Shown here in pieces: positions 1 to 64,000 of a stretch of 64,000 nt of DNA. Below the pieces are notes generated by a model. That model had not been told where the DNA came from. It ran no database searches and saw nothing but the letters and a program-made list of their open reading frames with translations. The stretch covers positions 1-64,000 of the forward strand of contig JALONM010000010.1 of NCBI GenBank assembly GCA_025454925.1, read 5' to 3'. Each line of letters begins with the position of its first letter. Within the stretch, counting starts at the first letter, position 1. Both the position numbers and the translations under genes were made by a program. Origin of the DNA: Cytophagaceae bacterium (GTDB lineage Bacteria; Bacteroidota; Bacteroidia; Cytophagales; Cytophagaceae).

Positions 1-1085
1 GTACCAGTTAATTTATAAATTTCCGCACTTGCCAACAGAAAAGCTCCTACGGCATAGTCAGTAGTAGTGCGATTAGTAACCGGTTGTGCATCTGAAGGGC
101 GAACTCCAGGACCTTGCACGTATCCCAGTCGGCCATCCGATTGGATGGCAGTATTCCAGATAGCGTTGTAGGCGCGTTCTACCACAGGCAGGTAGGTAGC
201 TCTGTCGAGAATACCTTCGTTGATTCCATAGGCAATTCCATAGATAAAAAATACCGTACCACTTGTTTCCGGACCAGGAAATTCATTTGGATCTTCCAAG
301 CTAACATTCCAAAATCCATCCGGACGCTGCACCTTGCGCAAACCTGCGGCCATACTTCTCAGTACATCCACATACGCGGCGCGATAAGGACTGTTTGCCG
401 GTAATATCTTCAATACTCGGGTAATAGCTCCGATGGACCAACCGTTTCCACGAGACCAATGTTCGTGCTTCCCATTAGGAGTAAGATGAGGAGGTCTTAC
501 TCCTGGATCTCTCCACCACAAGCCCGTTGTATCTTCAAACAATCTTCTTCTGTCTTTAGTATCAGAAAACATGGCGTACATGCGGTCGTGATACGCCGTG
601 TTACCAGTAAGTACACCCAATTGGGCAAATATAGGCATGGCCATGTACATGCGATCTACAAACGACCAATCGCTGATGACATTGGTAGACATCAAATTGT
701 CGATGTTGGTGCGCACATGACTAATATTGGCGCGTGATGGATTGATGTTGTATAACTCTATATAGGTTTGACTGCAGCATTGCATATCCGCATCGCGAGT
801 TAATGGATCATCTCCATACATGCGCCAGCCGTACGTCTCAGCCCAACGAAACGATTGATCCAGGTATTTCTGGTCTCCTGTAGTGTAATAACAAGCCATG
901 TTTCCTGTATAATATACCGACCTGGCCCACATATTCCCTCCCATGTTGGTTCCTTGTAGGGACAAAAAATAATCGTTTACAAATTTCATCCGGTCAATAA
1001 TAGCTGCCTTGGTAGGCAAATTTTGAGCACTCAGGTGTATTCCCGACCAAAGGAATAATGCCCATTTCAGATAACGTTTCATCAT
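1..1085 (-). CDS. GH105-type unsaturated glucuronyl/rhamnogalacturonyl hydrolase, 3'-truncated
   Basis: The gene runs off the left edge, so the C-terminus is missing; about 361 codons are visible. The product begins MMKRYLKW and has a hydrophobic signal peptide ending near SAQ, so it is exported. The remainder is the alpha/alpha-barrel typical of glycoside hydrolase families 88/105, with WARSVYYTGNMA near the start, then WSFVDRMYMAMP carrying the likely catalytic Asp, and later HWSRGNGWSIGA and FPGPETSGTVFFIYGIA. Family members hydrate and cleave unsaturated uronyl sugars left by polysaccharide lyases on rhamnogalacturonan, ulvan or similar polymers; the exact substrate cannot be read here. 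Two adjacent ATGs (1085 and 1082) are possible starts. No SusC/D-like genes are next to it on this side. Family call is good, substrate unknown. Confidence 0.82.
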   Translation of the reverse strand, partial: MMKRYLKWALFLWSGIHLSAQNLPTKAAIIDRMKFVNDYFLSLQGTNMGGNMWARSVYYTGNMACYYTTGDQKYLDQSFRWAETYGWRMYGDDPLTRDADMQCCSQTYIELYNINPSRANISHVRTNIDNLMSTNVISDWSFVDRMYMAMPIFAQLGVLTGNTAYHDRMYAMFSDTKDRRRLFEDTTGLWWRDPGVRPPHLTPNGKHEHWSRGNGWSIGAITRVLKILPANSPYRAAYVDVLRSMAAGLRKVQRPDGFWNVSLEDPNEFPGPETSGTVFFIYGIAYGINEGILDRATYLPVVERAYNAIWNTAIQSDGRLGYVQGPGVRPSDAQPVTNRTTTDYAVGAFLLASAEIYKLTG

Positions 1086-1426
1086 AATCTTTTTAGTTAG
1101 TGTTGGTACTTTTGTTTCGAGTGAAGGAAGGCTAGAGAAAAACATTGCCCGGAAACCTGTGCGATCGATTTTTTCCTCTTTGAAAAGCAACTCGCATAAA
1201 GGCTGTCCTGACGAATGCAAACCATCGTTAACCTTAACAATCGTCAGAAATGAAATAAATAACCAAATAAAAACGGGGGAACTACTATTTTTTACATCAA
1301 AAATAGAAGGCAAAAAAGAAAGGCAAATGGAATAAAGATGCGCTTACATCGCAGTAAAAATCCTCAAAAAATATCGTTAGTGATGATTTAAGTAAATTTC
1401 AATACCTGAATGAAATACAAAAAGAA
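1086..1426. other. Intergenic region with an inverted repeat
   Basis: This 341-bp gap separates the 3' end of the TolC gene from the start of the GH105 gene, both on the minus strand. No coding frame is convincing. The only clear structure is an inverted repeat, CTGACGA at 1208-1214 and TCGTCAG at 1241-1247, enclosing a smaller dyad GTTAACCTTAAC. It lacks a T-run, so it resembles a regulatory dyad for the GH105 promoter more than a terminator. This is inference. Confidence 0.4.
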
Positions 1427-2725
1427 TTACTTCACTCTATCAAATTCCAGGCGAGCTTGCAAGTACTGATGCAAGGCATTAAAATACGCACTTTGGGCTT
1501 CTTCCAACACTAAAGCTGCCTGACTCATATCGGCAGAGGTAAGCAAGCCTTGCTCCGCCTTCACCTGGGTGTTTTTATATTGATCTTTGACGAACTGAAG
1601 ATTATTGTTTCTTATCTGCATATTCTTTTGGGCACTCTCCATCGCCTTTTTAGCATTTTCAACCTCAAAAGAATATTGCTTCTGAAACGCATTTATTTCG
1701 TTGTTCTTTTTTTCTTTTAATAACGTAGATTCCTGAATCTGTCTGGCTTTCAGCATTCCATCAAATACCGGCAACGTGGCTTTTAATCCGATATATGAAA
1801 CCCCATACCAGCGGGCATTCGATGAAAAAAAATCAAATTGAGGACGAAAAGATTGAGATCCCAAATATCCGTAGGCGCTAAGGGTTGGCAAGTAAGATCG
1901 TTTGTATCGCCGCTGATTCCAAACCTCCTGGTCTAATTGAAGTTTAAGTACCGCCCATTCGGGTCTTCTTTCCATCTCCAGGGAACCTACTGATTCCTGC
2001 GGTGCAGGTGGGAGAATAGTTTGAATTACTAACACAGAATCTGCAGGGAATCCCATTTGGTATCGTAACTGAAAAATTGCCTGCTCAACCTGAAGTGAAG
2101 CACTTTCAACTTCTGCTTCCTGATTTTTAAATTCCCATTCTGCTTTTTGCAATTGAATATCCGTTAATTGTTCCTGACTTCGTTTCAGTTGTGCATCTTT
2201 TAAAATAATTTGTTTATGACTTACGTTTTCACGTTGAATTGCCAAACGCTCCTGGGCTAACCATAAGGCATAATACGCTTGACTTACCTGAAGTCGGATA
2301 GTCTTTTCCAGCAAAGTCTTCTGCTGTTCTGAAATATCAATTTGCTTTTTTAAGGATTTCAATCCAGCCGATACTCCGGGATCGTACAACGTCCAATTGG
2401 CATCCAAGGCAGCCGTGGCGTTGTATTGCTGACCAAACTGTACGGCCAACGTTTGGTCGGATGGTAAACCGGCTAAAGCACCCGGCAAAATATTGGTAGG
2501 AAGAATCAAATTATCACGCAAATCCGCTACTGCTTTAACCTGAGGCAGTAATTGTGTGTGCGACTGCTTTACCTTTTGAGCAGCCAGTTGTTGGTCGATC
2601 TGTGCATTTTTAAAACTCTCCTGATGCTGCAAACCATACGCAATGCATTGCTCCAGGGTCCAGGTGCTTTGGGCCTGTACATTCAGCAACAGGGTGCATG
2701 ATAAAATCAAAAAGAGCTTTTTCAT
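1427..2725 (-). CDS. TolC-family outer-membrane efflux protein
   Basis: The 432-residue product has an N-terminal signal peptide (MKKLFLILSCTLLLNVQAQ) and then the usual TolC layout of two internally similar halves rich in long amphipathic helices, starting with WTLEQCIAYGLQHQ. TolC proteins form trimeric outer-membrane channels with a periplasmic tunnel. It is the last gene of a minus-strand operon, 12 bp after the permease gene, so it very likely supplies the exit duct for the ABC pump encoded upstream. The length is normal for the family. The substrate is unknown; DevBCA/MacAB-like systems move glycolipids, peptides or antibiotics. Confidence 0.93.
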   Translation of the reverse strand: MKKLFLILSCTLLLNVQAQSTWTLEQCIAYGLQHQESFKNAQIDQQLAAQKVKQSHTQLLPQVKAVADLRDNLILPTNILPGALAGLPSDQTLAVQFGQQYNATAALDANWTLYDPGVSAGLKSLKKQIDISEQQKTLLEKTIRLQVSQAYYALWLAQERLAIQRENVSHKQIILKDAQLKRSQEQLTDIQLQKAEWEFKNQEAEVESASLQVEQAIFQLRYQMGFPADSVLVIQTILPPAPQESVGSLEMERRPEWAVLKLQLDQEVWNQRRYKRSYLPTLSAYGYLGSQSFRPQFDFFSSNARWYGVSYIGLKATLPVFDGMLKARQIQESTLLKEKKNNEINAFQKQYSFEVENAKKAMESAQKNMQIRNNNLQFVKDQYKNTQVKAEQGLLTSADMSQAALVLEEAQSAYFNALHQYLQARLEFDRVK

Positions 2726-2737
2726 AAATTTAAAATC

Positions 2738-3859
2738 TTAATTTCTAAATACACTGGCGGGTTCGGTTTTACTAATTTTCCAAACCGCCATTAAACCTCC
2801 CCCAATGGATATCACCACTATGATGGCAAGGAATACGGCTCGTAATGCCAAACTATATTGAAACAGCACTCCGGCGTTGGCGATTCCATTCCTGAAGCCT
2901 TCCAGCAACAGGGAGCCAACGGTAAATCCTAGTAAGCCGATGATCATCGCTTGAATCAAAATGAGTTTGCTAATGTATCCATTAGTGGCTCCGATGGCCT
3001 TCATGGTCGCATAATCTCGAATACGGTCTACGGCAGAAGAAAATAAAGTGAGGCCTACGATGATTAATCCGGAGATGATGGCAAACAAAACCAAGGTACC
3101 GGTGGAAATGGCAATTCCACTGCTTCCCAATACTGTTTTTACAGTCATTGATGATAACTCCTGGGGGGTATACGCTTTTACTCCCGGAATGCTTTTGTTG
3201 ATGCGTGCTTTTACCTGTTCAAGCTCTTGCTTATTTTTTACTTTGATGAGAAAAGCACTTACTTTGGTAGAAGGGATGCGACTCAGCATACGGGCTCGCT
3301 CGAGCGTTGTAAATAAATACACCGCGCCAAAACCTCTGGCACCCTTGGTTTGCAATACCAGTTTTACCTTCCGTCCTCCTATCTCAAAATAATCTCCGAG
3401 TTGAGCATTCCCTAAATTTTTGGTATCGAAAAAATCATAACTCACGGCACCTTCCTGAAGCAATTGCGGTGTACTTCCCTGGTTTATTTTCCAGGGACCA
3501 CCCACAAAAGATGGTGCTTGCGAACCGATCAATTGCACCCCGTACGTTTTACCATTTTGAAATTTTGCAGTTCCCCCAGCAATCAAATAAGGATACGCTT
3601 TCAAAACTCCATCCATCGATTCCAATTCTGGACCGATTCGAGCATCAATTTGTCCCAGGGCATTCACGTTGTTTACCACCGGATCTACTACCCACAAATC
3701 CGTGCGCGTATTATCGGAAAGAGAAGACATCGCATTGGTGAGGAAAATAAAAATCCCCGATTGCTGACCAATCAAAAATGTGGCGATGATTACTCCAAAC
3801 AATGCTCCCATGGTTTTGAGTTTATCATACAGCATAAACCGTATCGCTGTTTTAATCAT
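2738..3859 (-). CDS. ABC exporter permease, DevC/MacB-like (FtsX domain)
   Basis: The product has 373 residues: an N-terminal membrane helix at about 15-40, a large periplasmic domain, and three C-terminal helices in an FtsX fold (about 255-370, including SGLIIVGLTLFSSAVDRIRDYATMKAIGA). This single-anchor plus three-helix topology is that of DevC/MacB-type permeases, which work by mechanotransmission with an adaptor and TolC rather than by carrying substrate through the membrane. The gene follows the adaptor gene by 44 bp and precedes tolC. The ATPase is a separate protein (4836-5540), unlike fused MacB. Confidence 0.9.
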   Translation of the reverse strand: MIKTAIRFMLYDKLKTMGALFGVIIATFLIGQQSGIFIFLTNAMSSLSDNTRTDLWVVDPVVNNVNALGQIDARIGPELESMDGVLKAYPYLIAGGTAKFQNGKTYGVQLIGSQAPSFVGGPWKINQGSTPQLLQEGAVSYDFFDTKNLGNAQLGDYFEIGGRKVKLVLQTKGARGFGAVYLFTTLERARMLSRIPSTKVSAFLIKVKNKQELEQVKARINKSIPGVKAYTPQELSSMTVKTVLGSSGIAISTGTLVLFAIISGLIIVGLTLFSSAVDRIRDYATMKAIGATNGYISKLILIQAMIIGLLGFTVGSLLLEGFRNGIANAGVLFQYSLALRAVFLAIIVVISIGGGLMAVWKISKTEPASVFRN

Positions 3860-3903
3860 GATGGTTATTATTTATTGGAATACGACCGCAATATTTCATC
3901 CCG

Positions 3904-4833
3904 CTAAGGATTATTTTGAATGATGCACTCCACCCGTGATCCAAATAACAATCCGGTAGAGTCCAATCGGATGCGGATTTCTCTTACTCTCCTATCTTCC
4001 AGATCTCCACCTTCTGAAAACAAAGATTTCTTTTTAAGAAATGGAGAAGTAAAAATAATTTGCCCTGAGGCCACCGTATCCAATTGGCCTTGTTTGCGAA
4101 TGGATGCTTTCATTCCGGTTGTAATCTGATCGGCAAATAATTCATCAATTTCAGCCAATACACTTGTATAACCGGCTGGAGCAAATTCGGCTACACTTGA
4201 CATGGCTTGCACTGCAGCCCCTGGAGAAAGATCCATACTCAATACCATTCCATCCTGAGGCGCTCGTATGATTTTCCTGGAGGTTTGAAATTGATTTAAT
4301 AAAATCTGAGATTGAAGTTCCTGCAATTGCATTTGAGCTGTTTGAAGGGAAGCCTGTAAGCGTTCCACTTCCTTTTGCGCAGAGGCGTATTCGGTTTGAA
4401 CGTTTTCAAGTTGTTGTTTATTTTCAGCCCCTTGTTCTGCCAGATTTTTGGTTCTTGCGAACCGCAGCTTAGCATTTTCCATTTTTATGGTTGCGGCTTC
4501 CACCGAAGCCTTCAGGGTGTTCAAATCTGCCTGACGTGTATTAAACTGAGCCCTGCTCACTTGTACTTGCGCATCTTCCACCGAGTGCGTAAGTTCCAGC
4601 AAAACATCCCCCTTTTTTACACGGTCTCCCGCTTGGCAGTTCACTTTGTATACTATACCGTTTACTTCTGAGGAAAGCTTTATGATCTTTTGCTCAGGCT
4701 CCACACGCCCAATACCCATAATAAGAGTAGGCTCGATGAGAGGAACGATAGAATCTATGGTGCTGATTTCTTTTTTCGATTCACAAGAAAAGAAAAACAA
4801 AAATCCAATGACTACGAAAATAGATGGTTTCAT
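3904..4833 (-). CDS. Periplasmic adaptor (HlyD/DevB-like membrane fusion lipoprotein)
   Basis: The 309-residue product begins with a lipoprotein-type signal (FLFFFSCESKK, Cys about residue 17). A biotinyl-lipoyl-like half-domain follows (VYKVNCQAGDRVKKGDVLLEL), then a long alpha-helical hairpin at about 80-180 (AQFNTRQADLNTLKASVEAA), the second lipoyl half (IIRAPQDGMVLSMDLSPGAAV) and a beta-barrel. This is the classic membrane fusion protein order. It bridges the DevC-like permease and TolC across the periplasm. It starts 2 bp after the ATPase gene ends, consistent with co-translation. Confidence 0.9.
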   Translation of the reverse strand: MKPSIFVVIGFLFFFSCESKKEISTIDSIVPLIEPTLIMGIGRVEPEQKIIKLSSEVNGIVYKVNCQAGDRVKKGDVLLELTHSVEDAQVQVSRAQFNTRQADLNTLKASVEAATIKMENAKLRFARTKNLAEQGAENKQQLENVQTEYASAQKEVERLQASLQTAQMQLQELQSQILLNQFQTSRKIIRAPQDGMVLSMDLSPGAAVQAMSSVAEFAPAGYTSVLAEIDELFADQITTGMKASIRKQGQLDTVASGQIIFTSPFLKKKSLFSEGGDLEDRRVREIRIRLDSTGLLFGSRVECIIQNNP

Positions 4834-4835
4834 AT

Positions 4836-5540
4836 TTAATGTATTGAAAATTCAGCATTATCGGTTACTCGTCCGCTTTCCACATAAATGGTACGGTCGG
4901 CATATTCTTTCAGGCGCGGATCGTGGGTAACTATGGCCACGGCAATTCCTTCTTTTGACAAGCGATGTAATTCCTGCAGCACTGACACCATGGAGACTGC
5001 ATCCAGTGAAGCTGTTGGCTCATCGCACAACAACAGTTGTGGTTTTGTTACCAGAGCCCTGGCGATCGCCACGCGTTGCTGTTGACCGCCGGAGAGTTGT
5101 TTCGGCTTAAAATTCTTTCGATCGGCCATCCCAACACCTTCTAGCGCCTGCAAAGCCCTTGCCTTAGCCTCCTGCCCGGATACGCCTTGCAGGGTCAGTG
5201 GAAACATAACATTTTCAAGTGCGGTTAACGGTGCCACGAGATTGAAATTTTGAAAGACAAATCCGATATAATTTAAGCGGAGATTGGATAATTGCGTTTC
5301 AGACATCTCTCGCACTTTATTTCCCCCTACCAGTACTTCTCCTTCTGTAGGATATATAACACAGCCTAATAAGCTAAGCAGTGTTGTTTTACCGGAACCA
5401 GAAGGACCTATAATAAGCGCCAATTCATTACTACGGAAATCTAAGGTAGTGGCTTGAAGAGCGGTAATTTCTGTATCTCCGCTTTTATAGCGCTTGTTCG
5501 CTCCTATCAGTTGGGCAATAACTTTTGTAGACGACTGCAT
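4836..5540 (-). CDS. ABC transporter ATP-binding protein, LolD/DevA/MacB type
   Basis: The 234-residue product is a complete nucleotide-binding domain. Walker A GPSGSGKT lies at about 45-52, the Q-loop Gln near 97, signature LSGGQ at about 149-153, Walker B LLLCDEP at about 169-175 and the switch His near 206 (VTHD). The motif set and length fit the LolD/MacB/DevA branch that drives FtsX-type permeases. It is the first gene of the four-gene efflux operon and lies 134 bp from the divergent MarR gene. A purine-rich GGAAAAAG upstream of the ATG is an acceptable ribosome binding site. Confidence 0.93.
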   Translation of the reverse strand: MQSSTKVIAQLIGANKRYKSGDTEITALQATTLDFRSNELALIIGPSGSGKTTLLSLLGCVIYPTEGEVLVGGNKVREMSETQLSNLRLNYIGFVFQNFNLVAPLTALENVMFPLTLQGVSGQEAKARALQALEGVGMADRKNFKPKQLSGGQQQRVAIARALVTKPQLLLCDEPTASLDAVSMVSVLQELHRLSKEGIAVAIVTHDPRLKEYADRTIYVESGRVTDNAEFSIH

Positions 5541-5674
5541 CGATCTTTTTCCTTTAGTAATAAGAGCCTTCCAAAGAAAGCTATTCCAAAAGCAGAATTT
5601 CTTTCTGGAATCTAAATTAGTACATTTTCGTAGTAAATAAAATATTTTTTATACATTTTTGTAGTAATAAAATC
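5541..5674. promoter_or_regulatory. Divergent control region with two MarR-type operator candidates
   Basis: The gap between the efflux operon and the marR gene holds two near-identical 20-bp elements at 5617-5636 (TTAGTACATTTTCGTAGTAA) and 5648-5667 (TTTATACATTTTTGTAGTAA). Both fit the dyad TTNNTAC-N6-GTANTAA, and copy 1 is fully symmetric as TTAnTAC-N6-GTAnTAA. They start 31 bp apart, about three helical turns, so they face the same side of the helix. The second ends 8 bp before the marR ATG. MarR proteins typically bind 16-20-bp palindromes in such divergent regions, so autorepression plus control of the pump is a reasonable inference. Confidence 0.65.
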
Positions 5675-6373
5675 ATGGTGAACTACGAAAAAATAGCGGA
5701 CTTGCTTCGCCTGTATGGCCAATTTGAAGAGGAACATTCCGATAGCGATTTTTCTGCTTTCGGAAAATGGCTGGCTCACACCCAACATCAGGAATCGGGA
5801 AAAAAGGGGAAACGGGTTTTACCTAAAGCCAACAAAGAAACCAATGATTCCCTGGTGTTGCATCAACTCAAACACATGCACCAGCATCAACCTCCCAATG
5901 TTCAAATAGCCATTCTGGTAGGGCGACTGAATAAGTTTAGTCGTATGTATATGAAAAAGGCTTTGGGTGAAGACCTGGCGCTGACGCCTGATGAATTTCA
6001 GTTCCTGGCCTCTGCGGCGTTTATGGAACAAGCCCGTAAATCGGACCTTATTGCAATCAATGTGGTGGAATTGACCACGGGAGTGGAGATTTTAAAAAGG
6101 ATGGAAAAAATGAAATACATCCGCCAGGTACAAAGCAAAGAAGATAAACGTACCAAATTGATTCTGCTTACCGGTAAAGGACGTAAGACCTTACTGCAGG
6201 CATTTAGCAACATTCAGGATCTTGCCTCTTTGCTTACTGCTCGACTCCATGATTCGGCCGTAAAACAATTGCTGGAAACGCTCGAGTACCTCAACGATTT
6301 TCATGCCTCCATATATGTGCACGATAAAGAAGAAAGCATTGAAGGCATCGTGCGAAAACGACTTCGAACCTAA
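5675..6373 (+). CDS. MarR-family transcriptional regulator with N-terminal extension
   Basis: The 232-residue product contains a MarR winged helix at roughly 85-205. Recognition-helix-like IAINVVELTTGVEILKRMEKMKYI is followed by the wing QSKEDKRTKLILLTGKGRK, a strong MarR signature. About 75 residues precede the domain, longer than the usual 140-160-residue MarR proteins, and the C-terminus also extends. The gene is divergent from the efflux operon and the gap holds paired dyads, so it probably represses both. The ligand is unknown. Family call is firm; the regulatory target is inferred from position. Confidence 0.87.
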   Translation: MVNYEKIADLLRLYGQFEEEHSDSDFSAFGKWLAHTQHQESGKKGKRVLPKANKETNDSLVLHQLKHMHQHQPPNVQIAILVGRLNKFSRMYMKKALGEDLALTPDEFQFLASAAFMEQARKSDLIAINVVELTTGVEILKRMEKMKYIRQVQSKEDKRTKLILLTGKGRKTLLQAFSNIQDLASLLTARLHDSAVKQLLETLEYLNDFHASIYVHDKEESIEGIVRKRLRT

Positions 6374-6386
6374 ACCAAAAAGTAGC

Positions 6387-7811
6387 TTATTGTTGGCGCA
6401 ATAAATAATCGGCAAAGGAAAGCATCGCTGCCTCTCCAAATGATTTCGTCATGATCTGCAATCCAATGGGCAAGCCTTGCTTATCAGTGCCATTGGGAAT
6501 TGACATGGCTGGAATTCCTACCAGGTTTGCCTGAACGGTAAACAAATCGGCCAGGTACATTGACAATTCATCGCCAGCATGCTGCCCTAGCTTAAACGCG
6601 GTAGTAGTGGCAGTAGGGAGTAAAATAAAATCATATTCCGAAAGAATGCGATCGGTTTCTTCTTTGATCAGGCGTCTTACCTTTTGTGCTTTGGTGTAAT
6701 ACGCATCGTAATAACTGGCACTCAACACAAAAGTGCCTAGCATAATTCTTTTCTGAACCTCAATACCAAAACCTTCTGAACGCGTTCGTTTATAAAGCGT
6801 TTCCAGTGAATGGGCATTAGGACTTCGGTAACCATACTTCACGCCGTCGAAGCGAGACAAGTTGGAGCTGGCCTCAGCCGTGGTAAGGATGTAGTAGGTT
6901 GGTAGAATATAATCGAGATACGAAAATGTAACCGGTTTTACGTCATGCCCCTGCGCTCTCAACCAGTCAATGGTGGCGCGTGTTTTCTCGCGCACTTCCT
7001 CGTTCACTCCCTCCGAACTTATTCCTTCTTCCAAGTAACAAATAGAAAGTTTTTTATTCAACTCCGGAAGTTTGCTGAACGCAGGAACAGGCAACGTTGA
7101 AACGGTGCTATCGTACTCATCGGCGCCTGACATGATCTCCAGCAATAAGGCTGTATCTTCTATGCTTCGTGCAAAAATTCCAATGGTATCAAAAGAAGAA
7201 GCATAAGCGACCAATCCATACCTTGAAATTCTGGAATAGGTGGGCTTTAAGCCGATGGTTCCGCAGAAAGAAGCCGGCTGACGTACGGAGCCTCCAGTAT
7301 CAGAACCTAAGGATGCCAAACAGGTATCGGCTTGCACCGCTACCGCTGATCCTCCGGAAGAACCACCTGGAACTCTCGTATTGTCAATATCATTCAATAC
7401 CGGACCAAATGCAGAATTTTCGTTGGAGGATCCCATTGCGAATTCATCGCAATTCTGACGGCCTATAATGATGGCATCTTCATCCATGAGACGCTGAACA
7501 GCCGAAGCGGTAAATTGACTCACAAAGCCATCCAATATTTTACTGGACGCCTGCAAGCCATGTCCTTTGTGGCATAGAACATCTTTTATACCAATCACCA
7601 TTCCCGCTAATCGTCCGGCTTTACCTTGTTTTAATTTAGCATCTACTTCCTTTGCCTTTTGCAATGCTTCTTCAGTATATACTTCATGGTATACATTCAA
7701 ATGCTTCTTCTTCTCTATATTTTCGAGATAATAGTTGGTTAGGCTTTCACAGGAAATTTTTCCAGCTGATAAATCACTCTTAACTTCGGAAAGGGACTGA
7801 TAGCGTTTCAT
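6387..7811 (-). CDS. gatA: Asp-tRNA(Asn)/Glu-tRNA(Gln) amidotransferase subunit A
   Basis: The 474-residue product is an amidase-signature enzyme. The catalytic triad is visible: Lys about 76 (GIKDVLC), cis-Ser about 151 (PGGSSGGSAVAV) and nucleophile Ser about 175 (GSDTGGSVRQPA). The length and C-terminal YYDAYYTKAQKVRRLI segment match GatA, which releases ammonia from glutamine for transamidation of mischarged Glu-tRNA(Gln) or Asp-tRNA(Asn). gatB and gatC are not in the window, so the complex is encoded at scattered loci, common in Bacteroidota. The 3' end lies 13 bp from the convergent marR gene. Confidence 0.95.
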   Translation of the reverse strand: MKRYQSLSEVKSDLSAGKISCESLTNYYLENIEKKKHLNVYHEVYTEEALQKAKEVDAKLKQGKAGRLAGMVIGIKDVLCHKGHGLQASSKILDGFVSQFTASAVQRLMDEDAIIIGRQNCDEFAMGSSNENSAFGPVLNDIDNTRVPGGSSGGSAVAVQADTCLASLGSDTGGSVRQPASFCGTIGLKPTYSRISRYGLVAYASSFDTIGIFARSIEDTALLLEIMSGADEYDSTVSTLPVPAFSKLPELNKKLSICYLEEGISSEGVNEEVREKTRATIDWLRAQGHDVKPVTFSYLDYILPTYYILTTAEASSNLSRFDGVKYGYRSPNAHSLETLYKRTRSEGFGIEVQKRIMLGTFVLSASYYDAYYTKAQKVRRLIKEETDRILSEYDFILLPTATTTAFKLGQHAGDELSMYLADLFTVQANLVGIPAMSIPNGTDKQGLPIGLQIMTKSFGEAAMLSFADYLLRQQ

Positions 7812-7820
7812 GGGTATTCT

Positions 7821-7858
7821 AAAAAAATAATCCGGAGAACCGCTTTAGGTGCTCCGGA
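7821..7858 (-). terminator. Rho-independent terminator after tatA
   Basis: Read on the minus strand, an 11-bp stem with one mismatch (TCCGGAGCACC / GGTTCTCCGGA) and a short loop is followed by TTATTTTTTT. It sits 19 bp past the tatA stop codon and just before the gatA ATG, so it separates the two transcripts. Confidence 0.85.
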
Positions 7859-7876
7859 TACATGATGATTTAATGA

Positions 7877-8110
7877 TTATGACTTGGATGGAGTGTTGTT
7901 CTTTTCTTCCATTCCTTTTGAAATTTCTGACTTAATCTCGTTGCTGGCATCTTTGAATTCGCGGATACCTCTTCCCAAGCCACGTGCAAGTTCCGGAATT
8001 TTTTTTGCGCCGAACAAGAAGATGAAAATAACTAGGATAACCAGCAGTTCCTGAATACCCAAGCCCATGATTAATAATTGTATAGTTGCCATGTTCTTAG
8101 ACGTTAACAT
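7877..8110 (-). CDS. tatA: Sec-independent translocase protein TatA/E
   Basis: The product is at most 77 residues; the ATG at 8092 (MATIQLLIMG) would give 71. It has one N-terminal membrane helix (ELLVILVIFIFLFG), the hinge FGAKKIPELARGLGRG, an amphipathic helix and a short charged tail. This is the TatA pattern: many copies form the pore that moves folded twin-arginine substrates across the inner membrane. The Phe-Gly at the hinge is conserved in TatA. tatC is not nearby. A strong terminator follows, so it is likely monocistronic. Confidence 0.93.
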   Translation of the reverse strand: MLTSKNMATIQLLIMGLGIQELLVILVIFIFLFGAKKIPELARGLGRGIREFKDASNEIKSEISKGMEEKNNTPSKS

Positions 8111-8166
8111 TACAAAGATAATAAGAAATCGGAGAAAGAGCAGGTATTTTTTAGCACAGCAGGAAC

Positions 8167-8215
8167 AAAAAACAAGAACCAGAGCAAAAGACCTTCTGGT
8201 CGTCTTTCACTCTGG
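8167..8215 (-). terminator. Terminator hairpin after the PorE-like gene
   Basis: On the minus strand CCAGAG-TG-AAAGAC pairs with GTCTTT-TG-CTCTGG across a 9-nt loop, then TTCTTGTTTTTTG follows. It lies about 35 bp past the stop codon of the 1249-residue gene. The paired 2-nt internal bulge is tolerable for an intrinsic terminator. Confidence 0.75.
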
Positions 8216-8250
8216 CTCAGAAAGCCGTTTATAAATTAACTAAATAAAAA

Positions 8251-11200
8251 TCAAGGACATACAACAGTCACATCCAATTCCATCGTTTGTGATGTCTGCA
8301 CGCCAATCGTGCTTTTATTGATGGATTCTGAAGCACAACCACTATGACTGGCTTTGATGGTATAATGTGCCTGTTTTTTAAGATTCACAGAATACTCTCC
8401 ATTCGCATCCGTTTTAATTTCTTGCGAGGTTTTGTCAATGTTATTGGTAATTTTTATCGTGGCCTGAGATAATGTACCCTTGGTTTTCGAATCCAACACT
8501 TTTCCTTTTAAAACAATTAACACCTCATTGCTAGAAGCCACCGCATTGGCATCTGCGTCCAGTTGAATTTTAATATTTCCTGTCTGTCCGGGCTGCAACA
8601 CAGCTGAATTGACGTTTATTTTTTGCATGAAATAACCTTGCTTCTCTGCAATGATCTCGTAGTCGGTGAGTGAGGCCAACTTGGTAAAGGTGAATGTACC
8701 ATTTAGCACGGAAGTAGTGGTACCAATTTGTTTGCCGTCTTTCGTGCGAATGGTTAGTTTCACTCCGTTTAGAATTTCAGGGGATCCATTTTTCAGAACC
8801 ACGCCTTTAATGGCACACAAGGACTTATCCTCAGTACGAGTAAGGATATCGGCGAAAGGATCATCTGAAGACTCTTCCTTCTTCACCTCTACTGGCTTGG
8901 TTTCTACTTTAGGTGTAGTTACCGGAGGTGTAACAGGTTTCTCTTCTTTCTTCACTACCACCGGAGGCGTTACAGGTTCTTCCTTCTTCACTTCCACCGG
9001 CTTGGTTTCTACTTTTGGCGTAGTTACAGGAGGCGTAACAGGTTTTTCTTCTTTCTTCACTACAGGCGGACTTACTGGCTTTTCTTCCTTCTTCACCTCC
9101 ACCGGCTTGGTCTCCACTTTTGGCGTAGTTACCGGAGGGGTTACGGGTTTCTCTTCTTTCTTCACCACCACCGGAGGTGTTACAGGTTCTTCCTTCTTCA
9201 CCTCTACCGGCTTGGTCTCTACTTTTGGTGTAGTTACCGGAGGAGTAACGGGTTTCTCTTCTTTCTTCACCACCACCGGAGGCGATACGGGTTCTTCCTT
9301 CTTTACCTCTACCGGCTTGGTCTCTACTTTTGGTGTAGTCACCGGAGGAGTAACAGGTTTCTTGTCCAGTACATCCGGATTGGTTTTTATTTCATCCGAC
9401 TTAACATTGTTAAAATTATCTAAGGTAGACTTTACGGTTTCTGCACGGGTTTGCACATTGCTTTTCGCATCGTTATTTATAGGGGTTTCGGAATATTTAT
9501 GACAATTCATGGCAGCCACCGCCGGATCGAACTTTTGTTGATTGGCAGGTTTACCCATGGTAAGAATGAAAAATTCAGTTCTACGGTTTACCGCGTGTTC
9601 CTCGTCGGAACAAGTGGCGCCATCGGAACATTTATTTAATAGCTTGGATTCTCCATAGCCTTTACCCAACACCCGGTCGGCTTGAATGCCTTTGCTTGAC
9701 AAATAGGCGTCAACAGATTTTGCACGATCATCGGAAAGCTTTAAATTTTTACCAGCATCACCTCGACTGTCGGTATGAGAACGCACTTCGATGCGCATGT
9801 CCGGATATTTATTAAGAAGATCCAATAGCTTATCCAATTCAGAAGCCGCCTCCGGACGTATGTCGGACTTACCCATGTCGTAGTAAATGTTGTCGATTTT
9901 AACAATATCACCTTTACACAACAATGGGAAATTTGTTTCTATTTCTTTAGAATCTTCATATCCATAGGTGGATATGACGGTGGAATTCATACCGCAATTT
10001 TCTTTGATGGTCGTAATGGCATAGCAGCAGTTTTCCTGCAACCTGATTTTATATTTCCCTTCCCCATCGGTAAAAATATCCTGGGTTTGTCCGGTGCAAT
10101 TGTTGTACACATTTACCCGAACATTTGGAATGGGTAATTTATCGTCCTCGCCATATACCTTGCCTTTGGCATACAAGAAGATTTCTTTAGGCTCCATAGC
10201 GATTTTAACAAAAGAAGTATCGCCACGTTTTACATCTGCAGTTTTTAAATCCAGCCGTTGGGTATGAAAACCATCTTTTTCTACGAGTAACGAATAATCT
10301 TTGCCTGGCGATAAATTCTTAAAAGTGAATTTGCCATAGGAAGGAGTAGTTGCACTGTCTACAGGGCTATTACCATTTAACACGGTTACCTTCACTCCAT
10401 CCATCAACTGCCCGCTGCTTTTGCGAACAGTCATTCCATCAATGGAAATGGTAGTGGCGCCTACAAAAGAAAAGCGGAAAATATCATCGTCGTTGGTGCC
10501 TGTGCGGCGGTTGGAACTGAAATAACCGCTGGTAAATTGAGGATTGGCTATAATTCCGAAATCATCCTTTTTGGAATTGATTGGAAATCCAAGGTTTCTT
10601 GGTCTGGAAAAGATATTATCCTTAGTTCCGAAAATATTGGTTTCCGTGGTAGAAAAATAGATGTCCAATCCACCCAAACCGCCCCAACCATCGGAAGAGA
10701 AATAAAGATTTCCATTATCGTCCACAAATGGAAACATTTCATTTCCTTCTGTATTTATGTTTTTACCACAATTGATAGGAGCCGACCATTTTCCGTCCAC
10801 TAAATCACACACATAAAGGTCTGTTCCTCCAAATCCAATAGGAGCGTCAGAAGCAAAAAATAATTTCGTATTATCTTTATTCAAACATGGGTGCGAAACT
10901 GAAAACTGATTATCATCCAATTCGATTTCTTTCAGGTAGGCAGTATCTTGCTCAGCTCCTTTTTTATTGGACGTATTGAGCGAAGTAAACTTTACAAAGT
11001 ATTGAAATTTTGAGAACTTGATTGGTTTGGGCTTTTCCCATTTACCATTAATTTCCTTGGCACTATAAATTTTAAGCTTAGCAACACCATCTTTACTGGT
11101 AGTATTTCCATTCCGGGTAAGCACAATGGAATCGTTGTGAGAAGAAAAACTGGAAGGGCCTTCGTGAAATTTTGAATTGATGGTTTTGTTAAATGGCTTT

Positions 11201-12000
11201 ACCAAATGCGCATAAGACTGAATCCATTTATCTTCATCAGTTAAAAAAGTACTTCCGTAATATCCCAAGGTATGTGAGTCGTTTCCGGAATTTCTGGAAT
11301 CGTCGGAGTGCCCCACTACTTTTCCAGTAGAATCATAAAACATTTTCACTTGGTCGGCTCTATAATCTGATTTATATGGCTTTCCACGAAGGGAGTTGGT
11401 ATCTTCTACATAATATAAATTCAGAAACGCAGACTGATCCCAGCCAAACACGTGCTTAACAGCGCCACCGTAATTTCTTGCAGAACAAAAAACGATGCCC
11501 TTTTTATAATACGTTGGACTAAAATCGGATTGTTTGGAGTTGATATTTAAATATTCAACCATCCAGTTGGATGAGTCTTTATAGAATTGTTTTACGTTCG
11601 AATAGGCATTCAGAAATCGTTTTCCTCGTCCATCAATGGCAATAGCGTTGTCGTATTTTTTATACCATTTGCGAGCTTCCTCGTATTTTCCGTTTTCAGA
11701 CAGGACTTGCGCGTAGTAAAGTTTGTTCAACAAGCCAACACTATCCTCAACCACCAATTGCGATAGCACCCGTTCTGCATTTCGAGTATCGTTGGTAAGT
11801 CGGTAACAATTTGCCAACCGTTTTTTGGCTTCGACGTTATCGGGTTCTGCATGCAAAATTTCTTCATATAACGTAATGGCCTCTCCGTACAAATATTTGT
11901 CGTAGTAGTTGTTGGCCATTTTCACTTTGTAGTTTAAAATGACCTGTGCCCATCCGTCAAGGCAGGAGATGATCAGCAATAAAAAAAATATCCGTTTCAT
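8251..12000 (-). CDS. PorE-like T9SS-associated OmpA lipoprotein (TPR, PD40, CRD, OmpA) with repeat linker
   Basis: The 1249-residue product has in order: a signal peptide with a plausible lipobox (LIISCLDG); TPR helices at about 20-130; PD40/WD40-like propeller strands at about 150-510 (KLFFASDAPIGFGGTDLYV, FSSDGWGGLGGLDIYFS); two carboxypeptidase-regulatory-like domains at about 525-690; an OmpA peptidoglycan-binding domain at about 700-815 (VRSHTDSRGDAGKN, NRRTEFF); a Pro/Lys/Glu linker; and two more regulatory-like domains at the C-terminus. TPR-propeller-CRD-OmpA is the arrangement of Porphyromonas PorE, which tethers the T9SS to peptidoglycan. The linker and C-terminal domains go beyond that. 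It is last in a minus-strand run, 80 bp after the BrkB gene. Confidence 0.8.
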   Translation of the reverse strand: MKRIFFLLLIISCLDGWAQVILNYKVKMANNYYDKYLYGEAITLYEEILHAEPDNVEAKKRLANCYRLTNDTRNAERVLSQLVVEDSVGLLNKLYYAQVLSENGKYEEARKWYKKYDNAIAIDGRGKRFLNAYSNVKQFYKDSSNWMVEYLNINSKQSDFSPTYYKKGIVFCSARNYGGAVKHVFGWDQSAFLNLYYVEDTNSLRGKPYKSDYRADQVKMFYDSTGKVVGHSDDSRNSGNDSHTLGYYGSTFLTDEDKWIQSYAHLVKPFNKTINSKFHEGPSSFSSHNDSIVLTRNGNTTSKDGVAKLKIYSAKEINGKWEKPKPIKFSKFQYFVKFTSLNTSNKKGAEQDTAYLKEIELDDNQFSVSHPCLNKDNTKLFFASDAPIGFGGTDLYVCDLVDGKWSAPINCGKNINTEGNEMFPFVDDNGNLYFSSDGWGGLGGLDIYFSTTETNIFGTKDNIFSRPRNLGFPINSKKDDFGIIANPQFTSGYFSSNRRTGTNDDDIFRFSFVGATTISIDGMTVRKSSGQLMDGVKVTVLNGNSPVDSATTPSYGKFTFKNLSPGKDYSLLVEKDGFHTQRLDLKTADVKRGDTSFVKIAMEPKEIFLYAKGKVYGEDDKLPIPNVRVNVYNNCTGQTQDIFTDGEGKYKIRLQENCCYAITTIKENCGMNSTVISTYGYEDSKEIETNFPLLCKGDIVKIDNIYYDMGKSDIRPEAASELDKLLDLLNKYPDMRIEVRSHTDSRGDAGKNLKLSDDRAKSVDAYLSSKGIQADRVLGKGYGESKLLNKCSDGATCSDEEHAVNRRTEFFILTMGKPANQQKFDPAVAAMNCHKYSETPINNDAKSNVQTRAETVKSTLDNFNNVKSDEIKTNPDVLDKKPVTPPVTTPKVETKPVEVKKEEPVSPPVVVKKEEKPVTPPVTTPKVETKPVEVKKEEPVTPPVVVKKEEKPVTPPVTTPKVETKPVEVKKEEKPVSPPVVKKEEKPVTPPVTTPKVETKPVEVKKEEPVTPPVVVKKEEKPVTPPVTTPKVETKPVEVKKEESSDDPFADILTRTEDKSLCAIKGVVLKNGSPEILNGVKLTIRTKDGKQIGTTTSVLNGTFTFTKLASLTDYEIIAEKQGYFMQKINVNSAVLQPGQTGNIKIQLDADANAVASSNEVLIVLKGKVLDSKTKGTLSQATIKITNNIDKTSQEIKTDANGEYSVNLKKQAHYTIKASHSGCASESINKSTIGVQTSQTMELDVTVVCP
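8872..9360 (-). repeat. 105-bp in-frame tandem repeat (4 full units plus 69 bp)
   Basis: The linker of the PorE-like protein consists of four 35-residue units and a 23-residue partial unit, with consensus KPVTPPVTTPKVETK followed by PVEVKKEE and PVxPPVVVKKEE. The DNA copies differ mainly at silent third positions, so the array is old enough to have drifted but the protein sequence is held. One unit has a shifted KP insertion yet keeps the 35-residue length. The composition suggests an extended periplasmic spacer. Confidence 0.93.
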
Positions 12001-12080
12001 TATCGTATACCGTACCTTTATTAAACGTGAATTAGAACCTTAGGGTTTTTCCAGTAAGTTACTGAATGGCAAGAAATTAA

Positions 12081-13001
12081 TCAAGAGAGTAGCTTTTTCC
12101 GGTAATATTCTTTGTGTGCTAAGTCCATGCAGGCATTGATCTCAAAGCCTAGTAAAAGCATAAGTGAAGTAGCATAAAACCATAGCATTAACCCAATTAA
12201 GGCCCCAATGGACCCATATACTTTGTTGTATGAATTGAAATTATCGACGTAATAGGAGAAAAGAAAAGTAAATCCGCCTATAAGCAAGGTAGCCACTAAA
12301 GAGCCATGGTTGAAAAAACTCCAGCGCTGCTTTACCGCAGGGGTTATGTAATAAATGATGGAAATCACTACATAAATGAGCAAAACGACGAGTATATACT
12401 TGAGCACCACCAGTCCTTGTGTGTGTACTTGTTCATTGAGAGGCAATTGGTGGATATAAAGTTCAATAAACAAAATCAACGCCAGGAAAGCCAGAATAAC
12501 AATAGCCAGCAAAACAAGTAAAAATATGCTCATGGCAATTTTCTTAATAAAAGACCTGCGGTCGCTGGTACTGTAACATTGCTGAAAGGCTTCTTTCATA
12601 GCCATTACACCATTTGTTGCGGAATATATGGCCATAATAAAGCCAAAGGAAAGTAATCCACCCCGAGGAATACTTACAATCTCTTTAATGGTATCACTGA
12701 TCATGTTAAAAATAGAATCTGGCAATACCCCATTCAATTGTTCCATTATCAATTCATCCAGGTTGGGAATTGGGATGTAAGGAATGAGTGTAAATATACA
12801 TATGATGCTGGGAAACATAGACAACAAAAAGCTGAATGCCATCGACTTTGCCCGCTCCACCAGACTATCACTTTTCATTTCCCTTCCGAGAATCACCAAA
12901 AAAATGTAAAGATTAACGCGCTTGCTGGAGAAATGAACTCCTTTCAGAAAATTGATTACTTTCTGATACGGATACGATCTTAGAATCCAGCGTTTCACCA
13001 T
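12081..13001 (-). CDS. YihY/BrkB-family inner-membrane protein
   Basis: The 306-residue protein has about six membrane helices, with family features such as AKSMAFSFLLSMFPSIICIF at the first helix, FGFIMAIYSATNGVMAM in the middle and YGSIGALIGLMLWFYATSLMLLLGFEINA near the end. YihY/BrkB proteins (formerly misnamed RNase BN) are widespread inner-membrane proteins linked to envelope lipid transport. The gene starts 5 bp after the thioesterase gene ends, so the two are probably co-transcribed. Family call firm, function uncertain. Confidence 0.9.
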   Translation of the reverse strand: MVKRWILRSYPYQKVINFLKGVHFSSKRVNLYIFLVILGREMKSDSLVERAKSMAFSFLLSMFPSIICIFTLIPYIPIPNLDELIMEQLNGVLPDSIFNMISDTIKEIVSIPRGGLLSFGFIMAIYSATNGVMAMKEAFQQCYSTSDRRSFIKKIAMSIFLLVLLAIVILAFLALILFIELYIHQLPLNEQVHTQGLVVLKYILVVLLIYVVISIIYYITPAVKQRWSFFNHGSLVATLLIGGFTFLFSYYVDNFNSYNKVYGSIGALIGLMLWFYATSLMLLLGFEINACMDLAHKEYYRKKLLS

Positions 13002-13006
13002 GCGTT

Positions 13007-13429
13007 TTAATTGTTTTTGTCTATTTCAAAAAAACGATCCATTCGGGATTTAAAGTATGCCTCCGGTACCATGGGCCTGCCTGTTTTAGCATTAATAAAT
13101 ACTAAGGTAGTTTCAGCCACTGTTAGCAATTCCCCATGTTCATTGTGCACTTCGTATTCAAACAATATTCGCACCGAAGGTTGATTTTTCACCATCACCT
13201 TTATGGTCAAAGCATCGTCGTATTTGGCAGGCTTAATAAATTTAGTTTTGTATTCCAAAACCGGCATCATAATGCCTGCAGCTTCCATTTCTTTATAACT
13301 AAAGCCTATTTCTCTAAAGGTTTCCACGCGAGCTACTTCAAAGTAGGTAGCATAATTTCCATAATATACATAACCCATTTGATCGGTTTCTGCATATCGA
13401 ACACGTATCTGGATACTTTTCTCAATCAT
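13007..13429 (-). CDS. Acyl-CoA thioesterase, YbgC/4-hydroxybenzoyl-CoA thioesterase type
   Basis: The 140-residue product is a single hotdog domain. RYAETDQMGYVYYGNYATYF near the N-terminus carries the catalytic Asp of the YbgC/4HBT group, followed by the long helix FEVARVETFREIG and the strand EYKTKFIKPAKYDD. Such enzymes hydrolyse short or medium acyl-CoA thioesters in the cytoplasm. It sits between mltG and the BrkB gene in an envelope-related operon, but substrate cannot be inferred. Confidence 0.9.
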   Translation of the reverse strand: MIEKSIQIRVRYAETDQMGYVYYGNYATYFEVARVETFREIGFSYKEMEAAGIMMPVLEYKTKFIKPAKYDDALTIKVMVKNQPSVRILFEYEVHNEHGELLTVAETTLVFINAKTGRPMVPEAYFKSRMDRFFEIDKNN

Positions 13430-13476
13430 CGAGGCATCTCCCTTTCAAGCAATTATAATCGAATACTTGTTCCCAC

Positions 13477-14511
13477 TTAATGAATATTCAACTTATCGAG
13501 ATAATCACGATATTTCTGAGCATTTTTTACATGATCGTTAAATGTCTCTGCAAAATCATGAAAACCTATTGCCTCGGGGCTGGCGCAGAAATAAAAATAT
13601 TTATGACGCTCATAATTCAGCACAGCATCTATGGATGTAATGGAAGGCAGGTTGATAGGGCCTGGAGGCAAGCCAACATTTTTATAGGTATTGTACGGAG
13701 ACTCCAGCGAGGTATGTGTATTGTTAATCCGTTTGAGTGAAAAATCACCAACCGCAAATTTTACAGTCGGATCTGCCTGTAATTTCATCCCTGTATTGTA
13801 GCGGTTCATATACACCCCGGCAATCGTAGCACGCTCCTTATCCTGGTTGGTTTCGGCTTCCACAATGGAAGCCATGGTCATTACCTGTACAGGAGTTAAA
13901 CCAATTTTTGTCGCTTTACTTTTCCGCTCGGCATTCCAGAATCTTTCGTTCTCATTTTTCATTCGATCTATAAAGTCCGTCGGACTTGTTGTCCAATATA
14001 ATTGATAAGTGTTCGGAATAAACATGGCCATTATGGTTTGCTCCGAATACCCGAGCTTATCCAGGCGTGCTTTATTGGTAATGGCGGATATGAATTCATT
14101 CGAATCAAACATCATTCTTGCGGAAATTTTACCTGCAAATTCGGGCAAGGTGCGAATGTTGTTAAACGTAAGATTAACCGGATCCTCTCCTCCCCTTTTG
14201 AGGCGCTTCAACAAGTCCAGATTGGAAGAATTTTTGCGGAGTAAATAACGCCCCGGCTTTACCTCATCCCGATAGCCAAGTAACTTTGAAAGAAATGCAA
14301 AAGAAACTACATCACTCAGGGCTTCCTTCTGCCGCAAGGAATCCAGCACTACTTCGAACGTAGCGCCCGGATAGATGTATAGATGGCTATCTTCTTTGTT
14401 TACCTGAATATTGGCAGTGTAAAAAATTTGATAGGCATAATACGAAAAACTAACAAACAACAATCCTGCAACAACCACAATGACACGCAGGCGATACTTT
14501 TTTGAATCCAT
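13477..14511 (-). CDS. mltG: Endolytic murein transglycosylase MltG
   Basis: The 344-residue protein has one N-terminal membrane helix (VIVVVAGLLFVSFSYYAYQIF), a LysM-like region and the YceG/MltG catalytic domain. The family hallmark MASIVEAETNQDKERATIAGVYMNR carries the catalytic Glu, followed by LQADPTVKFAVGD and NTYKNVGLPPGPINLPS. MltG cleaves nascent peptidoglycan glycan strands at the inner membrane and sets strand length. It lies downstream of the Sua5/TsaC gene in the same direction. Confidence 0.95.
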   Translation of the reverse strand: MDSKKYRLRVIVVVAGLLFVSFSYYAYQIFYTANIQVNKEDSHLYIYPGATFEVVLDSLRQKEALSDVVSFAFLSKLLGYRDEVKPGRYLLRKNSSNLDLLKRLKRGGEDPVNLTFNNIRTLPEFAGKISARMMFDSNEFISAITNKARLDKLGYSEQTIMAMFIPNTYQLYWTTSPTDFIDRMKNENERFWNAERKSKATKIGLTPVQVMTMASIVEAETNQDKERATIAGVYMNRYNTGMKLQADPTVKFAVGDFSLKRINNTHTSLESPYNTYKNVGLPPGPINLPSITSIDAVLNYERHKYFYFCASPEAIGFHDFAETFNDHVKNAQKYRDYLDKLNIH

Positions 14512-14574
14512 GTACCAACAGTATTTCTAAAAATTTTAGGGTATAAGTGCTGAAAATAGAAAAAACAAATTACT

Positions 14575-15201
14575 CTACAAAACATCAATGCTGCCTAGTC
14601 CTTCTCTCTGAACTTCAGGCATACCCGATAGACAATCCAGCACAGTGGAAGGCAATATTCCTCCCGGCCCCCCATCTATAATTATATCCACCAGGTGTTT
14701 ATAGCGGTCCATCATTTCTTCAGGTTCCACAAAATACGGAAAAACCGGGTCTTCTGTCTTAAGGGAAGAACTGATTAATGGAGCCTCCAAACGATCGACC
14801 AATTGCATGGGTATCGGATGGTTGGGAATTCGAATACCGACTGTATGCTTGCGCACATCCAATATTTTAGGCACCTTATTACTCGCTTCCAACAGGAAGG
14901 TATAAGGACCAGGCAACGTTTTCTTCATTAACTTGAAGATTGGGCTCGGCAATTGTTTTACATAATCCGAAACCTGACTGAGGTCTTGACAAATAAATGA
15001 CAAGTTTAACTTTCGCGCATTAACCTGCTGAATTTTACACAGTCGTTCAATGGCCCGGGCATCGTGCAACTGGCACCCCATGCCATACACCGTGTCGGTT
15101 GGGTATATTATTATGCCTCCATCACGCAAACATTCGACAACACGCTTTAGCCTGTTCTCTTGCGGATTCTGTGGATGCAATTCAATGATTTCGGCAGGCA
15201 T
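14575..15201 (-). CDS. L-threonylcarbamoyladenylate synthase (Sua5/YrdC/TsaC)
   Basis: The 208-residue product carries the YrdC fold. IIYPTDTVYGMGCQLHDARA is the conserved ATP/threonine-binding start, followed by KIQQVNARKLNLSFICQDL, the equivalent of the KxR segment, and LPGPYTFLLEAS. The enzyme makes threonylcarbamoyl-AMP for the t6A37 tRNA modification. It overlaps no gene but follows the acyltransferase gene by only 10 bp, so they are probably co-transcribed. The length fits the short YrdC/YciO form rather than full Sua5 with its C-terminal domain. Confidence 0.92.
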   Translation of the reverse strand: MPAEIIELHPQNPQENRLKRVVECLRDGGIIIYPTDTVYGMGCQLHDARAIERLCKIQQVNARKLNLSFICQDLSQVSDYVKQLPSPIFKLMKKTLPGPYTFLLEASNKVPKILDVRKHTVGIRIPNHPIPMQLVDRLEAPLISSSLKTEDPVFPYFVEPEEMMDRYKHLVDIIIDGGPGGILPSTVLDCLSGMPEVQREGLGSIDVL

Positions 15202-15211
15202 ACGACGATCG

Positions 15212-16087
15212 TTAATTTTGATTTTTATTTTTAAAGCGGTCGAATTTGTATTCTGAAAATTTCCAGCGCTTATGCGACCACAACCAGTCGGAGGGATATT
15301 TTTTCAGGTCTTTCTCCAGCGCATTAGCATACAACGTGATAAGCTCGTTTTCTTGTTCAAATGGAGGGCGTTTCAGCAATTCAAACTCTACTTCATATTT
15401 ACCTCTCCCCAGGCGGTGCATATAGGCAATAAGCACCGGTATTTGCGTATGGCGTACGATTTTGTCGGCCCCAACAAAGAAAGCGGTGTTTTGATTTAAA
15501 AACGGAAGGAACAATTGTATCTCCCCATGCGGAGGCGTTTGGTCTGCGACCATGGCCATGCATCGTACTTGCCCTTTGTTGCGAATAACTGAACGGAATA
15601 CATCCTTCATGGCGAGAGGACTGGCACCGAATTTACTTCTCAGCTGAATAAACCAGGCGTCCATACTGGGCGAATGCAAGGGTTTGTAAACCGCATCAAT
15701 TGGAAACTCATGCGTGGTGGAAGCCCCCAGAAGCAGCCATTCCCAATTGCATTGATGCCCTGTAAGGACCAACACCGACTCTCCGCCTTGCATAATACCA
15801 AGATAAAGATCCAGGTTTTTAAACACCACCCGTTTTTGAATTTCTTCTTTAGTTAAAGAGGGTATTTTTAAAATTTCGACACCGATATCTGATAAATTCT
15901 TGTAAAAGCCCTTGGCAATCAAAAGCAATTCCTTTTCCGATTTTTCAGGGAATGATTTACGCAAGTTTTCTAGTACTACACGCTTGCGGTATTTGACTAC
16001 ATGAAAAAGTAACAGATAAAGGAAATCAGAAAACCCGTAAATACACCACCAGGGTATTCTGGAAAAAATTTTAAAAAGTACTACCAA
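15212..16087 (-). CDS. Lipid A biosynthesis acyltransferase (LpxL/HtrB family)
   Basis: The 291-residue product has an N-terminal membrane helix and the LpxL/HtrB fold. The catalytic HX4E motif is in LTGHQCNWEW, and a later MVADQTPPHGEIQLFLPFL segment matches the family. It transfers a secondary acyl chain to lipid A or a similar lipid at the inner membrane. The start is a TTG at 16087: no ATG is available near it and a strong ribosome binding site (GGGAGGAA) sits 9 nt upstream. It is the first gene of the minus-strand envelope run and is divergent from the WbqC-like gene. Confidence 0.9.
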   Translation of the reverse strand: MVVLFKIFSRIPWWCIYGFSDFLYLLLFHVVKYRKRVVLENLRKSFPEKSEKELLLIAKGFYKNLSDIGVEILKIPSLTKEEIQKRVVFKNLDLYLGIMQGGESVLVLTGHQCNWEWLLLGASTTHEFPIDAVYKPLHSPSMDAWFIQLRSKFGASPLAMKDVFRSVIRNKGQVRCMAMVADQTPPHGEIQLFLPFLNQNTAFFVGADKIVRHTQIPVLIAYMHRLGRGKYEVEFELLKRPPFEQENELITLYANALEKDLKKYPSDWLWSHKRWKFSEYKFDRFKNKNQN

Positions 16088-16096
16088 GGTTATTTA

Positions 16097-16104
16097 TTCC
16101 TCCC
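16097..16104 (-). promoter_or_regulatory. Shine-Dalgarno supporting a TTG start
   Basis: GGGAGGAA on the minus strand, 9 nt upstream of the TTG codon at 16087, is unusually strong for this genome, where most genes lack a clear Shine-Dalgarno. It decides the start of the LpxL-like acyltransferase. Confidence 0.75.
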
Positions 16105-16141
16105 GACAATGTTTTAATATTGTTTTAAACTTCAAAGGTAC

Positions 16142-16768
16142 GTGGATTTATTAATAGAACTTCAATATTTACCTCCTCAAATCTATTTTTGCGAAATCGC
16201 ATCCTGTGAAAAAATAATTCTAGAAAGTTTTGAGACCTACCAAAAACAGTCCTACCGGAACAGATGTTATATTAAAGGAGCAAATAAAATAGAAGTGTTA
16301 ACGGTTCCGGTGGTACATGGTAACAAACATTACCCAATACGGGACATCAGGATTGATGAGGAACAGCCATGGCGCAACATTCATTTACGCACCTTAGCGT
16401 CTGCTTATGGGAAGGCTCCATATTTCGATTATTTCTTCGAACCCCTCCAATCTGTATATGACAAAAAACACACGTTTTTGTTGGACTTGAACCTGGATTT
16501 ACTGACATTTTGTCTTGAATTATTAAAATTCAAGCAGAAAACGGAATTTAGCACGGAATTTAAGGTTATGAATACCGATCAGGAAGGATTAATTGATAAA
16601 AGATCACAAATACATCCGAAGAAGGATAACCTTATTCCTGATTATCAGTATACCCAGGTGTTTGGTGTGGATTTCGTTCCCAACCTTTCCATCCTGGACC
16701 TACTTTTTTGCCAAGGTCTGCAATCCGGAACCATGTTGCGCAAAGCAAGTATGGTAAAACGAGAATAA
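16142..16768 (+). CDS. WbqC-like family protein
   Basis: The 208-residue product starts at a GTG. It resembles WbqC-like proteins: LLIELQYLPPQIYFCEIASC near the N-terminus, ETYQKQSYRNRCYIKGANK (the YRNR element) and a conserved RDIRIDEEQPWRNIHLRTL block, then a C-terminal LSILDLLFCQG. WbqC proteins were first seen in O-antigen clusters and are common in Bacteroidota, but the reaction is not established. It is divergent from the LpxL-like gene and 63 bp upstream of clpC. Confidence 0.82.
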   Translation: MDLLIELQYLPPQIYFCEIASCEKIILESFETYQKQSYRNRCYIKGANKIEVLTVPVVHGNKHYPIRDIRIDEEQPWRNIHLRTLASAYGKAPYFDYFFEPLQSVYDKKHTFLLDLNLDLLTFCLELLKFKQKTEFSTEFKVMNTDQEGLIDKRSQIHPKKDNLIPDYQYTQVFGVDFVPNLSILDLLFCQGLQSGTMLRKASMVKRE

Positions 16769-16772
16769 AATC

Positions 16773-16806
16773 TTTTGCGCATTTTGAATTAAAAACAATA
16801 CATTTA
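16773..16806 (+). promoter_or_regulatory. Putative Bacteroidota-type promoter for clpC
   Basis: TTTTG at 16773-16777 and TACATTTA at 16799-16806 are 21 bp apart, close to the Bacteroidota pattern TTTG-N19/20-TAnnTTTG with one mismatch in the -7 box. The ATG follows 25 bp later. ClpC may therefore have its own promoter besides any read-through from the WbqC-like gene. Confidence 0.5.
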
Positions 16807-16831
16807 CGTATATAGAGAAAACCCTGAAAAG

Positions 16832-19357
16832 ATGGAAGCTAGATTTTCTGACCGTGTGAAAGAGGTGATCTCCTTGAGTAAGGAAGAGGCGCTTCGTTTA
16901 GGCCATGACTACATTGGCTCTGAACACCTTTTGTTAGGGTTGATACGAGAAGGGGAAGGTACTGCCGTATCGCTGTTGAAAAAAATTGGTGTACCCCTCG
17001 ATGAGCTTAGGGCCACTATTGAACGTACCACCAAAGGTACGTCTTCCGGCAATATTAAAAACCTTACGAACATCCCACTCACTCGTCAATCCGAGAAAAT
17101 ACTCCGGATTACGCAGCTGGAGACGAAAGTTTTTAAAAGTGAAGTCGTAGAAACTGAGCACTTGTTACTCGCTATCCTTAGAGATGAGGACAACCTGGCT
17201 ACTCAGATTCTTGAAAAATATAACGTAACCTACGACGTAGTTAAAGAAATGCTGGAATATCAATCACAAACCCCTAAAAATGCTGCCGAAGAAGGTGACG
17301 ACGACGACAATGGTCGTTTGTTCGGCAACACCGGAGGTGGAAATACCGGTAGGGATTCCGCCAAAGGCACTACAGAAAAGTCACGCACACCAGTGCTCGA
17401 TAATTTCGGCCGCGATCTGACCAAACACGCTGAAGATGGAAAGTTAGACCCTATCGTAGGTCGTGAAAAAGAAATCGAGCGTGTAGCCCAAATTCTTAGT
17501 CGAAGAAAGAAAAACAACCCTATCCTGATCGGTGAACCGGGGGTAGGTAAAACAGCTATTGCAGAAGGCCTTGCCCTTCGCATTGTTCAGAAAAAAGTAT
17601 CGCGGGTACTCTTCGGAAAACGCGTAGTAACACTCGATCTTGCTTCCCTGGTGGCCGGTACTAAATACCGCGGCCAGTTTGAAGAACGTATGAAGGCTGT
17701 CATGAACGAACTTGAAAAATCTCCCGAGGTGATTCTGTTCATCGACGAAATCCATACCATAGTGGGTGCAGGTGGAGCTTCCGGATCGCTGGATGCTTCC
17801 AATATGTTTAAACCGGCTCTTGCCCGTGGAGACATCCAATGCATTGGGGCCACTACACTCGACGAATACCGCCAGTATATTGAAAAAGACGGAGCCTTGG
17901 CGCGCCGCTTTCAGATCGTAATGGTGGATGCTACTACTCCTGAAGAGACCGTTGAGATCTTACATAACATCAAAGAAAAATACGAAGAGCATCATCACGT
18001 AAACTTCTCTGAAGAAGCTATAGAAGCCTGCGTGAAGCTCTCAGACCGTTATATTTCCGACCGTTTCTTGCCGGATAAAGCCATCGATGTGTTGGACGAA
18101 GCCGGTGCAAGGGTACACTTGAACAACATTCATGTACCACAGGAAATTGTGAAACTGGAGGAGCAAATCGAAGCGGTGAAAAAAGAGAAAAACCGTGTTG
18201 TTAAAAGCCAGAAGTATGAAGAAGCTGCGGCCCTTCGTGATAAAGAGAAAAAACTAATCGAACAACTCGATAACGCTAAACTACGTTGGGAAGAAGAAAC
18301 CAAGAAGAAGCGCTACGATGTGCACGAAGAAAATGTCGCGGAAGTAATTGCCATGATGACGGGGATACCGGTTAGCCGTGTTGCCCAAACTGAAAGTAAT
18401 AAATTGCTTTCGATGGCCAATGAACTCAAGGCTCGCGTTATCGGTCAGGATCCAGCTATTGAAAAGCTGGTAAAAGCGATACAACGTACCCGGGTTGGGT
18501 TGAAAGATCCTAAAAAACCAATTGGTTCTTTTATCTTCCTGGGCCCAACTGGCGTTGGGAAAACGGAGTTGGCAAAAGCATTGGCTACTTACCTCTTCGA
18601 CAAAGAAGATTCCCTGGTTCGCATCGACATGAGTGAATATATGGAGAAATTCTCTGTATCCAGACTTGTAGGAGCACCTCCAGGCTATGTGGGCTATGAA
18701 GAAGGTGGACAGTTAACGGAAAAGATCCGTCGTAAGCCTTATTCGGTAGTACTACTCGATGAAATTGAAAAAGCACATCCAGATGTATTCAACATCCTTC
18801 TTCAAGTATTGGATGATGGAATTCTGACAGATGGACTAGGACGTCGTGTTGACTTTAGAAATACCATCATTATCATGACATCCAACATCGGAGCTCGCGA
18901 CCTCAAGGATTTTGGAACCGGCATCGGTTTCTCTACCCAATCGCGCAGAGAAAATGTGGACGAAATCATGAAAGGTACTATACAGAACGCTCTTCGCAAA
19001 GCGTTTTCTCCTGAGTTCCTCAATCGTTTGGATGATGTAATCGTCTTTAATTCCCTGGAGCGTGCCGATATTCATCGCATTATCGACATTACCTTGAAGA
19101 ATGTATTCAAACGTATTGAAACGCTAGGTTATACGGTCGAACTTACTGAGAAAGCCAAAGACTTTCTGGCGGAGAAAGGATACGATCCATCGTATGGGGC
19201 ACGTCCTCTGCACAGGGCCATTCAGAAATACCTCGAAGATCCGGTGGCAGAAGAAATCCTGAAAGGAGAACTGGCTGTAGGTGATATCATTCTAGCCGAC
19301 CTTGGAGAGAATGAATTATTGAAGCTCGCTGTTAAAAAGAAAGAAACCCAAATGTAA
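16832..19357 (+). CDS. clpC: ATP-dependent Clp protease ATP-binding subunit ClpC
   Basis: The 841-residue protein has the full ClpC layout: two Clp N-terminal repeats at about 1-140 ([19 protein letters not shown]), a first AAA+ domain with Walker [14 protein letters not shown] and Walker [11 protein letters not shown], a middle region with a UVR-like motif ([20 protein letters not shown]), and a second AAA+ domain with Walker [14 protein letters not shown] and Walker [14 protein letters not shown]. It unfolds proteins for ClpP. The UVR-like motif and length separate it from ClpA and ClpB. A strong terminator follows. No ctsR or mcsAB genes are adjacent. Confidence 0.96.
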
Positions 19358-19363
19358 TACGGG

Positions 19364-19392
19364 AAAGGGTGGTTGTAAAACCACCCTTTTTT
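19364..19392 (+). terminator. Rho-independent terminator after clpC
   Basis: AAAGGGTGGTT and AACCACCCTTT form an 11-bp perfect stem around a GTAA tetraloop, followed by TTTTA. It starts 6 bp after the clpC stop codon. Confidence 0.92.
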
Positions 19393-19508
19393 ATTACCAA
19401 CAAGCGTTGGGATATTCAGTAACGTATGCGTTTGCCCATTAAGCCAATGAAGAAGTGAACCATTTGCGGCAAGCCAAAGGCTCCTTCAGACTTGAAATTT
19501 TTTTATAC

Positions 19509-20876
19509 ATGCTTTATTCCATTAATCCTTATACCCAGGAGCCCATCGGCGAATATAAGGCTCATGAAAATTCCGAAATACTTACCATCAGTGCTCAATG
19601 TGAAAGCGCAGCAGCAGATTGGAAGCGCAGTTCTGAAGCATTCAGAATGCAATGCATGCAGCGGCTCTCGGAAGTTTTAGTCTTACGTCAGGAATCCCTT
19701 GCCAACCTCATCAGCCAGGAAATGGGCAAACCTATCGCTCAATCCATGGCCGAAATCACCAAGTGTGCGCACAGCGCTGCCTTGCTGGCTCAACTTGGCA
19801 CCTCTTGGCTGAATGAACCCACCGAGTTGATTCAACAAAAAAGAATTTACAGACATTGGGAACCTAAGGGGGTTTTACTTCTGTTAATGCCCTGGAATTT
19901 TCCATTCTGGCAAGTAATGCGCTGTGCCTTGCCAGCCTTGATGGCTGGCAATAGTATTTTACTTAAGCATGCGCCAAATGTTTCCGGCTGTTCGTTGGCA
20001 TTGGAAAATCTGTTCCACGAAGCAGGGTTCCCGACTCCTGTATTCCGCAGCCTATTCGTTGAAAATGACCGAGCCACATCGCTGCTACAATTACCAGCCG
20101 TTAAAGGTGTTTATTTAACAGGCAGTACCCAGGTGGGCAGATGGATTGCAGAGAAAGCCGGAAATCGACTGATACCCTGTGTTTTTGAATTAGGAGGAAG
20201 TGATCCGTTTATCGTCTTGGAGGATATGGACCTCCATACCTGCATCGCGGCCGCCGCAGAGGCCCGGCTTCAAAATTCAGGACAGAGTTGCATTGCTGCC
20301 AAACGATTTTTAATCCCAATATCTCAACTGGAACAATTTACCAATGCACTGGAGGAATATGTCACACGGCATTTCGCATTCGGTAATCCCTTGAATGCAG
20401 GCACCACACTAGGACCTCTGGCACGGTTGGATCTAGCACAACAATTAAAAAAACAAGTTCAGGAGGCAGAGACAGAACTTCAGCAAAACAGCCGCCAACT
20501 GCTTCGTGCACCCGACATCGAAACCTGCTGCTCCGTGCGATCCATTGTGCTTTCCAAAGAAGGTTCGCGCACCGGAAGTGAGGAATTTTTCGGACCTGTC
20601 TTTTTATTAATTCCATACCGATCTCAGGAAGAACTGATCCGATTTGCCAACGAAACGCCATATGGATTGGGGGCCAGTATTTGGACCCAGGATATTCAGA
20701 AAGCCTTTACGATAGCCTCTGAACTGCACTGTGGCAATGTTTATATTAATGACTTAATGCGCTCCGATATGCATTGGCCTTTTGGAGGAATAAAAGATTC
20801 GGGATATGGAAAGGAATTGGGAAAAGAAGGAATGAGACAGAGCTGCAACCTTAAAATCCTTGTAGGCCCGCTTTGA
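19509..20876 (+). CDS. NAD(P)-dependent aldehyde dehydrogenase (succinate-semialdehyde type)
   Basis: From the ATG at 19509 the product has 455 residues and begins MLYSINPYTQEPIGEY, the usual start of this clade; an ATG 54 bp upstream is less likely. It carries the ALDH motifs MPWNFPFWQVMRC (cofactor site), YLTGSTQVGRWIA, FELGGSDPFIV with the general-base Glu, QNSGQSCIAAKRF with the catalytic Cys, and EEFFGPVF. Shortness and motif spacing suggest succinate-semialdehyde dehydrogenase or a related cytosolic ALDH. No GABA or glyoxylate genes flank it, so substrate is open. Confidence 0.9.
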   Translation: MLYSINPYTQEPIGEYKAHENSEILTISAQCESAAADWKRSSEAFRMQCMQRLSEVLVLRQESLANLISQEMGKPIAQSMAEITKCAHSAALLAQLGTSWLNEPTELIQQKRIYRHWEPKGVLLLLMPWNFPFWQVMRCALPALMAGNSILLKHAPNVSGCSLALENLFHEAGFPTPVFRSLFVENDRATSLLQLPAVKGVYLTGSTQVGRWIAEKAGNRLIPCVFELGGSDPFIVLEDMDLHTCIAAAAEARLQNSGQSCIAAKRFLIPISQLEQFTNALEEYVTRHFAFGNPLNAGTTLGPLARLDLAQQLKKQVQEAETELQQNSRQLLRAPDIETCCSVRSIVLSKEGSRTGSEEFFGPVFLLIPYRSQEELIRFANETPYGLGASIWTQDIQKAFTIASELHCGNVYINDLMRSDMHWPFGGIKDSGYGKELGKEGMRQSCNLKILVGPL

Positions 20877-21087
20877 TGCTGGCTGAATGAGGATAAAGTA
20901 GGCTAATTTTTAAACTTTCTAGCATGTGATTCTTTAAATTTCCCTAACTTAGTAGTACGGTTTTTTGTTCTCTTATTGAATAGACAGTCACCCCATGGGA
21001 GCTCAAAGAGGCACTAAGTGAAATCTGACGAAACCGGTAGTAGATCTTTATACGTTAAAATAGTTATATCAGCAAATACGAAAAGGT

Positions 21088-21948
21088 ATGTGGAAGAAGT
21101 TATTTCAGCGACTCAATTCTATTTTTAAAGCAAAAGCGAACGATGCTCTGGATCAAATAGAAGATCCCGTGCAAATGGTAAAATTAGCCATTGAAGAATT
21201 AAGCCTTTCTGTGCGCAAAGCCACTGAAGCACTCTCCAAGGCTATTGCGAATGAAAAGGAATTGGTGCATAAATGTGAACAACACAAACTAAGTGCAGAA
21301 GCTTGGATGGCCAAAGCCGAATACGCACTAAAATCCGGAAACGAAGAGCTCGCCAAACAAGCACTCGTAAAAAAATCACTGGATGAAAAACAATATGAGC
21401 AATATGCGCTTATGGCAGATTCTGCCAGAAAAAATGTGGAAACGTTGAAGGATCAGCTCAACCGCATGAATCTTAAACTGGACGAAGCCAAATCCAAACA
21501 GAATATTTTATTGGCTAAGGCACAAAACGCCAAGGCTCAAAAAGAAATCGCCACCCAATTGGGGGGTATTGATAATTCTGCGTTTTCAAATTTTCAGAAA
21601 TACGAAGATAAAATCAACAAAATGGATTTCGAAGCTACCGCTCTTACCGAGTTGGTCGATTCGACTACCAAAGTAGAGCGCGAATTTGACAAGTTGGAAT
21701 CCGAAACTAAAGTTTCTTCTGACCTGGATAAACTCAAGGCTAAACTGGAACAAGATAAAATCAAAAATGAGCTCGAAGCCAACCAGAAGTCTAAATCACT
21801 ATTCAACGATAAATTCAAAGATGCTACCGACGCTACAATTGTAGAAGATAAGGCCATTTCTTCAGGAAATGAGAATAAATTACCGGTAGTGGAAGACAAT
21901 GAACAGATAAAAAAGAAAATCGATGATTTCTTTAATAAAAAATCATAG
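21088..21948 (+). CDS. PspA/IM30 (Vipp1) family membrane-stress protein
   Basis: The 286-residue product is almost entirely coiled coil, opening with the amphipathic helix MWKKLFQRLNSIFKAKANDALDQ and then DPVQMVKLAIEELSLSV, the PspA/IM30 signature. These proteins oligomerise on the cytoplasmic face of damaged membranes. The C-terminus is charged and extended to 286 residues compared with about 220 in E. coli PspA. No pspF, pspB or pspC is nearby; instead two terD genes follow after a terminator, an association seen in many bacteria. Confidence 0.9.
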   Translation: MWKKLFQRLNSIFKAKANDALDQIEDPVQMVKLAIEELSLSVRKATEALSKAIANEKELVHKCEQHKLSAEAWMAKAEYALKSGNEELAKQALVKKSLDEKQYEQYALMADSARKNVETLKDQLNRMNLKLDEAKSKQNILLAKAQNAKAQKEIATQLGGIDNSAFSNFQKYEDKINKMDFEATALTELVDSTTKVEREFDKLESETKVSSDLDKLKAKLEQDKIKNELEANQKSKSLFNDKFKDATDATIVEDKAISSGNENKLPVVEDNEQIKKKIDDFFNKKS

Positions 21949-21969
21949 TCAATTTGTCGCTATATTTTC

Positions 21970-22005
21970 AAAAAGGGCTTTCAGGACCACTGTAGGCCCT
22001 TTTTG
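21970..22005 (+). terminator. Rho-independent terminator after pspA
   Basis: AAAAAGGGC and GCCCTTTTT form a 9-bp stem with a 17-nt loop and end in TTTTTGA. It lies 21 bp after the PspA stop, so pspA and the terD genes probably have separate transcripts. Confidence 0.8.
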
Positions 22006-22050
22006 ATATCCATAAGAGAAAAGGAGAACGCGCATCTATTTTTTTCTTTT

Positions 22051-22082
22051 TTTTGGACTTTTTAATGCTTCTTGTAAATTTA
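22051..22082 (+). promoter_or_regulatory. Putative promoter of the terD pair
   Basis: TTTTG at 22051-22055 and TAAATTTA at 22075-22082 are separated by 19 bp, matching the Bacteroidota consensus at seven of eight -7 positions. The terD ATG lies 29 bp downstream. Confidence 0.6.
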
Positions 22083-22111
22083 CTTCTGTATTTTTATTGT
22101 ACTAATAAACA

Positions 22112-22669
22112 ATGGCTATTAATCTTAAAAAAGGGGCTTCTTTCAACTTAACCAAGGAAGAACCAGGCTTAAAGAAAATCTTAATCGGCTTAGGCTGGGA
22201 CCTTCAGTCGAATCCAATTGATATCGATGCTTCGGCGCTTATGCTGAGTGGCAAAGGTAAGTTATTGGACGAGCCGTACTTCATTTTCTACAACAATCTT
22301 CGTTCTCCCGACGGGTCCATTCAGCACATGGGCGATAATCGCACAGGAAAAGGCGATGGTGACGATGAAATTGTTCTGGCAAATCTCGACCTGGTGCATC
22401 CGGAAATAACAGAAATTTTATTCCTAAGTACCATTCACGACGGAGCTAAAAAAAGACATCATTTTGGAATGTTGGCCAATGCCTACATCCGCATTTTAGA
22501 TGTACAAACCGAACGTGAGATTTTACGCTATAATTTAGGCACCGAATTCGTAAACAACACCGAAGTCGAATTTGGTCGTCTTCAGAAAATCAGTAGTGAA
22601 TGGCGCTTTCTTGCTTCTGGAGCCGGAACAGCTTTGGGTCTCGAAGCAATTCTAAACAAATACCTCTAA
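22112..22669 (+). CDS. TerD-family protein (first of pair)
   Basis: The 185-residue product is a single TerD domain. INLKKGASFNLTKEEPGLKKILIGLGWD opens it, IDIDASALML gives the second strand, and GDNRTGKGDGDDEIVLANL contains the acidic cluster that binds calcium in TerD. TerD proteins are linked to tellurite and other chemical and membrane stresses, but their molecular role is not settled. It is followed 9 bp later by a second, diverged terD gene. No terB, terC or terA was found in the window. Confidence 0.93.
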   Translation: MAINLKKGASFNLTKEEPGLKKILIGLGWDLQSNPIDIDASALMLSGKGKLLDEPYFIFYNNLRSPDGSIQHMGDNRTGKGDGDDEIVLANLDLVHPEITEILFLSTIHDGAKKRHHFGMLANAYIRILDVQTEREILRYNLGTEFVNNTEVEFGRLQKISSEWRFLASGAGTALGLEAILNKYL

Positions 22670-22678
22670 ACTAATTTC

Positions 22679-23314
22679 ATGGAAAACAACGTAAAACGTT
22701 CTGGTATCAACCTAAAAAAGGGCAGCAGCATTTCGCTCGTAAAAGAAGAGAAACCGCTGGAGCAAATTTGCCTGGGTCTTAATTGGGGAACCATTCAAAA
22801 AAACTCGCTTTTTGGTATCCTGAAAAACAAAGTATCTGTTGACCTGGACGCCAGTGTAACGTTGTTTGACGGGAAAAAAAATGCGGTAGAAACCGTTTTC
22901 TTCAATCGTCTTCGCTCTTCCGATAACGCTATCCGCCACAGTGGCGACGATAGAATCGGCGACCTGGGACCTGACGATGACAATGACAACGAAGTGATTG
23001 AAGTTAACCTTACCAAATTAAATCCGAACATAGAACAAATAGTATTTTATCTCAACTCCTATAAACAACAGGATTTTGGAGATATTCCATACACTAAAAT
23101 TCGTATCGTAGAGGGAACGCGCAAAAATATCGAATCCGTATTTGCTACATTTAATCTTTCTACTGAAAAAGAATTTGCCGGCAAAGTATCCATGGTGATG
23201 GCTAAAATTGTTCGCAATGCCAGCCAGAACTGGGAATTCGTGGCCATTGGTGAAGCTGTCGGTGCTAAAGATATTAATGATACGATTCAGATCATTAAAG
23301 AAAAATACTTGTAA
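22679..23314 (+). CDS. TerD-family protein (second of pair)
   Basis: The 211-residue product is a paralogue of its neighbour, with INLKKGSSISLVKEEKPLEQICLGLNW at the start and GDDRIGDLGPDDDNDNEVIEVNL as the acidic calcium-site region, longer than in the first copy. An extra segment at about 38-50 (KNSLFGILKNK) precedes VDLDASVTLF. It is in the same operon as the first terD and ends 49 bp before the histidine kinase gene. Function as for TerD proteins generally; partner stoichiometry unknown. Confidence 0.92.
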   Translation: MENNVKRSGINLKKGSSISLVKEEKPLEQICLGLNWGTIQKNSLFGILKNKVSVDLDASVTLFDGKKNAVETVFFNRLRSSDNAIRHSGDDRIGDLGPDDDNDNEVIEVNLTKLNPNIEQIVFYLNSYKQQDFGDIPYTKIRIVEGTRKNIESVFATFNLSTEKEFAGKVSMVMAKIVRNASQNWEFVAIGEAVGAKDINDTIQIIKEKYL

Positions 23315-23363
23315 TCGCTGCGCAACTTTGCCTGCAAGGTAGATCGGCTAAGCTCCTGAACGC

Positions 23364-24689
23364 ATGAAATGGTTTCAAAGTATAAAAAATTTTTACTTTG
23401 TAAAATCTACCGATTTAAACTCCATTGAACTCAAGAGGGTAATCGTGACTAATATCACCATTACCCTTTGTTTTTTTCTGTCCCTATTTATTTCCATAAC
23501 ACTCTTTTACCTGGAAATTTACCCTCTTGATGTTACGTTTGCTTTCTTAGCTTGTTTGTATTTGGCTTGCTGGCAGATTTCGATCACAGGAAATTACCTT
23601 ACTGCCAAAATAATTCTGTATTGTGTATTGCTTTCTCAATGCATCTGCACATCCGTTATCTTAGGTAAAAATGTAGACTTACGCATTTTTTATATTACTA
23701 CGGCACTGGTTCCATTGCTCATATTTGGAAAAAAAGAAAGGCGCTTCCTGTATATTTCAATCTTCATTACCATCATCAACATTTCTCTTGTCCATTTCAC
23801 CAGAAACTCATATAACCCTTACTATTCCTACGATCCAGCCTCCTACGAGTACATCAACATGACGTTGAATGCCATTTGTATCGTATGTTTATTGGTCATG
23901 AGCTTTGTTTTTTTATTCTTAACTGAAGCCGGCGAAGAAGAAGCGCAGAAGTTGAATTTCGAACTTTTATCCAATCAGCAAAAACTAATCTCCTCCGAAG
24001 AAGAACTTAAGCGAATTAACCATCTGAAAGATCATTTGCTTAAAATCATGACCCATGATCTTAAAAGCCCCTTGAATAACATTTCTGCCATGGCAGAATT
24101 AATGCTCAATGAAAAAATAACCAAAGATGAAATACGGTTTCTTTCGGAGAGGTTCAAACAAACGGCAGAGAACACATCGCTGATGTTAGACAATATTCTG
24201 GCTTGGTCCATCCGTCAAATAGACAAAAAAGATCCGGAACGTTTTATCTTGCCAAGCCTTGTAAATAAAGTATTTTCCCAATTGGAGGATAAGGCGGAAG
24301 CCAAAAAAATCAAATTACTCAATCAAATTCCATCCCGGCTTTATATCAAAAGCGATCCGGAAATGCTGGAAATTTTATTAAGGAATTTGGTGGGCAATTC
24401 TATAAAGTTTTGCCACGAAGGCGGACAGGTCAGGGTGGACGCCGCCATCATCAATCAGCGCATCCTGATACGGGTTGAAGACAACGGAATCGGCATTCCA
24501 CCTTCTTTACTTAATAATTTATTTGGAACGAACCGGCTGAGCAGTCGTCCTGGCACTCAGCAAGAAAAGGGATCTGGCATTGGTCTTTTATTGTGTCAGC
24601 ATCTTATTCAATCTGCACAGGGACATCTCAACATACAAAGCGAAGAAAAGAGATTTACCATCGTCACCATTGATCTTCCCAATCATTGA
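23364..24689 (+). CDS. Membrane sensor histidine kinase
   Basis: The 441-residue product has about six N-terminal membrane helices (25-190) with almost no periplasmic loop, then a coiled linker, a HisKA domain with phospho-acceptor His about 231 (MTHDLKSPLNN), and a HATPase domain (N box LRNLVGNSIKF, G1 VEDNGIGIP, G2 GSGIGLLLC). No response regulator gene is adjacent, so it is an orphan kinase. It lies 49 bp after the terD pair in the same direction and may be co-transcribed; the integral-membrane sensor would suit a membrane-stress role, which is inference. Confidence 0.9.
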   Translation: MKWFQSIKNFYFVKSTDLNSIELKRVIVTNITITLCFFLSLFISITLFYLEIYPLDVTFAFLACLYLACWQISITGNYLTAKIILYCVLLSQCICTSVILGKNVDLRIFYITTALVPLLIFGKKERRFLYISIFITIINISLVHFTRNSYNPYYSYDPASYEYINMTLNAICIVCLLVMSFVFLFLTEAGEEEAQKLNFELLSNQQKLISSEEELKRINHLKDHLLKIMTHDLKSPLNNISAMAELMLNEKITKDEIRFLSERFKQTAENTSLMLDNILAWSIRQIDKKDPERFILPSLVNKVFSQLEDKAEAKKIKLLNQIPSRLYIKSDPEMLEILLRNLVGNSIKFCHEGGQVRVDAAIINQRILIRVEDNGIGIPPSLLNNLFGTNRLSSRPGTQQEKGSGIGLLLCQHLIQSAQGHLNIQSEEKRFTIVTIDLPNH

Positions 24690-24705
24690 TCCAAGACAAG
24701 GCCCC

Positions 24706-25671
24706 TTAAAGCATTTTGGTAATCAAATCGTCGACTGTAATGCCTTCGGCTTCCGCTTTAAAATTGCGAACCACTCTATGTCTTAATACCGGTAAGGCTA
24801 TAGCACGGACATCTTCAATATCGGGAGAATATTTATTCTGAAGCAAGGCATGACACTTCGCTCCTACTACCAGGTATTGTGAGGCCCGTGGACCGGCTCC
24901 CCATTCAATGTAAGTCTTGGTTAAATCAGAACGGCGATCGGAGACTGGCCTGGTTTTATGCACCAAATTAACTGCATATTCAATCACGTTGTCAGCCACC
25001 GGCACTTGCCTCACCAACTGCTGAAAGCGGCGAATTTGTTCCGCATTTACAATAGGGCTTACTTGAGTTTTCAAACCTGCCGTAGTTGCTTTCACTACCA
25101 TTAATTCTTCCTGAAAAGTAGGATATTCAACCTTCAGATTGAACATAAAACGATCGAGTTGTGCTTCTGGCAATGGATAGGTTCCTTCTTGCTCGATTGG
25201 GTTTTGGGTAGCCAAAACAAAGAAAGGTTTATCCAAGGGGTAATGCTGTCCACCTACCGTAACAGATTGCTCTTGCATGGCCTCCAGCAGAGCAGCCTGC
25301 GTTTTGGGGGGCGTACGGTTAATTTCATCCGCCAATATCACATTGGCAAAAATAGGACCTTTGATAAATTTGAAATTGCGATTCATATCAAGGGTCTCCG
25401 ACCCCAGGATATCCGAAGGCATAAGATCAGGCGTAAACTGGATGCGCTTAAATTCCAAATCCAGGGCCTGTGCGATAGTATTAATAAGCAAGGTTTTGGC
25501 AAGACCAGGAACACCTACTAGCAAACAATGTCCTTGGCTAAATATGGAAGTAAGTAATAAACTCACTACTTCTTCCTGCCCAACAATCACTTTAGAAATT
25601 TCCTGCTTCAGCTTTTTATTTATTTCAAAAAGCGCATCCGCAGCTTCTACTTCTGATTTGTATGTTTCCAT
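24706..25671 (-). CDS. MoxR-family AAA+ ATPase
   Basis: From the ATG at 25671 the protein has 321 residues, beginning METYKSEVEAADALFEINKK. Walker A is GVPGLAKTLL, Walker B VILADEINRTPPKTQAALLE, and the sensor region FVLATQNPIEQEGTYPLPEAQ is typical of MoxR. MoxR ATPases act as chaperones, usually with von Willebrand A-domain proteins; none is seen here. An upstream frame extension to 25752 would overlap the PPIase gene and lacks MoxR similarity, so it was rejected. The gene starts 4 bp after the PPIase stop and is convergent with the histidine kinase gene. Confidence 0.93.
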   Translation of the reverse strand: METYKSEVEAADALFEINKKLKQEISKVIVGQEEVVSLLLTSIFSQGHCLLVGVPGLAKTLLINTIAQALDLEFKRIQFTPDLMPSDILGSETLDMNRNFKFIKGPIFANVILADEINRTPPKTQAALLEAMQEQSVTVGGQHYPLDKPFFVLATQNPIEQEGTYPLPEAQLDRFMFNLKVEYPTFQEELMVVKATTAGLKTQVSPIVNAEQIRRFQQLVRQVPVADNVIEYAVNLVHKTRPVSDRRSDLTKTYIEWGAGPRASQYLVVGAKCHALLQNKYSPDIEDVRAIALPVLRHRVVRNFKAEAEGITVDDLITKML

Positions 25672-25675
25672 AGTT

Positions 25676-27037
25676 TTATTGATTCGTAAGCAGCTTGCAC
25701 CCGCTATAATCTGAAATGATATCGATAAACACTTCCGTTTTTGTTTTATCAAACCATTCGTTCACTGCATTGTTTTTCTTTTCTTCCAAAGCGGCTTTAT
25801 AAATCTTTTGATAATCATCCTTCAGGTTGGCCTGATGCGGTGGAGTCATGGATTTAAAATAAATCAGGCGCATGGCCTCAGAACCGTCTTCCGACTTCAT
25901 GAGCATCGGTCTGGTAATCGAACCCACCTTCATGGTATCAACGGTAAAAAATATTCCAGGTTCGAGGTTTTCAGTCAAAATTCTGCTGTCGCCTGTAGTA
26001 GGATCTATAAAAAAGCCTCCGTTTCCACTCGTTTCTTTATCATCGGAATATTCTTTGGCCGCTTTTTCAAAGGCTATGCTGCCTTTTAAAATCTCAGTGC
26101 GAAGGCTGTCTAAAAATGTGGCAGATACCCCCACATCCTTGGTCGAAGAAACCGCCTTGATCAAAATATGGCGCGAACGGTACGAATTGCCCTTACGGTC
26201 GAGAAGTTGAATAATATGAAAACCAAATTGACTTTCTATCACTTCCGATAATTGCGGCTGTTCAACGATGTTTCCTGAAGCATCGTACACTGGTTTTTTT
26301 AATTTGAGTGCTGCTGCCTCGTAGGGTGGAACCAATTCTCCCATATTGAAATATCCCAGGTCTCCGCATTCTTTCGCAGAACCAAAATCCTCTGAAAACT
26401 GCTCGGCCAGAGTACAAAAATCTTCTCCGTTCAAAATACGTTGGCGGATATCGATCAGCTTTTTCCTTGCTACCTGCTTCTGGTCCTTAGAAACCATGGC
26501 CTTTTTCACCAATTGGCCAACTTCGTATTCAGTAGAAAAGAATGGCAAACTATCTTTGGGCAATTCGTTGTAGAATTTTTTTACGTCTCCAGGACTCACT
26601 TTTACTTTATCGGTGATCAAGGACTGCATCTTTTCTGTCAATAGTTGTTCCTTGACTTGTGGACGTAAATCCTGTTTCAATTCCTCTACACTTTTTTGGT
26701 AGTATTGTTCCAGCTTTTCCTGAGAGCCAATCTGCCGTATAAAATACTGCATGCGTCGATCCAACTCTCCATCCACCTGGGCTTTGTCTACTACAACAGA
26801 ATCTATTTCGGCTTTAGCCACCAATACTTTATTAATCAGTAATGTTTCCAGAATTCTGCATTTTAAATCTTCAGGTGGTGGTCCTTCCATGGAGGACAGG
26901 TATTGCTGATAGGCTGCCTCCAACTCCGATTCCAACAGTATGTAATTATCTACCTTGGCGATGATGCGGTCAATTACCTGGGCCTGGAGGGATGCAATAC
27001 CTACCCACGTAATAAACAAAAATCTAACTATGTTCAT
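25676..27037 (-). CDS. SurA/PpiC-like periplasmic peptidyl-prolyl isomerase
   Basis: The 453-residue product has a signal peptide (FLFITWVGIASLQAQ), a SurA N-terminal chaperone region (VIDRIIAKVDNYILLESELEAAY) and two parvulin domains, the first with FCTLAEQFSEDFGSAKECGDLGYFNMGELVPPYE and the second with SRHILIKA and SDDKETSGNGGFF. It probably chaperones outer-membrane proteins in the periplasm. The MoxR gene follows within 4 bp. In this phylum such genes often occur in tandem copies, but only one is present here. Confidence 0.9.
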   Translation of the reverse strand: MNIVRFLFITWVGIASLQAQVIDRIIAKVDNYILLESELEAAYQQYLSSMEGPPPEDLKCRILETLLINKVLVAKAEIDSVVVDKAQVDGELDRRMQYFIRQIGSQEKLEQYYQKSVEELKQDLRPQVKEQLLTEKMQSLITDKVKVSPGDVKKFYNELPKDSLPFFSTEYEVGQLVKKAMVSKDQKQVARKKLIDIRQRILNGEDFCTLAEQFSEDFGSAKECGDLGYFNMGELVPPYEAAALKLKKPVYDASGNIVEQPQLSEVIESQFGFHIIQLLDRKGNSYRSRHILIKAVSSTKDVGVSATFLDSLRTEILKGSIAFEKAAKEYSDDKETSGNGGFFIDPTTGDSRILTENLEPGIFFTVDTMKVGSITRPMLMKSEDGSEAMRLIYFKSMTPPHQANLKDDYQKIYKAALEEKKNNAVNEWFDKTKTEVFIDIISDYSGCKLLTNQ

Positions 27038-27147
27038 AGAACAATTTATTCTCTACCTTAAAAAACGGACTACTTGCACGTTCCGTATGGCAATATAGGA
27101 TTTTTATCTGGCTTTTTACTAACAGTTGGGCAGGCCGAAACATGGAC

Positions 27148-28209
27148 TCAGTCTTTTTTATGTTTCTCACGGAATTCTTTTGGAGTGCAACCTTCCATGC
27201 TTTTAAAAATACGGTTAAAATGACTAGCGTTAGAATACCCAACCCCATACGCTATTTCCGAAATCATGCGGTCCGACTCCAACATCATCCGCTTGGCTTC
27301 GGTTACCCTTAGTCGGTTTAACGTTTGTTTAAAGGATTCTCCGCTAACTTTTTTTATGTAAAGACCAATGCGCGACACAGAAATTCCCGTTGCCCTTTGT
27401 ATGTCTTCTATACTTAACTCTTGTTCAATATAATGCTGGGTGAGGTATTCAAATATTTTACTGGTTTCCTCATCACTCCTGTTGATAATCTCCTCCGGGG
27501 TATACTGAATCCTAACCGGAGGTTTGAAATACCATCGCTGGTATACTAAAAAACAAACAGAAAGCACCAGGCACGCACTCCAGATAAGGTAGAACCAAAA
27601 GCGGCTGCGACGCAAGGTGATAGAATAAATCTGAATCTCATCCCAAACTTGACGCGGCAATAACTGGCAGGATGAAAAACCAATGTGACGCACATACCTC
27701 AGTTTCGCTGGTTCATCTTCAGCCAGGTAGTGCTTGAAAGCCAATGTCCACCAGGCTGGCACCTGCATTTCCGCCAACGGAATCGAATAGCGCTTTCTTT
27801 TTGCATCAAGGTTTAAATCGTAAACTTTAGGAATAAATGAATTAAAATCTTTTTCGTTGGATTTCTTTCCAATAAAAGACAAATAAACAGGGATCCGTTT
27901 AGCCTTCGCAGGCATTAGCTCTACTTCCAGATTTTCATAGTCCTCCAAGGTGATTGAATCTTGCGGAAACCGAATATTAATGCCGGCAAAAGGGTACTCT
28001 GGGCGGTCCCCTAAGCGGTACCTATAGAATACCGTATCAGCCCCTGATCTAGCCTGAATAAGGGAAGTACCACCACTCAATTGATCCGAAAATGAATGCA
28101 AAGACCCTGAGACGGAGTAATCAGGCCATACCATATGATATAAACCAGCACTTAGCAGCGCGGCTCCGCATATGCCTAAAAGACTGAAATAAAACTTTGT
28201 TGCTGTCAA
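27148..28209 (-). CDS. Membrane-anchored AraC-family regulator with periplasmic sensor domain
   Basis: The 353-residue product starts at TTG, the only usable start codon after an in-frame stop. It has a membrane helix at about 7-25, a beta-rich region at about 30-200 predicted to be periplasmic, a second helix at about 205-226 (FYLIWSACLVLSVCFLVYQ) and a cytoplasmic AraC helix-turn-helix at about 250-350 (LSIEDIQRATGISVSRIGLY; ISEIAYGVGYSNASHFNRIF). The beta region (YPFAGINIRFPQDSITLEDYENLEVEL) resembles a galactose-binding-like or CIA30-type sandwich. It is divergent from the CE2 esterase gene, its probable target. Confidence 0.85.
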   Translation of the reverse strand: MTATKFYFSLLGICGAALLSAGLYHMVWPDYSVSGSLHSFSDQLSGGTSLIQARSGADTVFYRYRLGDRPEYPFAGINIRFPQDSITLEDYENLEVELMPAKAKRIPVYLSFIGKKSNEKDFNSFIPKVYDLNLDAKRKRYSIPLAEMQVPAWWTLAFKHYLAEDEPAKLRYVRHIGFSSCQLLPRQVWDEIQIYSITLRRSRFWFYLIWSACLVLSVCFLVYQRWYFKPPVRIQYTPEEIINRSDEETSKIFEYLTQHYIEQELSIEDIQRATGISVSRIGLYIKKVSGESFKQTLNRLRVTEAKRMMLESDRMISEIAYGVGYSNASHFNRIFKSMEGCTPKEFREKHKKD

Positions 28210-28228
28210 ATGTAAAATTTCGTTTATC

Positions 28229-28236
28229 CAAATATA
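28229..28236 (-). promoter_or_regulatory. -7 box candidate for the araC-like gene
   Basis: TATATTTG on the minus strand matches TAnnTTTG exactly and lies about 20 bp upstream of the TTG start. No -33 TTG at the ideal spacing was found, so support is partial. A second exact match (TACATTTG) overlaps the start codon itself. Confidence 0.4.
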
Positions 28237-28372
28237 ACATTAATTGTCCTTACTGAATAGCCAAACAAATGCCTTTAATCCGCAATCCATGCGATTGAGG
28301 TGCAAAGAAATGGCATAATAAAGCGGATGTTTAGCATTTCGTTAAAAACGTCTATCCACTATCCCTTCGCTC

Positions 28373-28401
28373 TGTTTCATTTGCATCCAACAGATGAAAC
28401 A
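28373..28401 (+). promoter_or_regulatory. 8-bp dyad immediately upstream of the CE2 gene
   Basis: TGTTTCAT at 28373-28380 and ATGAAACA at 28394-28401 form a perfect 8-bp inverted repeat with a 13-bp spacer, ending 8 bp before the ATG. It could be an operator or a 5' UTR hairpin affecting translation. It lies in the 200-bp gap shared with the divergent AraC-type regulator. Confidence 0.45.
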
Positions 28402-28409
28402 TAATCCCC

Positions 28410-29858
28410 ATGAGAACACTTCTTCCGTATTTATTAATTCTTGTCCTATTGAATAAAATTCAAGGACAAACTACTGTATTGGCGAACAATGCCATGCTGC
28501 AATACCAGGGTCGAATCAATTTCAGTAATGCCCTTTCTCCTGTATTTTCCTGGCCAGGAACTTCTGTCAAAATGAAATTTAATGGAACGGCAGTAGCCAT
28601 GTTGATGCAAGATCAGGTAAATGGAGGTCCGGAACGAACCAATTTTTACACCGTGGTAATCGACAACCAAATAGAATCCATCCTTTCGGTTAACCCCACC
28701 AACAACCAATATACCTTGGCGAGTGGACTAGCTGCCGGGCCGCACCTGGTAGAAGTAATCAAACGTACCGAGTCCTCTGTGGGTAATAGCCTGTTTAACG
28801 GATTTGTCATTGACGGTGCCATAGAACCCTTGAACCCTCCTTCGGAACGGCACATGGAAATCGTAGGCGATTCATGGTCGGCCGGATACGGCAATGAATC
28901 TAATCATCAAGCCACGGACCCAGGCATTAACGTAGGCAAATTGCTATCCGCTAATGAAGATCATTATTTCACTTACGGATCTATAATCAGCCGTCGACTC
29001 AATGCACAATTGCATTGTACTGCGTTTTCAGGCAAGGGAATGGCTCGTAATGCTTATGTTCCCGATCCAAACACGATGCCCATACTTTATCAGCGAACAC
29101 AGGCATTTGCCAGCCAACCCACCTGGAACCATTCCAACTTTGAACCAGATTTAACACTCATTTTTTTAGGAACAAATGATTTTGCAGCAGAAGCTAATAC
29201 TCCTGCTTTAGCTCTGGATTCCTCTTTGTATGTGAATTCATATATTGCATTTGTAACACAAGTGAGGACTACCCACCCCCAAACCCATATCCTGATGGTA
29301 TTTGGAGGCTCCGTAAGTGATTACTGGCCTGCCGGAAAAAGATGGCTAAGCCGATGGAGAAACTATATAACCGCGATTAAAAACCATTTCGCCAATGACC
29401 CTTTGCTATCTTCCTTTGAATTATCCCAACAAATGGCTCCTTATGGAGATGACTGGCATCCATCCAAAGCCACACACGAATCCATCGCGAACCAACTTAC
29501 TCCTTTCATTCAGCAGCGAATGGGTTGGAACGGAAGCATTGCCGATTGTATGGGCATATTAGGCGGCACTGCATCGCTGGACAATTGTGGCAATTGTCGG
29601 GGTGGCAATTCTCATTTGGATCCTTGCATGCCCTTGATATTGGATAGTCCTGCTTCCAACAATGATTTCAGCAGTATCCCGGAAGAAGAAATTTTCCAAT
29701 ATGTACTTATGGATGGATCAGGTAAAACTATTTCCACCGGACACTATTCGAAAGAACTTCGCAAACAACTTTCGCTTACACCAGGAATATTTTTCCTTCA
29801 TGTGTACAACAAAGATTCATCACACAGTTTGCGTTTTCTAAACCTTCCAAAGGAATGA
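28410..29858 (+). CDS. Secreted carbohydrate esterase (CE2-like, SGNH hydrolase), probable T9SS cargo
   Basis: The 482-residue protein has a signal peptide ending near KIQGQ, an N-terminal jelly-roll domain (about 25-145) and an SGNH hydrolase domain (about 150-370). Catalytic motifs are visible: IVGDSWSAGYGNE (Ser), LIFLGTNDFAAE (Asn block) and DDWHPSKATH (Asp/His). Jelly roll followed by SGNH is the CE2 acetyl-esterase arrangement, enzymes that deacetylate xylan or mannan. A DCMGILGGTASLDNCGNC linker and a C-terminal beta domain resembling a diverged type A sorting domain follow. It is divergent from the membrane AraC regulator. Confidence 0.85.
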   Translation: MRTLLPYLLILVLLNKIQGQTTVLANNAMLQYQGRINFSNALSPVFSWPGTSVKMKFNGTAVAMLMQDQVNGGPERTNFYTVVIDNQIESILSVNPTNNQYTLASGLAAGPHLVEVIKRTESSVGNSLFNGFVIDGAIEPLNPPSERHMEIVGDSWSAGYGNESNHQATDPGINVGKLLSANEDHYFTYGSIISRRLNAQLHCTAFSGKGMARNAYVPDPNTMPILYQRTQAFASQPTWNHSNFEPDLTLIFLGTNDFAAEANTPALALDSSLYVNSYIAFVTQVRTTHPQTHILMVFGGSVSDYWPAGKRWLSRWRNYITAIKNHFANDPLLSSFELSQQMAPYGDDWHPSKATHESIANQLTPFIQQRMGWNGSIADCMGILGGTASLDNCGNCRGGNSHLDPCMPLILDSPASNNDFSSIPEEEIFQYVLMDGSGKTISTGHYSKELRKQLSLTPGIFFLHVYNKDSSHSLRFLNLPKE

Positions 29859-30005
29859 TGATCATCCCGTATCAAACCATTCTTGCCAACAAATTAAAAT
29901 TTCTTAATAGTAAAACTTAAATGATTCGTCGTTAGCCAACGTAAGAAACAAGTATTGCCCACCACGCTTGCCCGGAGAGGAATATGGCTAAGAATTGGCT
30001 TTCAA

Positions 30006-30054
30006 TAAAGTTTGCAGAAGGCTTTGCAGGAAACCTGCATTTCCTTAAACTTTA
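30006..30054 (+). promoter_or_regulatory. Nested dyad in the hxlR promoter region
   Basis: TAAAGTTT at 30006-30013 pairs with AAACTTTA at 30047-30054, and inside it TGCAGG at 30025-30030 pairs with CCTGCA at 30034-30039. TTTG at 30023-30026 and TAAACTTTAG at 30046-30055 are 19 bp apart and could be the -33 and -7 boxes. The dyad would then cover the promoter, as expected for an autoregulatory HxlR operator. Inference from sequence only. Confidence 0.5.
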
Positions 30055-30073
30055 GTCTGGCATTCTTGTTTAT

Positions 30074-30409
30074 ATGAAAAAATGGATGGATATGGACGTA
30101 ATCATAAAAGAAGTTTCGTATACGGAACTGTTCAAAGTAATCGGAGCCAAGTGGTCTTCGGGTATTATTCTGGAAATTAACAAAGGCAACCAACGTTTTG
30201 CTGCCATTCAGAAAGCATTACCCGGAATTACTAAAAAATCACTTTCCAGAGAGTTACGCAAACTTGAGGAATTTCGTTTGATCGTGCGTCATGTTGAGCG
30301 CGACACGGTGCAACACATACACTATACTCTAACTCCTCCAGGGGAGCAGTTGATTCCAATTATCAATGGAATACAGAAGTGGATCGAAGATAATTATCAT
30401 CACCAATAA
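30074..30409 (+). CDS. HxlR-family transcriptional regulator
   Basis: The 111-residue product is a single HxlR winged helix. IGAKWSSGIILEINKGNQRFAAIQKALPGITKKSLSRELRKLEEFRLI is the typical core (W-S, then GITKKSLSRELRKLE as recognition helix), followed by the wing VERDTVQHIHYTLTPPG. These small dimeric regulators usually control a neighbouring oxidoreductase or membrane gene. Here the nearest genes are the convergent DUF2306 and acidic-protein pair. A strong terminator follows. Confidence 0.9.
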   Translation: MKKWMDMDVIIKEVSYTELFKVIGAKWSSGIILEINKGNQRFAAIQKALPGITKKSLSRELRKLEEFRLIVRHVERDTVQHIHYTLTPPGEQLIPIINGIQKWIEDNYHHQ

Positions 30410-30433
30410 GGTAAAAACTGTGCCTATCAAGTG

Positions 30434-30476
30434 CGGCAATACCCGGATTTTCAGGACCAGGGTATTGCCGTTTTTC
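30434..30476 (+). terminator. Rho-independent terminator after hxlR
   Basis: CGGCAATACCC and GGGTATTGCCG form an 11-bp perfect stem with a 15-nt loop, then TTTTTCTTT. It lies 24 bp past the stop codon. Confidence 0.92.
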
Positions 30477-30575
30477 TTTGATTGAAGTAGAATCTCCCTG
30501 CACTTAAATCACCGGACTACTCAATATTAAGTCAAGAAAAGAACCTGGCCTTATCCAATACTCCACCTTGATTTC

Positions 30576-31118
30576 TTACTTTTTTGTTTCCAGTTTAGCC
30601 TCCGGAGTGGGCATTGTATACGCCGTTACCGCTGGATACTCTTCCAATGGCATATAATGCATGCCACGAGAATACATCTCTGGCCTGATACGCATTTTTT
30701 TGGTGCTCACCTTTTTGGTTCTGAACTTTTTAGGATTTACCAGTTTTTTAGTTTCCATCACTTTCTTTTTGGTTTGCTCTTCCTTTTTCTCATCATTGGG
30801 AAACTCATCCCGGCTTGATTCAGACTCCTCCGTGACTGATGCCTGGCGATCCTTATCTTTCGCAGAATCATGATTAGAATCAGTGGAAGATGTTACTTGT
30901 TCCCGAGAAGTTTCTTTGGACCGACGTCCAGGATTCTCGGAAGCTGATGGTGAATCGGCAGATTCGGTAACGGAGGCCTCAGTGCGTTCCCCTTCCGGGA
31001 TTTCTTCCAAACGTACATAGGTGTCTGCACTTTCAGTATACATTGCCGGTACTACCCAGAATGCAGAAACAGAAACAACGGCTAGCCCTACAAGGCCTAA
31101 GGTGATTAACTTTTTCAT
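30576..31118 (-). CDS. Small exported charged protein of unknown function
   Basis: The 180-residue product is not recognised. It begins with a hydrophobic segment (LITLGLVGLAVVSVSAFWVV) that could be a signal peptide or membrane anchor. A Ser/Glu/Asp-rich stretch at about 28-110 follows (EEIPEGERTEASVTESAD), then a Lys/Thr-rich basic stretch (KKVMETKKLVNPKKFRTKK) and a short Tyr/Met/Pro tail. This acidic-then-basic low-complexity pattern suggests a disordered envelope protein. Its start overlaps the DUF2306 stop by 4 nt (ATGA), so the two are translationally coupled. Confidence 0.65.
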   Translation of the reverse strand: MKKLITLGLVGLAVVSVSAFWVVPAMYTESADTYVRLEEIPEGERTEASVTESADSPSASENPGRRSKETSREQVTSSTDSNHDSAKDKDRQASVTEESESSRDEFPNDEKKEEQTKKKVMETKKLVNPKKFRTKKVSTKKMRIRPEMYSRGMHYMPLEEYPAVTAYTMPTPEAKLETKK

Positions 31119-31807
31119 ACGATAGAATGGTTTGAGGTAAAACGATGTGTTGAATTAGTTTTAGATGTATTTTTAAGAGAGGTAATCCATACGATGGCTA
31201 ATTCTGCCAGGAAAGAATTTAACAGTAAACTCATCCATTGCGACATGGCATAATTTTGTTCATATGGAATTTGAACGAAGAAGAATAAAATATGCAACAA
31301 GCGAAAACTCAATACTGCAGCCATCATGGCGTAACTTCGAATCATGGCATTTCTGTGCAAGGTCATTTGTCCGTTCTGTGCAGCTCTCCAACCCTGCCAG
31401 GTAAAAAATCCGAATGCCAAGGCCTGTGCTAAAAATCCGATTTGTGTCGCTAGACCTCCTTTGGCATACAAGGCCAGGTAAATTCCGGTAGGAAGAATCA
31501 GGTATAAACCAAGTTTAACATACCAATTCCCCACCAAGGCATGTATCCGTGTACTGATGTTACATTTTTTACCTAAAAACGATATCAAAGGAATGGCCAG
31601 TACCACGACTCCTGCTACTACATGGGAGTACAAGGAAATTTTCCATAGTATATCTTGCTCTGCCTCCCGCTTTTCAGGTAAAATCCCATAATCAGGGTCC
31701 ATGGTCCAATACAACAATGCATTGTGGCTTAACAAATAACTACAAAAGATCGTAGGCAACCAGAGGGCCAGCGTCAAGATAGAATCAATACTTCGTAGGA
31801 TCTTCAT
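31115..31807 (-). CDS. DUF2306-like integral membrane protein
   Basis: The 230-residue protein has about six membrane helices. SLYSHVVAGVVVLAIPLISFL and RIHALVGNWYVKLGLYLILPTGIYLALYA contain the His residues spaced as in DUF2306 proteins, and LHRNAMIRSYAMMAAVLSFRLLHILFFF continues the pattern. The paired His on helices hint at haem or metal binding, but no function is established. The downstream overlapping gene encodes the charged exported protein. The convergent HxlR gene may be its regulator, inferred from position only. Confidence 0.75.
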   Translation of the reverse strand: MKILRSIDSILTLALWLPTIFCSYLLSHNALLYWTMDPDYGILPEKREAEQDILWKISLYSHVVAGVVVLAIPLISFLGKKCNISTRIHALVGNWYVKLGLYLILPTGIYLALYAKGGLATQIGFLAQALAFGFFTWQGWRAAQNGQMTLHRNAMIRSYAMMAAVLSFRLLHILFFFVQIPYEQNYAMSQWMSLLLNSFLAELAIVWITSLKNTSKTNSTHRFTSNHSIV

Positions 31808-32116
31808 AGGAAGTTTGTTTGTACGAATGTACGATTCTGAATATCCTGCGTTGGCTGCAATGAGTCAAACGGAGGTTTGGATGAGTCTAAAGCCCGGTCA
31901 AATGAGTTTGATTGAAACCCAGATTGTCAACTCCCTAGGCATTGCGCCTTGCAAAACCAAGGATACAGCCCCCCAATAACAATAAAAAAATGCCAACCTA
32001 CGATTTAACCATTCCATCCAAGCGGTCTAGGTTTCATGCCTCCCGACAGCAGCCTGTGCTTCCTGGTACATGTTGACCTGCCTGGCATCTCTTTTTTTTG
32101 TACCTTCGGAATTACC
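31808..32116. other. Divergent intergenic region, DUF2306 / hrpB
   Basis: This 309-bp gap has no convincing gene. Close to hrpB, a run of eight T and a G is followed by TACCTTCG at 32101-32108, a one-mismatch version of the Bacteroidota -7 box, placing a start of transcription only a few bases before the ATG at 32117. That argues against the longer reading frame that would begin at 32036. Nothing else stands out. Confidence 0.5.
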
Positions 32117-34600
32117 ATGAGTGCCCAATTACCCATATTTGAAGTACTGGAGGAACTGAAAGAGCAGCTCCGGCATCAATCTGCCGTTATAGTGCAAGCA
32201 GCCCCAGGAGCGGGAAAAAGTACGGTTATTCCCTTGCAGTTATTGCATGAGCCCTGGCTGGAAGGAAAAAAAATCCTGATGCTGGAACCCCGCCGCATCG
32301 CTGCCAGGGCGGTAGCCACGCGCATGGCATCTACCTTGGGTGAAGAAGTTGGAAAAACAGTAGGGTACCGCATTCGGTTCGAACAAAAAATCAGTAAGGA
32401 TACGCGCATCGAAGTGGTTACGGAAGGTATTCTGACCCGGATGTTACAAGAAGATCCGGCTCTGGAAGAAGCAGGGATAGTCATTTTTGATGAATTCCAC
32501 GAACGAAGTTTACATGCCGATGTTTCATTGGCTTTGTTGCGTGAGTCTCAATCGGTGTTAAGACCTGGCTTGCGCTTACTCCTCATGTCGGCGACGTTCG
32601 ACAGTCAACGCATAGCAGGATTTCTGAACAATGCCCCGGTGGTAAAAAGCGCCGGGAGGCAATTTCCGGTGCGCATGGAATACCTAGCGCCCGATGAAAA
32701 CGAATCTTTGGTACAACAAATGACCAGGCTTATCCGACAAGCCTGGTATGCGGAAGAAGGCGATATGCTTGTATTTTTGCCGGGTGCCGGAGAGATACAC
32801 CGAACGCAAGAGATCCTGAGCGGCAGCTTACCAGAGGCCACTCTATTCCCCTTATATGGTGAATTGAGCGGAAAAGAACAAGACAGAGCCTTACTGCCAC
32901 ACCCGGATGGAAAGCGGAAAATTGTATTGGCCACTTCCATTGCCGAAACCTCGTTGACCATTGAGGGAATCAAAATTGTAGTAGACAGCGGATGGTCGAG
33001 GGTTTCCAGGTTTGATCCTAAATCAGGTTTCACACGATTAGAAACTAGTCCGGTTACACAAGATGCCGCTGATCAACGAGCAGGACGAGCAGGACGACTA
33101 GGACCCGGCGTTTGTTATCGTAACTGGAGCAAAGGCGCTCACCAATACCTCGCACCAGAGCGCAAACCAGAAATATTGGAAGCCGATGTTAGCAGCCTGC
33201 TCCTGGAATTAGCACAATGGGGCATTACTCACGTAGGACATTTGTCCTGGTTGGATGCTCCGCCCTCCAGCGCTGTATCGCAGGCACAACGCTTACTGCT
33301 GGACTTAGGAGCCATAGAACCTTCCGGAACAATTACAAAGCTTGGCAAGACCATTGTTAAATGGCCGGCTCACCCACGTATTGGAACCATGCTGATGCAA
33401 GCCCAGCGTAAAGGGCTAAGCGCCCTTGCTTGCGATGTAGCGGCAGTGTTGGAAGAAAAGGATCCGCTTCCGCGGGAGCAAGGCGCTGACATTTCCTTGC
33501 GACTTGAGTTACTCAGAAAATTCCGGCAAAAAATTCCTGTTCAGGCAGAGCGGAGTACACTGGAACGCATTGAACGCAGTGCCCAGCATTGGTGTCAATT
33601 ATTGAATGTAAACAAAGAAATTACACCGCCAGATCCGTATGATGTTGGGCTTTTACTTTCCTATGCTTTCCCGGAACGCATAGCCAAAAAAAATGACAAG
33701 CAGGGTTTCCGGCTGGCAAACGGAAAACCAGCACGGCTGGCCTACTCGTACGATCCGCTCAATGAACTTCCGTGGCTGGTAGCAGCGCAATTAGATGCCG
33801 GAACGCAAGAAGGAAAAATTTTCTCTGCTGCTCCCTTTGATCCTAAACAAGTGGAAGACCAATTGACCAATCAGGAGTTCATTTCCTGGGATTACCAGAA
33901 AGGACAGCTCCTGGCACGCATGGAGCGAAGATTGGGATCCATTGTGGTAGATAGCACCCCCATCCTTTCAATACCAGAAGAAACCAAATTAGAGCTGCTG
34001 GCAGACGTTGTTAAAAAAGAAAAATGGCTATTGTTCGATAATAGCGCTGCGGTTGATAATTTAGTAGCACGCGTAGAAAGCCTTCGCCTATGGAGGCCTT
34101 CCGAAGCGTGGCCGGAATTTTCCAAAGAAGCATTGTGCGCGCATCCCCTCGATTGGATTGGGCCTTATGTTTCTGAAATAAAAAAACGGGATGACTTTAA
34201 AAAATTAGACCTCTACACCATCCTTCACTCCTACTTAAGCTGGGAACAACAGCAAGCTTTACAAAAACTTGCTCCACCAGGCATTGAAGTTCCAAGCGGC
34301 TTCCACGTTCCCTTGCAATACAAAGAAGATGGCAGCGATCCGGTGCTGGCAGTAAGACTTCAGGAGTTATTTGGCTTACCAGAAACCCCAACCGTTAATG
34401 AAGGCAGAACCCAGGTATTACTCCACCTTTTATCTCCTGGCTATAAACCAGTTCAAGTAACGCAAGACCTGAAAAGTTTCTGGAACAATACCTATCAGGA
34501 AGTTCGAAAAGAGTTGAAAATCCGCTACCCTAAGCACTCCTGGCCCGAAGACCCCTGGACCGCAGAGGCGGTGAGAGGAGTAAAAAAGAGAACCAGTTGA
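32117..34600 (+). CDS. hrpB: ATP-dependent DEAH-box helicase HrpB
   Basis: From the ATG at 32117 the protein has 827 residues and begins MSAQLPIFEVLEELKEQL. Motif I is QAAPGAGKST, the Walker B box is DEFH (IVIFDEFHERS), motif III LLMSATFD, and motifs V/VI TSIAETSLTIEGI and DQRAGRAGRLGPG follow. A helicase-associated domain and the HrpB-specific C-terminal region (about 680-820) are present, ending in HSWPEDPWTAEAVRG. HrpB is a DExH helicase of the HrpA/Prp22 relatives with a poorly defined RNA-related role. It stands alone, with the ArsR operon 89 bp downstream. Confidence 0.93.
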   Translation: MSAQLPIFEVLEELKEQLRHQSAVIVQAAPGAGKSTVIPLQLLHEPWLEGKKILMLEPRRIAARAVATRMASTLGEEVGKTVGYRIRFEQKISKDTRIEVVTEGILTRMLQEDPALEEAGIVIFDEFHERSLHADVSLALLRESQSVLRPGLRLLLMSATFDSQRIAGFLNNAPVVKSAGRQFPVRMEYLAPDENESLVQQMTRLIRQAWYAEEGDMLVFLPGAGEIHRTQEILSGSLPEATLFPLYGELSGKEQDRALLPHPDGKRKIVLATSIAETSLTIEGIKIVVDSGWSRVSRFDPKSGFTRLETSPVTQDAADQRAGRAGRLGPGVCYRNWSKGAHQYLAPERKPEILEADVSSLLLELAQWGITHVGHLSWLDAPPSSAVSQAQRLLLDLGAIEPSGTITKLGKTIVKWPAHPRIGTMLMQAQRKGLSALACDVAAVLEEKDPLPREQGADISLRLELLRKFRQKIPVQAERSTLERIERSAQHWCQLLNVNKEITPPDPYDVGLLLSYAFPERIAKKNDKQGFRLANGKPARLAYSYDPLNELPWLVAAQLDAGTQEGKIFSAAPFDPKQVEDQLTNQEFISWDYQKGQLLARMERRLGSIVVDSTPILSIPEETKLELLADVVKKEKWLLFDNSAAVDNLVARVESLRLWRPSEAWPEFSKEALCAHPLDWIGPYVSEIKKRDDFKKLDLYTILHSYLSWEQQQALQKLAPPGIEVPSGFHVPLQYKEDGSDPVLAVRLQELFGLPETPTVNEGRTQVLLHLLSPGYKPVQVTQDLKSFWNNTYQEVRKELKIRYPKHSWPEDPWTAEAVRGVKKRTS

Positions 34601-34639
34601 AGCATTCCCCTTTTCTACATAACATTTTTTTACGCATCC

Positions 34640-34687
34640 TTTGCGCAACCAAATAGTTTCACTTATTTTTGCAACCAAACGGTTTCA
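34640..34687 (+). promoter_or_regulatory. ArsR operon promoter with two overlapping operators
   Basis: TTTG at 34640-34643 and TATTTTTG at 34664-34671 are 20 bp apart and match the Bacteroidota consensus exactly. Two 17-bp direct repeats, GCAACCAAATAGTTTCA at 34645-34661 and GCAACCAAACGGTTTCA at 34671-34687, differ at two positions. Each centres on an AAC-N6-GTT dyad. The first fills the spacer between -33 and -7 and the second covers the start of transcription up to the ATG, an arrangement expected for autorepression. Confidence 0.75.
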
Positions 34688-34689
34688 AA

Positions 34690-35010
34690 ATGAAAAGAGA
34701 TGTATTTCAAGCCATCGCAGACCCTACACGCCGGGCTATTATTCTTTTATTGGCTACACAGGCTTTAACCCCTAATGCGCTGGCAGAGCATTTCGACACC
34801 ACGCGGCAAGCGGTTTCCAAACATATACGAATACTTACAGAATGCGAAGTAGTAAAACAGGAGAAACAAGGGAGAGAAATCTATTATCATATCAATCAAA
34901 AAAAATTAAAAGATATTGAAACGTGGCTTGAAAAATTTAAACACTTGCTTCAACAACGTTTTAATCAATTGGACGATGTTTTAATTCAACTTAAGAAAAA
35001 TAAAAAATGA
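34690..35010 (+). CDS. ArsR-family regulator of an AHSA1-type operon
   Basis: From the ATG at 34690 the product has 106 residues: MKRDVFQAIADPTRRAIILLLA, then the winged helix TPNALAEHFDTTRQAVSKHIRIL and the wing EVVKQEKQGREIYYH. There are no metal-binding Cys pairs, so it belongs to the metal-independent ArsR/SdpR-like group commonly paired with AHSA1 proteins. An extension to 34669 would run through the promoter and was rejected. The stop overlaps the start of the next gene (ATGA). Confidence 0.92.
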   Translation: MKRDVFQAIADPTRRAIILLLATQALTPNALAEHFDTTRQAVSKHIRILTECEVVKQEKQGREIYYHINQKKLKDIETWLEKFKHLLQQRFNQLDDVLIQLKKNKK

Positions 35011-35966
35011 AAAACTCCCTACTTTTCAATTTTGATGTAAATAAAGCGGAAAACTCCATTACCGTAGAGCGTTCTTTTCGTGCCCCTCTTGACTTGGTAT
35101 GGTCTGCCTGGACACAGGCGGAAATACTTGATCAATGGTGGGCCCCAAAACCGTATCGCACCGAAACCAAGAGTATGAATTTCAGTGTGGGCGGGCGCTG
35201 GCATTATTCCATGGTAAGCCCACAAGGCGAACGACATTGGTGTTTGTTTGAGTATGAAAGTATTGAAAAGGAACAATCCTACTCGGGCCTGGATGCCTTT
35301 TGCGATGAACAGGCCAACATTCAAACAGGACATCCTCGCATGCATTGGACGAATACCTTTCACAATAACGAAGGTGGCACGATGGTGCGTTGTTTAATCC
35401 GATTCAACCAATTATCCGATCTGGAAACCATCATGACCATGGGCTTCCAAGAAGGATTTTCTATGGCCATCGAAAATCTGGATGCTTACATACAGGCACA
35501 ATTTCTTCTCAAACAAGAAAAAAAATCTACCAGCAAAGAAAGAGTATGTACGTATCTGAATTTTCCAGGTAACACAGAAGAAGCTTTACGTTTCTATCAG
35601 TCGGTTTTTAAAACCGAGTTCGTAAAAGGCATCCAGCGATTCAGCGATTTACCGGAGAACCCCGCCATGCCTCCCCTCCACGATTCCGTTAAAAACATGG
35701 TCTTGCACGCAGAGTTACCTTTGATAGGAGGACATATTTTAATGGCTACCGATGCCCCTGCCGAAATGGGTTTCACTGTAATTTCTGGAAACAATATGCA
35801 CATCCATCTGGAGCCTGCCAATCGAAGCGAAGCCGATCGAATTTTCCATGAACTTTCTTCAGGGGGGAATATTGAAATGCCTATGCAAGAAATGTTTTGG
35901 GGTGCCTACTTTGGGAGTTTTAAAGATAAGTACGGCATCAACTGGATGATACAAGTTCTTTCGTAA
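35007..35966 (+). CDS. AHSA1/SRPBCC - VOC (PhnB-like) fusion protein
   Basis: The 319-residue product joins two domains. Residues 15-165 form an AHSA1-type START-like fold (ERSFRAPLDLVWSAWTQAEILDQWWAPKPY; GFQEGFSMAIENLDAY). Residues 178-318 form a VOC/PhnB-like domain (YLNFPGNTEEALRFYQSVF; HILMATDAPAEMGF; MFWGAYFGSFKDKYGINWMIQ). Separately encoded versions often share operons under an ArsR regulator, so the fusion supports a shared role, probably small-molecule binding or detoxification. The PhnB-like half shows few metal-ligand residues, so it may be a binding rather than catalytic module. Substrate unknown. Confidence 0.9.
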   Translation: MKNSLLFNFDVNKAENSITVERSFRAPLDLVWSAWTQAEILDQWWAPKPYRTETKSMNFSVGGRWHYSMVSPQGERHWCLFEYESIEKEQSYSGLDAFCDEQANIQTGHPRMHWTNTFHNNEGGTMVRCLIRFNQLSDLETIMTMGFQEGFSMAIENLDAYIQAQFLLKQEKKSTSKERVCTYLNFPGNTEEALRFYQSVFKTEFVKGIQRFSDLPENPAMPPLHDSVKNMVLHAELPLIGGHILMATDAPAEMGFTVISGNNMHIHLEPANRSEADRIFHELSSGGNIEMPMQEMFWGAYFGSFKDKYGINWMIQVLS

Positions 35967-35991
35967 GAAAATTGACTAAACTAAAAAAACG

Positions 35992-36031
35992 ATTGCCGTT
36001 GAAGAAAAATGCATCCTCGACGGCAATTGTT
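35992..36031 (+). terminator. Putative terminator after the AHSA1-VOC gene
   Basis: ATTGCCGT at 35992-35999 and ACGGCAAT at 36020-36027 form an 8-bp stem with a 20-nt loop, then TGTTTAAA. The T-run is weak, so this may be a Rho-dependent or inefficient terminator. Confidence 0.55.
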
Positions 36032-36145
36032 TAAACCCTCATCTTTCCATAGAAATTCTTCTATGGAGAACCGATTGATAAAATCAAGGGCTTCAGAAGG
36101 AATCGAATTAAAGAAATTATTTTCGAAGACAAAATTTTTATTTCC

Positions 36146-36226
36146 CGGGATTACCGGCCATGGATCTGCGATCCATGAACTTCCTCCACCGTGCGCTTCC
36201 CTTCTTTGGAGAAATACCGGTTTAAG
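36146..36226 (-). repeat. Dispersed 81-bp palindrome-bearing repeat, copy 1
   Basis: Read on the minus strand this is about 84% identical to 51265-51344, with a single 1-nt gap. It begins TTAAACCGG and ends CCGGTAATCCCG, so its ends are imperfect inverted repeats, and it contains the hairpin CATGGATC-GCA-GATCCATG. It lies 14 bp past the stop of the PorP-like gene. No protein can be read through it. A REP/BIME-like or other intergenic element is the best description. Confidence 0.8.
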
Positions 36227-36239
36227 TAGCCTCTAATTC

Positions 36240-37202
36240 TTAATTCCAAAAATCATTGGGGCATAGTACCTGATTTCTACGTTTGAGATTCATTCCGAAA
36301 ATTATTTCATGAGACCCCCAACTTACGGTTCTTATTCTTGAAGTAATCAGATCATAGGAATATCCGATTTCGAATCGTTCGTTCAACAGCACTCCTATGA
36401 GCACAGCCATGGCATCTTGTCGGCGGTATGAAATTCCCAGCCAAGCCATTTTATTATATTTAATGCGCGCATTGAGATCGATCTGAAGTGGTGTTTGGTA
36501 CACATATTTCATCATGATACTGGGAATGAAGTCCCACTCGCGCGAGAAACTAAAACGATAGCCTCCTGTCAAATAGTAATGATAACGAAGTTGTCCGAAA
36601 TCAGAATTCGAAACATTGAATTTAAGATTTTGCCTGAAGAGTTGATTGGCTGAAACACCCGCATAAAATCGATCTCCATACGTCCATAGTCCCAGGGAAG
36701 CATCCGGCGTCATATAGCTAAGTTTGTTATTGGCCACCAGCGGATCATCAGGAGATTGTACAAAGAACAATTCATTCGCGCGTATCTGATATTGAAACAT
36801 ACCGACACTGGCGCCCATGGACACCGTTAGTTTTTGGGAGGGTTTCAGATGGTAGGAATACGAGCCATACATACCCGTCATGGATATAGGTCCCGACTCA
36901 TCACGGAAAACATATCCTCCTACCCCATGATGTGGTTTTACGGAATGACCCCTTACTTTTTTATGCGGAAATCCAATGGGGCCATTGGCACTGGCAAAAT
37001 ATGTGAGTGGGGCACCTTTGAAGGAAGTCCATTGATTGCGCAAGCCCATTTTAATATCCCAGTAATCATTGACGCCTCCAGCGGCCGGATTTAATAAATA
37101 ATTATTGAGTATGTACTGCGTGTATTGCGCGCGTTGCTGGGCCTGCGCCAGAAAAAAGGAAAACAAACTCCAGCCAATTAGTAGATATCGTGCGTTCATC
37201 AT
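36240..37202 (-). CDS. PorP/SprF-family outer-membrane protein (T9SS-associated), module A
   Basis: The 320-residue product has a signal peptide ending AQAQQ and the family start YTQYILNNYLLNPAAGGVNDYWDIKMGLRNQWTSFKGAP, followed by alternating beta-barrel strands (YHYYLTGGYRFSF, FEIGYSYDL). PorP/SprF proteins are outer-membrane partners of the T9SS; SprF-like members assist specific type B cargo. The start ATG overlaps the stop of the preceding 1008-residue cargo gene by one base (TAATG), so the pair is translationally coupled and likely dedicated. Confidence 0.92.
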   Translation of the reverse strand: MMNARYLLIGWSLFSFFLAQAQQRAQYTQYILNNYLLNPAAGGVNDYWDIKMGLRNQWTSFKGAPLTYFASANGPIGFPHKKVRGHSVKPHHGVGGYVFRDESGPISMTGMYGSYSYHLKPSQKLTVSMGASVGMFQYQIRANELFFVQSPDDPLVANNKLSYMTPDASLGLWTYGDRFYAGVSANQLFRQNLKFNVSNSDFGQLRYHYYLTGGYRFSFSREWDFIPSIMMKYVYQTPLQIDLNARIKYNKMAWLGISYRRQDAMAVLIGVLLNERFEIGYSYDLITSRIRTVSWGSHEIIFGMNLKRRNQVLCPNDFWN

Positions 37203-40200
37203 TATTTTTTGATAAGGGTAATAGTGCCTTCAAACTTGGATTCCGGAGCTTCATTTCCATTGACGTCCAATCCTAATTCCAGCAGATAATAATACGTGGC
37301 CTCCGGAAGTGCGCCTCCGTCCCAATCGTTAGCATAACCTGTTCCTTCAAATACTTTGTTGCCCCAACGATTATAAATCAACAAACGGCTGGCAGGATAT
37401 CGCTCAATGTTACGAATGTAAAATACATCGTTGCTACCATCGCCATTAGGCGTAAGGGCATTGGCAATTTCTACAGGCAATGCTTTGGAACAGGTATCGG
37501 AGATGATTGTAATTGCCGACGAAACTATTGGAGAACATATTCCTGTGCTGTCGGAAATAATCACTCGTATAAAATCGGTGGTGGTAGGAGAAGATGTGGT
37601 ATAGGAAAGTTGCGCAGCATTGGTGCCAATGGCAGTCCAAGGCATTCCAGGCATAGAATCCTGCCATTGGATCACTCCGGAATACCCTGTAAGCGTCAAA
37701 TCATATTGTATTTTGTCGCAGACAAAGTCATTTCCTACTACATTCCCAAGATTCAACTCCAGCATCTTTCCGGTTAATACATTGCTGGTATCTACTCCGC
37801 ATGGGGCTTGCGAAGCTAGTAGACGGAACTGTACTGTATTTTGCGATGTGGTTGGTGTATATTGCAGGGTAGCATTGGTAGCACCTGTTATCGAAGCAAA
37901 TCCTCCACCGTTTACAGCTTGCTGCCATTGTAAACTTCCATACGTAGGAGCGGCTGAAATTGAAAATGTTCCTCCGAGACAAACGGTATCGTTACTTAGC
38001 ATTTGGGCTGTGCCAGCATTGGGAGATAATACATAATTCACTTTCAGATTTACAGACGTATCGGTACACTGCGCTACCGGAAAAGATCCATTGCTGAAAG
38101 CCACAAACCGGAAAAAGGTGGTATCTGTCAGTTGTATTCCGGCTACGGTAGCCGGATCCGTGAGCAAAAGCCGTCGATCGTTGATCCAGGTGATGCCATC
38201 CAACGATCGCTGCAACATCAAACTATCTCCCGTTTGACCATTGCTGTAGGTAATATAAAAACTACTGCCTTCGCAAACCGGATTGGCTGAGGCCAGTAAG
38301 GTAGTGCCGGAAGTAGCCTTGCAGCACAACGAAAATTCAGATGTGTTATTGGAAGCATCGGTAGCTGTAACCACCAAGCCACCTGGAATGATGGTGCCAA
38401 ATTTAGCGGTATAATTAAATGACCAAGCTCCATTGGCATCCGCGATCACCGAGTCCAACCACATTTTCCCTTGTGGATTGATATCACAGTTCGGACAGTC
38501 TACCACCAAATAAACATCAATACGCTCATTGGCCCAGGCGGTGTTGGCGACACCTACCAATACACTGGAAGTACTTAATACCCCACTTATGCCCGGAGCC
38601 TGGTTGCCCCCATTGCCGGCAGTGCTGCTGCCTCTGTTTATAAAAATACCTTGAGATTTGTTGCAATATATTTTATTGAAGCGAACAACGTTTCCAGTTT
38701 CTGCAGTGCTGGCGAATGAATTTAATGCAGTACCAACGTTTACGCCATGGCGATCGTTGTAAGCAATGGTATTATATTCAATGATATTATTAGAGGCTGT
38801 TTGTCCTGCATTTTCTACGGAAATATTGATCCCATCCTGCACATTTGGTACAGCGGTAGTGCCGTTTAAACTTACGCCAATGAAATTGCCTCGCACCACA
38901 TTGTTGTTTCCATTGGCAATCAAAAGCCCACAAAATAATCTAGCACCACCTATTACATTACCTTCCTCGTTGAGGGTATCGCCAATAATACAGTTATCAC
39001 TTTTCAAGATTATCCCAATCAAACCATTTCCGAAATTTTGATTAGCACTGCTATCCGTTCCAATGAAATTGCCTTTCACCACCGTTCCGTGTGAATTGGC
39101 ACGACCATTACCAGGATCCAGGAAATTAATTCCTGCCAAATTGTTTGCCGAAATGATATTTCCAGTTACACGCCTTCTGCCTCCAATTACAAGCCCCGTA
39201 TTGGTGCCGCTTAATTGAATGCCATGTGCAGTATTTCCTAATGCAAGCATTCCGGATCTGGAAGTACCTATGTAATTAAATTGAATGAGGATGGTGTTGG
39301 AGTTGTTTATTTCTATTCCATTTCCACGATTCGAAGAAATCACATTTTTAGCAGCATAAGATCCTCCTATTAAAACATTCGTGCATTGATTCAAATAAAT
39401 CCCATGAGAGAAATTGCTACGAGCGGTGAATCCATCAGCCCCCACACCTATATTGTTTCCTAAGATGGCAATTGTATTTCCTGCATTGATTGTGATGCCT
39501 ATGGCGCGATTTGACCCAATAAAATTTGCTTCTCCAGGTAAAACGCCTCCTATCACTACGCCCGTGTTTGCGTTGGCCAAATTAATGCCGGATTGCTCGT
39601 TGGGTATCGCTACATTCCCGCTAACATCCAATCCAATTTTATTACCTGCAATTCGAATAGTAGAGGAATTTGCCGCAATGATAATTCCTGTTTGATTGTT
39701 ACCGGAAATAACATTGGAGGAGTCGGGTGTGGAACCTCCTATAGTAATATTCGTGAGGCCACCTGCTACTTCAATACCAGAAAGCGTATTTCCCAAATCG
39801 GCAGTACCAGCCTGGTTGGTTCCAATATAGCACCCGGAAACAGTTACCTGGGAGGCTGAAATAAGGATACCTTGCGCGGAATGGCCATGGATCACAAGTC
39901 CGCGAATACTGCTTCCTGCCGCTGTAGCCGCGATTTGCAAGCCGGAGCCTACCACATTATTGGCATTTCCATTCAATACAATCTGAGGTCCGGTAGTAAA
40001 GGGGCCATCGATTTTAACCGGACTGGTAATGACAGGTAAAGCCGTGATTAAAGCAATGCTGAAGGGTCCTGTAAACCGTATGGTATCGAGCCCTGCATTG
40101 GTGTTGGCGTCTATAATGGCTTGGCGCATGGAACCTGGTCCGGCATCGGTAGCGACCGATACGGTGTACACGGCAGCTTGAGACACAACACATGCTGCCA

Positions 40201-40228
40201 ATACCAAGAACTGAAGTATTGCTTTCAT
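37202..40228 (-). CDS. Large parallel beta-helix protein with type B gliding/T9SS C-terminal domain
   Basis: The 1008-residue product has a signal peptide (FLVLAACVVSQAA) and then about 500 residues of right-handed beta-helix, with short turns such as GLVIHGHSAQGILISASQ, SGIEVAGG and GNVISGNN recurring. Ig-like regions follow at about 560-880. The C-terminus is a type B sorting domain (TPNGDGSNDVFYIRNIERYP, LLIYNRWGNKVFE, YANDWDGG, TYYYLLEL). Such proteins are exported through the T9SS and held on the surface or released. The coupled PorP-like gene downstream probably serves it. Ligand or substrate unknown; beta-helix proteins may be adhesins or polysaccharide-active. Confidence 0.88.
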   Translation of the reverse strand: MKAILQFLVLAACVVSQAAVYTVSVATDAGPGSMRQAIIDANTNAGLDTIRFTGPFSIALITALPVITSPVKIDGPFTTGPQIVLNGNANNVVGSGLQIAATAAGSSIRGLVIHGHSAQGILISASQVTVSGCYIGTNQAGTADLGNTLSGIEVAGGLTNITIGGSTPDSSNVISGNNQTGIIIAANSSTIRIAGNKIGLDVSGNVAIPNEQSGINLANANTGVVIGGVLPGEANFIGSNRAIGITINAGNTIAILGNNIGVGADGFTARSNFSHGIYLNQCTNVLIGGSYAAKNVISSNRGNGIEINNSNTILIQFNYIGTSRSGMLALGNTAHGIQLSGTNTGLVIGGRRRVTGNIISANNLAGINFLDPGNGRANSHGTVVKGNFIGTDSSANQNFGNGLIGIILKSDNCIIGDTLNEEGNVIGGARLFCGLLIANGNNNVVRGNFIGVSLNGTTAVPNVQDGINISVENAGQTASNNIIEYNTIAYNDRHGVNVGTALNSFASTAETGNVVRFNKIYCNKSQGIFINRGSSTAGNGGNQAPGISGVLSTSSVLVGVANTAWANERIDVYLVVDCPNCDINPQGKMWLDSVIADANGAWSFNYTAKFGTIIPGGLVVTATDASNNTSEFSLCCKATSGTTLLASANPVCEGSSFYITYSNGQTGDSLMLQRSLDGITWINDRRLLLTDPATVAGIQLTDTTFFRFVAFSNGSFPVAQCTDTSVNLKVNYVLSPNAGTAQMLSNDTVCLGGTFSISAAPTYGSLQWQQAVNGGGFASITGATNATLQYTPTTSQNTVQFRLLASQAPCGVDTSNVLTGKMLELNLGNVVGNDFVCDKIQYDLTLTGYSGVIQWQDSMPGMPWTAIGTNAAQLSYTTSSPTTTDFIRVIISDSTGICSPIVSSAITIISDTCSKALPVEIANALTPNGDGSNDVFYIRNIERYPASRLLIYNRWGNKVFEGTGYANDWDGGALPEATYYYLLELGLDVNGNEAPESKFEGTITLIKK

Positions 40229-40650
40229 AGTTTATTAATAAAGATTCCGGAGTTGGAAGAATATGTATATAAAAAAATAGAGTTCGCCTTTATCGACTTT
40301 TTCGCTTTCACCCAAATGTTCATACACCATTGCATTTATGGACCCGAATTGAATCCACAATTAGTCATAATGTCAATTTCCTATGGGAGTTTATAGCTTA
40401 GACCTTAAGCAAGCAAATCTTAGTCGGTTTATGTGCTTTAAATTCTAACAAATCAGAGGTTGAAAATTATCAGATTTTACGCTTAGGAAGCATTAAAATA
40501 TAGCCAGAATTAATCCAGAAGAATATTTTTCCATTTACTTAACAAAATTTAGTGCGTAAAAGAGAGGGGCAGAAAAAAGATATTTAATACACAGAAATTG
40601 TGATCTAAGCTTATTTCATAGTAGAAAGCCTTTAATCACTAAAAGTCAGT
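40229..40650. other. Intergenic region, 422 bp, nothing identified
   Basis: This AT-rich gap lies between the start of the beta-helix gene and the 3' end of ccmB, both minus strand. No convincing ORF, hairpin with T-run or consensus promoter was found. It should contain the promoter of the beta-helix/porP pair, but no exact TAnnTTTG was seen at a suitable place. Confidence 0.3.
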
Positions 40651-41322
40651 TTAGCTTTTCCACAGGAATGGAAACAAAATATAGCCCAGGGCAGAAATCA
40701 TCAAACACAAAGCGGCCGACATCAACAAAGGCCCCTGGCTTACCGACCAGGCCAATCCATCAATACTGTTCATGCTTACTCGCATCAGCACCAATAAAAG
40801 GGGAATGCTTAAAGGAGCCCCCAGAATGGCAATAAGGGTATAACTTTGACCTGCTTTTACCGCTATGGCAGATACCATGGTATATAATGACGCTAGCCCA
40901 CTTGATCCAATTAATATGTTAAGGAAAAAAATCCAAGGTTGTTGCACCGGATTTTGAAATACCAAAGAGAACAGCAAATATGCTGAAGTAGACATCAACA
41001 GCATCAGAAGCGTATTATAAATGATTTTTGACACAATTAAACTTTGAGGACTGGCTAGGGTATAATAATACAACCAGCGACCGCTGCGCTCCTGCACAAA
41101 ACTCTTTGCTACGGTATTCACCGTAACAAATAAAATGATGATCCATAACAACGCATTCCAGATAGGTGCCGTTATCTTTCCATTTTTAGCCGTCAGGCTG
41201 ATATAACAAATATAAACGGTGCCAGCCAGGTACAGTAAGATGGATTGCAAAGTAGACTTCTGACGCCATTCCAATAACATCTCTTTCCGTATTAGGTAAT
41301 AAATTTCATGCACCGCTCTCAT
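40651..41322 (-). CDS. ccmB: Haem exporter / cytochrome c maturation permease CcmB
   Basis: From the ATG at 41322 the protein has 223 residues and starts MRAVHEIYYLIRKEMLLEWRQK; five extra residues are possible. It has six membrane helices, with FVQERSGRWLYYYTLASPQSLIVSKIIYN as the CcmB family hallmark between helices 2 and 3 and a conserved ILGAPLSIPLLLVL. CcmB is the membrane subunit of the CcmAB ABC complex in system I cytochrome c biogenesis. No ccmA, ccmC, ccmE or ccmF lies beside it, so it is encoded apart from its partners. Confidence 0.88.
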   Translation of the reverse strand: MRAVHEIYYLIRKEMLLEWRQKSTLQSILLYLAGTVYICYISLTAKNGKITAPIWNALLWIIILFVTVNTVAKSFVQERSGRWLYYYTLASPQSLIVSKIIYNTLLMLLMSTSAYLLFSLVFQNPVQQPWIFFLNILIGSSGLASLYTMVSAIAVKAGQSYTLIAILGAPLSIPLLLVLMRVSMNSIDGLAWSVSQGPLLMSAALCLMISALGYILFPFLWKS

Positions 41323-41460
41323 AAAACAAAAATCCACAAATTTTGACCATTTACAAAATGCATCCTAAAGCATCCACCCGGTGTAAGCCAGCAATTCTTT
41401 ACCTGATCAATCGTGGGCAAAGGTAAATGTAGAGATCAACCAGCAAATGAACCATGATGC

Positions 41461-41489
41461 AAAAGAGCCAAGAAACATAGCTTCTTGGC
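41461..41489 (-). terminator. Rho-independent terminator after the GH16 gene
   Basis: On the minus strand GCCAAGAA-GCTATGT-TTCTTGGC is followed by TCTTTT. It is about 50 bp past the GH16 stop and separates it from ccmB. Confidence 0.7.
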
Positions 41490-41536
41490 CCCTTGCCTGG
41501 ATATACCATTTTATCCTTTACCTAAACACACTTTTC

Positions 41537-44164
41537 TCAATAGAAATTCTTATGAAAAAGTACGGGCTTGGAGTATCGTTCGCCTTGCACATGCATCCAA
41601 TAGGTGCCGGAAGGCAAGCCCTGAATATCTATTTCCATTTCAGAAGTTTCTATCACCTTTTTACCCGTAACATCGACAATCCAAATAGTTGTAATTTTCT
41701 GATCCGTTGGCAATTCAACATAAATATGATCTGTTGCCGGATTGGGAAATACTTTTGCTTCGAAAGTAGCCTGATTTGCCTCTTGATTGGCGGTAATGGT
41801 AGGCTGAGGCATCGATGCTGTGTTTAGTTTAGTTAGTTGTATCCAGTTCAAATTCCAGGCACCCGAAGGAGCATAAATTCCCAGATGGTAAGTACCCGAA
41901 GCAGGAATAGTAACAGCATGTTGCACGGTAGTCCAGTTCTGCCATCCACCGGTAGAAGGCACCGTTACAGAACCTAGCCAAATAGAGCCTGCATTTAAAT
42001 CCAGCGAAATCACACCACCTCCCATGACACTGGCCACCCGGTATTCAACCTGATAAGTACCTGCAGTCGGAAATACGATGGATTGATAACTCATCCAATC
42101 AGTAGCATCAACATACCCTACGTTTAGGCCACCACCGGCATCTATGCAAGTTTCAGTTTGTATGCCGCCCATATAGGTATATTGTTCCGCTTCTATTTTC
42201 AAGCTCCAGGTCGCTGCATTTATTGTATAGGTGCGGGTTTCAGAAGTGCTTTCACCTCCCAGGTTGTCGGTCGCTTTGGCATACCAGGTATACGATCCGG
42301 CTACATTGGTGGGAGGCGAGCACGTAAATGGAGCGGAAAGATCGCTTCCCAGGAGGGTTCCGTTCGAAAGATAAAAATCTACTTTACGAATAGTACCATC
42401 CGCATCGTTAGCCTCAGCCTGCAAGCTCAGGCTAGCTCCTTGTGTCAGGGACGTTCCCGTGACCGGGCTTGTTAATTGAATAGTAGGTAATTGATTCTCT
42501 GCGGCCAGTCCAATAGTCATTCGATCAATATTACATTGTCCCGATACAAAATACACTCTCAATACCTGAACTCCTTGTTCCAGATAAAATGCAGACGACT
42601 GCACGGAGCTCCATTGTTGCCAGCCACCTGTAAACGGTACTCGGATGGAACATAAGGCCTGGCTTGCATTTTCCAAGCGGAATTCATTGACGGTGATAAC
42701 ATTAGTGGCGACACGCGCTGCCAGTGTATAGTTTCCGCTGGATGCCACCGATACGGTATATTCCAGCCACTCTCCAGCCTGCACATATCCAAGGTTATAT
42801 CCTCCACCGGAAGTTGGTTCAATGTCTACGGCCTCTTGCGTGCGATAGGCACCCCCGCTATTCCCTGGACTTACATCGGAATAGGCTTGTCCTGCTCCTC
42901 CCAAATCATAATTTTCTGCTTCTATAATTCCCGGTAGTATTGCAGGACTGCCAGAATACGGCCCTTGCGGAACCTGCACCGTTACTTGCACGGCGGAAGA
43001 GCGCGTGTAAGCACCGGCATTGTCTTTGGCCAACGCAGTAATCTGATAGGTACCCGCCGGAACGGACGTCCAATCAAACGTGTAGGGCGCCGACATATCT
43101 ATCCCTAATCGCGTAGTGCCCTGAAAAAATTCCACGGATGCAATAGAACCATCTGCATCGCTGGCATTCGCGGAAATAGAAATAGCAGCCGGCGCCACAA
43201 ACACACCACCATTTGCCGGATTGGACAGGCTTACTTGCGGCGCCTTATTGCTTGCGCTTACAAACTCCTGACCTGCCAGGTTTCTTCTCTGCAATCCTCC
43301 TGACCTGTATTCTGAAACTTTGTTTCCTACTTGTTGAGGGGTCCATTCCTGATCTTTAATAAAAATAGTCCAGTCCACTTGCATCGTGGATTTTCGAGAA
43401 TTGGTGCTGGCGCCAATCCGGTTGTTCCAAATCCAATTGGCGAAGGCTACCTGCATGGGATTGCGAGGATATACCGAAGAACCATCGTTATCGGTATAAG
43501 CCATGGAACCAATGTACACATTATCAATCCAGAATTTTACATCGCGCTTATTGGTGCAGGAGAATGTAAACACATGCCATCCTTCAAACGATTTAAGTGA
43601 GGTAAAATGATTTTTCCAAGCCTGCCAAGGCTCCGCAATGTATCTGTTCCAGGAAGTCATATACATGACTTTATTCTGAGCCGAGGTTCCCCAATAATCG
43701 CTGGCCATGTATTCAAAATCGATTTCACTATACCTGGATCCATCACCTCCCAATAAATAGCTGACGATGGTATAAAAAGTCTGAATGTTCGCATCCTGAT
43801 ACAGGTAAGGATTGTCGGTGCAATACATGCGTGCAGAGTACGTGCCTTCAAAATATTCGTACCCTACCGTTTCAATTCGGGCATGAGTCGTAGCACGTGT
43901 GGCTCCATTTACGGTAGTACTCAGGGTCATAAATGTATTCCCTTGAACGGCCGGATCTTCCACAAATGAAATATTATTTTTGCTGTACTGTGCGTTGGAA
44001 GGAGGACCATTGACTCCATCTACAATGGTCCACTTGTTAAAATCTCTTAATTGAGAATCATTAACCCCTGAATAACTAAAATCATCAAACATGATGGTTT
44101 GTGCCTTTAGCCCTGCAAGCTGGAGGAGCCCAAAAAGCCATAATAAAATGTAACTTGTCTTCAT
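41537..44164 (-). CDS. Secreted GH16-like glycoside hydrolase with two CBM6 domains and type A sorting domain
   Basis: From the ATG at 44164 the product has 875 residues and a signal peptide ending AGLKAQ. Residues 25-270 are a GH16-type jelly roll with the catalytic signature EIDFE (Glu147, Asp149, Glu151) and SFEGWHVFTFSC. Then come a bacterial Ig-like domain, a CBM6 (IIEAENYDLGG; GYNLGYVQAGEWLEYTV), a second Ig-like domain, a second CBM6 (IEAEQYTYMGG; LNVGYVDATDWMSY), and a type A C-terminal domain (FPNPATDHIYVEL). GH16 enzymes endo-cleave laminarin, agar, porphyran or mixed-linkage glucans; the substrate cannot be fixed here. The upstream region has three phased 11-bp repeats. Confidence 0.88.
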   Translation of the reverse strand: MKTSYILLWLFGLLQLAGLKAQTIMFDDFSYSGVNDSQLRDFNKWTIVDGVNGPPSNAQYSKNNISFVEDPAVQGNTFMTLSTTVNGATRATTHARIETVGYEYFEGTYSARMYCTDNPYLYQDANIQTFYTIVSYLLGGDGSRYSEIDFEYMASDYWGTSAQNKVMYMTSWNRYIAEPWQAWKNHFTSLKSFEGWHVFTFSCTNKRDVKFWIDNVYIGSMAYTDNDGSSVYPRNPMQVAFANWIWNNRIGASTNSRKSTMQVDWTIFIKDQEWTPQQVGNKVSEYRSGGLQRRNLAGQEFVSASNKAPQVSLSNPANGGVFVAPAAISISANASDADGSIASVEFFQGTTRLGIDMSAPYTFDWTSVPAGTYQITALAKDNAGAYTRSSAVQVTVQVPQGPYSGSPAILPGIIEAENYDLGGAGQAYSDVSPGNSGGAYRTQEAVDIEPTSGGGYNLGYVQAGEWLEYTVSVASSGNYTLAARVATNVITVNEFRLENASQALCSIRVPFTGGWQQWSSVQSSAFYLEQGVQVLRVYFVSGQCNIDRMTIGLAAENQLPTIQLTSPVTGTSLTQGASLSLQAEANDADGTIRKVDFYLSNGTLLGSDLSAPFTCSPPTNVAGSYTWYAKATDNLGGESTSETRTYTINAATWSLKIEAEQYTYMGGIQTETCIDAGGGLNVGYVDATDWMSYQSIVFPTAGTYQVEYRVASVMGGGVISLDLNAGSIWLGSVTVPSTGGWQNWTTVQHAVTIPASGTYHLGIYAPSGAWNLNWIQLTKLNTASMPQPTITANQEANQATFEAKVFPNPATDHIYVELPTDQKITTIWIVDVTGKKVIETSEMEIDIQGLPSGTYWMHVQGERYSKPVLFHKNFY

Positions 44165-44235
44165 GTACGTAGTGTTTGATTTCCGAGACAAGTATACTTC
44201 TTCGAATAAAAAATAGAATCAAAACCACCGTTACT

Positions 44236-44278
44236 AATACCAGACAGTTCCCTAAAATCACCGGACAATTACCGGACA
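44236..44278 (-). promoter_or_regulatory. Three phased 11-bp repeats upstream of the GH16 gene
   Basis: On the plus strand AATACCAGACA (44236-44246), ATCACCGGACA (44257-44267) and ATTACCGGACA (44268-44278) share AnnACCRGACA. They start 21 and 11 bp apart, so all face one side of the helix. They are about 72 to 114 bp upstream of the GH16 ATG. A TATACTTG -7-like box lies between them and the start. Direct-repeat sites of this kind suit a two-component or HTH activator; the regulator is not known. Confidence 0.6.
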
Positions 44279-44320
44279 CTTAGTATAAAACACTTAATTT
44301 ACAAGACATTACAATTTTCA

Positions 44321-44351
44321 TCCCAAAAGAAATCAATCCAACGAATGGATT
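44321..44351 (-). terminator. Weak terminator candidate after the 360-residue secreted protein gene
   Basis: On the minus strand AATCCA-TTCGT-TGGATT, a 6-bp stem, is followed by GATTTCTTTTG. It is short and about 75 bp past the stop, so support is modest. Confidence 0.4.
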
Positions 44352-44426
44352 AGCCCGTGCTTGCTAGGCTCAGGAAGCGTAATCTCTTTATAGTTTCGGA
44401 AGGCAATCATCCGGTGGCGTATTGAT

Positions 44427-45506
44427 TTACTGAATCAACATTTTACGAGGCAATTGTCCTTCCAAATAGACTACATACATTCCTTTCGGAAAATCAAGAG
44501 CAATGGAATGCCTGGCAGATGGGATTCGCTCTTCATATACAAGTTGTCCCATGGCATCACAAATACGCATGTATTTGTTCTCTGCGTGTTCCACATAAAA
44601 GTTTCCTTGGTTGGGATTCGGAAATATCTGTATGTGCTCTTGAACAATGGTTTCACGTGTATGCGTGGTCAAGTCGGGCACCTGCACTGATTCGCCAATG
44701 GCACCCAGGAAATAATCTGAAACTTCAAAAATCATAGAATCGCACATGGAACTCTGATGAAATTCTACCTGCTTAATTTTAATTTTTAAATAACCATACC
44801 GGTATTGATGTGGCCAAACATTTGTTCCTAATTGAAAGCCAATATAAAACTCTTTATCCTCTTCGTTCTTAATCCGATTCACATACCATACCGAATCCAC
44901 TCGCTTGCCAGAAGGATAGGAAATGCTCAATCCATCTTCCATATCACCATTCGAATACATGGCCCGGTAATATGGAACCTGATCCAGGTACAAATCAAAC
45001 GACGACCAGTTACTCAAAGAACTTAACAATTCACCACCTCTTGGTACTCGTTTAACCCTTTTCCAGGGTGGGACCGAATATTCCAGGTACATTTTAAATC
45101 GCTCCTTTAATACAGCGCCATTCAATTCAAGAATGGAATCTTTATCATAATATCCGTTCGTAGGATCTAACAGTCGTTCTGAATCCCTGGGATGAGCCGC
45201 ATTGGTTACACAAAAATCTATCTCAGAGGCTCCGCATCCCTTCCGGATTATCGCATCTATTTGCCTGGCATTGCCATCGTTTAAATAAACGCGGTGCTTA
45301 AATGGGAGCTTAAATGTATCGACGGAAGATCGAGTGCCTGTATACATGGAACCGCATAATGAAGGAACCTCCTTTGAACCATACTCACAAATAATTTCCA
45401 GCTTGCCATCCGCATCCAAATCAATTCCTTGCCTGGTTAATCCTGGCTGAGCCTTCAAGGATAACAACCAACAAACTAGAGAAAAAACAAGATACCTTAG
45501 TCTCAT
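44427..45506 (-). CDS. Secreted protein with type A T9SS sorting domain, otherwise unknown
   Basis: From the ATG at 45506 the product has 359 residues and starts MRLRYLVFSLVCWLLSLKAQ, a clear signal peptide; a 23-residue upstream extension lacks one and was rejected. The body is not recognised: it opens with GIDLDADGKLEIICEYGS, resembling an EF-hand-like or FG-GAP-like phrase, and contains several Cys and Tyr. The end (FPNPNQGNFYVEH, MGQLVYEERI, KGMYVVYLEG) is a type A sorting domain. It is therefore a T9SS-exported surface or secreted protein. It has no obvious enzyme motif. It lies between the GH16 gene and the divergent ECF sigma gene. Confidence 0.8.
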   Translation of the reverse strand: MRLRYLVFSLVCWLLSLKAQPGLTRQGIDLDADGKLEIICEYGSKEVPSLCGSMYTGTRSSVDTFKLPFKHRVYLNDGNARQIDAIIRKGCGASEIDFCVTNAAHPRDSERLLDPTNGYYDKDSILELNGAVLKERFKMYLEYSVPPWKRVKRVPRGGELLSSLSNWSSFDLYLDQVPYYRAMYSNGDMEDGLSISYPSGKRVDSVWYVNRIKNEEDKEFYIGFQLGTNVWPHQYRYGYLKIKIKQVEFHQSSMCDSMIFEVSDYFLGAIGESVQVPDLTTHTRETIVQEHIQIFPNPNQGNFYVEHAENKYMRICDAMGQLVYEERIPSARHSIALDFPKGMYVVYLEGQLPRKMLIQ

Positions 45507-46002
45507 AAATCTTTTCGTTGATATAATTTTATTAAAAAGAATTGTTGATTCGCTGGATAAAATCATACCACACACGTTTACTACAGCCTCACCTCTGCAG
45601 CAACATTCTATTCAATACCAAGAAATCAATCACCAAAAATGAAAAGATACTCCATGGAATAACAGGACAGAACAACAGAAATCATTGTTCATACTTTCCA
45701 TACGAATTTCCTTTTACCTGCAAACTAGATTGAGGCGCCTTTGCTTATCACACACTGATAGTCACGGGCAGCATCCTTGAAAGTTTCACGTTCCTCGCTC
45801 CTTAACACTCGCTCCCCGAATTTATTCCGGAACAAACAGGCTACTAACGCACTCTTACCGCTTAGATAGGAAGCTCGAAACAAAGGTTTCCGTGATAAAT
45901 AAATATTTTTTATAGGGATAATATCCTTTTATGAATACCGTTTTTTTTGTAATTTTAAACACACACACTGATAATCTTAGGATATAGATCCACTTCAGGT
46001 CA
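45507..46002. other. Intergenic region upstream of the ECF sigma gene
   Basis: This 496-bp gap separates the divergent secreted-protein and sigma-factor genes. TAATTTTA at 45950-45957 is a one-mismatch -7 box about 46 bp before the sigma ATG, without a good -33. An imperfect palindrome AGGGATAATATCCTT lies at 45914-45928, and the 12-mer CACACACTGATA occurs at 45749-45760 and 45962-45973. No coding frame or RNA gene is convincing. The gap is longer than the local average. Confidence 0.4.
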
Positions 46003-46572
46003 ATGACCAAATCAGAAGTTTCACATATCATTCAAGGATGTCTCCAAAACGACAGGCAAAGTCAAAAAATACTATATAATTATTTGGTGCCTGAAATGAT
46101 GCGAATTGGAAGACGATATACCCGCAATACAGAAGACCTGAAAGATCTGGTGCAAGATTCCATGATGAAAGTTTTCAAGCACTTAAATTCTTTTAAAGGT
46201 GAAAGCGCCATTACTACTTGGGCCAACAGGATTATGATAAATCAAACCCTGAATAAAATCACCAAGGAGAGTAACAAGAAATTTGTAGATGAAGATGAAC
46301 CATTTTCTTCTATAGACGTATCATCAAATGATCATATCCATATAGAAGGTAAATTACTCGCTGAAGATTTGTTAAAATTTCTTGAGCAATTACCGGAAGG
46401 AAAAAGAGTAATTTTCAACTTATATGTAATCGATGGATATACACATAAAGAAATAGCAGAAATGCTGAATATCACAGAAAGTACATCCAAGGCTCAATTG
46501 AGCAAGGCAAAAGAAATTTTAATTAAGCTACACCAAAAGAGTAATCAGGATATTCGTGCAAAGGTATACTGA
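46003..46572 (+). CDS. ECF-type RNA polymerase sigma factor
   Basis: The 189-residue product has sigma region 2 (ILYNYLVPEMMRIGRRYTRNTEDLKDLVQDSMMKVFKHL) and region 4 (LPEGKRVIFNLYVIDGYTHKEIAEMLNITESTSKAQLSKAKEIL). This is a group 4 (ECF) factor. The next gene overlaps it by 17 nt and encodes a small single-helix membrane protein, the usual anti-sigma position. It faces the type B cargo/PorP/TPR-PD40 operon convergently, so a role in controlling T9SS-related genes is plausible by analogy to SigP of Porphyromonas, but this is inference. Confidence 0.93.
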   Translation: MTKSEVSHIIQGCLQNDRQSQKILYNYLVPEMMRIGRRYTRNTEDLKDLVQDSMMKVFKHLNSFKGESAITTWANRIMINQTLNKITKESNKKFVDEDEPFSSIDVSSNDHIHIEGKLLAEDLLKFLEQLPEGKRVIFNLYVIDGYTHKEIAEMLNITESTSKAQLSKAKEILIKLHQKSNQDIRAKVY

Positions 46573-47203
46573 AAATATTGACCAAATAGAAAACGTTTAC
46601 AGGGAGAATCTGAAAGAGTTACCTGTGGACACGGATGGCATGTGGGAAGCGTTTGAACAAAACCTTCCACCCGTGACACCCCTGCCCCCTGCAGCTCCGA
46701 CCGCTCCTGCTTCTTTATCCTGGCTACCTATCAGTATTGGATTAAACGTTGCCCTTGCGGGTGTTTCTCTTTACTTATATTGGAAAGTTACCCAACTATC
46801 CAATACAGAAATTCCCGGCAGCACGGAGGTTCCTACGGTTACTATTCCAGACAATAAAGAAGTAGAAGCCCTCCCTTCACCCAACGAAAAAAAGAACGTT
46901 GAATATCACTCCATAGAAAAGACTACTTCTAATTCCCCTACTGCAACCACCAGCAACAAGCAATCATCCTCTGTTCAAGGCGCGCCACTTGAATCGAACG
47001 AAAATGTTCAACCTAACAAGTCTACTGAAAGCAATACCTCTTCTGAAAAAATTCCTTCTTCAGAAGAAAACCCAGTACAGGTAGGTACAGAAAGTAATAC
47101 CAATCAAGTACCCAAACAATCCGTGCCTACAGAACCTGCTCCTTCCGATGATATCCGGGAGCACTACAAAGACAAAAAGGGGAACACCAAACTATTTAAA
47201 TAA
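46556..47203 (+). CDS. Single-helix membrane protein, probable anti-sigma partner
   Basis: The 215-residue product starts at a GTG 17 nt inside the sigma-factor gene. The N-terminal ~55 residues (YTENIDQIENVYRENLKELPVDTDGMWEAFEQNL) are cytoplasmic and acidic, followed by a Pro-rich stretch, a membrane helix at about 57-78 (WLPISIGLNVALAGVSLYLYW), and about 135 periplasmic residues rich in Ser, Glu, Asn and Thr. No zinc HxxxCxxC motif is seen. The position and topology suit an anti-sigma factor in the loose sense, but no family was recognised. It overlaps the convergent TPR-PD40 gene by 12 bp. Confidence 0.7.
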   Translation: MQRYTENIDQIENVYRENLKELPVDTDGMWEAFEQNLPPVTPLPPAAPTAPASLSWLPISIGLNVALAGVSLYLYWKVTQLSNTEIPGSTEVPTVTIPDNKEVEALPSPNEKKNVEYHSIEKTTSNSPTATTSNKQSSSVQGAPLESNENVQPNKSTESNTSSEKIPSSEENPVQVGTESNTNQVPKQSVPTEPAPSDDIREHYKDKKGNTKLFK

Positions 47204-48415
47204 GCATTCTGTAGCTTTCAATCGGTATATATCTTCTTTACCTTTACCACCAATTCGGTTGGAGGTAAACCAGGCTGTTTTCTGATCGTTGGAGAAGACC
47301 AGAGAAACATCATCCGCCCCGCTGTTGATGGGAGTTTTCATATTGAGAGGAGTTTGCCATACCCCCCGCTTAAAGCACGTCTTATAAATATCGAATCCAC
47401 CGAGTCCCCAATGTCCATTGCTGGAAAAGAATAGACTCCCATTGCATACAAACGGATAAATTTCATCCCCTTTGGTGTTGATACTGGGGCCCAAATGGAT
47501 GGGATCGCTCCACAAACTATCTTCTTTGATACACATGTATAAATCCCAGCCTCCTAAGCCTCCTGGCATATCCGAAGCGAAATAAAAAATTCCATTCGAT
47601 TCATCCAGAAATGGATAGGCATACGAATAACTGGTATCATTTAAGATAAACTCATACGGAGCACTCCAGCGATTATGAATTCGCTCACTGCAATACAACT
47701 TGAAATAAAAAAATTGCAGCTTATCTCTTTCTTGAGTTACTCGCCGGGTAAAGTAAACGGTATCTCCTCGATTGGTAAGGGAAGGAGCAAAATCATGTTC
47801 GCCGGTATTAATGCGCTCCGAAAACTTTTTCACCTCCCCGCCTTCGGCATAATGTAAATTAAAATAAGGATTGCCGTCGCTTTCATTTTTCTTTTTTAAT
47901 AAAACGCCTTCTCTGTTAGTAGAAAAAATAATACCCTTGCCCATTGGGAACGGTGATATATCGGAACCAGTGCTGTTATATGCTTCGTTTACCATATCAC
48001 AGGAGGTGGTTTTCCAGCGGTTAAGAGAATCAATGCGTGAAGCCAATACATTTTTTTGATGGGAGGCTGGCAAACGAGCTATAAAATTTGCCAATTCTGC
48101 ATACTGCCCGCAGGCATTCAAATTAAACACATGGGCAAACAATACATCTTCCCGGGCATGTTTGCGCAGCAGCTCTGTACTTGTTTCCAAGGCCTTCTGA
48201 AATTCCCCAGTTAACGAAAAGCAGGAAGACTTCAACAAATTTGCGTATACAAAATAATCGGATTTAGGAGGAATGCGGGATAATAATTCGATCGCTGCAC
48301 CATATTGTCCTAGCCGGTAACAAGCTTCCGCTTTTTCATAATCATGTCGGTCTAGCCAGGATTGGCCATATACTGGTATCTGCAACACAGATAACATAAA
48401 AAAGATTCGAATCAT
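47192..48415 (-). CDS. TPR-PD40 (PorE-like propeller) protein, module B
   Basis: The 407-residue product has a signal peptide ending VYGQ, TPR helices at about 18-130 and PD40-type propeller strands at about 150-400 (GKGIIFSTNREG, DTVYFTRRVTQ, GIFYFASDMPGGLGGWDLYM, LFFSSNGHWGLGGFDIY, AWFTSNRIGGKGKEDIY). It resembles the N-terminal half of the PorE-like protein at 8251-12000 but lacks the OmpA domain, so it cannot anchor to peptidoglycan that way. It is last in an operon with the PorP-like gene (4-nt overlap) and a type B cargo gene. It overlaps the anti-sigma-like gene by 12 bp convergently. Confidence 0.87.
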   Translation of the reverse strand: MIRIFFMLSVLQIPVYGQSWLDRHDYEKAEACYRLGQYGAAIELLSRIPPKSDYFVYANLLKSSCFSLTGEFQKALETSTELLRKHAREDVLFAHVFNLNACGQYAELANFIARLPASHQKNVLASRIDSLNRWKTTSCDMVNEAYNSTGSDISPFPMGKGIIFSTNREGVLLKKKNESDGNPYFNLHYAEGGEVKKFSERINTGEHDFAPSLTNRGDTVYFTRRVTQERDKLQFFYFKLYCSERIHNRWSAPYEFILNDTSYSYAYPFLDESNGIFYFASDMPGGLGGWDLYMCIKEDSLWSDPIHLGPSINTKGDEIYPFVCNGSLFFSSNGHWGLGGFDIYKTCFKRGVWQTPLNMKTPINSGADDVSLVFSNDQKTAWFTSNRIGGKGKEDIYRLKATECLFK

Positions 48416-49332
48416 AAAATACGTAAATGATTTCCGGAGGGTAAAACCGAATCAGAATGTTTTGTTTTTTTAAATCGAAATACCAAGCCAAGCTCGTGTC
48501 GTGGGCGGGCTGAAAGAACGTGATTGGAATACGATACATCAAAGGCATACATGATACTAACAGGAAATCGCAAGGCAGGAATAGCTCCATGCAGATCAAT
48601 TCCTGCCAATAAAAATACATCGCTGTTGGATCGGGTACCAGCTCCCAACCAGCCAAGACGGTGTTGAATGGCTGCAGAGGCTTCTGCAAGATAATTGGCC
48701 TTAATACCCCGCACTTGCGCAGAAACTCTTAAGCCATATGCCTGATTTAAAGAAAAGATTCTGGATACATGCCCCAGATAATAATAGGAGCTGGCGATCT
48801 TCAGATGCTCCGGGAAACCGAGCACTTTCTGAAAACTGGATCCCATCAACCATTTGGAATCAAAATATGAAACACCCGCGCCTATATCAAACTTAGACCA
48901 GGATTGTTGTAAAGCTACAAAATCAGGGTCCGAAAGATGCTTGGGATTAATAGCTCCTGCATCATACCCAAATTGCTTCCATCCTGGACTCATGCCAAAT
49001 GATAAAAAACCTTTCGCGCAGCGGATTTTGTATGAAATTAAAGCTTGCGCAGAAAATGTATTTAATCCGAAATACGAATCCTGTATAATCTTAGCCCCTA
49101 ATCCCAAACGATAATAATTTGCTGGCATAGAGAATGTTATACCTGTTGTTTTAGGCACCCAATCCTCTTTTCCAGCTTGCTGCTTATTGAGCAGACATAC
49201 CAGCAATTCCGGCTGCGAACCAGCCAAGGAAGGATTGAAAAACACCGAAGAAGCATGCAATTGAGAAAACAAATACAATTGCTGTGCACTCAGCAAAAAT
49301 GGTATCCCTAAAAAGATTAAGAAATATTTCAT
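48412..49332 (-). CDS. PorP/SprF-family outer-membrane protein, module B
   Basis: The 306-residue product has a signal peptide (IFLGIPFLLSAQQ), LYLFSQLHASSVFFNPSLAGSQPELLVCLLNKQQ as the family opening and beta-barrel strands ending ARPRHELGLVFRF. It is diverged from the module A PorP but shares the layout. It starts 3 bp after the type B cargo gene stops and overlaps the next gene by 4 nt. This tight order supports a dedicated cargo-PorP-TPR/PD40 unit. Confidence 0.88.
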   Translation of the reverse strand: MKYFLIFLGIPFLLSAQQLYLFSQLHASSVFFNPSLAGSQPELLVCLLNKQQAGKEDWVPKTTGITFSMPANYYRLGLGAKIIQDSYFGLNTFSAQALISYKIRCAKGFLSFGMSPGWKQFGYDAGAINPKHLSDPDFVALQQSWSKFDIGAGVSYFDSKWLMGSSFQKVLGFPEHLKIASSYYYLGHVSRIFSLNQAYGLRVSAQVRGIKANYLAEASAAIQHRLGWLGAGTRSNSDVFLLAGIDLHGAIPALRFPVSIMYAFDVSYSNHVLSARPRHELGLVFRFKKTKHSDSVLPSGNHLRIL

Positions 49333-49335
49333 ATA

Positions 49336-51123
49336 CTATTTTACTAAGTGAATAATACCCCGCTTATGAATCTCTTCCAAATCAAAATAAACGAGTTCGT
49401 AGGTATAATTGCCTGCCGGAAGATGCTGGCCATTCCAATCATTCAAATATTCTTGGCTTTCAAATACAAGTCTCGACCAACGATCGTAGATCCATAATTG
49501 GCAAGGTCGTTGTTTAGGAATCTGCACTTCAAAATATTCATTTAAGCCGTCCGAATCAGGACTTACAAAGTTAAACACTGCAAACTCACAGTCAAAGTAC
49601 GAGCTGGCATCTATTCTCCAAATAGTATCTGCGGCGGCTAGCATTCCATTTGCAGCAGCCCTTACTTCCAATTCAATCCAACCGGGTCCTTCTACCTGTA
49701 AGATAGAATCGTCGATACTTGCTTGTCCACTCAACAAGGTAAAGGATTGAATTTGGTTTTCGGTAGAAACACTTTGCAATGAAACCCGCCGCATTTCACA
49801 TGATAAGGACTGCAATCCAGGAAGCCTTACATATTGATTAAATCGTATCAGCGGCCCTTTGTCTTCAGCGGCTAATTTATACACGACAGGATCGTTCTGT
49901 GCACTGATTTGTGTGCCGGCGACAAATACATTTCCTTCGCTGGAAACAACCAAGGATCGGCCTATTATGCCGGTTGGCAAAAGATAAAAGCCATTGTTCC
50001 CAAAATTTTGCTTTATACTTCCTTCCGCACTCAGACGTGTTATAAACCATCGTCCTGATCCCATGCCTGAAAATAAGATTTCCTGGTTGGGCAACACTTC
50101 TAAGCCAAACCAATATTCGGTTTGGGTAGCGCTGAAAAAATTCATTAAGGGCGAGCTATTAAAACTCATGGAAGTAAAGTCCCCATCTTCATTCACCTGA
50201 AAAATAAATGGAGCCTGAACACTATTCGTATTATAAGTATATCCAATCACTGTGATCAATCCGTTCTTATACACATACGAGGTAACCAGCAAATCATGTT
50301 CAGAAAGGATGGGCAAACTTTGATATCCGAAATTTCCAAAACTTGGATCGATGCTTCGGTCCGAATTCAGCCGAACAAGTCGTAATCCGAAATTGCCATT
50401 GTCGTAAGTAGACAATGGAAGTAGAACCTTTTGATCTGACAAGGAAATGACTGCGTTGGATACCTGCTGAATAGGAGCCGGAAATAAAGTAAATTCTTGC
50501 GCATTGGCATCTTTACGAATATTTCCAAGACTATCTATTTCTACCAGAATTACGCCCCAGTAACCATTATTCATGGATAGGTTGGTTCGATAAATCCCTT
50601 GCATCAATATTCCACCTTGTGCTCGTTCGCTTGCATCTGCCAGCCGAATACCATACCCGGTTGCAATTTGAATTTGCCCATTCACACCAAAACAAGTCGT
50701 GTAGGGGCCTCCCGCAGGTTGTGAACATGATGGAAGAATTCCATCGGCAGAAAGCTTCAAAACAGAAATGGTAGAATCTGCCTCGTCGGCCACTAGTAAA
50801 AGTAATTTCCCTGAACTAAGTTTTTTCAAAAAACAAAACTTGGGAATGCGCGAAAAGGTATGGGTAAAAAATCCATGAGTGGCAAAGCTTGAATCGGGTG
50901 CTCCATTCGGATTCAACCGTACCACCGATACGCTTTTATTACTGGAATTTACTGAAGCGGAAATCGTTCTTCCAAGGTCATCCACAAGCATTGCGTTCAT
51001 AATCCCCGGATGTCCTTTAAATCTTCCATTTACGGCATAAGAACTATCAATGCTTACGCCTTGGCCGGGCAGCATGCATAGACTAAACAGCCCTAGGGCA
51101 ATACAAGTAATTTTTACTAGCAT
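49336..51123 (-). CDS. Delta-60-repeat surface protein with type B T9SS domain
   Basis: From the ATG at 51123 the product has 595 residues, with a signal peptide (MLVKITCIALGLFSLCMLPGQG). An alternative TTG 15 bp upstream is less likely. Most of the body is delta-60-type beta-propeller repeats (VVRLNPNGAPDSSFATHGFF, RLNSDRSIDPSFGNFGY, FITRLSAEGSIKQNFGNNGFY). The C-terminus is a type B sorting domain (FNFVSPDSDGLNEYFEV, LWIYDRWSRLVFES, YLNDWNGQHLPAGNYTYELVYF). It is exported by the T9SS and is first gene of the module B operon. Function unknown; an adhesin or sensor is possible. Confidence 0.85.
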   Translation of the reverse strand: MLVKITCIALGLFSLCMLPGQGVSIDSSYAVNGRFKGHPGIMNAMLVDDLGRTISASVNSSNKSVSVVRLNPNGAPDSSFATHGFFTHTFSRIPKFCFLKKLSSGKLLLLVADEADSTISVLKLSADGILPSCSQPAGGPYTTCFGVNGQIQIATGYGIRLADASERAQGGILMQGIYRTNLSMNNGYWGVILVEIDSLGNIRKDANAQEFTLFPAPIQQVSNAVISLSDQKVLLPLSTYDNGNFGLRLVRLNSDRSIDPSFGNFGYQSLPILSEHDLLVTSYVYKNGLITVIGYTYNTNSVQAPFIFQVNEDGDFTSMSFNSSPLMNFFSATQTEYWFGLEVLPNQEILFSGMGSGRWFITRLSAEGSIKQNFGNNGFYLLPTGIIGRSLVVSSEGNVFVAGTQISAQNDPVVYKLAAEDKGPLIRFNQYVRLPGLQSLSCEMRRVSLQSVSTENQIQSFTLLSGQASIDDSILQVEGPGWIELEVRAAANGMLAAADTIWRIDASSYFDCEFAVFNFVSPDSDGLNEYFEVQIPKQRPCQLWIYDRWSRLVFESQEYLNDWNGQHLPAGNYTYELVYFDLEEIHKRGIIHLVK

Positions 51124-51264
51124 AAAGTGTTGGGGCAAATCAAATTTACAAAATTATACACGTATTTAATATTCGATACTTTCAATATTCATAGAATTAA
51201 TTATCCTTTCGACACATTTTAAACTTAATTTCATCTTAGAAATTCTGTTTTAACGAAATGACAA

Positions 51265-51344
51265 TTAAACCGGCTTTTCTCTATAGAAGCGAAGCGCAAA
51301 ATGGAGAAAGCTCATGGATGGTAGATCCATGGCCGGTAATCCCG
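51265..51344 (+). repeat. Dispersed palindrome-bearing repeat, copy 2
   Basis: About 84% identical to the reverse complement of 36146-36226. The shared ends are TTAAACCGG and CCGGTAATCCCG. The inner palindrome is CATGGAT-GGTAG-ATCCATG: the stem is kept while the loop differs from copy 1. Identity drops beyond these borders, which defines the element. Orientation is opposite to copy 1. Confidence 0.8.
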
Positions 51345-51441
51345 ACTTAGAAAATCATGGGTTAAAATCAAGGATTTTAGAAGCCTATGATCCCTGAGGA
51401 ATAGTTTTAAAGTCTATGATTTTATTCACCGAAATGAACTG

Positions 51442-51497
51442 CCTGAATCTTAAATCCAGGTACTTTCCCGGAACCTGTCTATAATTGAAAATCCGGG
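51442..51497. other. Overlapping inverted repeats, possible structured RNA segment
   Basis: Three pairings overlap: CCTGAAT/ATCCAGG (51442-51448 and 51454-51460, G-U wobble if read on the minus strand), CAGGT/ACCTG (51457-51461 and 51473-51477), and CCCGGA/TCCGGG (51467-51472 and 51492-51497). The last two interlock with H-type pseudoknot topology. No known riboswitch or sRNA family was recognised. Confidence 0.35.
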
Positions 51498-51586
51498 TAA
51501 GTATTGATTCTTAGATGTGATTCAAGGAAAAAGGGTTTCCAGGAAGGATTACAAATTTTTATACCATTGAAATTCTTGTTTCGATT

Positions 51587-54460
51587 CTAAAAATGAGATG
51601 AACCAATCGAAAGCAAATAATCACTTAATTTCTGATCTTCGGTTAATTCTAGCTTTTCCTTCAGGCGGTACTTTCTTTTTTCTATGCCGGCCAGCGATAA
51701 GTTAAGCAAGGATGCAATTTCTTTGTTTGATTTATTCATCCGGATATAGGCGCACAGTAGCAACCAGCTAGGCTTCAAGCGTGGATGGCGTTGACGAAGC
51801 GTATGCAGATAATTGGGATAAATCTGATCAAAATGAATTTGAAACCTAGACCAATCGTCATCAAAATCCAGATCCTGATCAATGGACTTCACTAATTCTC
51901 GCAATGACTCAGCGGTATTTTCTTTCTGTATGGTCTCTAATTTATCTTTTACACTAGCCAAAAATTCAGCTTTCTGCGTCAGATTGGTGGCATAATTGGC
52001 TAATTCATTATTCTTTAAAATCATTTCAGCTTCTAGCTTTTCATTTCTCAACTTCATAAGCTCCTTTTCTTGCTGCAACTTTTCATTTATATGCGATTGC
52101 TCGCGCAACTGCAAAGCCCTGGCATTTTCATCTTCGAGACGTTGCTTTTGTTCCTTAAATCGACGTACCACCCACCAATAAAGGAAATACAAGAATCCAA
52201 TCCCCACCAACATATACACTGTATATGCCCAGGTAGACCGATACCAAGGGGGAAGAATGATAAAACTGAGTGTCGCCGGCTTACTGATTTCTTTATAACA
52301 ATTTTTTGCCCTAACCAATAATTCGTATCGACCTTCCCTCCATTGTGAAAAATCAATTTCATGGTTGCGTGTCCAAGTCGACCAGGTTAATTCCTCCGCT
52401 GAACTGCGTCTTATGGCATACTGATACCACAAATCATCCGGGCTTTCAAAAAAATTACTGCCAAAGGATACTCTCTTGGGTTGGATTTCATAGGGCAAAA
52501 CAATACGCTGTGAATCGGGTAAGTAGCTTGTATATACGATCGAATCAATGGAGGCTGCGCGAAGAGATGTAATAAAGCTACGAAATGGAACGCTGGCTTG
52601 GTTTTTATTCTGGTAATTAAAATACACAAAACCATCCTGGGTAGAAAGTATAGCAGATTCTCTGGATAATGGAAGTACATGTTGATAGCTACCAATAAAA
52701 TCTTGTGCTATTTTCTTAAAACTTATTTCCTCCATCCAATAGCCAGATTGCTTTTGATGAATCAAAAATAAATCAGAATTAAAAAACAACCAGGTGTGTC
52801 CGAAAGCATCTTCTTTTAGGTTATCCGAAAACGGACTTCCACTCAATCGCACAAAGAGCGTATCATTTCTCAAACGGGCCTCCGGCAAGTCCACCCAATA
52901 GTACGACTGACCGCTTAGCAGCAGCTTTCCTTTACTACTACTGATATCATAAAAATAATCAGGAGGCAGATGGTTCTTTTCATTCACCGATACTTGTTGA
53001 ATCACGGTGGAGTAATCTTCCGACATTCGCAAGTAAAATACACCTTTGTTGCCATGACAAACCCAAAGATTTCCTTCCGGGTCCTCCTCTATAATTCTTG
53101 ATGACTCCTGAAAACCCTTGATTTTGCAGGCAAAATTCCATTGCCCATTGCGATAGCGATACAATTGCAGTCCCTCGTAGGTTCCTTTAATAAATAAATC
53201 AGGATGTTTTTTTAGCGGTAGAATTGTCCAGTTACCTTCACCCGGAAGAGGGCCTGAAATATCACGCAATTTTCCCTGATCAAATTCCAAACACTTATCC
53301 GGTTGACAAATCAATAATTTATCTTTCAAGGTTTGCAAATGCCAGATTTGTCCACGTACAGAGGAAACGGGTAGGCATGACAAGTCATTCAAAGAGGCCA
53401 GATACAAGCCCATGGAAGTCCCTAAATACAAGTCCCCACGGTGCAAGGCAGATGAATAGCCCATCCCTTCCACACCATTGCTCGCATTCATATAGCGAAA
53501 AGGACTCGAATATTCCAGGAAAGCAATGCCATTATCCAAGGCCAACCACAAATCTCCTCGAGCATCTGTACAAACATCATGAATGGTATTTCCCATCAAG
53601 CCGTTAACACGCGCTATTCTTTGCTGTGGGATACCGGATGGATTCAAAAGCAATATTCCTTCGGCATACGAAAATAAGAGCAAGGTACTATCTGCCAAAC
53701 AACGAATTCCTTTGTATTGGCCTGCCATACCAGCGGGTAGAAAAAAACTTTGTGTCTCCTTGGATCCAAGGTTGTAGGTGCGAATGTTCGTTTCTTCCAA
53801 TATGTAAATCTTTTTATGCTGAATGGAAAAAGCAAGCGGATGTTCGACGCGATTGAAGGATTGCAGAGTATGCACCCCCTCCGCAGTCCATTGCTGTAAT
53901 GCGTCTTCACTCAACAGAAAAATCTGATGATTATATTTTTTCATGGCAATATACCTGCTCGAAGTAGGATACATCTTGCATATCCCGGAAGTCAAATAGA
54001 ACAAAGTATTCCGCGTAAGCAGCAATACTCCTTGGTTATATGTGACTATATCCAGCACTTCCCCTGCCTTCGCAAATTCTGCGGGCAACTGAGAGGTAAT
54101 AGACGTATACTGCAAAGTGCCGTTGACTTGCGGTGAAAAATAACCAGCCTCCTGGTAAGAGCCTGTCCAAATTTTACCATCGGAATCGCAAAAAACAGCG
54201 TACGCTGAATTTCCCTGAGGCAAGGAATACTTTTGCCATTGCTGTCCATCAAATTGCAATAAACCAAAAGCATTCCCTACAAATATAAATCCATTGGAAT
54301 TTTGGTCGATAGCAAAATTCCTTGGATGCCCACCATAGGTTCTGGAAGAGAATATGCGCTGTGCATAGCCCCCAGCGGTAAATTTATGCTGTGATTGCAG
54401 AATGTTGAATGGAAGAAATAAAGAAATGAAAAAAAATATTCCAAGCAGGTTCGAAAGCAT
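51587..54460 (-). CDS. Two-component-propeller / Y_Y_Y membrane regulator with LuxR-type HTH
   Basis: From the ATG at 54460 the protein has 957 residues with a signal peptide (LLGIFFFISLFLPFNILQSQ). About 650 residues of periplasmic propeller repeats follow (RNFAIDQNSNGFIFVGNAFGLLQFDG; DVCTDARGDLWLALDNGIAFLE), then a Y_Y_Y domain, a membrane helix (AYTVYMLVGIGFLYFLYWWVV), a coiled coil of about 100 residues, and a C-terminal LuxR-like HTH (MNKSNKEIASLLNLSLAGIEKRKYRL). No histidine kinase or receiver domain is present, so it is a one-component relative of hybrid propeller kinases. No target is obvious; it lies beside module B. Confidence 0.88.
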   Translation of the reverse strand: MLSNLLGIFFFISLFLPFNILQSQHKFTAGGYAQRIFSSRTYGGHPRNFAIDQNSNGFIFVGNAFGLLQFDGQQWQKYSLPQGNSAYAVFCDSDGKIWTGSYQEAGYFSPQVNGTLQYTSITSQLPAEFAKAGEVLDIVTYNQGVLLLTRNTLFYLTSGICKMYPTSSRYIAMKKYNHQIFLLSEDALQQWTAEGVHTLQSFNRVEHPLAFSIQHKKIYILEETNIRTYNLGSKETQSFFLPAGMAGQYKGIRCLADSTLLLFSYAEGILLLNPSGIPQQRIARVNGLMGNTIHDVCTDARGDLWLALDNGIAFLEYSSPFRYMNASNGVEGMGYSSALHRGDLYLGTSMGLYLASLNDLSCLPVSSVRGQIWHLQTLKDKLLICQPDKCLEFDQGKLRDISGPLPGEGNWTILPLKKHPDLFIKGTYEGLQLYRYRNGQWNFACKIKGFQESSRIIEEDPEGNLWVCHGNKGVFYLRMSEDYSTVIQQVSVNEKNHLPPDYFYDISSSKGKLLLSGQSYYWVDLPEARLRNDTLFVRLSGSPFSDNLKEDAFGHTWLFFNSDLFLIHQKQSGYWMEEISFKKIAQDFIGSYQHVLPLSRESAILSTQDGFVYFNYQNKNQASVPFRSFITSLRAASIDSIVYTSYLPDSQRIVLPYEIQPKRVSFGSNFFESPDDLWYQYAIRRSSAEELTWSTWTRNHEIDFSQWREGRYELLVRAKNCYKEISKPATLSFIILPPWYRSTWAYTVYMLVGIGFLYFLYWWVVRRFKEQKQRLEDENARALQLREQSHINEKLQQEKELMKLRNEKLEAEMILKNNELANYATNLTQKAEFLASVKDKLETIQKENTAESLRELVKSIDQDLDFDDDWSRFQIHFDQIYPNYLHTLRQRHPRLKPSWLLLCAYIRMNKSNKEIASLLNLSLAGIEKRKYRLKEKLELTEDQKLSDYLLSIGSSHF

Positions 54461-54678
54461 TTCTGCAACACGTTTAATTAGCAACTTTTTCGCAAGCATC
54501 ATCAACAAGCCATTTATACGAACTAATCAGAGCAGGAACTCGAAGGGGGGTAGGTACCTGTGCTCAGTAAGGTAAGAGTATAAATTTGATTATTCAACCT
54601 TTTCCAACGGGAACAACCAGGTATAGAAAACCGGGCATAGCATCGCTATAAAAATACCATTCGATCTCAGGATTACCC

Positions 54679-55725
54679 TTATTTTTCTTCTTTAAAAAAT
54701 AATTGATAATAGTTCATGCCACGCACATCATCAAAGCCGCGCTCAATGTGGTCCTGGTTGCCATGAATGTATAGACTGAAGTTGCGATCCAATTTTATAA
54801 CGGATTTAAAAATTTTGGTAGTATTTTTTACGGCACCTTTTGAAATATCAAATTCATCGTAAATATGCACAGATCGTTCTTTTTGAAACTGATCTTTATA
54901 CTCTTTAAAGGCATCAATTACTTCGGGCTGCTGGATAATTTCTTGCGAAAATTCATTCCAATCAAATACTTCCTTCTCTTTAAAAAATTTTACTGATTTA
55001 TTCATTAAATCAACCTCATCGGCTTTATTCACTTCAAAGGAATCCTTAAGCTTTTCATCGATAAAACCTTTACACAATTGCATATATTGCTGCGTATGAT
55101 AGTAACTATCTTCCCTGGGTTTGACACGGATAAATTCATCTTTCCAATACCGGGCTTCCTGCCATTGATTGGTGGAGTCACTTACACAGACCCGGAATCC
55201 CTTTTCCTTATCGAGATTGAAGATAACACAGCCTTTATCCAATTTATTAATATTAATTCCATGATCAGAATTGATTTCGTAATTCTCCCCTTTCAACGAA
55301 ACCCTCAAATACGTTTCTTTTGATTCTGATTTAAATATCCCGATGGCATCGGTAATTTCATTTTCTACCTGAATGTTTTCGAGATACACAATATACAACT
55401 CCCCTCCTTTTACTTTTGGATGAACCGAATTTTCATATAAATGTTTTGCAATGGAAATAGACTGTAAGTAAAAGCAATCTGGATCTGCGAAAATCTTACT
55501 ACAGTACGCGTATAATTCGTTCAGATCCAATTCCGCTTCATGAAACAAATGATAGTATTCAGGATTTTTAAACGGAGAAAGAAAATATTTCATGAGCAAG
55601 GATTCCAAATCCGTATCGTTGAGATGCATTTCACTCTTGGAGATCCTCAGCTCTTCTTCCTTTTGCTGATTGCCCACAAAATGCACAACCAAATTTCTCA
55701 GCGTTAAATCTTCAATCTTTATCAT
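54679..55725 (-). CDS. Nucleoid-associated protein, NdpA/YejK family
   Basis: The 348-residue product matches the NdpA/YejK family: an N-terminal LTLRNLVVHFVGNQQKEEELRIS with the conserved V-H-x-VGN start, SISIAKHLYENSVHPKVKGGELYIVYLE in the middle, and RNFSLYIHGNQDHIERGFDDVRGMNYYQLFF at the end. E. coli YejK is a nucleoid-associated protein of unclear role. Length is as expected. The gene stands alone on the minus strand. Confidence 0.85.
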   Translation of the reverse strand: MIKIEDLTLRNLVVHFVGNQQKEEELRISKSEMHLNDTDLESLLMKYFLSPFKNPEYYHLFHEAELDLNELYAYCSKIFADPDCFYLQSISIAKHLYENSVHPKVKGGELYIVYLENIQVENEITDAIGIFKSESKETYLRVSLKGENYEINSDHGININKLDKGCVIFNLDKEKGFRVCVSDSTNQWQEARYWKDEFIRVKPREDSYYHTQQYMQLCKGFIDEKLKDSFEVNKADEVDLMNKSVKFFKEKEVFDWNEFSQEIIQQPEVIDAFKEYKDQFQKERSVHIYDEFDISKGAVKNTTKIFKSVIKLDRNFSLYIHGNQDHIERGFDDVRGMNYYQLFFKEEK

Positions 55726-55915
55726 AGTGTTCCTTGCATTTCCTATTTCAAACCTGAAAATTACACAGGAGTACAGATTAAGCCCACGTCCTATCCATCA
55801 ACTTATTGACAAGTTATACAGTATTCGGAATCAAGCCTCTTTCGGCTAGTCCGGAGAGGCATTTTAAATAATTAGGGAGCATACAAGCGTAACTGCTTTC
55901 ATTTAAAATTCTCCT

Positions 55916-55923
55916 TACCTTTG
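55916..55923 (+). promoter_or_regulatory. -7 box of the dinB-like gene
   Basis: TACCTTTG matches TAnnTTTG exactly and lies 15 bp upstream of the ATG at 55939, which rules out the upstream TTG at 55921 as a start. A -33 box at ideal spacing is not evident. Confidence 0.5.
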
Positions 55924-55938
55924 TATAAAAAGGATTGT

Positions 55939-56394
55939 ATGAAATTTTTATTTGAAGCACAGGGAACGATCCGTTCCAATATGTGGAAAGCCGTTCAGGC
56001 CTTATCGGAAGAGCAACTATTCCGCATTCCCGATGGCTACAATAATAACCTGGCCTGGAACCTGGCACACGTAGTGGCTACGCCACAAATTTTGTGCTAT
56101 AAACTCGGTAATCAAGGTTTTTTGCTTCCCCAGTCATTCATTGATGCCCATAAAAAAGATACTAGCCCCAGAGATTGGAAACAACCTGTGGATTTAAAGG
56201 AGGTAAAAGAGTATTTTGATTTTACGCTTCATCAATGTCAAATTGACTATGAAGCAGGAAAATTTTCAACATTTACCCCTTACACCACCTCGGCGGGAGT
56301 CGAACTTAAGTCCATCGAAGATGCCTTGATTTACAACTATGGCCATGAGAATCTGCACTATGGCGTGATACTGGCCATGCGGAAACTAGTGTGA
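55939..56394 (+). CDS. DinB-like four-helix-bundle protein
   Basis: The 151-residue product is a DinB-like helical bundle: MKFLFEAQGTIRSNMWKAVQALSEEQLFRIPDGYNNNLAWNLAHVVATPQ opens it, and YNYGHENLHYGVILAMRKLV closes it. The His residues in WNLAHV and GHENLHYG correspond to the metal-ligand positions of the family. Such proteins are putative metal-dependent thiol transferases or damage-inducible proteins; role unknown. Confidence 0.87.
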   Translation: MKFLFEAQGTIRSNMWKAVQALSEEQLFRIPDGYNNNLAWNLAHVVATPQILCYKLGNQGFLLPQSFIDAHKKDTSPRDWKQPVDLKEVKEYFDFTLHQCQIDYEAGKFSTFTPYTTSAGVELKSIEDALIYNYGHENLHYGVILAMRKLV

Positions 56395-56552
56395 TGCAAG
56401 ATTTATGTAGGTTTCAATGTCCGTATCATGATTGATTGCATTGCCATTTTTTAATGCTACCCGTATATTGTAAAGGATTTAAATGGAAGACCCTTCCTGC
56501 GATGGATGCGCTCAAGTAAGAGTCATTCAAAATCGTAAACTACGATCGTTTC

Positions 56553-56560
56553 AGGAGGGG
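56553..56560 (+). promoter_or_regulatory. Shine-Dalgarno deciding the menC start
   Basis: AGGAGGGG lies 9 nt upstream of the ATG at 56570. It is much stronger than usual in this genome and fixes the start there rather than at 56483. Confidence 0.75.
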
Positions 56561-56569
56561 ATAACTAGT

Positions 56570-57664
56570 ATGATGCAAGCTCGATACTTCAAGCACCGGC
56601 TCGTTTTTAAGTTTGAAGCCGGAACCTCAAGAGGCATTCTCCGTGAAAAAGATACCTGGTTTATTTTATTGTCGAACAATGGAAAAGTAGGCATTGGAGA
56701 GTGCTCTCCGATTGAAGGCCTCAGTCCTGAAAGCTCCAAACAGGTGGAGCAGATATTGGAATTATTAGTGCGTCATGTCAGTAAGCTTAATAATCCACCG
56801 GAACTTCGACACCTGGTTGAAGAATTTCATCTGCACCAATACCCCAGCGTTCGATTTGGATTGGAAACTGCCTTGCTGGATTTATGCCTGGGTGGTAAAC
56901 GTAAAATTTGCCGCAATGAATTCTTTGACATGCAAAAGCCCATACCCATCAATGGTTTGATTTGGATGGGGAATGAGCAATTCATGGAAGAACAGATTGA
57001 GCAAAAGTTACAGAGTGGCTTTACTTGTTTAAAAATGAAAATAGGGGCCATTGATTTTGAAAAAGAATTGGCCATCATTAAAAAAATCCGCAGCCGCTTT
57101 GACGCTTCTACCATAAGTTTACGCGTGGATGCCAATGGTGCTTTCAGTGCAGAGGAAGCATTGGGAAAACTACAACGACTCGCCGAGTATGAGATCCACA
57201 GCATTGAACAGCCCATCCGGGCAGGTCAGTTGCAGGACATGGCTAATATTTGTGCCCACTCCCCTATTCCGGTGGCCCTGGACGAAGAGCTGATTGGCTG
57301 GCATCAAATGAAAGACAAAGAACGGTTACTCGAAACCATACGACCTCCTTATATTATTTTGAAGCCTACTCTATTGGGTGGCCAAGAAGTTTGTATGGAA
57401 TGGATCCGGTTGGCAGAAGAGCACCAAATAGATTGGTGGCTTACCAGTTCTCTGGAGGCAAATATCGGATTGAACGCTATCTCCCAATTAGCTTCTCAAT
57501 TGGAAGTAACCATTCCTCAAGGATTGGGCACGGGACAATTGTACCACAACAATATTCCTTCACCACTCACCATAGAGAACGGTAGTATTCTATACGACAA
57601 GCAAAAAGCATGGGATCTATCCATTCTGGAACCCGCGCTATCGAACACAGAACAGCCTTCCTAA
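56570..57664 (+). CDS. menC: o-Succinylbenzoate synthase (enolase superfamily)
   Basis: The 364-residue product starts MMQARYFKHRLVFKFEAGTSRG. The catalytic set of the muconate-lactonising subgroup is visible: KMK (Lys155, Lys157), VDAN (Asp187), IEQP (Glu213), LDEE (Asp238) and ILKPTLLGG (Lys265). The PTLLGG strand fits o-succinylbenzoate synthase of menaquinone biosynthesis, which dehydrates SHCHC. Relatives such as dipeptide epimerases and N-succinylamino-acid racemases share most motifs, so the symbol is probable rather than certain. No other men gene is adjacent. Confidence 0.82.
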   Translation: MMQARYFKHRLVFKFEAGTSRGILREKDTWFILLSNNGKVGIGECSPIEGLSPESSKQVEQILELLVRHVSKLNNPPELRHLVEEFHLHQYPSVRFGLETALLDLCLGGKRKICRNEFFDMQKPIPINGLIWMGNEQFMEEQIEQKLQSGFTCLKMKIGAIDFEKELAIIKKIRSRFDASTISLRVDANGAFSAEEALGKLQRLAEYEIHSIEQPIRAGQLQDMANICAHSPIPVALDEELIGWHQMKDKERLLETIRPPYIILKPTLLGGQEVCMEWIRLAEEHQIDWWLTSSLEANIGLNAISQLASQLEVTIPQGLGTGQLYHNNIPSPLTIENGSILYDKQKAWDLSILEPALSNTEQPS

Positions 57665-57724
57665 TAGCTGTTCTTCTGATGCCTTTCGATGGAATCATAC
57701 AACGATCCTAAATCAAACTAATCT

Positions 57725-57756
57725 AAGCCCGGATTTCTGTATCCGGGCTTTTTTTG
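57725..57756 (+). terminator. Rho-independent terminator after menC
   Basis: AGCCCGGAT-TTCTGT-ATCCGGGCT, a 9-bp perfect stem, is followed by seven T. It lies 61 bp past the stop. Confidence 0.92.
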
Positions 57757-57768
57757 AAAATTTATAAT

Positions 57769-57776
57769 TAAATTTG
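57769..57776 (+). promoter_or_regulatory. -7 box candidate for the VIT-family gene
   Basis: TAAATTTG matches the Bacteroidota -7 consensus exactly, just after the menC terminator and 60 bp before the ATG at 57836. No matching -33 TTTG at 19-21 bp was found. Confidence 0.4.
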
Positions 57777-57835
57777 TCTGGCAAGATCTTACGATCGAAC
57801 AAAAATCTATTGAGATTGAACCTAAGCCTACCTGC

Positions 57836-58561
57836 ATGAGTGAACAGACCTTACACGCCCGCGGCAAACTTTTCTTTTTAGATAAAGAATATGTTGCTGA
57901 ATTTGTATACGGAGGTATTGACGGTGCCATCACCACCTTCGCAGTGGTAGCTGGAGCCAGCGGTGCACACCTCAGCATTTCAGTAGTAATCATTTTGGGT
58001 ATTGCCAACCTGATTGCCGATGGCTTTTCGATGTCGGTAGGAAATTATTTTTCTACCAAAGCCGATCGCGACACTTACGACAAACATGTAGCCATTGAAT
58101 ACTGGGAAATTGAACATTTAAGAGATAAAGAAATTCAGGAAATCCGCGACATATATGCTAAAAAAGGATTTAAAGGTGAGTTGCTGGAACAAGTTGTTCA
58201 AACCATCATTGCCGATAAAGATGTGTGGGTAGATACGATGATGAAAGAGGAACTGGAGATGAGCAAAGATGAAAAAACACCTTTGCAAACTGCCACGGTG
58301 ACATTTATTGCCTTCGTTTTGATTGGTACGATTCCTCTTTTATCCTACCTGGCTGCTTATGTGATGACGATTCCTACGGAATATTTATTTCCATTGTCTT
58401 GTGTGCTTACAGCGTTAGGCTTGTCAATAGTGGGTTACTTTAAAAGTGTGGTCACCGACAAAAGTAAAGTTCGCGGTATTCTTGAAACCTTAGCACTGGG
58501 GGGCATTGCGGCCCTGTTGTCGTACTACGTTGGAGCCATTTTAGAAAACATCTTCCGCTAA
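57836..58561 (+). CDS. VIT1/CCC1-family iron/manganese transporter
   Basis: The 241-residue protein has five membrane helices and a cytoplasmic insert. [25 protein letters not shown] is helix 1 with the conserved G-x-x-[27 protein letters not shown] follows, and the charged cytoplasmic segment at about 75-150 ([20 protein letters not shown]) carries Glu residues like those that bind metal in VIT1. The family moves iron or manganese, usually as exporters or for storage. It precedes purN by 2 bp. Confidence 0.9.
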
Positions 58562-58563
58562 TT

Positions 58564-59136
58564 ATGATGTACATCACCCTATTTTGTTCGGGTTCCGGTT
58601 CGAATGCAGAAAAAATAATGGAATATTTCCGGGAGCATCCCAGTATACGAGTGGGATTGCTACTGGCTAACAAACCGGATGCTTATGCCTTAGAAAGGGC
58701 CAAAAAGTTCGGCATCCCCACTGAAGTTGTTACCAAAGCGGAGTTCACTGACGAATCCTATTGCTGCTCTTTGCTGGAGCGCTATCAAACCGATTGGATT
58801 ATTCTTGCTGGTTTCCTGTGGCTAATTCCGTCCTATTTGGTAAAACATTTTCCAGATAAGATCATCAACATACACCCTGCCTTGCTTCCGGCGTATGGAG
58901 GAAAGGGCATGTATGGCATGCACGTGCACCGCGCAGTGGTGGCGGCTGGGGAAAAGAAAAGTGGCATGACCATACATTTGGTAAATGAGCACTACGATGA
59001 AGGTGCCATTCTCTTTCAGGCGAGCTGCGACTTAGATCCGGAAGATTCCGCCGAAGAAGTAGCACATAAAGTACTTACACTGGAACACCGGCATTTTGCG
59101 CCGGTTATTGAAACAACAATACTCAACAACGCATAA
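58564..59136 (+). CDS. purN: Phosphoribosylglycinamide formyltransferase
   Basis: The 190-residue product has the PurN/formyltransferase fold: FCSGSGSNAEKIMEYF at the start, the catalytic INIHPALLPAYGGKGMYGMHVH (Asn, His), and the distal SGMTIHLVNEHYDEGAILFQ with the catalytic Asp. It transfers formyl from 10-formyl-THF to GAR in purine synthesis. The gene lies between the VIT-family and pentapeptide genes and is probably co-transcribed with the former. Confidence 0.95.
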   Translation: MMYITLFCSGSGSNAEKIMEYFREHPSIRVGLLLANKPDAYALERAKKFGIPTEVVTKAEFTDESYCCSLLERYQTDWIILAGFLWLIPSYLVKHFPDKIINIHPALLPAYGGKGMYGMHVHRAVVAAGEKKSGMTIHLVNEHYDEGAILFQASCDLDPEDSAEEVAHKVLTLEHRHFAPVIETTILNNA

Positions 59137-59148
59137 ACGTTTCAATAC

Positions 59149-59709
59149 ATGAATTACGTGGAAGGCATCACTTTTGAGCGGCAAAATTCCCTGGCGCCAG
59201 GCGAATATGAAAATTGCACTTTTGTTCAATGCAAGTGGCCCGAAGCGTCCTTACGATCTTTCCGTTTTGTACATTGTACCTTTACTGAATGCGAGCTCAG
59301 CAATGCCAACGTGAAAGATACGATTTTTAATGAGGTGTCTTTTATTTCCTGCAAGCTTACCGGGGTGTTGTTCAGTGAGTGTAACGATTTTTTATTTCAG
59401 ATTACATGCCAACGCTGTCAAATGCAATTATGTTCTTTTTATAACCGAAAAATGAAAGGTTTTCGATTTACGGAATGTGACCTCAGTGAAGCGGATTTTG
59501 GAAATGCACAATGTGAAAAAATGATATTCGACCAGTGCCTGCTGAAAAATACAATCTTCGACAATGCTAATCTAGAACAAGCCGATTTAAGTACCTCGAA
59601 AGAAATTTCAATTGATCCAGTCCGAACGAAGATCAAAAAAGCAAGCTTTCATCTATCCAGCCTTCCTGGCTTACTGGAGCAATACCAACTGCGCGTTAAA
59701 ATTCATTAG
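59149..59709 (+). CDS. Pentapeptide-repeat protein
   Basis: The 186-residue product shows the A(D/N)LxF-type repeats in tandem at about 25-165 (NCTFVQCKWPEASLRSFRFV, SNANVKDTIFNEVSFISC, FTECDLSEADFGNAQCEKMIF, NTIFDNANLEQADLS). This gives a right-handed quadrilateral helix mimicking nucleic acid in Qnr-like proteins, but a role in quinolone resistance is not indicated. The stop overlaps the convergent beta-CASP gene by 4 nt. It follows purN by 12 bp. Confidence 0.88.
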   Translation: MNYVEGITFERQNSLAPGEYENCTFVQCKWPEASLRSFRFVHCTFTECELSNANVKDTIFNEVSFISCKLTGVLFSECNDFLFQITCQRCQMQLCSFYNRKMKGFRFTECDLSEADFGNAQCEKMIFDQCLLKNTIFDNANLEQADLSTSKEISIDPVRTKIKKASFHLSSLPGLLEQYQLRVKIH

Positions 59710-61100
59710 TGGACAAAGGCTTCCCCTTCCTTTGGACAATGCACCGAATAGCCCTGCTGCTCCAACTCCTGCGCCAGCTCTTGCATGCCCGATGGTTCTC
59801 CGTGCACAAGGTATACTTTTTGCAACGAAGTCGCTGAAAACTGTTGCATAAATTCCAATAAGCCATTTTTATCAGCATGTCCGCTGTAAATATCCGTTTT
59901 AATTACCGTAGCAGCCACAGGAATATCGCGTCCGGCCACGCGTAAGCTACTGGCACCGTTTTGCAGTTGGTATCCTGGAGTTCCGGGTGCAGAATATCCT
60001 ATCAATAAAAATGTACAATATGGGTTATGCAGATTTTTCTTTAAGTGAATATCCATGCGCCCTCCCTTCATCATTCCGGATGATGAAATGATGATGCAAG
60101 GTTCGGAATAATTGCTGATCGCCTTGCTTTCGCGCATATTTTTCAGGTAGGTGAGCCATTCAAAATCAAATAGAGTACCATGATCTTTCATGACTTGTTG
60201 CGCTTCTTCATTCAAGAGATAGGCATATTTCTCATAAATTTTAGAACTGGCCTCAGCCATGGAGGAGTCGGTGAATATTTTGATACGCGGTAATCGACCT
60301 AATTTATGTAGCTTAAATAGGGTATATAAAATGGATTGTGTTCTTCCAACGCTGAAAGCTGGAATGATTAATCTGCCGGCCTTATCGACACAGGTTTTCC
60401 GGATTACCTCTTCCAGCAAGTCTTCGGCTAACTTTTGTTCCTGGTGCAGCCGAGCCCCGTAGGTACTTTCACAAACAACCACATCCGCCTCCCCGGCCGG
60501 AGAAGGATCTGTGAGCAAAGGATAATTCTTGCGACCTACATCTCCACTGAACACCACGCATTTCTTTTTCCCGGATTCGTTGATTTCCAGTCGCACATGC
60601 GCCGCACCCAATAAATGGCTGGCGGGAATCAATGTGATGCTCAATTCTTCCGATACTACAAAAGGCTGCTGAAAACCTATGGTAACAAATCGATCCATGG
60701 TAAGATCCAGCGATTTGCGCAGAATGGCCTCCAGATCGTGCTGACGATGCATATAGCGGTATTGGCGGTTTTGAATACGCACCAAATGTTTGCTTTGCAA
60801 GCCTAAGGAATCGTATAAAAGCAAATTGGAAAGTTCATACGTTGGAGCAGAACATAAGATCTGTCCATCGTAACCTTCCTGCAATAACCGGGGCAAGCGC
60901 CCACTGTGATCGATATGTGCATGCGTAAGCACCACCAAATCTATTTCGGAAGGATGAAACGGGAATGGATCAAAATCCTTACTGAACGATTCCAGGTAAG
61001 AACCACAATCGACCAATACCTTGTACCCTGATTCGAGGGTAACCAGATGCATACTCCCTGTGACGCGTTGAGCGGCACCAAAAAACTGTAGTGTAGGCAT
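59706..61100 (-). CDS. Beta-CASP metallo-beta-lactamase-fold nuclease
   Basis: The 464-residue protein has an MBL core with the metal motif VVLTHAHIDHSGRLPRLLQ, then FSGDVGRKNYPLL, a beta-CASP insertion (RLIIPAFSVGRTQSILYTLF; IIISSSGMMKGGRM) and the RNA-specificity motif AKVYLVHGE-like ending (KVYLVHGEPSGMQELAQEL). This is the CPSF73-like bacterial RNase group. It is the last gene of a minus-strand operon, 4 bp after the thioesterase gene. Confidence 0.93.
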   Translation of the reverse strand: MPTLQFFGAAQRVTGSMHLVTLESGYKVLVDCGSYLESFSKDFDPFPFHPSEIDLVVLTHAHIDHSGRLPRLLQEGYDGQILCSAPTYELSNLLLYDSLGLQSKHLVRIQNRQYRYMHRQHDLEAILRKSLDLTMDRFVTIGFQQPFVVSEELSITLIPASHLLGAAHVRLEINESGKKKCVVFSGDVGRKNYPLLTDPSPAGEADVVVCESTYGARLHQEQKLAEDLLEEVIRKTCVDKAGRLIIPAFSVGRTQSILYTLFKLHKLGRLPRIKIFTDSSMAEASSKIYEKYAYLLNEEAQQVMKDHGTLFDFEWLTYLKNMRESKAISNYSEPCIIISSSGMMKGGRMDIHLKKNLHNPYCTFLLIGYSAPGTPGYQLQNGASSLRVAGRDIPVAATVIKTDIYSGHADKNGLLEFMQQFSATSLQKVYLVHGEPSGMQELAQELEQQGYSVHCPKEGEAFVH

Positions 61101-61104
61101 GGAA

Positions 61105-61623
61105 TTAAAAAATACTTTTTAATTCCGTAGCATCCTCTGGTTTCATGCGACCAGCCAGTACCAAACGCAGTTGCCTGCGACGGAGTGCTCCATCAAACAA
61201 ACGTTTTTCGTCTTCTGATTCAGGGACCAATTCCGGCACATCAATGGGATTTCCGGATTGATCCACCGCTACAAACGTATAAAAAGCTTCATTACTTTTT
61301 ATTTTTTCTCCAGCAGGAATATTCTCGGCAAATACATCAATATGTACTTCCATGCTGGAATTAAACGCTCGGGTTACTTTCGCAATTAAACTCACCACGC
61401 TTCCTATAGGGATGGGATTTTTGAAAGAAACATTATCTACAGAAGCTGTAACTACGATGCGATTGGAATGTCGTTGAGCGGCTATGGCAGATACCACGTC
61501 CATCATATACAACAACCGTCCACCCATTAAATTATTTAGGCCATTGGTATCGTTTGGCAATACCAATTCGGTCATCACCACTTCAGATTCTTTAGCAAAC
61601 TTCTTTTTTTTCATACACATCAT
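61105..61623 (-). CDS. Acyl-CoA thioesterase (hotdog, BACH type)
   Basis: From the ATG at 61623 the product has 172 residues; a longer frame to 61671 would overlap the upstream gene. It has one hotdog domain: ESEVVMTELVLPNDTNGLNNLMGGRLLYMMDVVSAIAAQRHS carries the DTN/GG...D motif of the acyl-CoA hydrolase group, and VSFKNPIPIGSVVSLIAKV follows. It hydrolyses acyl-CoAs in the cytoplasm. It sits between the O-antigen-ligase-like and beta-CASP genes. Confidence 0.9.
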   Translation of the reverse strand: MMCMKKKKFAKESEVVMTELVLPNDTNGLNNLMGGRLLYMMDVVSAIAAQRHSNRIVVTASVDNVSFKNPIPIGSVVSLIAKVTRAFNSSMEVHIDVFAENIPAGEKIKSNEAFYTFVAVDQSGNPIDVPELVPESEDEKRLFDGALRRRQLRLVLAGRMKPEDATELKSIF

Positions 61624-61627
61624 TACG

Positions 61628-63124
61628 TTATAGAACCTGAATCTTTTTCCCGGCTTTCCAGCAAATTTCAATGATCACCAGCAAACCGCAACCGCCCCAG
61701 AATAAAAATCCGGCTTTGTCGGTGGTTAAAAAATTATTAAAAAATCCATGCACGAAATACGTCACCATTGATATGGTAATAAGCATGGAGGCCACACGCA
61801 GGGGCTCATGGGTAATTTGATAAGTAAGGTTCATTCCTGCCCGCACCACAGCAAACAATAGTAAAATTATAGCCAATCCTCCTAACAAACCAGTTTCAGA
61901 AAGTGCTAATAAGTATTCTGAATGAGCAGTACCTCCAAAGCCTTGCAAATGCTTTACCTTGGCGGAGGTGACAGAGATGTACGTCATTTCTGCGCTGCGC
62001 TGAAAAGGAAGGTATTGATATTGATAAGTACCAGCTCCATATCCGGTAAGTGGTCTGCTAACAAACATTCTAAAGGCGCACAACCACCTGTTTACACGTT
62101 CGGCGTTCGACACATCCTTTTTCATGCTGGTAACAGACTTCAACTGTTCATCCAGCTTTGCACCTTTTGCTTTGGAATCGTTTTCATTTTTCAAAAATGC
62201 AGGGGCTATGGCTTTTTGAAAAATAAAAAACAGCACCAGCAAGGTTATGAATACCGTCATTAGACTTTTAAAGGAAACACGCCATTGTAGCAGAAAATAA
62301 AATCCTATACCTGCCATAATGCTCATCCAGGACGCTCTGCTATGAGAGAAAAAAACAGCCACTAAAAATATACCGGTTGCAGTCAGCCAGAACATCTTCT
62401 TCCAGAAGCTCAGTCCGAAAACACCTGCATATCGAACTACGCCGACCGAAATGGGTAATATAAAAGCAAGACAGGCTCCATAAATTGTATGATCGCTGTA
62501 AAATGGTTTCACAACATGCCCGGACACCAATTTATTAAATCCATAGGTGGAGTGGTACGCGGTTGCATAAATTGCCAAGCCACACAATACCACAGCATAG
62601 GCCAAAAAAGGCTTAAGCAAAGGCATTTCTTCTTTGACTACCATTCTGGGTATGTAGAAGAAAAAAACCAGCAAGTAGGTGGTAAGCAAAATAAACGACT
62701 TCAGTGAGACAAAGGGCATCGAAGAAAAAATCATAGAGATGGCGCATGCCAGCCAGGCGCAAAGAGCCAACCAGGTAATGGGATTTTTTTTTGCGGCTGC
62801 GGTTTCTTTACTATTTAAAATTAAAGCATACACAGCCGCTATAGACAACACCGCTACCAGCACTTCTCCGGGTATGGCCAAATTAAGTCTCATGCCTGGT
62901 ATTTTGATTTCATGTGACAAAGGCAAGCAGGCACACAAAAAAGTAATCAGATACTGTTTGTAAAAGAAAAAGATCACTCCGGCTAATAAAGAAATTGGCA
63001 AGGCAAGGAAAGCATATTTTCCCATCATCCATGGCAAAACAATCAATAGCACGGAGGCCAGCCCCAGCAGGGAATAAAGGATTGGTTTATTATTTTTTAC
63101 ATCCAGTGTATTTTGTTGAATCAT
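61628..63124 (-). CDS. O-antigen ligase/WaaL-family membrane protein
   Basis: The 498-residue protein has about 12 membrane helices. The Wzy/WaaL-type periplasmic loop contains AFRMFVSRPLTGYGAGTYQYQYLP and HSEYLLALSETGLLGGLAIILLL, with the conserved His/Glu and Arg-Pro features. Such proteins ligate O-antigen or exopolysaccharide units to lipid carriers or polymerise them. No glycosyltransferase genes are in the window. It is the first gene of a minus-strand operon. Confidence 0.87.
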   Translation of the reverse strand: MIQQNTLDVKNNKPILYSLLGLASVLLIVLPWMMGKYAFLALPISLLAGVIFFFYKQYLITFLCACLPLSHEIKIPGMRLNLAIPGEVLVAVLSIAAVYALILNSKETAAAKKNPITWLALCAWLACAISMIFSSMPFVSLKSFILLTTYLLVFFFYIPRMVVKEEMPLLKPFLAYAVVLCGLAIYATAYHSTYGFNKLVSGHVVKPFYSDHTIYGACLAFILPISVGVVRYAGVFGLSFWKKMFWLTATGIFLVAVFFSHSRASWMSIMAGIGFYFLLQWRVSFKSLMTVFITLLVLFFIFQKAIAPAFLKNENDSKAKGAKLDEQLKSVTSMKKDVSNAERVNRWLCAFRMFVSRPLTGYGAGTYQYQYLPFQRSAEMTYISVTSAKVKHLQGFGGTAHSEYLLALSETGLLGGLAIILLLFAVVRAGMNLTYQITHEPLRVASMLITISMVTYFVHGFFNNFLTTDKAGFLFWGGCGLLVIIEICWKAGKKIQVL

Positions 63125-63440
63125 TGCTTCGCGGCAGATTTAGGTGAACACCACAGGTGCCCGCTTGGTTTTCTTTATAAAAATTACACAAAGAGTCGGT
63201 AGAAATTCACAAAATACCTATACCCTTTAATCTCATTATGCATATACATTTCAAATTACAAAGCTATTCTGTAAACAACATCTTCGAACACATTCAGATG
63301 CCTTGAAACCCGCATTAAAATCTCATAAAAATAAAGAAACTACCTGTCATTCAAAACAGGTATTTCTTATATTTACAGACACAAGGTCAATGTTGACTGC
63401 TAAGGGTTCGTAACGTAGCAGAAAATTACCCAGAAACACT
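63125..63440. other. Divergent intergenic region with two small dyads
   Basis: The 316-bp gap lies between the divergent O-antigen-ligase-like and exported-protein genes. TACCTGT at 63341-63347 and ACAGGTA at 63356-63362 form a 7-bp hairpin. CTGCTA at 63397-63402 and TAGCAG at 63416-63421 form another dyad just before the ATG. TATATTTA at 63368-63375 is a one-mismatch -7 box. No ORF is evident. Confidence 0.4.
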
Positions 63441-64000
63441 ATGTTTTCATCTAAATCTGAGATGCAAGCCAACGCATCTTCTCTATTCCTCCCGTGCATA
63501 TTACCAAGGCCCATCGGCTTGGTAGCAGCGCTCCGGATTATTCTTTTCTTCCTCTTATTTCAAAGCGTGTCTCTGCATGCACAAATAGACCGTGAATTTT
63601 GGTTTGCGGCACCAGAGATAACAGAACTTCATGCGGATGAACCCATTTATTTATATGTAACTACACTCGATCAACCTGCTCAAATCAGCCTTACCCAACC
63701 TGCCAATCCGGGATTCGTTCCAATTACCAGAAGTCTTGCGGCAAACAGCCAGGTTAGGATTCCTCTGAGCGCATATAAAAATTCCATTGAAACTAGACCA
63801 TACAATTCGATATTAGAGAAAGGATTGTTGTTAAGTTCTAGCAGCCCGGTAACGGCATATTACGAAGTGCTAGGTTCAAACCGTTGGGGCGTAGGAATTA
63901 ACTCCGATATTTTCGCATTAAAAGGCCAGCGAGCTCTGGGCAAGGAATTCCTGATTCCATTTCAAACACATTGGGACAATTATGCGGGCATTAATGCCTA
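63441..64000 (+). CDS. Exported protein with IgGFc-binding-like N-terminal region, 3'-truncated
   Basis: The gene runs off the right edge; 186 codons are visible. It starts with ATG at 63441. A hydrophobic segment at about 30-46 (IILFFLLFQSVSLHAQ) is a signal peptide preceded by an unusually long N-region. The rest begins IDREFWFAAPEITELHADEP and continues as beta-strands (LYVTTLDQPAQISL, VTAYYEVLGSNRWGVGINSD), which resembles the IgGFc-binding-like N-terminal domain seen in many Bacteroidota surface proteins with type B sorting domains. The C-terminus is not visible, so T9SS export is unproven. Confidence 0.7.
   Translation, partial: MFSSKSEMQANASSLFLPCILPRPIGLVAALRIILFFLLFQSVSLHAQIDREFWFAAPEITELHADEPIYLYVTTLDQPAQISLTQPANPGFVPITRSLAANSQVRIPLSAYKNSIETRPYNSILEKGLLLSSSSPVTAYYEVLGSNRWGVGINSDIFALKGQRALGKEFLIPFQTHWDNYAGINA

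Follow-up and report, generated by a model that had tools for sequence, protein, structure and literature searches.

A type IX cargo, PorP and OmpA-less PorE gene set grouped with an ECF sigma factor and its putative anti-sigma partner: a candidate trans-envelope signalling unit

Five neighbouring genes in the window (the whole 64,000-nucleotide stretch of Cytophagaceae DNA analysed here) bring together a type IX secretion system (T9SS) cargo, a PorP-family barrel, a short PorE-like protein, an ECF sigma factor and a membrane partner, and this five-gene association recurs beyond chance in other genomes. We propose, with a probability of roughly 0.52, that the five genes form a trans-envelope signalling unit that would report from a type IX surface complex to the sigma factor, the partner being a "split Dma".

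Organization of the window locus

The locus spans positions 46003-51123. The sigma factor and partner genes lie on the forward strand and converge with the cargo, PorP and TPR/PD40 genes on the reverse strand, as follows:

46003..46572, + strand: ECF sigma factor, 189 aa (Sigma70_r2 and Sigma70_r4_2 above cut-off; TIGR02937 E 2e-29)
46556..47203, + strand: membrane partner, putative anti-sigma factor, 215 aa, GTG start
46724..46801, + strand: predicted transmembrane helix of the partner, residues 57-82
47180..47200, + strand: C-terminal tail of the partner, GNTKLFK, with the (L/I/V)F motif
47192..47203, both strands: 12-bp overlap of the convergent 3' ends of the partner and TPR/PD40 genes
47192..48415, - strand: short PorE-like protein (TPR/PD40), 407 aa, with signal peptide, TPR helices and PD40 propeller
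48412..49332, - strand: PorP/SprF-family outer-membrane barrel, 306 aa (PF11751 E 2.7e-29; TIGR03519 107.6 bits, cut-off 90.55)
49336..51123, - strand: T9SS cargo, ATG start, with signal peptide, delta-60/DUF5122 repeats and type B sorting domain
49348..49578, - strand: type B C-terminal sorting domain (CHU_C) of the cargo, residues 521-597 (PF13585 E 3.1e-14)

The cargo gene has an alternative TTG start at 51138. It is separated from the PorP gene by 3 nt, and the PorP and TPR/PD40 genes overlap by 4 nt. The partner gene overlaps the sigma gene by 17 nt, as do its g5 homologues (L094-L096). This layout is the one given by the first-pass annotation. Coordinates and domain matches agree with its cargo, PorP/SprF and TPR-PD40 genes and their spacing; gene calls, Sigma70 matches and transmembrane prediction agree with its opposing ECF sigma factor and single-helix membrane protein; and the 12-bp overlap of the two operons was located at the expected 3' ends. 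Since the layout is convergent, the two halves of the unit do not form one operon, and reading by eye the regions upstream of the sigma and cargo genes revealed no convincing shared promoter. Both convergent frames end in LFK-stop inside the 12-bp overlap. A meaning in these common ends was considered and dropped as coincidence, because other PorE proteins end differently.

The T9SS half of the locus

The cargo scored above the cut-off for CHU_C and, with 34.7 bits, slightly below the TIGR04131 cut-off of 35. The 306-aa protein was confirmed as a PorP_SprF family barrel by both PF11751 and TIGR03519, and lacks the SPxF-like tail that most of its relatives carry. The source genome contains 29 PF11751 matches, some of them fragments.

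In the 407-aa protein, PD40 was found above cut-off and TPR weakly. Its match to the PorE model NF052230 (score 165, cut-off 600) is limited to positions 23-419 of 648, and the carboxypeptidase-like (CRD) and OmpA parts are therefore missing, which bears out the earlier description of a PorE-like propeller without the OmpA anchor. The AlphaFold model (pLDDT 78.8) has helices up to residue 132 and strands over residues 141-400. Among PDB structures, GH43-type propellers match it best (Z 20.0, rmsd 3.1, 231 aligned); the 50 fold matches listed include no PorE entry, but they give good coverage only of residues 136-407 and do not count against a PorE fold. A single TPR/PD40 search of the source genome, tried as a definition of the unit, returned 39 matches and was rejected as too broad. 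The short PorE of the unit was instead defined by alignment search and frame length.

The membrane partner

The partner is predicted to consist of a cytoplasmic domain of about 53 aa, one transmembrane helix, a disordered tether of about 130 aa and a short tail. Its AlphaFold model contains helices at residues 8-20, 29-35 and 57-82, and the remainder is disordered. Searches of Pfam and NCBIfam gave no match, the FecR domain included (E 0.1). No C-terminal outer-membrane beta-barrel was found either, as the protein ends after the disordered residues with no Pfam match there. As a control, OMP_b-brl_2 was detected in three of the four long partners scanned (L172, L112 and L164, not L106).

Homology was found between the cytoplasmic part and its counterpart in 37 long, mostly barrel-ending partners of related sigma factors (hhalign 95.1%, E 8.8e-9), and column-shuffled controls reached 0-0.1%. 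The W motif of this domain is absent from the partners of G104 and G079 C42. At the other end of the protein, the tail is conserved and the linker is not. The (L/I/V)F tail, a short pattern chosen after the sequences were seen, occurs in all 15 partners of the window group and in 2 of the 33 controls shorter than 380 aa. Sigma factor and partner adjoin in 15/15 pairs.

Relatives of the partner were reached only by alignment-based search, and the window partner used as a single sequence found none in 58 other genomes. Partners were detected in 11 of 390 genomes, each of which also has a short PorE (present in 14 genomes). Outside the order, a search of 395 genomes sampled across the phylum returned no further full-length partner.

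Conservation of the five-gene neighbourhood

The five-gene unit was found at 12 loci in 11 genomes, covering seven genera and two families. These are not 12 independent events, as four lie in g5 and two in g71. The first-pass annotation had named the lack of a conserved association in other genomes among the findings that would refute its reading; these loci show such an association. The link to the sigma factor and partner is confined to one kind of PorE: 12 of 16 short (OmpA-less) PorE genes lie beside the pair, against 0/27 long ones (p 1e-7), where the 20 long-PorE control regions are the best-scoring long matches and several are cut by contig ends. A 419-aa frame, G017:C30, was left out of the short count because its contig ends inside the gene.

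The window sigma factor used as sole query gave a similar picture. Of 26 foreign relatives, the seven best are all next to the unit and the remaining 19 are not (Fisher p 1.5e-6). In a scan of named sigma loci, the unit was present only in L104 among the 80 best listed, and L104 was counted as the same genome as G066:C19. In the sigma factor tree, the 12 unit sigma factors and two of the three unlinked ones are grouped on the same side of a branch (support 97/91).

The unit varies in several respects. At L219, cargo, PorP, PorE, sigma factor and partner are all on one strand. The PorE-like proteins of the unit share about 30% identity, and none of the genes flanking the window locus is common to the loci of other genera. 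The halves are unlinked in G003 and G009, where both are still present, and the source genome itself carries a second sigma/partner pair (C34) and a PorP-PorE unit (C66) that are unlinked. In G153 (68% complete), the three T9SS genes lie on a 7-kb contig with no sigma gene.

Because most of the sequences behind the partner and short-PorE alignments came out of the sigma search, a strong match in the genomes concerned is expected by construction. New members were G079 C9, from the partner search, and G009, G104, G153 and G079 C42, from the PorE search. A gene that overlaps a longer neighbour by 60 nt or more is discarded by the gene caller, which missed the PorP of G052 and three sigma factors of the second class described below; these were recovered separately.

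A proposed signalling route and its alternatives

By sequence, the unit has a surface cargo with a type B sorting domain, the PorP-type outer-membrane barrel that belongs to it, and the short PorE, a periplasmic TPR/propeller protein free of an OmpA anchor. In the signalling route that we propose, the partner would act as an inner-membrane putative anti-sigma factor, a Dma minus its barrel, that holds the ECF sigma factor. Its tail may dock on the short PorE (or on PorP), in which case a wire to the sigma factor would take the place of the peptidoglycan anchor that an ordinary PorE has. When the cargo-PorP-PorE complex is loaded, lost or moved by a ligand, the partner could be released and the sigma factor set free, and this sigma factor would probably control the unit's own genes. 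Both the docking of the tail and the direction of the signal are what we infer from the domain plan. The first-pass annotation had suggested a cell-surface sensing circuit. The conserved five-gene loci, the cytoplasmic domain related to that of barrel-fused partners, the tether and the common tail speak for such a circuit. Against its simple version, the pairing is lineage-limited, and the halves are unlinked in G003, in G009 and for a second pair in the source genome.

The pair could instead sense something else, envelope stress as in Dma/Das, with the T9SS genes as a regulon kept nearby for co-regulation. ECF sigma genes often adjoin their targets, and each half has a promoter of its own in the convergent layout. 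Control of T9SS genes by an ECF sigma factor is also described for SigP of P. gingivalis (PMC7712824). We regard this explanation as unlikely, though to be taken seriously, as it leaves unexplained why only OmpA-less PorE genes are linked and why the tether ends not in the expected barrel but in a common tail. Common descent of two syntenic gene groups that have no functional link is improbable as a full account. As the unit sigma factors share the same side of a supported branch and the partner is lineage-limited, descent explains part of the sharing. However, no flanking gene is common to the window and other genera, the unit has been kept through a change of orientation (L219) and despite the divergence of its PorE proteins, and G003 and G009 retain both halves though the link is broken.

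The coincidence of OmpA absence with partner presence, and a tail conserved where the linker is not, would also suit a structural tether, in which the partner takes over from the OmpA-peptidoglycan contact by fixing the PorE-like protein to the inner membrane, with the sigma factor as a bystander in the same transcript. This is very improbable, given that the cytoplasmic part is homologous to other ECF-linked partners and that the sigma gene adjoins the partner in every pair.

A second PorP and sigma factor class

A second, unrelated module, composed of a PorP, an ECF sigma factor and an anti-sigma protein with a CTD-like domain, is present in six copies in the source genome. Its PorP-like gene adjoins the sigma gene in 14 of 14 sampled loci of the order. 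In Fluviicola and Crocinitomix, Dma-like proteins carry a true type B CTD.

A broader and more tentative idea, which we consider somewhat doubtful, is that the order has repeatedly built type IX surface-to-cytoplasm wires, in which anti-sigma proteins would dock on PorP-type barrels by a PorE-bound tail or a fused CTD-like domain. In its boldest form, the T9SS would handle a CTD-bearing anti-sigma protein, a single chain from cytoplasm to surface that would report secretion. Complexes of type B cargo with PorP/PorE are known to serve as surface anchors; should some of these be sensors with a wire to a sigma factor, the large PorP paralogue sets of these bacteria would be partly a signalling repertoire. 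There would also be a simple reason for a PorE without a wall anchor, and a testable way for the cell to know what its surface displays.

Comparison with known systems

In FecA-FecR-FecI cell-surface signalling, a single-pass inner-membrane protein relays the signal of an outer-membrane protein to an ECF sigma factor. The route proposed for the unit would follow the same order, but the window unit has neither a FecR domain nor a TonB-dependent receptor, and its barrel is a PorP.

In the PorA-PorXY-SigP pathway, a surface T9SS CTD protein likewise feeds an ECF sigma factor; the step between them is a two-component system in place of a linked anti-sigma protein, and the genes controlled are those of T9SS components (PMC7712824). 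In P. gingivalis, PorE, PorP and the type B cargo PG1035 form one complex (PMC9143113), and F. johnsoniae has type B / SprF-like / PorE-like operons (PMC9143113, PMC12618676). Type B cargo, PorP/SprF-like barrel and TPR-propeller PorE homologue are common to these systems and the window unit. Unlike them, the window PorE stops after the propeller, with no CRD and no OmpA peptidoglycan anchor, and the available portions of these papers describe no sigma or anti-sigma gene beside the operons. In the open-licence literature, we found no description of a PorP/PorE unit linked to an anti-sigma gene.

ECF sigma factors held by Dma-type anti-sigma proteins have been described, in which the tether carries its own outer-membrane barrel (PMC13088901). 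The window unit also has an ECF sigma factor beside a single-transmembrane protein with a long disordered tether towards the outer membrane. The likeness at the N-terminal domain refers to the 37 long partners of related sigma factors, Dma itself being compared by its published plan. The window partner differs in having no fused barrel; a short tail stands in its place, and the T9SS cargo genes beside it encode the PorP barrel and the PorE-like propeller as separate proteins. Judged from sequence, the PorE-PorP-cargo-partner-sigma unit may be a variant of a known architecture, in which the partner would be a Dma without its barrel.

The five genes of the unit

Re-examination of the annotation and the sequence placed all five genes as in the first-pass annotation. 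Domain searches gave family matches for four of them and none for the partner, a single-helix membrane protein coupled to the sigma factor.

46003-46572, + strand, ECF sigma factor
46556-47203, + strand, partner, overlapping the sigma gene by 17 nt
47192-48415, - strand, short TPR/PD40 (PorE-like) gene, overlapping the PorP gene by 4 nt
48412-49332, - strand, PorP
49336-51123 (or 51138), - strand, type B cargo, 3 nt from the PorP gene

The sigma/partner group and the opposed cargo-PorP-PorE group share 12 bp at their 3' ends. The TPR/PD40 protein matched the PorE model at positions 23-419 of 648, i.e. its first two thirds only, so the OmpA anchor is absent, as initially suggested. The AlphaFold model of this short PorE (12 rows, pLDDT 78.8) consists of TPR helices followed by a propeller, and the structures that match it best are propellers of the GH43 type (3k1u, Z 20.0, rmsd 3.1, 231 aligned), a predicted likeness that informs on the fold and not on enzyme activity.

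The cargo proteins of the unit range from about 150 aa (L098 and L219), hardly beyond the sorting domain, up to 600 aa, and those of genus g5 contain leucine-rich repeats (L095). In the own and related loci, PorP proteins encoded before PorE mostly have SPxxF-like C-terminal tails and some other PorP proteins have CPxF-like ones; the window PorP has neither. In F. johnsoniae, the CxC tail of SprF bonds GldK (PMC12635249), and PorP tails may sort paralogues by periplasmic partner.

Conservation of the neighbourhood

The PorP relatives are distant, with a best foreign identity of 31% in a family search of 19 genomes. A search of 194 genomes of the order with the window sigma gave 29 places, 3 of them own and 26 foreign. 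At each of the best 7 of the 26 foreign loci (L068-L074, in G004, G014, G066, G010, G052, G142 and G117) the partner was present with a PorE-like gene convergent to it, and the remaining 19 (L075-L093) were without this pair. In larger stretches, the complete convergent unit was seen in G004, G010, G014 and G017, i.e. all four genomes of g5, and in G066, G142, G117 and G052; in G003, sigma/partner and PorP-short PorE sit on separate contigs.

A profile search of 390 genomes of the order with the partner alignment (11 rows) gave 12 strong or full-length partners in 11 genomes, of which 11 were rows of the alignment and G079 alone was new. There, the five genes share a strand and run cargo-PorP-short PorE-sigma-partner (L219). 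The short-PorE alignment (12 rows), searched against the same genomes, gave at least five further PorE frames below 460 aa. The convergent unit was also present in G104 and at a second G079 locus, while G009 has the PorP-PorE half on one contig and a sigma/partner pair with the (L/I/V)F tail on another, and G153 has cargo-PorP-PorE alone on a 7-kb contig.

Among the matches listed, 12 of 16 short PorE genes lie beside sigma/partner (the window, G004, G010, G014, G017, G066, G052, G117, G142, G079 twice and G104) and four do not (own contig C66, G003, G009 and G153); the PorE of G017:C30 was left out of this count, its gene being broken by the contig end. The grouping, which the first-pass annotation had read as a single unit, thus recurs within the order at 12 loci in 11 genomes (genera g1, g5, g29, g47, g54, g64 and g71; families f1 and f20). 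No full-length partner was found outside the order among 395 genomes across the phylum. Among the best 80 named sigma loci listed, the unit was present only at L104 (CAMFLX010000019.1, an uncultured Cytophagales MAG), taken as the G066 genome.

By comparison, none of 27 long PorE genes (22 genes of 529-849 aa in the 20 best-scoring regions and 5 own-genome genes) had a sigma gene within four genes, which against 12 of the 16 short ones among the matches listed gives a Fisher p of 1.2e-7, with loci inside g5, and inside g71, not mutually independent. BLAST of 106 flanking genes revealed none common to the window and any other genus. The flanks of g5 and g71 have one distantly similar gene in common (24% identity) and nothing else, those of g29 and g71 one close gene, and those of g47, g54 and g71 a T9SS-like accessory gene family; the G104 contig has no flank. 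With so little shared across genera, common descent by itself does not account for the grouping.

The T9SS-like accessory gene ('QAFNYQGIARD'-like start) accompanies the unit in one family (L098, L100, L101 and L219), once by the sigma gene and otherwise by the cargo gene, and three of these four loci have a neighbouring gene of 156-157 aa.

The partner protein and its sigma factor

The cytoplasmic part of the partner is about 50 aa long, with a W motif in most. In hhalign comparisons it matched the equivalent part of 37 long partners (at least 380 aa) of related sigmas with a probability of 95.1% and an E of 8.8e-9, and that of 31 shorter partners with 96.2%; six controls with shuffled columns stayed at 0-0.1%. 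Outer-membrane-barrel-like C-termini occur in many of the long partners, and OMP_b-brl_2 (Pfam) was present in 3 of 4 scanned. For the window partner, AlphaFold predicted helices at 8-20, 29-35 and 57-82 and then disorder (mean pLDDT 52.9).

In place of a barrel, the motif (L/I/V)F, a pattern picked only after the sequences were viewed, occurs inside the last eight residues of all 15 partners of the group, three unlinked ones among them, against 0.43 of 15 expected from shuffling the last 110 residues of each protein and 2 of 33 control partners below 380 aa. In a tree of 87 sigmas, with long branches on several rows, one side of a branch (support 97/91) contains all 12 sigmas of the unit together with two unlinked sigmas whose partners bear this tail; the third such unlinked sigma, from G009, lies outside it.

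Proposed mechanism

The observed gene set, domains, linkage and tail are most economically read as an exchange of the PorE wall anchor for a wire to the sigma factor. The partner tail would dock at the outer membrane on the short PorE or PorP, and the tether would span the periplasm to the helix and a cytoplasmic domain sitting on sigma. If cargo loading, a ligand or a pull changed the surface complex, sigma would be set free. We infer inhibition by the partner, the docking site, the signal direction and the regulon; the PorE-PorP-cargo complex and Dma-type control (by dual membrane-spanning anti-sigma factors) are established for relatives. The strongest of the rival explanations makes the unit a target of the sigma factor rather than its sensor.

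A second class of putative anti-sigma/PorP module

The own genome has six divergent PorP genes (L002, L003/L224, L004, L007, L036 and L045) that adjoin another kind of ECF sigma and an anti-sigma-like protein of 354-368 aa, with a cargo gene intervening at one of the six (C68). This protein of about 360 aa has a single TM and ends in a CTD-like Ig domain (FlgD_ig and CHU_C weakly matched in Pfam, 2 scanned), and an LRR/CTD cargo is often next in the module. Its cytoplasmic domain is unrelated to that of the window partner (hhalign probability 0.3%). An alignment search gave matches in 30 of 118 genomes of the order, up to 12 per genome. All 14 loci sampled (L282-L295, one per genome, with matches near full-length or covering most of the model) have a PorP-like gene as well as a sigma gene next to the match. 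Among 296 genomes sampled from the phylum at large, just one more match appeared, a partial one from inside the order.

The Dma-like partners at L145 (Fluviicola chungangensis), L159 (Crocinitomix catalasitica), L126 and L120 begin with a small part bearing the W motif, continue with a hydrophobic stretch and clearly end in a type B sorting domain (CHU_C matches with E from 2e-10 to 7e-17), the predicted layout of an inner-membrane regulator bearing a secretion signal. These partners and the second class are independent grounds for thinking that anti-sigma proteins and the PorP/type B machinery were joined more than once.

At L260 (G017:C30), one strand carries sigma, a CTD-bearing anti-sigma, a CTD cargo, PorP and a PorE broken by the contig end, apparently both themes within one operon. 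At L221 and L222 (own C76 and C30), sigma and an anti-sigma-like gene accompany a 349-379-aa gene with a PorP-like start ('NPSFAGS', 'YQPSFVGS'); these genes gave no Pfam match and are perhaps very divergent PorP proteins.

Comparison with known systems

A single complex of PorE, PorP and the type B cargo PG1035 is reported from P. gingivalis; PorP binds both others, and the PorE OmpA domain is the proposed bridge to peptidoglycan (PMC9143113). Five operons in F. johnsoniae are described as joining genes for type B cargo with SprF-like and PorE-like ones (PMC12618676). Among the open-licence papers listed, we saw no description of a T9SS surface complex with an OmpA-less PorE that is tied to an ECF sigma and to a Dma-like partner without a barrel. 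The component kinds are all known already. Anti-sigma part, helix, tether and barrel make up the domain plan of Dma1/Dma2 (PMC13088901), which is also the plan of the barrel-ended long partners; the window partner follows it from an anti-sigma-like part through helix and tether and has no barrel.
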